Assembly: GCA_015523335.1 (NCBI GenBank)
Contig: WAKM01000043.1
Location: 1-33,473 of the forward strand
Direction: 5' to 3'
DNA: 33,473 bases
DNA from: Archaeoglobaceae archaeon
GTDB lineage: Archaea; Halobacteriota; Archaeoglobi; Archaeoglobales; Archaeoglobaceae
Position numbers and translations under genes: made by a program. The notes beneath the pieces were generated by a model. That model did no database searches. It was not told where the DNA came from and worked only from the letters and a program-made list of their open reading frames with translations. Of this stretch, positions 1 through 33,473 are shown piece after piece. Position 1 is the stretch's first letter; the number at the start of each line of letters is the position of its first letter.

Positions 1-308
1 CATCCATAATCGCGAACGAAACGTATGCAAAGCTCAGATTTTTCGACGAAAAGCCTTATCCGTATTTCTTTAGAAGATCCTTTAGAATAATCGGTTTAGA
101 GGATAACATGGAAGGTTTCGAGTTCTCCTTGAACGGAGAAGTGGTTTTATCTTCCGAGCTCGAGGAGGATTTCAAAAACACGGTCGGAAAGGATGTGATA
201 ATAAATACGGTTGAGAGCTTCAGAATAGATTACGATTATCGAAAGGTTATAAATAAGATATTCGATTATGCTGGGATATGCTTAGAAGACCGACGAAGAA
301 GGAACTGA
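1..308 (+). CDS. 3' end of an unrecognised protein (5' truncated by window)
   Basis: The frame is open from base 3 to the stop at 306-308, so this is the C-terminal ~100 residues of a gene beginning outside the window. A methionine at 108 is in frame, but the coding sequence upstream of it is just as good (aromatic and charged, continuous), so I do not treat 108 as the start. The visible part is rich in acidic residues, Phe and Tyr, ends in a run of arginines (EDRRRRN) and shows no motif I recognise. It overlaps the Nip7-like gene by 31 bases, which suggests co-transcription. Confidence 0.6.
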   Translation, partial: SIIANETYAKLRFFDEKPYPYFFRRSFRIIGLEDNMEGFEFSLNGEVVLSSELEEDFKNTVGKDVIINTVESFRIDYDYRKVINKIFDYAGICLEDRRRRN

Positions 309-817
309 AGGTGATAAATTCAGCCCTAAGGGCTTTCGGATCGGCTGATTTCCTCAAGGATAACGAAATATTGATTCGTGATGACGGATCGGGAGTTAGG
401 GAAGCATATGCCCTCTCGAGGGATTTGGTCAAGTTCTTGGAGCTGTTCAAATTGAATTACGTTCACGCCGGGCTTAAGGTGGGGGAAGTGGGTAGTAGGA
501 GGTTCAGGTTCAGTTTGGAGGGTTCGTTTTATTTAGTCAGGAGGGATAAGAAGAAGGTGTTCGTGAACGAGAGGGGTGAGATGCTGTTTCTATACGGAAG
601 GGACATATTCGCAGAATCCGTCGTGAAGGTTACAGAGGATGTTAGGGAGAACGATGTGGTTTTCGTCTGCAACACCAAAGGAGATATCTTGGGAATAGGG
701 AGGGCGAGGTTCGATGCGAGGAGGATTAGGGAAGTTGCCAAAGACAGGGTTGTGGTTGAAAATCTGGTCGATCGGGGGGAGTATCTGAGGAAGGAGAAAA
801 CATACAACGCCTACTGA
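278..817 (+). CDS. Nip7-like PUA-domain protein (putative ribosome biogenesis factor)
   Basis: This 179-residue protein aligns along its length with eukaryotic NIP7, which helps assemble the 60S subunit and process pre-rRNA. Recalled shared points are the N-terminal RxxTxEE-like start (RRPTKKEL), the middle motif HAGLKVGE, then FLYGRDIF and, at the end, DRGEYLRKEKT matching the human DIGEYVRHEET. The C-terminal half is the RNA-binding PUA domain (about residues 95-170). The length matches the family (about 170-180). The start at 278 lies inside the upstream gene and no ribosome binding site is visible; translational coupling is likely. Its stop codon directly abuts the stop of convergent hisH. 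The role in archaeal ribosome assembly is inferred from the family. Confidence 0.82.
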   Translation: MLRRPTKKELKVINSALRAFGSADFLKDNEILIRDDGSGVREAYALSRDLVKFLELFKLNYVHAGLKVGEVGSRRFRFSLEGSFYLVRRDKKKVFVNERGEMLFLYGRDIFAESVVKVTEDVRENDVVFVCNTKGDILGIGRARFDARRIREVAKDRVVVENLVDRGEYLRKEKTYNAY

Positions 818-1411
818 TCAACGCCTGCATATCATGATGAAATTCTCTATTATCCTCAAGCCGACCTTACCGCTCTTCTCCGGATGAAACTGGAATCCGA
901 TGACGTTATCCTTCGCAACACCCGACGTGAACTTTATTCCGTATTCGGTTTTCGTGAGAACGTTCTCCTCAGCCGTCTGCATGTAGTATGAGTGGACGAA
1001 GTATACGTAGCTACCGCTCTCTACCCCGTCCAATATTTCGTGATCTCTCACGATCTCGATCTGGTTCCATCCCATGTGAGGGATCTTGCCCACCGTTTTC
1101 GGAAATCTAACAACCCTGCCAGGTATTAGGTTTAAACCCTTGTGCAAACCTCTTTCCTCGCTTTCGGTTGCGAAGAGTTGCATTCCCAAGCAGATTCCGA
1201 GCAGAGGAGCATCGGTGTTCAGAATTGTGTCCATATATGGCTTCAAATTCTCCATAGCCGGCTTGAAGGCTCCCACTCCGGGCAGAACTATCCCGTCCGC
1301 GTTTCTGATCGTTTCAACATCCTTAGTTACGACAGCCTTACCTCCGACGAACTCTATCGCCTTTTGTATGCTCCTAATATTGCCCACACCGTAGTCGATT
1401 ATCGCTATCAT
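818..1411 (-). CDS. hisH: Imidazole glycerol phosphate synthase, glutamine amidotransferase subunit HisH
   Basis: HisH hydrolyses glutamine and passes ammonia to HisF, which makes imidazole glycerol phosphate and AICAR in histidine synthesis. The 197-residue class I amidotransferase has the oxyanion strand PGVG (44-47), the nucleophile Cys74 in GICLGMQL, and the His176/Glu178 pair in FHPEKSG. The N-terminus (IIDYGVGNI) is typical of HisH rather than of other amidotransferases. No other his gene is in the window, so hisH is apparently scattered from the pathway. It diverges from pstS and shares the 165-base intergenic region. A TATA-like GAGTATATTC on its strand near 1433 fits a transcript starting at or near the ATG. 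Confidence 0.95.
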   Translation of the reverse strand: MIAIIDYGVGNIRSIQKAIEFVGGKAVVTKDVETIRNADGIVLPGVGAFKPAMENLKPYMDTILNTDAPLLGICLGMQLFATESEERGLHKGLNLIPGRVVRFPKTVGKIPHMGWNQIEIVRDHEILDGVESGSYVYFVHSYYMQTAEENVLTKTEYGIKFTSGVAKDNVIGFQFHPEKSGKVGLRIIENFIMICRR

Positions 1412-1514
1412 AACAGGAGAATTGAAAGAATATACTCAAATCTTACGGTATTGAATTCGACATTAAAGGGCGGGCGGTGTCTTCAACCAATCCGATATGT
1501 ATTGCCCGATACCG

Positions 1515-1533
1515 ATCTATAGATTCTATAGAT
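1515..1533. promoter_or_regulatory. Tandem palindromes upstream of the pst promoter (putative operator)
   Basis: Two exact 9-base copies of TCTATAGAT lie end to end (1516-1524 and 1525-1533). With the base before it, the first forms a perfect 10-base palindrome, ATCTATAGAT. The block ends about 14 bases before the TATA box of pstS. The position suits a regulator of phosphate uptake; binding by the AbrB-PhoU protein encoded in the operon is a guess. Confidence 0.45.
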
Positions 1534-1546
1534 TATGTAGGTAAAG

Positions 1547-1554
1547 CATATATT
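1547..1554 (+). promoter_or_regulatory. TATA box of the pst operon
   Basis: CATATATT is centred 26 bases before the pstS ATG at 1577. Archaeal transcription usually starts 25-27 bases from the TATA centre, so the pstS mRNA should be leaderless or nearly so. No ribosome binding site precedes the ATG, which agrees. Confidence 0.6.
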
Positions 1555-1576
1555 CCATTTTACCCGATTTGACCAC

Positions 1577-2647
1577 ATGAAAAAAATCTCAATCGTTTTG
1601 CTACTCGCGCTATGTTTGGCGTTAGCCGGTTGCGCACAGCAAAAAACCGGATCTACCTCGCAGAAAGTCATTCTAATCGGAAGTGGTGCCACTTTTCCAC
1701 AACCACAGCTTGAGAAGTGGATCGACGCATACATGAAGCTGAATCCGAACGTCGTGATTGAATACACCGGAAAGGGTAGCGGAGGAGGGCAAGCGGATTT
1801 CGAAGAGGGCTTGGTGGACTTCGCATGTAGCGACCCTCCGCTAAAGGAACCGCTATGGAAGAGACTCGAACAGAAGGGGCAGCCCCTGCAGTTTCCGATG
1901 ATCGTCGGTGCCGTAGTCGTTACCTTCAACATTCCGGGAGTTAAGGAACTCAGACTGGACGGAAAGACTTTAGCCGACATCTTCATGGGCAAGATCAAGT
2001 ATTGGGACGATCCGAAGATAAAGAAACTGAATTCGAATGTTGATCTACCGCACAAGGAGATAATAGTAGTTCACAGGAGCGATTCGAGCGGAACGACGAA
2101 GATCTTCACGACTTATCTGTGCTTGGTCAGCAACGAGTGGAAGGAGAAGGTCGGCTCTGGAAAGGTTGTGGAATGGCCGGTTGATGAACTTGGAAGGGGA
2201 GTAGGCGGAAAGGGTAATCAGGGTGTGGTTGCGGCGATAAAGAACAATCCGTATTCGATAGGATATACCGAACTGTCGTATGCCATAAAGGAAAATCTGC
2301 CGATTGTAGCTTTGAGGAATAAGGACGGGAACTTCGTTAAGCCGAACGATACGACGATAAAGGCGGCGATATCTGAAGTTTCCATGAATTTCCCACCGCC
2401 TACTGAAGGATACAAAGAGAAGATTGAGAACTTGCTCAACGCTCCGGGTAAGGATTCGTATCCCATCGTTGCGGTTAGTCACATAATCGTGTGGGAGCAC
2501 TACAGCAATAAGGCGAAGGAGCAGGCGATAAGGAACTTCGTAAAGTGGATTCTTACGGAAGGTCAGAAGTCGAAGTATTTGGCAACCGGATACGTTGGTC
2601 TGCCGAGCGAACTAACCCAAAAATTGCTTAAGGAGGTGGGATGGTAA
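1577..2647 (+). CDS. pstS: Phosphate ABC transporter, substrate-binding lipoprotein PstS
   Basis: This is the extracellular phosphate receptor of the Pst importer. The 356-residue protein starts with a lipoprotein signal: MKK, a hydrophobic stretch, and the lipobox LAGC with Cys19 as the likely lipidated and anchored residue. Typical PstS sequences follow: IGSGATFPQPQ, the phosphate-loop region YTGKGSGGGQADF, the second loop HRSDSSGTT, and GYTELSYA. It heads an operon with pstC (7-base overlap), pstA, pstB and two PhoU-type genes. The start at 1577 is supported by the TATA box 26 bases upstream. Confidence 0.96.
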   Translation: MKKISIVLLLALCLALAGCAQQKTGSTSQKVILIGSGATFPQPQLEKWIDAYMKLNPNVVIEYTGKGSGGGQADFEEGLVDFACSDPPLKEPLWKRLEQKGQPLQFPMIVGAVVVTFNIPGVKELRLDGKTLADIFMGKIKYWDDPKIKKLNSNVDLPHKEIIVVHRSDSSGTTKIFTTYLCLVSNEWKEKVGSGKVVEWPVDELGRGVGGKGNQGVVAAIKNNPYSIGYTELSYAIKENLPIVALRNKDGNFVKPNDTTIKAAISEVSMNFPPPTEGYKEKIENLLNAPGKDSYPIVAVSHIIVWEHYSNKAKEQAIRNFVKWILTEGQKSKYLATGYVGLPSELTQKLLKEVGW

Positions 2648-3555
2648 GGATGGATAAATTTAAAACTTTTTTAGCCCCCTTCTGCGGTCTCGTATTTGGT
2701 CTTTTTATATTAATGCTTATTGTGTATTTAACGGCATCACTACCGATCTTCGAGAGAGAGGGATTGGCGATATATACGACGAACGTATGGAAAGCTTCGG
2801 AAAATCCCCAAAAAGAGTTTTACGGTGTATTGGCGGCTATATACGGTAGCATCTATACGTCCGTTCTCGCGGTTCTAATAGCCTTACCGCTATCTATAAG
2901 CTTCGCGGTATTCGTTATCGACTACGCGCCGAAGAGGTTGAAAGAGCCGCTTATGGTGGCTACGGACATCATGGCTGGATTACCCACAATAATCTACGGA
3001 ATATGGGGTGCATTCGTCTTGGTTCCGATCCTTAAGGAATACGTTATGATGCCCCTCTATGAGCACTTCTCCTTCATACCGCTGTTCTCCTTCAGACCTG
3101 TGACGGGTTACAGCTACCTCTCCGCTGGAGTTCTCTTGGGAATAATGGTTACTCCTTTCGCCTCCGCAATAATAAGAGAAGCCTACAGATCCATCCCCTA
3201 CATATACAGAGAGGGAGTGTATGCCCTCGGAGCGACGAGGTATGAGGCGACGAAAGTCCTCTTAGGCTACATAAAGCCGGCTATAGTTGCAGGAATTCTG
3301 CTGGCGTTCGGTAGGGCTATAGGAGAAACGGTAGCCGTAAGTCTGGTCATAGGAAACGTATTCAACATAAATCCGAGTCTGTTCGCTCCGGGCTATACGA
3401 TATCCTCGCTCATAGCGAATCAGTTCGGAAACGCCTACATATACAAATACATGGTTCCGGCCCTCTTCGCAGCCGGACTGTCTCTGTTCATAATAGGTTT
3501 GATCGTAAACTTAGCCGGACTTATGTATCTGAGGAGGTTCAAGTATGCTCGTTAG
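2641..3555 (+). CDS. pstC: Phosphate ABC transporter permease PstC
   Basis: One of the two membrane permeases that form the phosphate channel in the cytoplasmic membrane. The 304-residue protein has an N-terminal membrane helix (about 13-33), an extracellular loop, and five further hydrophobic segments in the BPD_transp_1 domain. The coupling-helix (EAA-like) region is visible as REGVYALGATRYEATKVL, with GRAIGETVAVSLVIGN after it, characteristic of PstC. Its start overlaps the end of pstS by 7 bases and is preceded by a GGAGGTG ribosome binding site at 2633-2639, so translation is coupled. It overlaps pstA by 11 bases. Confidence 0.96.
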   Translation: MVRMDKFKTFLAPFCGLVFGLFILMLIVYLTASLPIFEREGLAIYTTNVWKASENPQKEFYGVLAAIYGSIYTSVLAVLIALPLSISFAVFVIDYAPKRLKEPLMVATDIMAGLPTIIYGIWGAFVLVPILKEYVMMPLYEHFSFIPLFSFRPVTGYSYLSAGVLLGIMVTPFASAIIREAYRSIPYIYREGVYALGATRYEATKVLLGYIKPAIVAGILLAFGRAIGETVAVSLVIGNVFNINPSLFAPGYTISSLIANQFGNAYIYKYMVPALFAAGLSLFIIGLIVNLAGLMYLRRFKYAR

Positions 3556-4384
3556 AAAGATAAAGGACAAGCTGTTCATCGTCGGAATCGCGACCTTGAC
3601 GTTTCTGACGATTCTACCTCTATTCCACATAGTATTCAGCGTAGCCGTGGAGGGTTTACCGGTTCTGCTGAAAGGCGGCTGGAATTTTATAACCGGAACG
3701 TTAGCGCCTCCCGACGACGGATTGGGAGGAATAGGTCCGGCGATAGTAGGAACTTTCGTTTTAACGTTCTTGGCATCGTTACTCGGATTGCCCATAGCTA
3801 TACTAACCGGAATATACGCGGCGGAGTATCCGAACAGCTTGCTCGGAAAAGCCACGAAAACTCTGCTCATGATTATGATGGAGTTTCCAACCATACTCGT
3901 CGGTCTCTTCGTGATGCAGATACTCGTCGTTCCTATGGGAAGCTATTCAGCTTTAGCAGGTGCCTTAGCCTTGGCGATAGTCATGATGCCATACGTTGCG
4001 GTTTACACCGAAGAGGCTTTGCGGGGAATTCCCAAGAAGTATAGGGAAGGAGCTTTTGCCTTGGGCTTAACCAGATTCAACGTAGTCTTCAGGGTTTTGA
4101 TAGGACTGGCGAGGAAAGGTATTCTGACCGGAGTTCTGATAGGAATTGCGAAGGTTGCGGGAGAAACTGCACCTTTGCTCTTCACAGCCGGAGGAGCCAC
4201 GAGAACATATTTCGAAGGAATAAACAGACCGGTCGGAGCGATTCCGTTGCTAATCTACGATTTGGTTCAGCAACCGTATAAGAACTACCACGAGATAGCT
4301 TGGGGAGCGTCCCTTCTACTCCTGATAATATTCCTCGCGATCTTTCTCCCCATAAGGCTAAGCTTAAAGGAGGTGAAACTATGA
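3545..4384 (+). CDS. pstA: Phosphate ABC transporter permease PstA
   Basis: This is the second permease of the Pst importer, pairing with PstC. The 279-residue protein has about six hydrophobic segments, the coupling-helix region [20 protein letters not shown] and the PstA-type [14 protein letters not shown] motif. It overlaps pstC by 11 bases and pstB by 4 (ATGA), a tight operon arrangement that keeps subunits in ratio. The 3' end holds the AGGAGGTGA ribosome binding site of pstB. Confidence 0.96.
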
Positions 4385-5133
4385 ACGCGATCGAAACCGA
4401 AGATCTGCACATTTACTACGGTAAGAATCATGTGATAAAGGGAGTAAATTTGGAGATTCCCGAAAAGTCTGTTTTCGCGATAATGGGGCCTTCCGGTTGT
4501 GGGAAATCAACACTGCTGAGATCTTTGAACAGACTGCTCGAACTCAACGAAGATGCAAAGATAAAAGGAGACATAAGGTTGTTCGGGAAGAGCGTGTTCG
4601 ACATGGATCCGATAATCGTTAGAAGGGAGGTTGGAATGGTTTTCCAGCATCCGAATCCGTTTCCGCACATGAGCATATTCGACAACATCGCTTTAGGACT
4701 TAAACTCAACAGGCTCGTTAAATCTAAAAATGAGCTTAAGAAAATCGTAAAATGGGCTTTGGAGAAATCGGCTTTGTGGGATGAGGTGAAGGATAAATTG
4801 CACGAGCCCGCTTCGGCACTAAGCGGTGGAGAGATGCAGAGACTTTGCATAGCCAGAGCTATAGCTTTAAAACCGAAAGTTCTGCTTATGGACGAGCCAA
4901 CAGCTAACTTGGATCCGGTCAGCGCGAGAAAGATAGAAGAGCTGATATTCGAACTAAAAAAGGATCTTACGATAGTTATCGTAACGCATTCTCCAGCTCA
5001 AGCGGCAAGAGTTAGCGACTACGTAGCGTTTTTGTATTTAGGGAAGCTGATAGAGGTGGGAAAGACCGAGGATATATTCGAAAATCCGAAGGAGGAGCTT
5101 ACGGAGAAGTATCTGACTGGGAGGATGGGTTAG
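4381..5133 (+). CDS. pstB: Phosphate ABC transporter ATPase PstB
   Basis: This is the ATPase that drives phosphate import. From the ATG at 4381 it is 250 residues, the usual PstB length. Walker A is GPSGCGKST (36-44), the Q-loop is VFQHPNPFP, the signature is LSGGEMQR (from 147), Walker B ends in MDEPT (Asp171, Glu172), and the switch histidine is in [12 protein letters not shown] chose 4381 over an in-frame start at 4300 because a strong ribosome binding site (AGGAGGTGA, 4370-4378) lies just before it, it makes a four-base ATGA overlap with pstA, and the protein then begins like known PstB. Confidence 0.96.
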
Positions 5134-5134
5134 T

Positions 5135-5737
5135 ATGATCGAAAAAAGGTTGGAGGCCCTGAAGGCGGAGGTCTTGGAGTTGCACAAGCTCGCTAAGAAG
5201 TCCACCGAGATCTGCTTGGAGGGTTTAAAGGGGAACGACGATGTTAGAAGGGAAACCGCAAAAATAGAGCAGATGGCCGATGTGCTGAACACGGATACCG
5301 ACTTCAACTGCGTGACAGCCATAGCTCTCTATCAGCCCGTTGCGAGGGATCTCAGGTTTATAATAAGCATGATGAGAATAGCTGGGAGTTACGAGAGGAT
5401 AACAGATTTAACGCAGGAGATTTCGATGTATGAATGCTCGGATGAGTTCCTGCTTGAGAAGTTCGAGGGGATGGTTGATACTCTGCTTACGATGTTCGAG
5501 GTTATCGAGAGAGCCTACGAAGGTGATACCGAGAACTTGAGAAAGCAGTTGTGGGCGTTGGACGACCTCGTGGACAGATACTACGTTGAAGCGATGGACT
5601 ACATGTCCGAAATGTGCGGTTGTTCTGTGGACTGGGTTCTTACCGCGAGGCATCTTGAGAGGATCGGAGATCTTCTGGGGAAGGTCGGGGCGAGGATAAT
5701 ATTTATCGAAGAGGGTAGAAGGGTTTGGATTAAGTGA
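5135..5737 (+). CDS. phoU: PhoU, phosphate signalling protein
   Basis: PhoU proteins are three-helix-repeat proteins that bind metal and damp Pst transport or phosphate signalling. This 200-residue protein has two PhoU repeats. The first carries the usual sequence around EQMADVLNTDTDFN, and the second carries ARHLERIGDLLGKVGARIIFIEEG, matching the ExxxD metal motif of family members with ERIGD. It begins one base after the pstB stop. The regulatory partner in archaea is not settled. Confidence 0.92.
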   Translation: MIEKRLEALKAEVLELHKLAKKSTEICLEGLKGNDDVRRETAKIEQMADVLNTDTDFNCVTAIALYQPVARDLRFIISMMRIAGSYERITDLTQEISMYECSDEFLLEKFEGMVDTLLTMFEVIERAYEGDTENLRKQLWALDDLVDRYYVEAMDYMSEMCGCSVDWVLTARHLERIGDLLGKVGARIIFIEEGRRVWIK

Positions 5738-6705
5738 TGGAGATGAAGAGAGAGGTTAGGAAAGTATATTCGAGCGGGAGGAGTAGCTACATAGTTACGT
5801 TGCCGAAGGATTGGGTCGAGAGGAACGGTTTAAAGGCTGGAGACGGAGTTATAATGGAAATAGGAGATGGGACGATCGTCATCTCTGTGGGCAAAGAGGA
5901 AAAGATTAAGAAGGATGCTCTGATCGATGCGAAGGATTTGGAAGGGGAACCGTTGATCAGAAGGATAATATCGTTCTATTTAGCCGGATACGATTCTCTG
6001 AGGATAAAGGTTTACAACGAGGAGCACAGAAGGGCTGTAGCCTTGGCTTCGGATATACTGATCGGAGCGGAAGTTATAGAGGATCTCGGAAAGGAGATAG
6101 TGCTCGAGATTTTCATGGACGATACGAGATATAAGCCTATGGACATTATAGAGAAGATGGGAAACATATGCATAGCCATGCTATCCGATTTCTGCACGGC
6201 TTTGAGGAATCTCGACAGATACATCTGCTCGACCCTTCACGTGAGAGAGGAGGAAATCGACAGGTTGCACTTCTTGGTTTTAAGACAGCTTAAGTCGGTG
6301 GTTAGGCAGTGCGGATCGACGGATCTTCAAACAACGAAAGCGTTGGAGTTCAGAACCGTCGTTAGGGCGTTTGAAAGAATTGCTGACCACATAGCGAACA
6401 TGTCCGATAGCCTGATGAAGCTCGGAAAGCCGATTCCAGAGCTCTGCGATCTTGTAAACAACGTTCACGGACTGCTAAAGACTGCAAACGTATCTTTTTT
6501 GAGAGAAGATACCGAATTGGCCGACTTCGTTTTAAATGAATTCGGAAAGTTGTCCGAGACCGAGGATGAAATCTACAGACGGTTCATAGAGCAGAACGTC
6601 AAGGACGCTCTATTCATGAAATCGATAATCGACAGCCTCTTCAGAATTGCCGCGTATTCGGCGGACATAGCCGAAGTCGTCATAAACATGTGCGTTCCCG
6701 ATTAG
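5734..6705 (+). CDS. AbrB-type DNA-binding domain fused to PhoU domains (phosphate uptake regulator)
   Basis: The first ~50 residues form a SpoVT/AbrB swapped-hairpin domain (RKVYSSGRSSYIVTLPKDWV, then GLKAGDGVIMEI), a fold that binds DNA. The remainder holds two PhoU repeats; the first has ERIADHIANMSDSL, with the metal-binding ExxxD pattern. The protein is therefore a plausible direct transcriptional regulator that senses phosphate state through PhoU. The GTG at 5734 overlaps the phoU stop; ATG codons at 5737 and 5743 are equally possible starts. It is last in the pst operon, so autoregulation through the palindromes at 1515-1533 is a testable idea. Its 3' end overlaps the convergent kinase gene by 26 bases. 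Confidence 0.85.
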   Translation: MMEMKREVRKVYSSGRSSYIVTLPKDWVERNGLKAGDGVIMEIGDGTIVISVGKEEKIKKDALIDAKDLEGEPLIRRIISFYLAGYDSLRIKVYNEEHRRAVALASDILIGAEVIEDLGKEIVLEIFMDDTRYKPMDIIEKMGNICIAMLSDFCTALRNLDRYICSTLHVREEEIDRLHFLVLRQLKSVVRQCGSTDLQTTKALEFRTVVRAFERIADHIANMSDSLMKLGKPIPELCDLVNNVHGLLKTANVSFLREDTELADFVLNEFGKLSETEDEIYRRFIEQNVKDALFMKSIIDSLFRIAAYSADIAEVVINMCVPD

Positions 6706-8050
6706 CGGATCTAAGCCTTATTACGAAAATAGAACCCTTCGGCTTATTGTCTTCGATCCAAACCTTTCCTCCGTAGCTTTCGACTATCATCTTAACGAGA
6801 TACAAGCCCAAGCCCGTGTGCTTCCCGAATCCCTCCTTAAACACGGCTTCCTTGTCTACAATACCCGGTCCGTTGTCAGCAACTCTAATCTCAACCCAGC
6901 CGTTGAGCTTTCTGGCTGTGATCTCGATTTTAGGGGTTTTCTCGTCGCTGTGAACTATCGCGTTGATTATCAAGTTTCTGAAGACGGAAGTCAAAAGTTC
7001 GTCGGCTAAAACGTTAACGTTCGGAACGTTTACGCTAATCTCCGCGTTGGGATATCCGGCGGTTTCGCGTTCTAAGATTTCTTTAAGATTTACGGGCTTT
7101 AACTCGGATCTGTTTTCAACATCTCGAATGGACTTAATTAGGTTTATTGAATTCTTTATTCTGATAAATATTTTCTCTATGAGCTTTTCGTCCCTGCTTT
7201 CCTTGTAAAGCTCCAGATAGCCCATAATAGCAGTTAGATCATTGAGTATGTCGTGCCTCATGAGTTTGTTCAGAAGCTTGACCTTCCTCCTTTCCCTCTC
7301 AATGTCTTCGACCGTAACTATCTCCAAGCTTTCGGAGTAGACCTTATACATTGCAAAGAGTATGACTACGTAACAGAGGTTGCCGAAGACATCCGGAAGG
7401 GAGCCAGGGTAGTATATGTTCCAAGCCTCGTAGTAGCTGTATAGGACATTTTCTATCAGTGTCAGAGCTAAACATATGGCCAAAGCGCAGTATATAAATC
7501 CGAACCTTCTCTTAACGTAAACTAGGAGTATTAGGATAACTATCGGAATCAATACTATATCGAGAGCAACATACAGCGTCGATACGAAAGCTTCGAGCGG
7601 GCTGAGATGCCCTTTCACGCAACACATTACCGGAAACAGAATGACGTCAACTGCTAAAGCCGTAAGCACGGAGGCAATTATATAACTGCAAAGATCTACG
7701 TATTTCATATATTTTTTTAATATTGTGAGTAGGATGTATATAAACGGTATGTATGACGAAATCCAGAAAATGTCGGCGAGGGACGGGAAGGGGTTTATTC
7801 CGATTATCTCGTAGTAATTCCACGTGATCTCACCAAGCCAGCTTAAGATCGACGAAAGGGCTACTGCAAGCCCTATCTTCTTTATCTCCCCTTCGGAGTG
7901 GATATAAACTATCAGCGCGACTACGAATACAATTAAGGGAACGACGGTCGTGAATATGTAGTTGTGAATTCTCGCTAAATCTTGAGGCAAAAAAGCGCTC
8001 AAAATCGCGATGATAATTCCGACAATCAGTGCAACTGTTGTTTTCCGCAT
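6680..8050 (-). CDS. Membrane sensor histidine kinase
   Basis: 456 residues. Residues 1-240 hold about seven to eight hydrophobic membrane segments, with the stretch GEITWNYYE ... PFPSLADIFW seen in integral-membrane sensor modules. The kinase core follows: H-box MRHDILNDL with phospho-accepting His266, N-box around NLIINAIVHS (359-368), G1 DNGPG (392-396) and G2 GLGLYL (413-418). No HAMP or PAS domain is evident, so sensing is presumably by the membrane part. It begins within the end of the response regulator gene (25-base overlap), so the two form a two-component pair. The signal is unknown; a role in phosphate control is only suggested by the convergent pst block. Confidence 0.9.
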   Translation of the reverse strand: MRKTTVALIVGIIIAILSAFLPQDLARIHNYIFTTVVPLIVFVVALIVYIHSEGEIKKIGLAVALSSILSWLGEITWNYYEIIGINPFPSLADIFWISSYIPFIYILLTILKKYMKYVDLCSYIIASVLTALAVDVILFPVMCCVKGHLSPLEAFVSTLYVALDIVLIPIVILILLVYVKRRFGFIYCALAICLALTLIENVLYSYYEAWNIYYPGSLPDVFGNLCYVVILFAMYKVYSESLEIVTVEDIERERRKVKLLNKLMRHDILNDLTAIMGYLELYKESRDEKLIEKIFIRIKNSINLIKSIRDVENRSELKPVNLKEILERETAGYPNAEISVNVPNVNVLADELLTSVFRNLIINAIVHSDEKTPKIEITARKLNGWVEIRVADNGPGIVDKEAVFKEGFGKHTGLGLYLVKMIVESYGGKVWIEDNKPKGSIFVIRLRSANRERTCL

Positions 8051-8382
8051 ATCTTATCTATTAATTCGAGAATCTTACGTCTGGTTATCGGCTTTTCGAG
8101 TAAAGCAATCGCTCCGGCTTTGAGCATCTCCTCCCCTTTTGGCGCAAAAGCCGTAATTCCTACGATCTTAGCGTTGGGATCGATTTTAAGAATTTCCTTC
8201 GTTGCCTGAATACCATCCTTCTTCGGAAGGACTATATCCATGAAAACGATATCCGGTTTCTCCTTTTTGTATAGCTTAACCGCACTCTCGCCATCCGAAG
8301 CTTCGATCACATCAAAACCATCTAGCATTATCTTAAGGATCTCCCTTATTGCCTGATCATCATCGACGATCAAGACCTTCAT
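8026..8382 (-). CDS. Receiver-only response regulator (CheY-like)
   Basis: This 118-residue protein is a single receiver domain with no output domain. The acidic pocket is DDD (7-9), the phospho-accepting residue is Asp49 in VFMDIVLP, and the switch residues are Thr77 and Lys97 (EKPIT). I start it at the ATG at 8382, giving the classic beginning MKVLIVDDD; a GTG at 8397 is in frame but a GAGGGGAG ribosome binding site sits between the two. The stop overlaps the start of the kinase gene. Without an output domain it must act by protein-protein contact or as a phosphate relay. Confidence 0.92.
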   Translation of the reverse strand: MKVLIVDDDQAIREILKIMLDGFDVIEASDGESAVKLYKKEKPDIVFMDIVLPKKDGIQATKEILKIDPNAKIVGITAFAPKGEEMLKAGAIALLEKPITRRKILELIDKICGKQQLH

Positions 8383-8521
8383 AATGGCTCCCCTCACTCA
8401 TCATTATACTTGTGCTAATGATGGTATTTAAAGTTTATTGTAACTTCGAACCAACTTACGAAATATATATGAAAAATAAAATTTTAAATTTAATGCGTTA
8501 TAACGGAAAGTTTTATTTTGG

Positions 8522-8884
8522 GTGAATCTAACTTGCCATGAGATGAATCGTTACGAGCTTGAAGATCCGCACCAACATAAATTGGTAAATAGGATATACG
8601 GCGGTTTGATATCGAAATATAAGCTCGAAGATCTGATGAGGTTGGTAAAGGAGAACAAGAACTGCACGGTTTATATAGCCCTGACGAGGGAAAATCCGAT
8701 GGACGTGGACATAGTCGTCGACAAGGAGGGAAGATACAGCTACTGCTGTGGAGACGTTCTAATGATCCCCATTCCAAAGAAGTTCGCAGTTTTGGAGCCC
8801 GATAAGAAGTATTTCGAGATGACCCTCAAGGCTAACATCTTCTTGGCTCTTATGAAAGCCGATGAGAAGGAGTTGCACAGTTAG
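8522..8884 (+). CDS. Hypothetical protein
   Basis: I do not recognise this 120-residue protein. It is acidic and basic in patches, with no signal peptide or membrane segment, and a Cys pair in SYCCGD. The C-terminus is predicted helical. It is divergent from the response regulator and upstream of the DHH protein. The GTG at 8522 follows a TATA-like TTTTAAAT (about 8481-8488) by roughly the distance expected for a short leader. An ATG at 8543 (MNRYELED) is an alternative start and would give 113 residues. Coding character (codon use, long open frame) is like that of its neighbours. Confidence 0.65.
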   Translation: MNLTCHEMNRYELEDPHQHKLVNRIYGGLISKYKLEDLMRLVKENKNCTVYIALTRENPMDVDIVVDKEGRYSYCCGDVLMIPIPKKFAVLEPDKKYFEMTLKANIFLALMKADEKELHS

Positions 8885-8890
8885 TCAAAC

Positions 8891-8896
8891 TTTTAT
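8891..8896 (+). promoter_or_regulatory. TATA box of the DHH-family gene
   Basis: TTTTAT is centred about 26-28 bases before the ATG at 8921, predicting a leaderless transcript. The intervening 24 bases contain no ribosome binding site. Confidence 0.4.
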
Positions 8897-8920
8897 CCAA
8901 AGAGTTTCTACGGCTTTTTA

Positions 8921-11005
8921 ATGATATGCGACGCTTGTGGTGGCAAGGGTTACGTCGAAGTTGAAGAAACGTGCAAGGTTTGCAACGGAACGGGAAAGGC
9001 TAAGAGTTTCGATCCCAAGATCACAGCCGAACTTTCAAAGGAGCAGTTGGAACTGTTCATGAAGGGTATCTGCGGAGTTTGCAAGGGAACTGGAAAAGTC
9101 AAGCGATTGGAAGTGTGCAAGGTTTGCAACGGAACGGGAAAGGCTGGGAAGTGCAAGCTATGTGGAGCTAAGGTTATAGGCAATCACGATCTCTGTCCAA
9201 ATTGCAGAAGGAAGCCTCACGCTTACCAGCTTAGGAACAGTTGCGGTATTGAGGATTTGAGATTGAACAGGATTTACATCGGAAAGGTTTCAGCTGTAAC
9301 AGACATAGGCGTCTTCGTTCAGCTGAACAAGAGGCTTAGGGGACTCATTCATAAGAAGAACCTCGGAAATTTAAGGCTTAAGGAGGATGAAACCGTTCTC
9401 GTTAAAATCGCGAACATAAGACCTACCGGAGAGATAGATCTGGTTCCCCAGCAGATGGAGAACTACGCCGTCGTTGAGGTTTCGAAGGATGTTCCTCTCG
9501 TTAAGATATCCCAGCTCGAGCAAATGGCTGGAAAGATGGTTCAGATAAGGGGAAAGGTTACGCACATAAAAGAAACCGGTGGCCCCACGATCTTCACTAT
9601 TATCGACGAAACGGGAAGCGTTAATGCTGCTGCGTTCGAAGGTGGCGATAGAGCTTATCCGGAGATTCGCGTAGATGACATAGTTACTGTTATCGGTATA
9701 GTCAAGAAGAGGGAAACGAAGCCGTTCATAGAAGTCCTCGAAATGGAAAGACTTTTGGGAGAGGAAGCGTATGCGATTCAAAGGCTAATACAGGAGGAAT
9801 TGGAGAAGAGGAGCGAGCCGATCTTCAGGGGATTCCTGATTGAGAGCGAAGTTTTGAACGCCCTTAAGGACGTTATGATTGCAGTTGCCAAAGAGCTCAG
9901 AAAGGCTGTATTCGAGTCGAGACCGATCATAATAAGGCATCACTGGGATGCCGACGGTGTATGCGGTGGAATTGCGCTTGAAAAAGCTCTGATCGATTTG
10001 GTTGAAAAAACTCACGCAGATCCAGAAGCTAAGTATTACCTCATCAAAAGGAAGGTTTCAAGGGCGCCTTTTTACGAGCTTGAGGATGTCGTTAAGGATT
10101 TAGATGAAGCTCTTGAGGATATGGACAGACACGGCGACAAGATTCCTCTTGTGGTGCTCGTAGACAACGGATCGGGTTGCGAGGACATTCCTGCAATTAG
10201 ACAGTTCTTAGCGTTCGGAGCCGATGTTATAACGATAGATCACCACTTCCCTGATGAGGAGGTCGACAGGTATCTGCTCTACCACGTCAATCCCTACAAG
10301 GTCGGGGGAGACAGCAACTACACCTCCGGAGTTCTCTGCACAGAAATTGCGAGGATGGTAAATCCTGACGTCGGCGATCTGACTTTGCTCGCTGCGGTTT
10401 CAGTTGTCGGAGATAGAGCAGAAGGGGAAGTGGAGAAATACATCGAACTGAGCGGTGTGAGCAGAGAGGAACTATACGACATAGGACTTGCACTCGAGTA
10501 TGAGGGGTTCCATCTGAGGTATCGTCCGTCATCTTACATAATGCATGAAATACTGGGATTCGGAAGGAAGGACAGGCAGAAGAAGCTGGTCGAGATGCTT
10601 TCGGGATACGCTAAGGAAGCAATAAGGGCTCAGGTTGAAACTGCGATGCAGGGAGTTAAAATTCAGGAGCTGCCGAACGGAGTTGTATTAGCCGCTTTCG
10701 ATGTGGAGAATTATGCGAAGAAGTTCACCTTCCCACCGCCGGGTAAGCTTACCGGAGAAGTTCATGATAGGCTTAAGCAAAGGTATCCGAGAATCGTAAC
10801 GATAGGTTACGGACCGGATTTCGCAGTTATAAGGAGCGAGGGAGTCGAATTGGACATTCCAAGGTTCGTCAGAGAGTTGCAGCAGGAGGTTCCCGGGGCT
10901 GGTGTGGAAGGAGGCGGTCATTTGGTTGTCGGATCGATAAAGTTTATTCCGGCTAAGAGAAAGGAGGTTCTGGCTAAGCTTGCAAGTAAGATCGGCGCTT
11001 TATAG
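8921..11005 (+). CDS. Archaeal RecJ-like DHH phosphoesterase with DnaJ-type zinc finger, S1 and OB domains (COG1107 type)
   Basis: This large 694-residue protein has a clear domain order. Residues 1-100 carry four CxxCxGxG motifs of a DnaJ-type zinc finger (CDACGGKG, CKVCNGTG twice, CGVCKGTG), then CKLC and CPNC. An S1 RNA-binding domain (about 114-175) has GVFVQLNKRLRGLIH. An OB-fold (about 195-285) resembles the replication-protein type. The DHH core has HHWDADG (340-346) and the motif Asp440-His441-His442, and a C-terminal DHHA1 domain has GGGH. The architecture matches the archaea-specific RecJ-like group, proposed nucleases or phosphoesterases in DNA repair or RNA turnover. The true substrate is unknown. 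Confidence 0.9.
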   Translation: MICDACGGKGYVEVEETCKVCNGTGKAKSFDPKITAELSKEQLELFMKGICGVCKGTGKVKRLEVCKVCNGTGKAGKCKLCGAKVIGNHDLCPNCRRKPHAYQLRNSCGIEDLRLNRIYIGKVSAVTDIGVFVQLNKRLRGLIHKKNLGNLRLKEDETVLVKIANIRPTGEIDLVPQQMENYAVVEVSKDVPLVKISQLEQMAGKMVQIRGKVTHIKETGGPTIFTIIDETGSVNAAAFEGGDRAYPEIRVDDIVTVIGIVKKRETKPFIEVLEMERLLGEEAYAIQRLIQEELEKRSEPIFRGFLIESEVLNALKDVMIAVAKELRKAVFESRPIIIRHHWDADGVCGGIALEKALIDLVEKTHADPEAKYYLIKRKVSRAPFYELEDVVKDLDEALEDMDRHGDKIPLVVLVDNGSGCEDIPAIRQFLAFGADVITIDHHFPDEEVDRYLLYHVNPYKVGGDSNYTSGVLCTEIARMVNPDVGDLTLLAAVSVVGDRAEGEVEKYIELSGVSREELYDIGLALEYEGFHLRYRPSSYIMHEILGFGRKDRQKKLVEMLSGYAKEAIRAQVETAMQGVKIQELPNGVVLAAFDVENYAKKFTFPPPGKLTGEVHDRLKQRYPRIVTIGYGPDFAVIRSEGVELDIPRFVRELQQEVPGAGVEGGGHLVVGSIKFIPAKRKEVLAKLASKIGAL

Positions 11006-11097
11006 ATTTAAACTTACTTAAATGAATTATTTAGATAATTCCTAAAACAGAAAAAATTTATAATGGATTTGTTACCTAAAATTTGAGGCGGAGATGA

Positions 11098-11628
11098 ATG
11101 AAAAGGTTTTTGAGTCTGCTACTGCTTTCGGCAATCTTACTCGGATGCTCGCAAAGTGTTAAGCAGGAACATACACGGACACCGAATGTCACCAAACATT
11201 CAGTGACTACTTCCAAGCAGATAGTTACGCCCCCTCCGGCTGTGATGACACCGTTACCGCCTGAACACTACATCGGGGAGTTCGTCAGATATTTTAACGA
11301 GAGAAACGCAACCGGGCTGTATGAATTGTTCTCAGAAAGGGTTAGGTTGAATCATTCGATTAAAGAGTTCGAAGATGCGTTGAAATTCGCTGAAAAGAAC
11401 GACATCAAGATCGTTAATTGGAAGGTCGTCGGCAGTAGATTTTCGCCCAAAGCGGTCACAGTAAGCTTTAAGATAATCGTGAAAAACGTAACGAAGAACA
11501 AGACGATTACTTTTCCGTTTCTGTATAAGAGATGCAAGATCACCGTTGACGGTAAAACTATCAACCACACTGTAATATACTTTACTGGCTACATCGACGG
11601 ATGGATAATTAGGGATGTAATTAACTAA
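11098..11628 (+). CDS. Predicted lipoprotein of unknown function
   Basis: A 176-residue protein with a signal peptide MKRFLSLLLLSAILLGC, whose lipobox LLGC places the lipidated cysteine at residue 17. A Thr/Pro-rich linker (about 20-58) follows, typical of archaeal surface proteins that sit away from the membrane. The remainder (about 60-176) has the pattern of an NTF2/SnoaL-like small alpha-beta fold (an FVRYFNERNATGLYELFSE helix, then strands), but that is only a suggestion. Gene-specific signals are a TATA-like TTTATAA near 11058 and GAGGCGGAG before the ATG. Confidence 0.75.
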   Translation: MKRFLSLLLLSAILLGCSQSVKQEHTRTPNVTKHSVTTSKQIVTPPPAVMTPLPPEHYIGEFVRYFNERNATGLYELFSERVRLNHSIKEFEDALKFAEKNDIKIVNWKVVGSRFSPKAVTVSFKIIVKNVTKNKTITFPFLYKRCKITVDGKTINHTVIYFTGYIDGWIIRDVIN

Positions 11629-11672
11629 CATACAATCGAAACAGCTATATTTTCACGAATCAACAGCTTGGC

Positions 11673-11786
11673 ATGAACGACTTCACGGCGGTCTTTCTGG
11701 CATCGACGGCTGTAATGATTATAGTAGCCCTGCTTTTCCTGCTAACTCTGAAGAGGGTTATCGATCTCGAGAAGAAGTTATCCTAA
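11673..11786 (+). CDS. Putative 37-residue single-span membrane peptide
   Basis: An ATG at 11673 opens a 38-codon frame ending at 11784-11786. The product has a polar start (MNDFTAV), one hydrophobic stretch (about residues 6-26, rich in Ala, Val, Ile and Leu), then a charged tail (KRVIDLEKKLS). This is the shape of a small membrane protein with a cytoplasmic basic/amphipathic tail. A TATA-like GCTATATTTT (11643-11652) lies about 26 bases upstream, so the mRNA may be leaderless. The 3' end overlaps the convergent HemK-like gene by 29 bases. No family is recognised, and short frames can arise by chance. Confidence 0.5.
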   Translation: MNDFTAVFLASTAVMIIVALLFLLTLKRVIDLEKKLS

Positions 11787-12303
11787 GGGCGTAGAGTTCT
11801 TCGAAGAAAAGGCTTCGCTTGGCAACGATCTCGAAATCGAATCCCCTTTTTTTAATCTCTTCGAAGATGTGGGGGGTGTTATAAGATGAAATTATCAGTA
11901 TTATTCTCCCGTCATCCGCGAGAACATCCCCAACTTCATCCAAAAATCGAACCATAACTTCAATCCCGTGCTTACCGCCATTCAAAGCCCTCTCAAGCCA
12001 ATCTCCTATCTTCTCTTCATCGCTTAATTCCAAATAGGGAGGGTTAAAAAGGATCAACGTAAACTTCATCCTAATTCCTTTCGTAAGATCCGTCCTGATA
12101 ACGTTCAATCCTTTCCTCTTCGCCTCCCTCACTGCATAAGGTGATATGTCGGTTGTGAGCAGAAATCTACATCTATCTTTGAGTTTTTCGGCGACGTAAC
12201 CGCTACCGACGCCGACTTCCAAGACATCGTCGTCTGGCTTTATCTCTTTCAGAGCTACTTCCAGCAGAAGTTCGGAATCCTCCTGAGGGGGATAGACTTC
12301 CAT
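11758..12303 (-). CDS. HemK2/Mtq2-like N5-glutamine methyltransferase
   Basis: A class I SAM-dependent methyltransferase of 181 residues. The SAM motif is VLEVGVGSGY and the catalytic NPPY is at 87-90. It opens with YPPQEDS, typical of the archaeal/eukaryotic HemK2 group, which modifies the GGQ glutamine of release factor aRF1/eRF1. I start at the ATG at 12303, preceded by an AGGTG ribosome binding site; a GTG at 12312 directly follows the dim1/ksgA stop and is possible. The ksgA-hemK2 order is conserved in many archaea. Some relatives methylate DNA or other proteins, so substrate is inferred. Confidence 0.87.
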   Translation of the reverse strand: MEVYPPQEDSELLLEVALKEIKPDDDVLEVGVGSGYVAEKLKDRCRFLLTTDISPYAVREAKRKGLNVIRTDLTKGIRMKFTLILFNPPYLELSDEEKIGDWLERALNGGKHGIEVMVRFLDEVGDVLADDGRIILIISSYNTPHIFEEIKKRGFDFEIVAKRSLFFEELYALRITSSRDR

Positions 12304-12312
12304 GATCGGCAC

Positions 12313-13068
12313 CTACTCTAATGAATCGGCTATTTCGGCATAGATTTCAGGCGGAATTTCCTCGGGTCTTTTCCTCGTCAACTCTTCTGGAACTTCCACC
12401 TTAACGCCTTTCTCCTTGCTCCAATCCTCAACTATTTTGCCGAACATCTTCCTTCTTTGAGAGAACGCGAACCTAACCAAATCTTCGAAAGCATCCAAGT
12501 TCTTCACCACCACTTCGGGTTCGGGTATTATTCGAACTATTGCCGACTCAACCTTCGGTTTAGGCTTAAACGCCGTCGGAGGTATGATATCTAGTATCTC
12601 CGTTCTGCAGTATGCCCTTGCAACGACGCTCAGCCTTCCATACTTCTTACTTCCCGGCTTCGCTACGAGTCTTTCCGCGAACTCCTTCTGATACGTAACA
12701 ACTGCAAGTTCGAAATCGTGCTTTAGCAGTTTGAAAGTGAGCGGGGATGAGATCTGATAGGGAATGTTCGCAACGAACTTGTCGAATTTCGGAAATTCGA
12801 CCTTGAGAGCATCGCCGTGAATCAGAACGAATCTACCCGATTTAATATCGTTCTCGAATCTCCTTTGGAGATACCTAACTAACCTCTCGTCCAACTCTAT
12901 ACCGTAAACCTTCTCGACGCTCTTGAGCAGTAACTTCGTGAGCCTTCCCGTTCCGCATCCCACTTCGAGCACTACATCGTCAAAGCTGAGTTTGGCATAC
13001 CTCACTATCTTGTGCAGAAATCTTCTGCTTACGAGGATATGCTGACCCTTTGACTTCAGAAGCTTCAT
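12313..13068 (-). CDS. ksgA: Dim1/KsgA 16S rRNA (adenine-N6,N6)-dimethyltransferase
   Basis: This enzyme dimethylates the two adjacent adenines in the 3' terminal hairpin of 16S rRNA late in small-subunit assembly. The 251-residue protein has the start [16 protein letters not shown], the SAM motif EVGCGTGRL (35-43) and the catalytic NIPYQISSP at 101-109. The C-terminal domain begins with [16 protein letters not shown], another hallmark. It is followed directly by the HemK2-like gene, making a translation-related operon. The 16S gene in this window carries the usual GGAUCACCUCC end that follows the target hairpin. Confidence 0.95.
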
Positions 13069-13115
13069 CGTTTTACGTGTATTAGCTAACTAAATATACA
13101 TTTTGCAAAGAAAAA

Positions 13116-16100
13116 TTATCCAACAACGTAAATCGCCGGCTTTCCGGGCATCGCCGATTTTCTCTTATCATCCGGAACTTTGCTGTCGTCGAGTATGATT
13201 TTAACCCCCAACTCCCTTTCCAAAAACTCCAAGTTTTCTTCAATGATCTCCCTCTCGTTAAGCTCGTCCATTACGGCGAACATCTCCCTGTCCTTAAACA
13301 CCCTCTTCAGAAATGCCGATACCTCTTTTGCCATCGCTCTGAACTTTTCGTCCTTCATTATCCTGCTCATGGCTTCCTTCATACTTCCTGTCTGAGATGC
13401 TATCTTCAACACCTCCGCCTTCCACTCCTCGGCAAACGCGATGTAAATCTCCTTAGGCTGTTCCACGAACTTCATAACCTCCTTGACGTCCTCCATGAAC
13501 CTCCTTATGTAATCTTCAACGGCTTCAGCCTTCTCATCCACCTTGGACTCGTCGAACTCCGGATACCTTTCCAAGCTTATGAATGTGTCGTGCTTGAGAT
13601 GCCAGAGTTCCTCGCATATGTGCGGTATAAATGGAGCAAGGAGCTTCAGCCAATCGTCCAAAATCACCAATAAGTTGTCTCCTCCCCTCCTCAGATACCA
13701 TCTGACATCGTTCATGACTTCGAAGAACGCCGCATTTACGGCTCTCCTCGTCTGCAACTTTTCCATTGCATCTTTCGTCTCCTTAACAGCTTTCTGGAAC
13801 CTGCTCAGTAGCCATCTGTCGAGATGGTCGAGTTCCTTCTGTTCCTTCGTGTAGTGTTCCTTAACCAAATTGTAGAACCTTCTCAGATGTCCGGCTAAAG
13901 ATTCGACGTCCTTCTTCCTCCAATCCGCGTCGCTGTCGTATTCCGCCGCATGCAGAATGTATAACCTCGTCACATCGGCTCCGTTCTCCGCTACGGCTCT
14001 CTTCATTGTTAAAAGCGGTCCTTTGCTCTTACTCATCTTCTTTCCTTCCAAGCTGACGTAACCGTTTACGGCTATTGCCCTAGGCCAGTGCTCCTTGGGA
14101 AATATTGCTATGTGGTGGAAAAGGAAGAACAGCAGATGGTTCGCAACCAAGTCCTTTCCGGAACTCCTCAGATCGACCGGATACCAGTATAGAAATTCTC
14201 TCCTAATTTTTTCAACAGTTTCGACATCCAATCCCGAGGATTGAGAAGCCTTTTCGGCATCGCCGATTCCGAGCAAAACGTAATCGAGAAGTTCGGGAGT
14301 CATATTTTCAGCCTTGAGTTTTCCTTCGTTGATGAACTTCGCGAGGATGTAGTAGGCCATGTAAATGGTCGAATCCGAAAGGCTCTCGATCAACCACTCC
14401 TTGTCCCACGGAATTCTCGTCCCCAAACCCTTTCTCCTCGCACATGCTTTATCCTTAAGCCACTCGATCTTATTTCTGAACTCCTCTTTGTAGTAATCCG
14501 GTATTATGGTCATCTCCTCGAGCCATTCCAAAACCTTTGACTTCCAATTCGGATTTGAATAGTTCAGGAACCACTGATCCCTGACGACCTTAACTACGCA
14601 CTTAGTTCCGCATCTGCATACCACAGGCTTCTCGCTGAACTCGTAGAAAATGTCTCCAACGCCTATCTCGATTAAATCCTTCTGCAGAACCTCCTTTATC
14701 TTCGAAACCTGCATCTCAGCGTATTTACCTGTTATCTCAAGCAGAACACCCTTATGGAACTCCTTCTTGTATACTATCTTCGTAGCCTTATCGAGCAGAT
14801 CCCTCTGCTCCTGAGATTCTATTCCAAGCTCCTTAGATACTTCAACGGCCGGAACTTTATATTTCTCCCCTTCTATCCTGATCAGAACTATCGGCTCGAT
14901 TTCGATCAAGCTCCTGTCGATTCCGAACTGCCTTAAAATCTCGTCGTTCTTCTTTAGGTCTTCCAATGCTACGTAGTCGTAGGGAGCGTGAGCCGGAACG
15001 CTCATAACTACTCCTGTAGCGTTATCCGTATCTACGAACTCGGCCGGCAGAATCGGAACCACGATCCTTCTCATTATGTCGAATTTTTCTCCACCTTCCG
15101 CTTTAGCTCTTCCGAAAAGATCTATCAGAATTCGAGCCAAGTTACCGTTCACGATTTCGTTAACTACAGCCTTAAGCCTCTCGTCTTCGTCCTCTATCTT
15201 GCTCAGCCTCTCATACAGCTTCTCATCGAATTCCTTGAGATCGTCCAGAATCTTATCGATGAGCATTCCAGCCAAAATCGGGTTGACCACGAGCTTACCC
15301 ACGAACTCCTTCGCATCGACTTCCCTAATTATTTCAACCTTCTTCTCCTGATACTTCAACTTCTCTGAAGCTTCCTTGCTTACGAACCAAAGCTCGCCAT
15401 CAACCTTAGCCAAAACGTATTTCGTCGGCTTAACCCAGATGTTCGTGACTCCAAAGATCGTTTCGGGTCTTAGAGTTGCGCACGGAAACACTATCTTGCC
15501 GAGTTCATCATCGAACGAGTAGAGCTTTATAACCGTAAAGTCCACGATCGTAGCCTCTTCACCCATCAGCAAATCGTGATCCTCAACGGGGTTCTCGTCG
15601 TTAGGACAATACCTCACGGGATGCGAACCCTTAACTATCAATCCCTTCTCCTTCAGCTTCCAATACTGCCACTCGATGAACCGCTGGTAAGGTTCGTCTG
15701 TTGTCGTGAATACCCTTCTCCAGTCGATCGAGTAGCCGATATCCTTAAGAGCCTTCATTGCTTCCTGTGAGAAGTATTCAACGATCTTCTCCGGAGTCGT
15801 TAGCGTCAGCAAAACATCCTCCGGAACATCGTGGAATTTCGTGTAAACTTCGATCGTTCTCTTGTCTCTCTTCGCAATTAGCTCGGCTAAACCTATGATC
15901 GGAGTTCCGGTGACGTGGAATCCCATTGGGAACAAGACGTTGAACCCGCACATCCTTTTGTATCTCGCAACGGCATCGCCTATCGTAAACGTTCTACAGT
16001 GCCCGACGTGAAGGTTACCGTTGAGGTAAGGATACGGAATCGTTATGAAGAATTTGGGTCTTTCATCTGGATCGGATTCAAATATCTTGGCTTTTCGCCA

Positions 16101-16154
16101 TTCTTCCTGCCACTTCTTCTCGATTAATCTGAGTTCTTGGACGAAATCTTGCAT
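13116..16154 (-). CDS. leuS: Leucyl-tRNA synthetase (archaeal type)
   Basis: A class I synthetase that charges tRNA-Leu with leucine in the cytoplasm. It has the HIGH-type motif HVGH (49-52), the CP1 editing domain (about 200-480) with TLRPET and NVTNIW-type motifs, the KMSKS loop at 706-710 and an anticodon-binding C-terminal region. The frame is open up to 16241, but the first 25-30 codons look non-coding. I start at ATG 16154 (MQDFVQEL), about 26 bases from a TTTTTAAA box on this strand; ATG 16166 is an alternative. The resulting 1012 residues fit archaeal LeuRS, and the N-terminus matches the family better than the longer version. Confidence 0.93.
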   Translation of the reverse strand: MQDFVQELRLIEKKWQEEWRKAKIFESDPDERPKFFITIPYPYLNGNLHVGHCRTFTIGDAVARYKRMCGFNVLFPMGFHVTGTPIIGLAELIAKRDKRTIEVYTKFHDVPEDVLLTLTTPEKIVEYFSQEAMKALKDIGYSIDWRRVFTTTDEPYQRFIEWQYWKLKEKGLIVKGSHPVRYCPNDENPVEDHDLLMGEEATIVDFTVIKLYSFDDELGKIVFPCATLRPETIFGVTNIWVKPTKYVLAKVDGELWFVSKEASEKLKYQEKKVEIIREVDAKEFVGKLVVNPILAGMLIDKILDDLKEFDEKLYERLSKIEDEDERLKAVVNEIVNGNLARILIDLFGRAKAEGGEKFDIMRRIVVPILPAEFVDTDNATGVVMSVPAHAPYDYVALEDLKKNDEILRQFGIDRSLIEIEPIVLIRIEGEKYKVPAVEVSKELGIESQEQRDLLDKATKIVYKKEFHKGVLLEITGKYAEMQVSKIKEVLQKDLIEIGVGDIFYEFSEKPVVCRCGTKCVVKVVRDQWFLNYSNPNWKSKVLEWLEEMTIIPDYYKEEFRNKIEWLKDKACARRKGLGTRIPWDKEWLIESLSDSTIYMAYYILAKFINEGKLKAENMTPELLDYVLLGIGDAEKASQSSGLDVETVEKIRREFLYWYPVDLRSSGKDLVANHLLFFLFHHIAIFPKEHWPRAIAVNGYVSLEGKKMSKSKGPLLTMKRAVAENGADVTRLYILHAAEYDSDADWRKKDVESLAGHLRRFYNLVKEHYTKEQKELDHLDRWLLSRFQKAVKETKDAMEKLQTRRAVNAAFFEVMNDVRWYLRRGGDNLLVILDDWLKLLAPFIPHICEELWHLKHDTFISLERYPEFDESKVDEKAEAVEDYIRRFMEDVKEVMKFVEQPKEIYIAFAEEWKAEVLKIASQTGSMKEAMSRIMKDEKFRAMAKEVSAFLKRVFKDREMFAVMDELNEREIIEENLEFLERELGVKIILDDSKVPDDKRKSAMPGKPAIYVVG

Positions 16155-16328
16155 AATTTTTGGCATTACGCTTAGTTTAAAAAGTTTTATCGTTAACGGC
16201 GGGGTTCCATTTTTCCCGAACCTCATTGAAAGTTCATTCAATGTTTAGTAAGTGTCGTCCAATACCCCGCCGATCGTTTCACGTTCATAAAGAAAACGTT
16301 TAGTATCGTTATCGGTTATCCGTAATAC

Positions 16329-16778
16329 ATGATCGGCAATCCTAAAATTATAGCTAAAATGCTCGTTTACGCGTATAGAGCCGAATTCGACGAGGCGGAG
16401 GTAATATTCCGTCTCCTACCTGAGATTCCAAGCGGAGAGGATTGGGAGATACTGATTACGATGTTTAAGGATAATCTAATCCATATGGACATGCTCGAAA
16501 AAGTTTTGAATGGCATGGGTTACGAAGTCCCCGAGATCAGTCCAAGGAATTTTCCGCAAGTTTCCGATAGAAATCAAGCTTTGGAGTTGATTGCAAAATT
16601 CGAGAAAGCGGCATATAATTACTATTATTACCTACTCAAAAATACGGACTTCTCGATGATAGATAACGGCGGAAACATCCAAAATACTTTAAAAAATCTT
16701 GTAGAGTGGGAAAGAAGGCACATCGAAATGATAAAGAAAACGCTCGATAACTTTAAAGTTAGGTATAAAATTCTTTAA
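16329..16778 (+). CDS. Small helical protein, possibly ferritin-like
   Basis: A 149-residue hypothetical protein. It reads as four amphipathic helices: residues about 5-26, 36-62, 80-105 and 118-143. The last has EWERRHIEMIKK, an ExxH pattern as in diiron ferritin-like and rubrerythrin-like proteins; helix 3 has a glutamate (KFEKAAYNYYYYLL) and helix 2 ends NLIHMDML with His but no matching Glu. A full set of iron ligands is therefore not certain. It stands alone between leuS and carA and overlaps the carA stop by 4 bases. No ribosome binding site is evident. Confidence 0.6.
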   Translation: MIGNPKIIAKMLVYAYRAEFDEAEVIFRLLPEIPSGEDWEILITMFKDNLIHMDMLEKVLNGMGYEVPEISPRNFPQVSDRNQALELIAKFEKAAYNYYYYLLKNTDFSMIDNGGNIQNTLKNLVEWERRHIEMIKKTLDNFKVRYKIL

Positions 16779-17857
16779 TATTCTCTCAGCATGTCAACGT
16801 ATCTGTCGAAGAAGAAGTATGTATCGTGTGGACCGGGCGATGCCTCCGGATGGTATTGGACGGTCATGAGCGGGAACTCCTTATGCCTTAAACCTTCGAC
16901 GGTGTAATCGTTCAAATTTATCTGCGTAACCTCCAAGCCCGTTCCATTCAAGCTCTTCTCATCAACCGCAAAGCTGTGGTTCTGACTCGAAATGAAAACT
17001 CTGCCTGTTTCAAAATCCTTTACCGGCTGATTTGCCCCTCTGTGACCGAATTTAAGCTTGAAAGTTTTTGCACCCAAGGCTAAAGCAGTAAGCTGATGCC
17101 CCAAGCAAATTCCGGCCATCGGAACCTTTCCAGCTAATTTCTTTATCGTTTCAATCGTAGGCTTCACCCTTGCCGGATCACCCGGCCCATTTGAGACGAA
17201 AACGCCATCCGGATCCATCTCGATAATCTTCTCAGCCGGATAGTTATACGGAACGAGCGTGACGTTGACCCTCCTCTTCAAAAGCTGTCTGACTATGCTC
17301 ATCTTAACTCCGCAGTCGATTAGAATTACCTCATACTTCCCCTTCTCAGTTTCGAACCTCTTCGGCTCCTTAACGCAAACCTTATCGACCAGATCCTTTT
17401 CGGTGATGGGAGTAATTTTCTTGGCTCTTTCGATCAGTTCTTCCCTGTCAAGATCATCACCAACGGCTAAAATTGCGTTCATGGCTCCGTATATCCTTAT
17501 CTTCTTCGTGAGCATTCTCGTGTCCACACCTTCGATACCGGGAACTCCGTATTCCTTAAGCAGTTCATCCACAGTCATTTCGCTTCTCCAGTTGCTCGGC
17601 TCTTTGCATAGCTCTCTAACAACGAATCCTTCCACCTTAACTCCATCGCTTTCAAAATCCTCCCTACAAACACCGTAATTTCCGATGAGAGGGTAAGTCA
17701 TCATGAGAATTTGCCCAGCATAGCTGGGATCTGTCAGGGCTTCGACGTAACCCGTCATCGAAGTATTGAAGACGAGCTCACCTTCAATCGTCTTTTCGGC
17801 TCCGAAAGCCGTTCCTTCAACGTATGTTCCGTCCTCAAGAATTAAAGCCGCTTTCAT
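16775..17857 (-). CDS. carA: Carbamoyl-phosphate synthase small subunit CarA
   Basis: CarA hydrolyses glutamine and feeds ammonia to CarB, making carbamoyl phosphate for arginine and pyrimidines. The 360-residue protein has an N-terminal domain with TSMTGYVEALTDPSYAGQI (32-50) and a C-terminal class I amidotransferase domain with Cys251 (GICLGHQL) and the His336/Glu338 pair (YHPEASPGPHD). carB is not downstream in this window, although it usually is near; here the next gene on this strand is leuS. The start matches other CarA proteins (MKAALILEDG). Confidence 0.96.
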   Translation of the reverse strand: MKAALILEDGTYVEGTAFGAEKTIEGELVFNTSMTGYVEALTDPSYAGQILMMTYPLIGNYGVCREDFESDGVKVEGFVVRELCKEPSNWRSEMTVDELLKEYGVPGIEGVDTRMLTKKIRIYGAMNAILAVGDDLDREELIERAKKITPITEKDLVDKVCVKEPKRFETEKGKYEVILIDCGVKMSIVRQLLKRRVNVTLVPYNYPAEKIIEMDPDGVFVSNGPGDPARVKPTIETIKKLAGKVPMAGICLGHQLTALALGAKTFKLKFGHRGANQPVKDFETGRVFISSQNHSFAVDEKSLNGTGLEVTQINLNDYTVEGLRHKEFPLMTVQYHPEASPGPHDTYFFFDRYVDMLREY

Positions 17858-17983
17858 CCCAACAAGCTTGCCATCGCAATTTTTTAGTTTTTTGCTTCAG
17901 ACTGGGAATAATATATCACACAATGCATAGTTTGGTCGCTCTTCAATCTTGATGTATTAGATAAATCAGTGAATGGAAAAAAA

Positions 17984-18026
17984 TTTATATAGATCTTAGT
18001 ATAACTAAATGGCTATTAGGAGGTGA
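17984..18026 (+). promoter_or_regulatory. TATA box, inverted repeat and ribosome binding site of the winged-helix gene
   Basis: TTTATATA (17984-17991) is followed at 17996-18008 by a perfect inverted repeat, TTAGT-ATA-ACTAA, which falls between the TATA box and the expected transcription start near 18013. A repressor bound there would block transcription, so autoregulation by the encoded regulator is likely. AGGAGGTGA (18018-18026) is a strong ribosome binding site six bases before the ATG at 18033. Confidence 0.6.
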
Positions 18027-18032
18027 CAATAT

Positions 18033-18401
18033 ATGGTCGAAGAGCTAACGGAGAAGGACGAGAAGATAGTGAAATTGCTGGCTGAAACCGGGTTGAACAA
18101 AAACATCGCTAAGGTCATCGTTTTCCTCTCGAAAGTAGGCGAAGCTATATCGAGGGACATCGAAAGGGCGGCGAATCTAAGGCAACCGGAAGTCAGCTTG
18201 GCTATGAAAGAACTGAAGGAATGGGGATGGGTTAAGGAGAGAGAACTGAAGAAGAAAGGAAAGGGCAGACCTTTGAAGAGCTACAAGCTCACGATGGATC
18301 TGAAAGAGATAGCCAAAGAACTGATCGAGAAGAAGAGGGAAGAGATCAAAAGGATCGAAAAGGATTTGGAGGAGCTCGAAAAGTTGGTCGGTTTGAAGTG
18401 A
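18033..18401 (+). CDS. Winged-helix transcriptional regulator (ArsR/TrmB-like)
   Basis: A 122-residue protein with a winged-helix DNA-binding domain (about residues 20-90): the helix-turn-helix reads ISRDIERAANLRQPEVSLAMKEL, and the wing has KKKGKGRPLKSYKL. The last ~30 residues are an acidic/basic coiled coil (KREEIKRIEKDLEELEKL), probably for dimerisation. No metal-binding cysteines are present, so it is not a metal-sensing ArsR protein. The promoter has a perfect inverted repeat just downstream of its TATA box. The gene precedes aroE but the latter has its own promoter. The effector is unknown. Confidence 0.83.
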   Translation: MVEELTEKDEKIVKLLAETGLNKNIAKVIVFLSKVGEAISRDIERAANLRQPEVSLAMKELKEWGWVKERELKKKGKGRPLKSYKLTMDLKEIAKELIEKKREEIKRIEKDLEELEKLVGLK

Positions 18402-18418
18402 TTTTTAGACCACCAACA

Positions 18419-18425
18419 TTTTATA
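18419..18425 (+). promoter_or_regulatory. TATA box of aroE
   Basis: TTTTATA is centred about 25 bases before the ATG at 18447, so that methionine is the expected leaderless start. TTG 18429 and ATG 18435 would lie upstream of the predicted transcript start. Confidence 0.5.
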
Positions 18426-18446
18426 CCTTTGCTAATGCATAGCAGT

Positions 18447-19265
18447 ATGCAGTATTTTGGTATCATCGGGTATCCCATCGGGCATTCCGTTTCTCCAGAT
18501 ATGCACAACGCTGCATTCAAACATCTCGGATTGGATGCCATCTATCTCAAATTTGAAGTTAAGCCCGAGGATCTTAGGGATGCTATTTTTGGAGCCAAAG
18601 CTTTGGGATTCAAGGGATTTAACGTCACGATTCCGCATAAAGAGGCTGTTCTCAAGTTCGTCGAGCCCGTCGGTATTGCAAAGCGGATCGGAGCCGTAAA
18701 CACCATAGATATTCCGAAGCTTGAGGGATACAACACAGATGCTTACGGAGCTTTGAAAGCTTTGGAATCCGCCGGAGTTGATGTTGAAGGGAAGGTTGCG
18801 CTTGTAGTTGGTGCTGGAGGGGCTGGAAGGGCTATAGCGTTCATACTGGCTGAGAAAGGATCTACCGTGATCGTAACCAATAGAACCGAATCGAGGGGCT
18901 TGAAGCTGGCTGAAGACGTTAGGAAGGTAGGAGATTGCATATTCTATCCGTATGACAAGCTCGGAGATTTGAAGGGTAAGATCGACATAATAATCAACGC
19001 AACTCCTTTGGGAATGAAGGGCTTCGAGCAGAAACTGCCCGTTCCGGAGGTGCTTATCGATAGCAATGTCGTAGTTTTCGATACAGTTTACAATCCTCCC
19101 GAAACACCGCTGATAAAAACGGCAAAGAGGAAGGGTTGCAAGGTCGTCTACGGTATAGACATGCTCGTATATCAAGGTGCCGAGGCTTTCAAGATCTGGA
19201 CGGGTTTAGATGCGCCAGTAGATGTTATGAAAAAAGCCGCATTTTCGGCTTTAGGGCTTCATTGA
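18447..19265 (+). CDS. aroE: Shikimate dehydrogenase AroE
   Basis: AroE reduces 3-dehydroshikimate to shikimate with NADPH in aromatic amino acid synthesis. From ATG 18447 it is 272 residues, the family's usual length. The substrate site has IGYPIGHSVSPDMHN (7-21), the catalytic Lys65 in FNVTIPHKEAV, GAVNTI and NTDAYG. The nucleotide-binding loop is VVGAGGAGRA, and the end has YQGAEAFKIWTG. It lies between the regulator and a convergent KaiC-like gene, overlapping the latter by 15 bases. A longer version from TTG 18429 is less likely given the TATA position. Confidence 0.95.
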   Translation: MQYFGIIGYPIGHSVSPDMHNAAFKHLGLDAIYLKFEVKPEDLRDAIFGAKALGFKGFNVTIPHKEAVLKFVEPVGIAKRIGAVNTIDIPKLEGYNTDAYGALKALESAGVDVEGKVALVVGAGGAGRAIAFILAEKGSTVIVTNRTESRGLKLAEDVRKVGDCIFYPYDKLGDLKGKIDIIINATPLGMKGFEQKLPVPEVLIDSNVVVFDTVYNPPETPLIKTAKRKGCKVVYGIDMLVYQGAEAFKIWTGLDAPVDVMKKAAFSALGLH

Positions 19266-19952
19266 CTTTGTTATCAGAGTGTATCTCATAAAGATCGATG
19301 TGGGCATGTTGCGGATCTTTGGAACGAATAGCCTACTCACCATTTTATCGTGGACCTTCTCGCAGTCTATGTCCAAAATCACATCGCATATGTCCAATAC
19401 CGTGCTGACTATCGTTTGAGGGTGAACGTTCTTCATGAGGTATATGAAGAACAGGTTTCCTGTGTGCTTTGAAGCTACATACAGCTTGTTTATCAGCCAC
19501 TCCTTTAAGCCAGTGCTGACGTTTAGCTTGAAGAAGAACGAGATGGTGTCGAATATGACGTTGTATTCATCTCTATCATTCTGCAGAATCTTCGAAAGGT
19601 TGTAATCTACGAAATCGAATATCTCCTTATCCCTGAAGTTGTCCTCTATAACGAACTGTCCGTATTCGTTTAGATAATACTGCGAAAAAACGTCTATGAA
19701 CTCAACGTTTCTCGTATCGAGACCTATACATTCCATGTTTTGTCTAACATACTGCGAAGGTCTTGCCGTATTAAAGTAATACGTTTTCCTCGAACTAGCT
19801 ATCTGGTATAAGAAAATCTCCGGCATGCTCATGGGATTCGCGTATATGCACACCAAACTACCCTCGGGTAAACCACCGTGAAGCTTTTCGTCAATTATAT
19901 CAATACCGGTTCTTTTAATGGCGACACGCCTACAATTTTTGCTGGTTATCAT
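19251..19952 (-). CDS. KaiC/RecA-fold protein with degenerate Walker A
   Basis: A 233-residue protein with the start of a KaiC-type domain: RTGIDIIDEKLHGGLPEGSLVCIY, matching the RxxTGIxGLDxxLGGGxPxGS pattern. Where the P-loop should be (GPPGTGKT) it has ANPMSMPE, with no Lys or Thr, so ATP binding of the usual kind is unlikely. A Walker B-like strand (YNVIFDTISF) remains. This resembles archaeal KaiC-like proteins thought to be regulators or scaffolds. A GGTGAT ribosome binding site precedes ATG 19952; upstream GTG/TTG codons are less likely starts. It is a single gene, convergent with aroE. Confidence 0.75.
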   Translation of the reverse strand: MITSKNCRRVAIKRTGIDIIDEKLHGGLPEGSLVCIYANPMSMPEIFLYQIASSRKTYYFNTARPSQYVRQNMECIGLDTRNVEFIDVFSQYYLNEYGQFVIEDNFRDKEIFDFVDYNLSKILQNDRDEYNVIFDTISFFFKLNVSTGLKEWLINKLYVASKHTGNLFFIYLMKNVHPQTIVSTVLDICDVILDIDCEKVHDKMVSRLFVPKIRNMPTSIFMRYTLITKSMKP

Positions 19953-20070
19953 AATGATAATCACCAATTGAATTTAACGCATGGATGAATATTAAATTTT
20001 CGATCGTTTCCTGTATTCTACAAATTTTATATTTTTAATTCTATTTTTAAATTGGGGGGCATCGATATTC

Positions 20071-20079
20071 TTATAAATA
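20071..20079 (+). promoter_or_regulatory. TATA box of the eS6 gene
   Basis: TTATAAATA is centred 25 bases before the ATG at 20100 and follows an AT-rich stretch. No ribosome binding site lies between them, so a leaderless mRNA is expected. Confidence 0.6.
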
Positions 20080-20099
20080 GATTTCGTTGCTTTTGAAGT

Positions 20100-20501
20100 A
20101 TGGAGTTCAAGGTCGTAATATCAGATCCAGCAACCGGTAAAGCTTATCAAAAGGTCGTAAGCGGAGCCAACGCAAACAAGCTCATAGGCAAACAGATCGG
20201 AGACGTCATAAACGGAACGCTCGTAGACCTTCCACCCGATTACGAGCTACAGATAACCGGCGGTAGCGACAAAGACGGCTTTCCGATGAGACCTGATTTG
20301 CCGGGAACCGGAAGGAAGAGAATTCTGCTTTCCGGCGGTGTAGGTTACAGACCAAAGGAGAAGGGAGTTAGAAAGAAGAAGACTGTAAGGGGCAGAGTTA
20401 TTTCGAAGGACATAGTTCAGATAAACATGAAGGTCGTCAAGCACGGAAAGATACCGCTCGAAGAATTCTTCAAGAAGAAGGAAGAAGAGTCCGAAGAGTG
20501 A
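20100..20501 (+). CDS. rps6e: Ribosomal protein eS6 (S6e)
   Basis: A structural protein of the small ribosomal subunit shared by archaea and eukaryotes. The 133 residues include the family signature: [49 protein letters not shown] and a basic stretch [20 protein letters not shown]. The C-terminus is lysine- and glutamate-rich. The length suits archaeal eS6. It is followed after one base by a methyltransferase gene, probably co-transcribed. Confidence 0.97.
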
Positions 20502-20502
20502 C

Positions 20503-21123
20503 ATGGGGCTGTTAGATGATAAAAAGAGGGCGAGAATATTTTACAAATACTTTTCTAAGGTATACGACTTCATCAATCCCTTCTTCTATTCCGAGGAGAT
20601 GCGTAAAACCGTTGTCGATATGGCTGAACTGAAGCCGGGTGATTTCGTTTTGGAGGTCGGTTGCGGAACCGGATTCACGACGCACGAGATCGTTAGAAGG
20701 GTTGGGGAAGAGAACGTCGTAGCCGTCGATCTAACGCCAGAGCAGATGCAAAAGGCTGTTAGGAGATTCCCTTCTGCTGGGTTCGTTAGGGGGGATGCTG
20801 AAAGTTTGCCTTTCAAGGACAACACTTTCGACGCTTCGATTTCTGCCGGAAGTATAGAGTATTGGCCCCATCCAGCTTTGGGAATTCAGGAGATGGCGAG
20901 GGTAACGAAACCCGGTGGGAGGGTAGTAATTTTAGCTCCAAGAAAACCCGATAATCCTATCGTCAGAAAGTTTGCAGAATCCATAATGCTTTTTCCCTCA
21001 ACACAGCAGTGTGTTGCTTGGTTTTTGAAAGCCGGGCTAGAAGATATCAGATACGTTGAGATGGGGCCCTACTTCTTCTGGAGCAAGCTCGTTGTGATCA
21101 TATCCGGAAGGGTGCCGGAATAG
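20503..21123 (+). CDS. SAM-dependent methyltransferase (UbiE-like)
   Basis: A 206-residue class I methyltransferase. The SAM motif I is [12 protein letters not shown] (49-60), with VVAVDLTPEQMQKA as motif II, RGDAESLPFKDNTFDASIS, and a motif VTKPGGRVVILAPRKP. These are typical of the UbiE/COQ5 type, which methylates quinones or other small molecules; Archaeoglobales do use menaquinone-type quinones, but assignment to quinone synthesis is only inference. It begins one base after eS6. Downstream is a 117-base gap before the PhzF gene, which has its own promoter. Confidence 0.8.
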   Translation: MGLLDDKKRARIFYKYFSKVYDFINPFFYSEEMRKTVVDMAELKPGDFVLEVGCGTGFTTHEIVRRVGEENVVAVDLTPEQMQKAVRRFPSAGFVRGDAESLPFKDNTFDASISAGSIEYWPHPALGIQEMARVTKPGGRVVILAPRKPDNPIVRKFAESIMLFPSTQQCVAWFLKAGLEDIRYVEMGPYFFWSKLVVIISGRVPE

Positions 21124-21210
21124 CTCAGCGGAGGACCTGTCTCATCACGGCTTTACGAATATCACTGCATTATGATTATTATCTTTAGCGTTGCAAACAT
21201 ACGCTTCAAG

Positions 21211-21236
21211 TTGATAAATCCCAAACACTAATTAGT
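21211..21236 (+). promoter_or_regulatory. Promoter of the PhzF gene with a 10-base palindrome
   Basis: A TATA-like GATAAAT (21213-21219) is centred about 25 bases before the ATG at 21241. A palindrome ACTAATTAGT (21227-21236) sits between them, in the place of a repressor operator. Short AT-rich palindromes also occur by chance. Confidence 0.35.
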
Positions 21237-21240
21237 TGTT

Positions 21241-22044
21241 ATGTGTGATAGCGATAGCATGGAATTCTACAAAGTTGACGTGTTCACAAACAAGCCTTTG
21301 AAGGGTAATCCCGTTGCGGTCGTTTTGGGTATGCCTGAAGATGATATTATGCAGAGCTTAGCGTTCGAATTGAACGTTTCGGAGACTGTTTTTGTTAAAA
21401 AGAAAGGCGATAAAATTAGTTTGAGGTTCTTCACTCCCTACACCGAAGTCGACCTCTGCGGTCATGCTACTATCGGTGCTTTCTACGTATTGAAGCTCAA
21501 TGGCTTGAAATATGGAAAATACAGGGCGATTACGAAAGCCGGAGAAGTCGAAGTTGAAGTTGGGGATCTGATCAGGCTTAAGGTTGTTGAGCCGAAGATC
21601 GTCTGTATGCTGGACGGAATTGAGAACGTTGTTGGTGTAAAAATTTTTGATTCAGCAGTAGTTAACGTCGGAATCCCTATCGGTTTGGCGGAAGTCGAAG
21701 ATTTCGAAAGTTTGATGAAACTGAAGCCGGACTCAAGGCTTGCGGAATTCTGCGAAAAAGCTGGTATTGTCGGCGTCCACTTTTACACGTTCGATTCCAA
21801 ATTCGATGCTTGTGCGAGGTTCTTCGCTCCGGCGGTAGGAATTCCGGAAGATCCCGTTACTGGAACTGCGAACTCAGCTTTGGCATACTACCTAAACTCA
21901 AGCGGTAGGCTTGTAAAGGAATACTACAGATTTGAACAGGGTCACGCTTTAGGGCGGGAAGGCGTAGCGCATGTGAAGTTGGATAACGGTGTTTGGGTTG
22001 GCGGAAAATCCGTTTGCATCGCTAAGGGTGAAATTGAAATTTAA
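21241..22044 (+). CDS. PhzF-family isomerase/epimerase-like protein
   Basis: PhzF-fold proteins (diaminopimelate-epimerase-like) are found in phenazine synthesis and in many organisms with unknown substrates. The 267 residues include YKVDVFTNKPLKGNPVAVV, the FTPYTEVDLCGHATIGA motif that carries the family's conserved CGHAT, and EDPVTGTANSALAYYL. It is thus a complete family member; no phenazine genes are nearby, so the substrate is unknown. ATG 21241 fits a leaderless start; the internal ATG 21259 begins with MEFYKVDVF and is the alternative. It ends overlapping the nitrilase stop by 4 bases. Confidence 0.88.
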   Translation: MCDSDSMEFYKVDVFTNKPLKGNPVAVVLGMPEDDIMQSLAFELNVSETVFVKKKGDKISLRFFTPYTEVDLCGHATIGAFYVLKLNGLKYGKYRAITKAGEVEVEVGDLIRLKVVEPKIVCMLDGIENVVGVKIFDSAVVNVGIPIGLAEVEDFESLMKLKPDSRLAEFCEKAGIVGVHFYTFDSKFDACARFFAPAVGIPEDPVTGTANSALAYYLNSSGRLVKEYYRFEQGHALGREGVAHVKLDNGVWVGGKSVCIAKGEIEI

Positions 22045-22748
22045 AAATCCAAAAAGGGGTACCTTCTCCTTACATCATCAACAAAACTTAGATCTATCTC
22101 CGCTGAGATCACGGTCTCTTTGCACCCAGCCTCGGCTAAGACTCGACCGAGAGGATCGACAATCATGGAATTTCCGCCACAAGATTCATCTATGCAGTTT
22201 GCACCAATCACATACACCTGATTTTCTATCGCCCTTGCTTTAAGCAAGATCCTCCAGTGTTCTATTCTATCCTTAGGGAATACTGCTGGAACGGCTATGA
22301 TCTTAGCTCCAAGCTTTGTAAGCTTTCTTGCTATCTCCGGAAACCTCACTTCGTAGCAGATCGTAATACCTAAATCGCCGATCGGAGTTTTTATGACGTC
22401 TACATCGTTGCCGGCTTTAAACGTCTCTACTTCGTGTGTGAGTGGAAACAGCTTGGTTTTCCTATGCCTTCCGATTATTCTGCCCTTATGAATAACGAAG
22501 GCGGTGTTATAAAGATCCCCACCATCCACCTCAGCCGCCCCGGCGACTATCACCGCATCGGAGTATTCCGAAGCTTTTAGAACCGGCGTTATGTCACTCC
22601 TTCCGTAATTTTCCGGATAATACCCGGTATTAAACAGCTCCGGAAAGACTACAAGATCGGCATCGGACGATTCAATTATTTCTACGGCTTTTTTCACGTT
22701 ATCTTCGACATTCTTAGAAGTTTCAAGCTGGACGGCCGAGACTCTCAT
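22041..22748 (-). CDS. Carbon-nitrogen hydrolase (nitrilase superfamily)
   Basis: A nitrilase-superfamily amidohydrolase of 235 residues with the catalytic triad: Glu37 in FPELFNTGY, Lys97 in RHRKTKLFP and Cys131 in ICYEVRFPE. The superfamily hydrolyses amides such as deaminated glutathione or omega-amides; the exact substrate cannot be told. The open frame extends upstream to 22841 but that part overlaps leuC. ATG 22748 (MRVSAVQLETS) gives the typical start and lies about 26 bases from a TTTAATTTA box at the end of leuC, so it has its own promoter. Confidence 0.9.
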   Translation of the reverse strand: MRVSAVQLETSKNVEDNVKKAVEIIESSDADLVVFPELFNTGYYPENYGRSDITPVLKASEYSDAVIVAGAAEVDGGDLYNTAFVIHKGRIIGRHRKTKLFPLTHEVETFKAGNDVDVIKTPIGDLGITICYEVRFPEIARKLTKLGAKIIAVPAVFPKDRIEHWRILLKARAIENQVYVIGANCIDESCGGNSMIVDPLGRVLAEAGCKETVISAEIDLSFVDDVRRRYPFLDF

Positions 22749-22774
22749 TTCAATTTGGATCGTCGAAAAATAAA

Positions 22775-24037
22775 TTAAATTTTTCTGGGATCCGTGATAA
22801 CACCGTAAATGGCTGAAGCCGCCGCAGTAGCTGGCGAGCATAGGTATATCTTTCCTTCCGGGCTTCCCTGTCTTCCTATGAAGTTTCTGTTTGAAGTCGA
22901 AAGGCTCACTTCTCCGCTCGCTATCAATCCGAAACTACCGCCCATGCACGGCCCGCAACAGGGATGCTCCACGATCGCACCGGCTTCGACGAATACGTCT
23001 ATCAACCCGTCCTTTAGAGCTTTGAGATATTCCGCACGAGAAGCCGGAATTACGATTAACCTAACACCCCTTGCAATCCTTTCACCCTTCAAAATCTCAG
23101 CGGCGATCGTCAGATCTTCGTATCTTCCGTTCGTGCAGGAGCCTATGAAAACCTGATCTACATTCGTTCCTTCCACTTCCTCAACGCCTACGACGTTGTC
23201 TACTCTGTGAGGCTTGGCAACTTGCGGTGGCATGTCGGTAACGTCCAACTCGACTATCCCGCTGTATTGGGCGTCCTCATCGCTTTTGAGATTCTCAGCC
23301 ACCTCCTTATCGAATTCGATTCCAATCTCTTTAAGATAATCGAAGGTAACCTTGTCCGGTTCGACTATTCCCGTTTTACCGCCCATCTCTATAGCCATGT
23401 TGCACATCGTAAAACGCTGGCTCATACTCATTTTTCTGACGACTTCTCCGGCAAACTCGCAGGCTTTGTAATTTGCTCCGTCAGCACCTATCATCCCGAT
23501 GAGCTTGAGGACTATGTCCTTACCGTATACGTGCTTTCCAAGTTTGCCTTTGATCTCGAACCTGATTGTTTCTGGAACTTTAAACCAGAGTTTTCCTAAG
23601 GCGAAGACCGCACCCATGTCGGTTGAACCTATACCCGTGGCGAAGCATCCCAATGCACCATACATGCAGGTGTGGCTGTCGGCTCCGACCACAAGCATTC
23701 CCGGTTTAATGTGTTTCTCGACCATCAGCTGGTGAGCTATGCCCTCTCCGACATCGTAGAATATTACACCTTGCTCTTCGGCGAACTTCCTCAGCATCTT
23801 GTGATTCTCAGCCGCTTGAACGCTGTCGGCTGGAGATTGGTGGTCTAAAACGATTGCGATCTTTTTGGGATCGAATACCTTTCCTCCATCGGTTATTTCG
23901 TTAAAAGCTTTTATGGCAAGAGGTGCTGTAATGTCATTAGCCATAGCCATATCTATCGGAGCGAAAACGAATTCTCCGGCTTTAGCATCCTTACCGCAAG
24001 CTTTTGAGAATATCTTTTCCGCTATCGTTTTACCCAT
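22775..24037 (-). CDS. leuC: LeuC-type 3-isopropylmalate (or homoaconitate) dehydratase large subunit
   Basis: An aconitase-superfamily hydro-lyase large subunit of 420 residues. Three cysteines for the 4Fe-4S cluster are Cys301 (SCTNGRYED), Cys361 and Cys364 (CGPCMGG). It works with a separate small subunit, not in this window. The start ([16 protein letters not shown]) and [13 protein letters not shown] match the archaeal LeuC/HacA group. These two can act in leucine synthesis (isopropylmalate) or on homoaconitate, and sequence alone does not decide. TATTTAAAT (24061-24069 region) is about 26 bases upstream on this strand, predicting a leaderless transcript. Confidence 0.88.
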
Positions 24038-24088
24038 GCTTCGAGTTTGCTTTAATTTATTATTTAAATTTGACGTCTCGGCTCGTAA

Positions 24089-24538
24089 TCAAACTAAATC
24101 TTTTAGAGCTTCCTCAACAGCCTCTTCCGGCGTCTCGACCACTTTAACTCCGGGCAAGACGACCATCGGCTCTATGACTACGACCTTCTTGCCGATTTTC
24201 AGAGCTATCGCCATCTCAGAAACGGTTCCGTATTCTCCGCCAACTGCAATTAGAGCATCGCACGTATGTGCGATTATCACGTTTCTCGCATGACCCATGT
24301 TCGTAACTATGGCTATATCGATGTATGGGTTTGCATGCTCCTTCGAGTCGCTCGGCAGAATTCCAACCGTAATTCCGCCCTTTAACTTAGCTCCTTTAGC
24401 TGAAGCTTCCATAACTCCTCCAAGTCCACCGTTGACAACCACACAACCCTTCTCAGCCAAAAGCTCTCCGATCTTCATCGCTATCTGATAAAGCTTTTCG
24501 TCGCACTTGGATGCACCGACGACACCGATCTGAATCAT
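24089..24538 (-). CDS. SLOG/LOG-like nucleotide-binding Rossmann protein (TIGR00725 type)
   Basis: A 149-residue Rossmann-fold protein with GGLGGVMEA (37-45), TNMGHARN and GGEYGTVSE (100-108), the pattern of LOG/DprA-like proteins that bind or cleave nucleotide derivatives. In LOG enzymes the second motif is PGGxGTxxE; here the proline is Val. Family members release cytokinins or sense nucleotide signals, and this short group (TIGR00725) has no settled function. It stands between leuC and a DUF47 gene on the same strand, with 51 bases to leuC. Start by ATG at 24538. Confidence 0.82.
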   Translation of the reverse strand: MIQIGVVGASKCDEKLYQIAMKIGELLAEKGCVVVNGGLGGVMEASAKGAKLKGGITVGILPSDSKEHANPYIDIAIVTNMGHARNVIIAHTCDALIAVGGEYGTVSEMAIALKIGKKVVVIEPMVVLPGVKVVETPEEAVEEALKDLV

Positions 24539-24619
24539 GGTTGATTATTCTAAGATGCGCTTTAAAGCTTCTACCAGTGCTCGCCTTCAAGATTCACGGC
24601 AATTTTTTCCTCCTCAAGC

Positions 24620-25255
24620 TCACCTTAAGCTAACGTTGAGTATCTGTATTATGTCGCCAGCATCTTCGATCAAATCGCTTACGTTAGTTAGATGTTTTAT
24701 AAAGTTGTATATGGCCATACCCTCCCAGAAGTTACGGACGTCTTTTTTCATAAGTTTTTTGAATATATCTCTTTTTATAGAATCTACTTCTTCCTCCATT
24801 ATCCTGATCCTTATCGTTCTGTCCTTTAGATCTTCCTCGGTTCTAAGAGCTTCGAAAGTTTGGAGTAACTCTTCGGCCATCTTTAAGTTAATCTCGGCAA
24901 TTCTAATGCATTCCGACATTACATCCTCGTCGAGCTTCGGAATCATCATGAACATTATTGTAGCGTCTTCGATTGTGTCCAGAACTTCATCGAGCGTTTC
25001 GGCAAGTCTGTAGAGGTTTCCTCTGATCCCCGGCAAAAAAGCACCTTCGTATAGCTTAAGAACAATCTCCCTCCTTACCGAATCGCCGATCTTTTCTATT
25101 TCGCAAACCTCTGATACCGAAACCTTGTCGTTCTCTTTTAAACAGTTGCTAAAGATTTCGCAAGCATCTCGAATGAGCGTGATGTGATCTCGAATTAAAT
25201 CGACTATCTCTTTTTCCTTACCCTTTTCGAACATCTTCCTGAATTTCCAGAACAT
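24620..25255 (-). CDS. DUF47 (PhoU-like) protein, Pit-accessory type
   Basis: A 211-residue all-helical PhoU-fold protein of the DUF47/TIGR00153 type, which usually accompanies Pit phosphate transporters. The pattern MFWKFRKMFEKGKEKEIVDL at the start and IEKIGDSVRREIVLKLYEGAFLPGIRGNLYRLAETLDEVLDTIEDA are characteristic. No Pit gene is next to it here. The frame extends to 25306, but ATG 25255 matches family starts and lies about 28 bases from an AAATATTT box. It diverges from mtd. Confidence 0.86.
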   Translation of the reverse strand: MFWKFRKMFEKGKEKEIVDLIRDHITLIRDACEIFSNCLKENDKVSVSEVCEIEKIGDSVRREIVLKLYEGAFLPGIRGNLYRLAETLDEVLDTIEDATIMFMMIPKLDEDVMSECIRIAEINLKMAEELLQTFEALRTEEDLKDRTIRIRIMEEEVDSIKRDIFKKLMKKDVRNFWEGMAIYNFIKHLTNVSDLIEDAGDIIQILNVSLR

Positions 25256-25310
25256 TGTAATAGTTTGTATTTGGGTCGATAAATATTTTTCACTTTGACT
25301 TAACAAATCT

Positions 25311-25319
25311 AATATAATT
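25311..25319 (+). promoter_or_regulatory. TATA box of mtd
   Basis: AATATAATT is centred about 24 bases before ATG 25339. This favours that methionine over ATG 25324 and TTG 25318, which would lie upstream of the predicted transcript start. Confidence 0.45.
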
Positions 25320-25338
25320 GATCATGCTATTTGCAGAC

Positions 25339-26157
25339 ATGGTTAAGGTCGGAGTATTCAAGATGGGCGCGATCGGAACGGCCGTTTTATTGGAATACCT
25401 TTTGGATGAGAGAGCCGATAGGGAGGATTTGGAAGTTAGAGTTTTAACGACGGGGGCGAAGATGAGGGAAAGCGAGGCGAAGGTTGCGGAAAAGCTCAAG
25501 GAGTTCGATCCCGATTTGGTATTGGTCGTCTCTCCCAACGCATCCCTTCCAGCACCGAAGGTTGCAAGGGAGGTCTTCAAAGATAGACCTACGATCGTCA
25601 TAAGCGATGCTCCGGCTAAAAAGGTCAAGGACGAGCTTGAAGAAGAGGGTTTCGGCTACATACTCGTTACGGCCGACTCTATGATCGGTGCGAGGAGAGA
25701 ATTCTTGGATCCAACCGAGATGGCGTTATATAACTCATACGTAATAAACGTCCTTGCAAATACAGGAGCGTTGAGGCTCGTGCAGGAGGAGATAGATAGG
25801 GTCATCGATCAAATAAAGAAGGGAGAAAAGCCCGAGTTGCCCAAGCTCGTCATTACAGCCCAAAAAGCCGTCGAAGCCGGAAGGTTCAGCAATCCTTACG
25901 CAAAAGCAAAAGCTATGGCTTCTTACTTCATAGCCGAAAAGGTGGCGGATGTGACGGTTAAAGCCTGCTTCGTCGAGAAGGATCCCGAGAAATACATACC
26001 ACTCGTTTGTTCCGCGCATGAGATGATGAGGATAGCTTCAAAATTGGCTGAAGAGGCGAGAGAAATGGAGAAGTCGAACGATACTGTTTTCAGAAGTCCG
26101 CATGCGAAGGACGGCAGAATTTTATCAAAAATTAAACTTATGGAAAAACCTGAATAA
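25339..26157 (+). CDS. mtd: F420-dependent methylenetetrahydromethanopterin dehydrogenase Mtd
   Basis: Mtd interconverts methylene- and methenyl-tetrahydromethanopterin with coenzyme F420, a step in methanogenesis and in the C1 oxidation pathway of Archaeoglobales. The 272-residue protein begins MVKVGVFKMGAIGTA and has LLDERADREDLEVRVLTTGAKM, SPNASLPAPKVARE and VISDAPAKKVKDEL, all hallmarks. The length matches the family (about 270-280). I chose ATG 25339 because it is leaderless by the TATA box and matches family starts. It is a single gene, with no other pathway gene alongside except mfnA further on. Confidence 0.96.
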   Translation: MVKVGVFKMGAIGTAVLLEYLLDERADREDLEVRVLTTGAKMRESEAKVAEKLKEFDPDLVLVVSPNASLPAPKVAREVFKDRPTIVISDAPAKKVKDELEEEGFGYILVTADSMIGARREFLDPTEMALYNSYVINVLANTGALRLVQEEIDRVIDQIKKGEKPELPKLVITAQKAVEAGRFSNPYAKAKAMASYFIAEKVADVTVKACFVEKDPEKYIPLVCSAHEMMRIASKLAEEAREMEKSNDTVFRSPHAKDGRILSKIKLMEKPE

Positions 26158-26169
26158 TTTATAATTTAT
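26158..26169 (+). promoter_or_regulatory. TATA-like region upstream of the small secreted protein
   Basis: TTTATAATTTAT just after the mtd stop would start transcription near 26187-26192, directly before ATG 26196. This fits the start of the reading frame at 26196, not that at 26236. Confidence 0.4.
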
Positions 26170-26235
26170 CAATTTTTTGCGAGGGTTTGATAAAAATGAG
26201 AAACGTTTATATTCCACTTCTTCGTCGCCTAAAAG

Positions 26236-26613
26236 ATGATGTTAATGGCAACAATACTCGCACTGCTCACGATAACTTCTATGAACGTTCATTACGGATA
26301 TTCAAACGTAACGGTGACTATAAACTACAAATTGAACGACATCCAGAAGCTGGGCGTATTTCTGTTTGGTGCGAATCAGATCAAGGATGAGGTCACCAAG
26401 CTTATAAATGGAACTAATTTCGAGATAGAGAAGGTTGATGTGAACCAAGCGATTCTGAAGTTTAACACGAGTGATTGCGGCAACTATGTGTATTTCAAGG
26501 GTGTTAAGCTTAATCGGAAGGTGAACATGACCCTCACTTTTCCGAACAACGTTAGACTCGTATTAAACGATACCGATGAAATACCGGCCGTGTACATGTT
26601 TATATTTAACTGA
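26236..26613 (+). CDS. Small secreted or membrane-anchored protein, possibly frameshifted at its start
   Basis: A 125-residue frame with a hydrophobic start (MMLMATILALLTI) followed by a polar body rich in Asn, Thr and Val, as in secreted archaeal proteins. The predicted promoter starts transcription just before ATG 26196, in another frame whose product begins MRNVYIPLLRRLK and would supply the basic N-terminal region of a signal peptide. Removing one base in the AAAA run near 26230 would join the two frames. This could be a true mutation, a sequencing error, or chance. No family is recognised. Confidence 0.5.
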   Translation: MMLMATILALLTITSMNVHYGYSNVTVTINYKLNDIQKLGVFLFGANQIKDEVTKLINGTNFEIEKVDVNQAILKFNTSDCGNYVYFKGVKLNRKVNMTLTFPNNVRLVLNDTDEIPAVYMFIFN

Positions 26614-26615
26614 AT

Positions 26616-26625
26616 TTTATATTTA
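26616..26625 (+). promoter_or_regulatory. TATA box of the diadenylate cyclase gene
   Basis: TTTTATATTT lies just after the upstream stop codon. A centre near 26621 predicts transcription from about 26647, close to TTG 26650. Confidence 0.45.
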
Positions 26626-26649
26626 AGTTCCGTAAAGTTAAAATCCTCC

Positions 26650-27516
26650 TTGCTTAAAAAAATTTTGATGCTAAATCATCTGATGGAGCACGCCCTTTCT
26701 ATAGCTAAGAAAATAGACTCAAACGTGATTGTAGTAATTTCCCGAAGAGAGCCCGAGGTTAGCGATGACGATGTAAAAATATTTCTCGCCCCGAGAAGTT
26801 ACGCAACTATGCTCGAAAGCCTCTTTTTTTCGATCGAAGAGGAGATGGGGGAGGAGTTTATAGGAAAAAGCCTTATTGAAAGAGCTACCGCTTTTATTCA
26901 GACTAAAGATTATATTTCGACGTTTTTATACTTTAAAGGTGTTGAATTAACCGGAAAGGCGGTAGGTGTCGTCGATTTGGATTCGCTTAAGGGTATAATA
27001 CTCGTGGAGCTTGAAAAGAGCAAGATTCAAAAGGCTTTGGCTGAGTGTGCGGAAAGGGTTCATCCGAAGGTGCTCAGAGCGGTCTTAAACGTTGCGATGA
27101 GCATAGCCCAGAAGGGAAGGGAAGGTAGAAAGATCGGAACAGCGTTCGTGATAGGTGACGTCGAGGAAGTTATGAAGAGATCGAGGCAACTTATACTCAA
27201 CCCATACGAGTGCCATCCGCCGCATGAAAGAGATATTACGAATCCATCCACTTGGGAGAGTATAAGAGAGTTTGCCCAGCTCGATGGCGTTTTTGTTATC
27301 GACGAAGAGGGAATAATCGTTGCCGCCGGAAGGTATTTGGATGTTTCTGGGAAAGACCTCAAGATTAAGAAGGGGTTCGGCGGAAGACATCTTGCGTGTG
27401 CCGCAATAACGAGAGAAACGGAAGCGATAGCAGTAGTTGTATCTGAAAGCGGAGGTGACATAAGAGTTTACAAGGACGGAGAGGAGATAATAGCAATAGA
27501 TGCGAGCATTCTCTGA
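26650..27516 (+). CDS. dacZ: DacZ-like diadenylate cyclase (c-di-AMP synthase)
   Basis: A DisA_N-type diadenylate cyclase domain occupies about residues 155-288: GTAFVIGD (163-170), NPYECHPP, REFAQLDGVFVIDEEGIIVAAGRYLD, GFGGRHLACAAITRETEAIAVVVSES. Such domains make c-di-AMP from two ATP, and in archaea the enzyme is called DacZ. The N-terminal ~150 residues are an archaeal-specific domain. The DGA motif of DisA is DGV here, and the RHR motif is RHL, so activity needs care. The start is either TTG 26650 or ATG 26668. A TrkA_C protein, a domain type that can bind c-di-AMP, is encoded nearby at 28219-29391. Confidence 0.85.
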   Translation: MLKKILMLNHLMEHALSIAKKIDSNVIVVISRREPEVSDDDVKIFLAPRSYATMLESLFFSIEEEMGEEFIGKSLIERATAFIQTKDYISTFLYFKGVELTGKAVGVVDLDSLKGIILVELEKSKIQKALAECAERVHPKVLRAVLNVAMSIAQKGREGRKIGTAFVIGDVEEVMKRSRQLILNPYECHPPHERDITNPSTWESIREFAQLDGVFVIDEEGIIVAAGRYLDVSGKDLKIKKGFGGRHLACAAITRETEAIAVVVSESGGDIRVYKDGEEIIAIDASIL

Positions 27517-27527
27517 ACGCAAAAAGA

Positions 27528-27536
27528 TTAAATATT
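27528..27536 (+). promoter_or_regulatory. TATA box of the NifU-domain gene
   Basis: TTAAATATT is centred about 24 bases before ATG 27556, supporting that start over the in-frame TTG at 27535. Confidence 0.45.
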
Positions 27537-27555
27537 GCTCTGGTTACCATCGGAT

Positions 27556-27789
27556 ATGTCACTGAGAGAGAAGGTCGAGGAAGTCATAGAAAAGGAAATT
27601 CGTCCCGCCTTGATGAAGGACGGCGGAAACATCGCCGTTGTCGATGTTGACGAAAAAGAGGGGATCGTTAAGGTTCAACTGCTCGGGGCTTGTCAGGGAT
27701 GTCCCCTTTCCTTAATAACGCTTACGATGTTCGTTGAGGAGCATCTGAGAAGTAAGATTCCGGAAGTAAAGAAGGTAGTTCCGGTCTGA
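27556..27789 (+). CDS. NifU C-terminal-domain protein (iron-sulfur cluster scaffold/carrier)
   Basis: A stand-alone Nfu-type domain of 77 residues. It carries the cluster-binding CxxC motif (Cys46 and Cys49 in GACQGCPLS), preceded by IRPALMKDGGNIAVV and followed by TLTMFVEEHLRSKIPEVKKV. Nfu proteins accept 4Fe-4S clusters and hand them to target enzymes. No IscU/SufB-type genes are adjacent. It is followed after one base by a cysteine-motif protein, which may be co-transcribed. Confidence 0.92.
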   Translation: MSLREKVEEVIEKEIRPALMKDGGNIAVVDVDEKEGIVKVQLLGACQGCPLSLITLTMFVEEHLRSKIPEVKKVVPV

Positions 27790-27790
27790 T

Positions 27791-28204
27791 ATGTCAAGGA
27801 TACTCTTTATCGATCCTTTTTCGGTTGTAATAATTGAAAATAAGGCTGTTAAAGCTGAAAAAGTAGACGGTAATGTATTCGGTGGATTCTGCAAGTGCGG
27901 AGGAATGATGTTCCAGAAAGCGTGGGTCGACGACACTCTGATGATATCTGAATGCGAGCGGTGTTGGAAGGTTGAAGCGTTCCGATTTAACGGAATAAAA
28001 CTCGTTGAAAGATCCGAAGTTGAGGTAGTATTCCGCCAAAACCTTATAGAATTCCTTAAGGAAATTCTATCTCCTTCGGAATTTGAAGCAGTCCAAAACA
28101 AGGCTAAAAACGTTCAATACAACTACAACGCGTTCAGTAGAGCTAAGAAAAAGCTTGAAGAGTTAAAGTTGGATATAGACGAAATCCTAAACTTTATGAA
28201 ATGA
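27791..28204 (+). CDS. Hypothetical protein with two cysteine pairs (zinc ribbon-like)
   Basis: A 137-residue protein. The N-terminal half has FCKCGG (Cys34, Cys36) and ECERCWK (Cys55, Cys58), four cysteines placed to bind zinc or an iron-sulfur cluster. The C-terminal half is helical and charged (KNVQYNYNAFSRAKKKLEELKLDIDEILNF). I do not recognise the family. It begins one base after the Nfu gene stop, so it may be co-expressed and could have a role in metal or cluster handling, but that is inference. It is convergent with the PhoU-TrkA_C gene, 14 bases apart. Confidence 0.68.
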   Translation: MSRILFIDPFSVVIIENKAVKAEKVDGNVFGGFCKCGGMMFQKAWVDDTLMISECERCWKVEAFRFNGIKLVERSEVEVVFRQNLIEFLKEILSPSEFEAVQNKAKNVQYNYNAFSRAKKKLEELKLDIDEILNFMK

Positions 28205-28218
28205 GATACATCAACGAA

Positions 28219-29391
28219 CTACCCGGAACACATCTTTTTAAGTAGCATCTCACCCTCCCTCGTCCCCTTTGCTATCAGAAGGTCTCCGGCATGTATTTTA
28301 GTTGAGGCTTTCGGATTTACAATCCACCTGTTACCCCTCTTCACCGCAATAACGTGCATTCCGGTAGTCGTTTCGACCTTCGTTTCTCCAAGCGTTTTTC
28401 CGTCCAGCTTCGACTTCTTGCCGACTTCGACCATCGTGATTATTTCGTCGGTTTCTCTCATCGCCTCTTTAAATATCGGATGTATGTCGAGCTTCTGCAG
28501 GACTATTTCCGCGATCTCCTTAGCCGAATCCGCAATCTGCTCAGATGAGTTGGCTAAATCGAGAAGTGCCACGAGCGGCTTGATCTTTTCGAAATGCCTA
28601 CTGCTTCTCAGAACCCAGTGCTGAAGCTCGAACTTCATGTTGTCTATTCTTTCCTCTAAATACGCTACTTCTTGAGCTATGTCCTCGTTGTAGTAGAGAA
28701 GCGACGAGTAACTGAGATCAACGGCCAACTCGGAAAGGTTCTTCATCTCTATAACCGTATCTACGGCGTTGTCGAGATCCTCAATCTCAATCTCAATTTT
28801 CTCCTCTTTGATCTCCTTCGGCTCGCCAGTTACAAGCTCGAAGAATTTGGGAATTCCCGTTATGTCACCTCTTGCAAACAGAACGTCTCCGATCAAGATC
28901 TTCGTGTCCTTGTCTGGATTGAATATCCACTCGAATCCCCTCTTTATGGCTATGACCCTCATTCCCGTTCTCGTATGTAACCTGACCTCTCCGAGGGTTC
29001 TATTTGCAACTTCCGAGTTCTCGGAAACCACAGCTTTAACTGACGTCTCTTCTGAATAATATAGGATTAAATTTATAAATTCTTTTGGTAATTTAAATCC
29101 TCTAAGTACTAATGTCGCAATATCTCCGGCAGCGTTGCCGATGCGATGTGCGGCATCCGCGATTTGCAGTATCGAAGAGACGGATTCTGCTTCGTCTACT
29201 CTTCTTGCGGCTAAAATCGATACGATTCTGATCTGCCTGAGCAGATTGAGGATCTTATCCTCAAGTTCAATAACCTCCTCCGCTATGTCTTCGTTGTCGA
29301 AAAGCAATGCGGAATAAGCTAAATCGACCATCAGTTCGGATGTATCTTTTATTTCGACGAGGAGGTCTTTTACCGTCCTACGCATTTGCAT
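28219..29391 (-). CDS. Duplicated PhoU-TrkA_C protein
   Basis: 390 residues made of two similar halves. Each has a PhoU-like helical domain followed by a TrkA_C (RCK_C) domain. Half 1 starts about residue 5 and half 2 about residue 207. Matching points are LMVDLAYSALLFDNEDIAEEV and LAVDLSYSSLLYYNEDIAQEV, TLGEVRLHTRTGMRVIAIKRG and TLGETKVETTTGMHVIAVKRG, and IGDVLFARGD and AGDLLIAKGT. TrkA_C domains bind small ligands such as c-di-AMP in other organisms and gate ion transporters. No channel or transporter gene is next to it. The start is ATG 29391 or 29385, both close to the start predicted by an upstream TATA-like CTTATATCC. Confidence 0.87.
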   Translation of the reverse strand: MQMRRTVKDLLVEIKDTSELMVDLAYSALLFDNEDIAEEVIELEDKILNLLRQIRIVSILAARRVDEAESVSSILQIADAAHRIGNAAGDIATLVLRGFKLPKEFINLILYYSEETSVKAVVSENSEVANRTLGEVRLHTRTGMRVIAIKRGFEWIFNPDKDTKILIGDVLFARGDITGIPKFFELVTGEPKEIKEEKIEIEIEDLDNAVDTVIEMKNLSELAVDLSYSSLLYYNEDIAQEVAYLEERIDNMKFELQHWVLRSSRHFEKIKPLVALLDLANSSEQIADSAKEIAEIVLQKLDIHPIFKEAMRETDEIITMVEVGKKSKLDGKTLGETKVETTTGMHVIAVKRGNRWIVNPKASTKIHAGDLLIAKGTREGEMLLKKMCSG

Positions 29392-29422
29392 CGATTAACG
29401 ATTCTAAAGGATATAAGGATTT

Positions 29423-29782
29423 CTAATCGATAACTTCAATTGAAATTGGGTTTCCTCCCTTATCGTAGCAAGCCCAGCTGTCCTCAGTAAATGGATAGCA
29501 GACAATTATATGAATAACGCCGTATTTCATGAACATTTGAATATCCTGAGGCGATGGGGAACAGTTCGGTGAGGGATGACTGTGAACCGTTCCGTATATC
29601 CTGTAACCTAAGGGGAGCATATCCATGCGGATTATCGCTGATGTTTCTCCGGCTTGAAATGGTAGAAATACTAACTCTTCGATAATTCCTTTCTTCCCGG
29701 TAAGCAAAGCTATGAATTCGTTAGGATATGATTCCTTTGCAATTTCCAAAGCAAACTTTAGGACATCCCTTCTGATCTTCAT
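29423..29782 (-). CDS. JAMM/MPN+ metalloprotease, AfJAMM-like
   Basis: A 119-residue JAB1/MPN domain with the complete zinc-metalloprotease motif: Glu22, His67 and His69 (HSHP), Ser77 and Asp80 (SPSPQD). It closely resembles AfJAMM of Archaeoglobus fulgidus, whose structure founded the JAMM family, including the stretch HIIVCYPF and MLPLGYRIYGTVHSHPSP. JAMM proteins cleave isopeptide bonds after ubiquitin-like proteins; in archaea these are SAMPs. Its start overlaps the stop of the upstream tRNA-binding-domain gene by 4 bases, so the two are translated together. Confidence 0.93.
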   Translation of the reverse strand: MKIRRDVLKFALEIAKESYPNEFIALLTGKKGIIEELVFLPFQAGETSAIIRMDMLPLGYRIYGTVHSHPSPNCSPSPQDIQMFMKYGVIHIIVCYPFTEDSWACYDKGGNPISIEVID

Positions 29783-30417
29783 GATAACAACTCGATCAGA
29801 ATCGACTCGACTTCACCCAGCTTGTCCGCTATAGATCTGATTTCATCTATTTCGAGCTCTCCTTTCTTTTGCAGAGACGCCGGAACGAACATTCCCTCGC
29901 TGATGATACCGTTAAATTCCCTCGGCGGAAGGTATGCAATTACTGCGAATGTGTTCGGCTTGAATTCATCGCTGTTAGTTATGATATCCATTCTAAATCC
30001 GCAATCAACACTGCAGAGCCAAAGTTTACCGACGCTTTTTCTGTTTACGATTTCACCGCTAAAGAATCTTATCGCCTCATACGGCTTTGAGATCTCACCT
30101 CTTTGCATCAGCTTCGGTAGATATGCAAGGTATTCAAGCCAGTAGTCGGCGAGTTTCCAATTGAAATCCTTTTCAGCGTTTTTAAGAATTTCTCGAAGTT
30201 CTTTAGCCTTGCTAACGACGTTTTTAAAGTTTTCAAGCTCCAGAAGTTCATCTGGGCTGAGATAGGAGTATTTCACTATATGCATTTCGCTTTGCATATT
30301 TCTTATCTCCTTTAAAATTTCCTTCCTTCTTTGAACTTTAACGGCTTGAATTATTCTTTCAAGCTCACTCAAACCCTTTTCAGCGAGTCTGATTCTAAAA
30401 TCGTTTGCCGTATCCAT
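29779..30417 (-). CDS. RNA-binding protein with C-terminal EMAP/tRNA-binding domain (COG2517 type)
   Basis: A 212-residue protein. The N-terminal half is helical and charged. The C-terminal half (about residues 115-200) is an OB-fold of the tRNA-binding type (as in Trbp111, EMAPII and MetRS C-terminus): FFSGEIVNRKSVGKLWLCSVDCG, then PNTFAVIAYLPPREFNGIISEGMFVPA, which mirrors VGKVVEVE...ANLKPRKLMGIESQGM. This matches archaeal predicted RNA-binding proteins with a C-terminal EMAP domain. Start is ATG 30417, about 28 bases from a GTTAAAAA box on this strand; the TTG at 30435 is less likely. It overlaps the JAMM gene by 4 bases and diverges from mfnA. Confidence 0.83.
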   Translation of the reverse strand: MDTANDFRIRLAEKGLSELERIIQAVKVQRRKEILKEIRNMQSEMHIVKYSYLSPDELLELENFKNVVSKAKELREILKNAEKDFNWKLADYWLEYLAYLPKLMQRGEISKPYEAIRFFSGEIVNRKSVGKLWLCSVDCGFRMDIITNSDEFKPNTFAVIAYLPPREFNGIISEGMFVPASLQKKGELEIDEIRSIADKLGEVESILIELLS

Positions 30418-30477
30418 GAATCCAAAATCATCCAAGGCTATTTTTAACTTTACATACGACTATCGTCGAGTTAAGGG

Positions 30478-30484
30478 TTATATA
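30478..30484 (+). promoter_or_regulatory. TATA box of mfnA
   Basis: TTATATA is centred 26 bases before ATG 30507. The earlier ATG at 30486 lies between this box and the expected transcript start, so it is probably not used. Confidence 0.55.
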
Positions 30485-30506
30485 GATGGCTGAAAATCGG
30501 AGTGAT

Positions 30507-31628
30507 ATGGATATTTTGAAGGAGCTTGAAGAGTTCAGGAGAAAAGATATCCCATACTCAAGAGTTTTAGGCTCGATGTGCACGGTTCCTCATCCCATCG
30601 CAATTAAAGCTCACAAGATGTTTATCGAGACAAATTTGGGGGATCCAGGAATATTTAGAGGCACAAGAGAGCTTGAAGAAAAACTCGTCAAACTTTTGGG
30701 CGAAATACTTCATCATCCAAATGCGAAGGGTTATGTATGTTCAGGCGGAACCGAAGCAAACATTCAAGCCATAAGATCCTTTAGGAATCTCAGAAGGAGT
30801 GATAAGCCAAACATCGTAGTTCCGAAGTCGGCACATTTCTCTTTTGATAAGATAGGCGATTTGCTATGCGTTGAGGTTAGAAAAGCCGAGCTCGATGAGG
30901 AGTATAGAGTAGATCCAGCGTCTGTGGAATCACTTATAGATGACAGAACGGTTGGAATCGTTGGAATCGCCGGCACAACCGAGCTTGGACAGGTGGATCC
31001 CATAGAGGAGCTATCAAAAATTGCCATTGAGTATGGTATTGACTTACATGTTGATGCTGCCTTTGGTGGGCTCGTAATCCCGTTTATGGATAAGATCACT
31101 AAGTTCGATTTTGAACTCGAAGGGGTTTCTTCAATTACGGTCGATCCGCATAAGATGGGTATGGCTACGATTCCTGCTGGAGGGATTTTGTTTAGAGATG
31201 AAAGATATCTCAAGGCTTTGGAAGTCATGACGCCTTACTTAACATCAAGGTCGCAATGGACTTTAACTGGCACACGTCCCGGAACTGGAGTAGCATCAGC
31301 CTATGCTGTCTTAAGATATCTGGGATTTGAGGGTATGGGAAAGATCGTGAAACGTTGCCTCAGAATGACGGAAATAGTTAAGGAGGAGATGGAAGCTTTA
31401 GGATTTGAACCCGTAATCGAGCCAATTATGAACATCGTATGCTTCAAAACAGAGCATGCTGAAAAGATTAAGGAAGAGCTAATGAAAAGAGACTGGATTA
31501 TTTCAACTATATCTAATCCCAAAGCAATCCGACTTGTCATAATGCCCCACGTTACCGAAGAAGTAATTTCAAACTTTATTTCCGAAATTAAAGATGTATT
31601 GAAAATTATTGATGTTAGACCGCAATAA
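30507..31628 (+). CDS. mfnA: Tyrosine/aspartate decarboxylase MfnA
   Basis: A PLP-dependent decarboxylase that makes tyramine from tyrosine for methanofuran synthesis, and in some archaea beta-alanine from aspartate. The 373-residue protein has NLGDPGIFRGTRELEEKLVKLLG, GYVCSGGTEAN, HVDAAFGG and the PLP lysine Lys216 in VDPHKMGMA. These match archaeal MfnA. I start at ATG 30507 because it fits the TATA box exactly; ATG 30486 would add seven residues. It ends about 60 bases before the upstream rRNA promoter region and is the last protein gene before the rRNA operon. Confidence 0.94.
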   Translation: MDILKELEEFRRKDIPYSRVLGSMCTVPHPIAIKAHKMFIETNLGDPGIFRGTRELEEKLVKLLGEILHHPNAKGYVCSGGTEANIQAIRSFRNLRRSDKPNIVVPKSAHFSFDKIGDLLCVEVRKAELDEEYRVDPASVESLIDDRTVGIVGIAGTTELGQVDPIEELSKIAIEYGIDLHVDAAFGGLVIPFMDKITKFDFELEGVSSITVDPHKMGMATIPAGGILFRDERYLKALEVMTPYLTSRSQWTLTGTRPGTGVASAYAVLRYLGFEGMGKIVKRCLRMTEIVKEEMEALGFEPVIEPIMNIVCFKTEHAEKIKEELMKRDWIISTISNPKAIRLVIMPHVTEEVISNFISEIKDVLKIIDVRPQ

Positions 31629-31686
31629 TTTTAAACCCAAAATGTGTGCAGTTGAATTACCTCAAAACCCCAAGCGGGCAAAAAGC

Positions 31687-31760
31687 TTAAATATCGACGC
31701 CGTGCAACGATAAAATACCTCCCGCAGCTGGGAGGAAGTAAAAGCATAAGTCTTATAAAT
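31687..31760 (+). promoter_or_regulatory. Tandem TATA boxes of the rRNA operon with an intervening hairpin
   Basis: TTAAATA (31688-31694) predicts a start near 31717. TTATAAAT (31753-31760) predicts a start near 31782, about 180 bases before 16S. Between them is an inverted repeat, CCTCCC-gcagct-GGGAGG (31718-31735). The proximal box is the stronger candidate. The hairpin has no T-run after it, so it is not an obvious terminator. Confidence 0.5.
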
Positions 31761-31785
31761 CTTAAACGGCCAAAATATGTTAGAA

Positions 31786-31855
31786 ACCGCGGGTCCGGCA
31801 AGGACCCCGATAGGGCGCTAAGCCCGGGATGAGGGGTAGAGTTCCCACCCGCGGT
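31786..31855 (+). other. Structured element in the 16S rRNA leader (cloverleaf-like)
   Basis: A 9-base stem ACCGCGGGT/ACCCGCGGT closes a 70-base segment. Inside are GGGTCC-ggcaa-GGACCC (31791-31807), which competes with part of the closing stem, GGGC-gctaa-GCCC (31813-31825) and GGGA...TCCC (31826-31846). It starts at the predicted 5' end of the pre-rRNA. It is not a tRNA: there is no T-loop consensus. It is probably a leader structure for processing or antitermination; function is unknown. Confidence 0.5.
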
Positions 31856-31865
31856 ATAGTGGTGA

Positions 31866-31889
31866 AGACGTGTCCAATAGGACACGTCT
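31866..31889 (+). other. Perfect 10-base-pair hairpin in the 16S leader
   Basis: AGACGTGTCC-aata-GGACACGTCT is a perfect stem with a four-base loop. It lies between the cloverleaf-like element and the 16S 5' end. A role in pre-rRNA folding is likely. Confidence 0.6.
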
Positions 31890-31921
31890 GAGATGGGCTT
31901 GCCAGCAGGGTAAACCCAGTG

Positions 31922-31958
31922 GGCGAGGGGGCGTATTCACCGCCCTTTCTCCCCCGCC
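31922..31958 (+). other. Hairpin adjacent to the 16S 5' end
   Basis: GGCGAGGGGG (31922-31931) can pair with CTCCCCCGCC (31949-31958) with one mismatch and one G-T pair. It ends two bases before the mature 16S 5' end. It may be a local fold or part of the processing stem that pairs with the 3' flank, which lies beyond the window. Confidence 0.5.
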
Positions 31959-31960
31959 AA

Positions 31961-33468
<1,508 letters not shown>

Positions 33469-33473
33469 AACGG

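Follow-up and report, generated by a model that had tools for sequence, protein, structure and literature searches.

In Haloferax volcanii, PhoU2 (HVO_2374) is predicted to be a DNA-binding regulator and is syntenic with pst1 (PMC6267482, accessible part), and P-boxes in the pst promoters of Halobacterium salinarum are needed for up-regulation and have been ascribed to PhoU regulators (cited in the available portion of PMC6560208). A SpoVT/AbrB protein with a PhoU domain, TK2245, has been recovered with chromosomal proteins of T. kodakarensis (PMC7325993, table entry), and a census of Pyrococcus transcription factors (TFs) lists PhoU-like proteins among the TF families (PMC6316755, accessible part). 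In bacteria, E. coli PhoU takes part in PhoU-PstB-PhoR contacts (PMC5775613, available text). For phosphate sensing at the gene level in archaea without PhoR/PhoB, we offer here a candidate regulator-operator pair that extends from Archaeoglobi to crenarchaeal records, starting from a stretch of 33,473 nucleotides of a heat-loving Archaeoglobaceae archaeon (the window), whose pst operon and neighboring genes are as follows.

818-1411, minus strand: class-I glutamine amidotransferase gene, divergent, at the other flank of the intergenic region (Pfam GATase)
1577-2647, plus strand: pstS (Pfam PBP_like_2; NCBIfam TIGR00975 above cut-off)
2641-3555, plus strand: pstC (Pfam BPD_transp_1, position)
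3545-4384, plus strand: pstA (Pfam BPD_transp_1, position)
4381-5133, plus strand: pstB (Pfam ABC_tran, position)
5135-5737, plus strand: phoU, in which a DNA-binding domain was not found (Pfam PhoU, E 1.5e-21)
5734-6705, plus strand: abrB-phoU, proposed regulator (Pfam, AlphaFold, Foldseek)
6680-8050, minus strand: histidine kinase gene, convergent neighbor and possible input (Pfam HATPase_c, HisKA)
8026-8397, minus strand: stand-alone CheY-like receiver response regulator gene, output domain not found (Pfam Response_reg)

The window gene is likened to Haloferax PhoU2 as a DNA-binding PhoU beside pst, which in the accessible part of that work is a prediction without an operator; in the window the gene is the last in the operon. 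TK2245 is the same fusion by name, and its table entry gives neither a target nor a phosphate role. As far as the available texts describe them, the Halobacterium P-box is also a cis element of pst promoters, and the bacterial PhoR/PhoB-PstSCAB-PhoU system shares the Pst transporter and PhoU control of Pho transcription; it differs from the window in that here a DNA-binding domain is fused to PhoU and a PhoB-type regulator was not found. A DNA-binding PhoU beside pst has thus already been predicted (Haloferax), and the operator is without report in the literature searched, in which we found no description of a CTATA pst operator, most subscription papers lying outside its scope. Window PstS is 99% identical to PstS of an Archaeoglobaceae MAG, its nearest named relative in our scan. 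PstS proteins in three records titled Bathyarchaeota, Thaumarchaeota or Thermoplasmata (L069, L077, L082) are 53-63% identical to it, which may reflect either transfer or mislabelled bins.

The 165-bp intergenic region preceding pstS holds the following elements.

1513-1554, plus strand: conserved block with the proposed operator, the possible third, degenerate 9-bp repeat, BRE and TATA (congener alignment)
1515-1533, no strand: dyad ATCTATA-N5-TATAGAT, proposed operator, holding the palindromes 1515-1524 and 1525-1532 (sequence, single genomic copy, congener conservation)
1535-1543, plus strand: ATGTAGGTA, which may be a third, degenerate repeat of the 9-bp unit CTATAGATT (deduced from the sequence and, by eye, from the same phase in G015, a member of the neighboring genus)
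1540-1546, plus strand: BRE-like GGTAAAG (sequence, archaeal promoter knowledge)
1548-1554, plus strand: TATA box ATATATT, centered 26 bp before the ATG at 1577 (sequence)

The earlier note had described a gapless double repeat whose first copy lies within a perfect palindrome, and both are confirmed: positions 1515-1533 read ATCTATAGATTCTATAGAT, with TCTATAGAT at 1516-1524 and again at 1525-1533, and 1515-1524 (ATCTATAGAT) is a perfect palindrome. In addition, the whole 19-mer is a perfect odd dyad, ATCTATAGA-T-TCTATAGAT, a feature absent from that note. Between the dyad and the BRE lie 6 bp, and the pstS mRNA is probably leaderless because the TATA center lies only 26 bp from the ATG. The pho box of PhoB consists of 11-bp direct repeats; the window site, with a 9-bp period or a dyad, does not match it.

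The symmetry by itself is weak evidence, because the window holds other comparable repeats (in total, inverted repeats of this kind stand at 4 distinct places and tandem ones at 4); rarity across the genome is stronger. Dinucleotide shuffling of the 165-bp region, done 5000 times, produced an inverted repeat (arms of at least 9, spacer no longer than 5) in 38 cases and a comparable tandem repeat in 23, and 9-mer repeats with at most one mismatch are ordinary in the window (10 found vs 11.1 expected). In the 1.40-Mb, 99%-complete genome, CTATA-N5-TATAG occurs a single time, at 1515-1533, and the 19-mer with at most 3 mismatches has one other place (3 mismatches), immediately downstream of an HTH gene. 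A second phosphate target was found neither by these two whole-genome searches, nor with TRKATTANKTAGRYAA, allowing at most 2 mismatches, in five genomes of the genus (392 matches vs 374 for the reversed control), nor with TCTATAKA (79 rows vs 164 for the reversed control). About 10 of 62 TCTATAKA places, in five stretches, were inspected and lie within ORFs, 3' of the HTH gene or before a chaperonin gene. In the window's own genome (C56, L229:3444-3490), a TTCTATATAC...TTATATAGAA inverted repeat directly precedes a TCP-1/cpn60 chaperonin gene (Pfam).

Comparison with congeners sets the element apart from its surroundings. Across G000, G001, G003 and G002, 41 of 42 columns of 1513-1554 (site, BRE and TATA) are invariant, vs 12/21 in the downstream flank and 14/98 upstream, the latter figure being depressed by the shorter G002 region (G000 and G003 alone share 61/98 there, and 44/45 positions at 1511-1555). 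The earlier note had made its reading depend on the repeat being kept upstream of pstS in relatives, and this holds for three of four congeners, identically in G001 and G003 and with one change in G002. That change falls at 1522, the only variable column; it disrupts the first palindrome, yet being a spacer position it leaves CTATA-N5-TATAG intact in G002, as well as a TCTATA direct repeat. Hence the tandem palindromes proposed as the unit are present in the sequence and are probably not the functional one, the G002 substitution breaking the first of them, and the element is probably better described as one 19-bp dyad. The fourth congener, G004, whose pst operon is more divergent, has other sequence at the site and lacks the dyad. 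In G015 the dyad is likewise absent and a 9-bp direct repeat, TAGATT-N3-TAGATT, is retained, which together with a third copy keeps its register to the TATA box (by eye). Given the G002 and G015 patterns, the functional unit may be either a dyad or a direct repeat. Judging from these alignments, the element is real and conserved, and positioned as a regulatory site should be.

The candidate regulator is the protein encoded at 5734-6705. That the operon ends with a fusion of AbrB and PhoU domains, as had been claimed, is borne out by Pfam (MazE_antitoxin, E 4e-11; PhoU, E 5e-18); the AbrB part spans residues 1-52, an alpha/beta part about 60-127 and PhoU 135-320. In the AlphaFold model, whose mean pLDDT is 86 and drops in residues 1-60 (51-79 through most of AbrB), an AbrB-like N-terminus of low confidence is followed by an additional alpha/beta domain and an entire PhoU. 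Foldseek matched the PhoU structure 1t72 (E 3.7e-6, TM by target 0.78), so that model and search agree on the PhoU fold of two three-helix bundles, and matched no AbrB structures with this model. All 25 aligned AbrB-PhoU members match both Pfam families (AbrB/MazE and PhoU), and the AbrB residues R9, G15, P24 and W27 are invariant among 32 aligned proteins. Between AbrB and PhoU, residues about 60-127 form in the model a small beta-alpha-beta-alpha-beta-beta domain without a Pfam match, possibly a ligand or signalling domain.

AbrB-PhoU proteins are present in 40/40 genomes searched, a tally that includes the window's own genome and counts distant paralogues. In the named-genome scan, abrB-phoU adjoins pstS divergently in 30 of 80 PstS loci, the 80 being drawn in part from short contigs and from bacteria, and several of the 30 being close relatives; of the 19 genomes that represent other genera of the family, 12 have this divergent arrangement. 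The same-strand order pstSCAB-phoU-abrB/phoU occurs in the window genus, L111 and L114, and the window gene at 5734-6705 counts as adjacent to pstSCAB. Of 26 loci holding both pst and AbrB-PhoU, 5 (L074:12105-12521, L148, L154, L159 and L162) also have, close to pst, a low-molecular-weight phosphatase/arsenate-reductase-like gene (by eye).

The intergenic regions between pst and abrB-phoU are rich in half-sites resembling those of the window, which itself has TCTATA and lacks the exact 6-mer CTATAT. In a discovery set of 25 such regions (without the near duplicates L067, L085, L089, L094, L095 and L097, and without L155, which is not intergenic), CTATAT occurs 51 times vs 3 expected from the other promoter regions in those loci, and in 24 of the 25 regions. 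Among 2080 6-mers it ranks first in the euryarchaeal set and second in the Thermoproteota set, a split that is our own, with L069 (titled Bathyarchaeota) and L073 and L076 (titled 'archaeon') placed as euryarchaeal, and a ranking that leaves out L116, a near duplicate of L104. In a wider set of 32 regions (without G004, G011, G012, G015 and G019), CTATAT or TCTATA is found in 30 vs 17 of 80 control divergent regions from the same loci, from which only exact duplicates were removed; the Fisher value of 5.5e-13 is optimistic, since the 6-mers were picked on 25 of these 32 regions, overlapping positions were counted separately and starts are approximate. Both sets contain G000 despite its non-divergent abrB-phoU. 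Half-site density is 20.9 positions per kb in the 32 regions vs 2.5 per kb in the 80 controls; farther than about 50 bp from both starts it is 33.5 vs 1.7 per kb (16/32 vs 4/80 regions), and because the excess holds away from start codons it does not consist of TATA boxes only. Both 6-mers are lacking in 2 of the 32 regions and TCTATA in 9.

Part of this excess is owed to general AT/TATA richness, because TATATA is enriched too (28/32 vs 11/47 controls) and the reversed 6-mers are mildly up in the discovery set (TATATC 24 vs 12.2 in shuffles); in the 32 regions reversed TATATC does not reach significance (16/32 vs 13/47, p 0.058), and TTTATA is not enriched (13/32 vs 19/47). Eight regions outside the discovery set, from which the k-mers had been picked, carry 14 TCTATA vs 3.2 +/- 1.8 in shuffles, in 5 of the 8, with 4 vs 2.9 for the reversed control; all except L128 are crenarchaeal by title, and this analysis includes both L116 and L104. 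Archaeal pstS upstreams lacking a divergent AbrB were set aside in it, since the L112 entry spanned its entire 9-kb contig. Seven further archaeal regions, including G026 and G027, which had been examined earlier, contain CTATAT in 6 and TCTATA in 5. Bacterial pstS upstreams, with 1 TCTATA in 3.6 kb vs 1.2 in shuffles, are an uninformative control.

The arrangement of the half-sites varies. Their most frequent spacers are 5-8 in the diverse set and 4 in the family of G030, orientation varies too, and no fixed spacing rule across archaea was found when tested. In 30 AbrB-PhoU upstream regions of the G030 family, CTATAT occurs in 19 and reversed TATATC in 20; because TATATC is as frequent as CTATAT there, only dyads such as GACTATACCGGTATAGTC are informative. 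Dyads such as GACTATA-N4-TATAGTC, with both arms complete and a spacer of 4, are present in 3 of the 16 regions of this family tested, adjacency to pst being established for G030 only. As to the suggested search for the motif upstream of phosphate genes of related genomes, similar half-sites do occur, and their arrangement and spacing differ between clades. A 28-column EM motif turned out to be mostly BRE/TATA and hence was not taken as proof. Two other stretches are recorded here. In L070, L071, L081 and L087 (Thermococcales-type) and in L084, L086, L088 and L089, all distant archaea, a conserved TATTGCGRCAATCTTTATAT / TATGTCGAAAANTATATAT-like stretch enters the pstS BRE and TATA and may be a second, BRE-overlapping element; and several relatives among L184-L199 keep the palindrome ATACGTAT/ATACATAT only some bases upstream of the start codon of a second, pst-unlinked AbrB-PhoU gene (by eye), possibly as its own operator or an initiator.

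On balance, we regard it as probable that 1515-1533 is a pst promoter operator bound by AbrB-PhoU, phosphate-responsive and autoregulatory, the last feature being suggested because the regulator gene sits in the pst operon. An AbrB-PhoU dimer or higher oligomer would read the CTATA half-sites through the AbrB domain, while the PhoU part, by analogy with bacterial PhoU, would report phosphate status via contact with PstB and/or the separate PhoU. Occupancy of the operator could then alter recruitment of TBP/TFB, because the site is directly upstream of BRE/TATA, and thereby change pst expression. Binding at the dyad, the oligomer, the phosphate signal and the regulatory sign are what we infer for this protein; a site upstream of the BRE slightly favours activation under phosphate limitation, with repression through TFB interference nearly as likely. 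If this is true, transporter sensing and DNA binding would be joined in a single protein as a one-component switch, which suggests that PhoU can supply the sensing part of a transcription factor, beyond its role as a kinase partner. The direct phosphate switch proposed from the sequence is thus retained as to its conserved, well-placed site and the half-sites that go with pst-linked AbrB-PhoU, and probably to be revised as to the tandem-palindrome unit. Whether CTATA half-sites and AbrB-PhoU together form an ancient Pho operator common to Euryarchaeota and Thermoproteota, which replaces PhoR/PhoB and whose architecture has drifted, appears to us evenly balanced.

It is unlikely, though the best surviving of the alternatives, that another TF encoded elsewhere (e.g., of Lrp, ArsR or TrmB type) uses the site, with AbrB-PhoU acting at the protein level or elsewhere. 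Many archaeal operators are AT-rich dyads, which suits such a factor, and a half-site is present in half of six Methanococcales-like pstS upstreams whose fetched contigs have no AbrB-PhoU (CTATAT 3/6, TCTATA 3/6). Overexpression of a Halobacterium Lrp induces pstC2 and phnC, possibly through SirR (PMC2894021, accessible part). However, the half-site accompanies AbrB-PhoU in Archaeoglobi, DHVE2-titled and crenarchaeal records, and in the 26 loci, which were selected for AbrB-PhoU near pst, only two other families recur in at least 3 loci (5 and 4 loci), neither of them DNA-binding by eye.

The kinase and receiver at 6680-8397 could instead be the phosphate sensors, the phosphorylated receiver docking on PhoU or AbrB-PhoU and so setting operator binding, which we consider improbable. 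The pair comes right after the operon, the kinase and abrB-phoU ORFs sharing 26 bp at their 3' ends, and is kept in G001, G002 and G003, with the kinase alone detected in G004. However, among the fetched stretches, many of them short, the kinase was seen beside pst within the genus only and the pair was not detected there outside it; the receiver lacks an output domain; and no PhoB-type protein was found in the window's own genome, where Trans_reg_C (PF00486, the PhoB-type OmpR winged helix) has 0 matches at 99% completeness, vs 10 of 14 control genomes positive. The putative AbrB-PhoU switch is likely to be independent of two-component signalling, as the earlier note had proposed.

That the element amounts to no more than a longer basal promoter (a BRE/TATA flank) whose symmetry is accidental is very doubtful: conservation does continue through BRE and TATA, CTATAT lies inside the TATA boxes of several relatives, TATATA shares in the enrichment and many pst promoters have a TATTTCGACAA-like sequence immediately next to TATA, but the enrichment persists beyond about 50 bp from both start codons, TTTATA does not take part in it, and TCTATA is nearly absent upstream of the pst-unlinked AbrB-PhoU paralogue (1 in 6.39 kb from 20 upstream stretches, coding ends included).

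AbrB-PhoU genes are also found next to another kind of phosphate transporter. In G008 and G019 (L149:7852-10589 and L161:5663-8395), abrB-phoU and a PHO4/Pit-type phosphate permease gene are transcribed divergently, with a DUF47 (PhoU_div)-type gene after the permease; Pfam supports these assignments for the genes of L149 and for the permease of L161. A separate receiver match in L149 lies close to a Pit locus.
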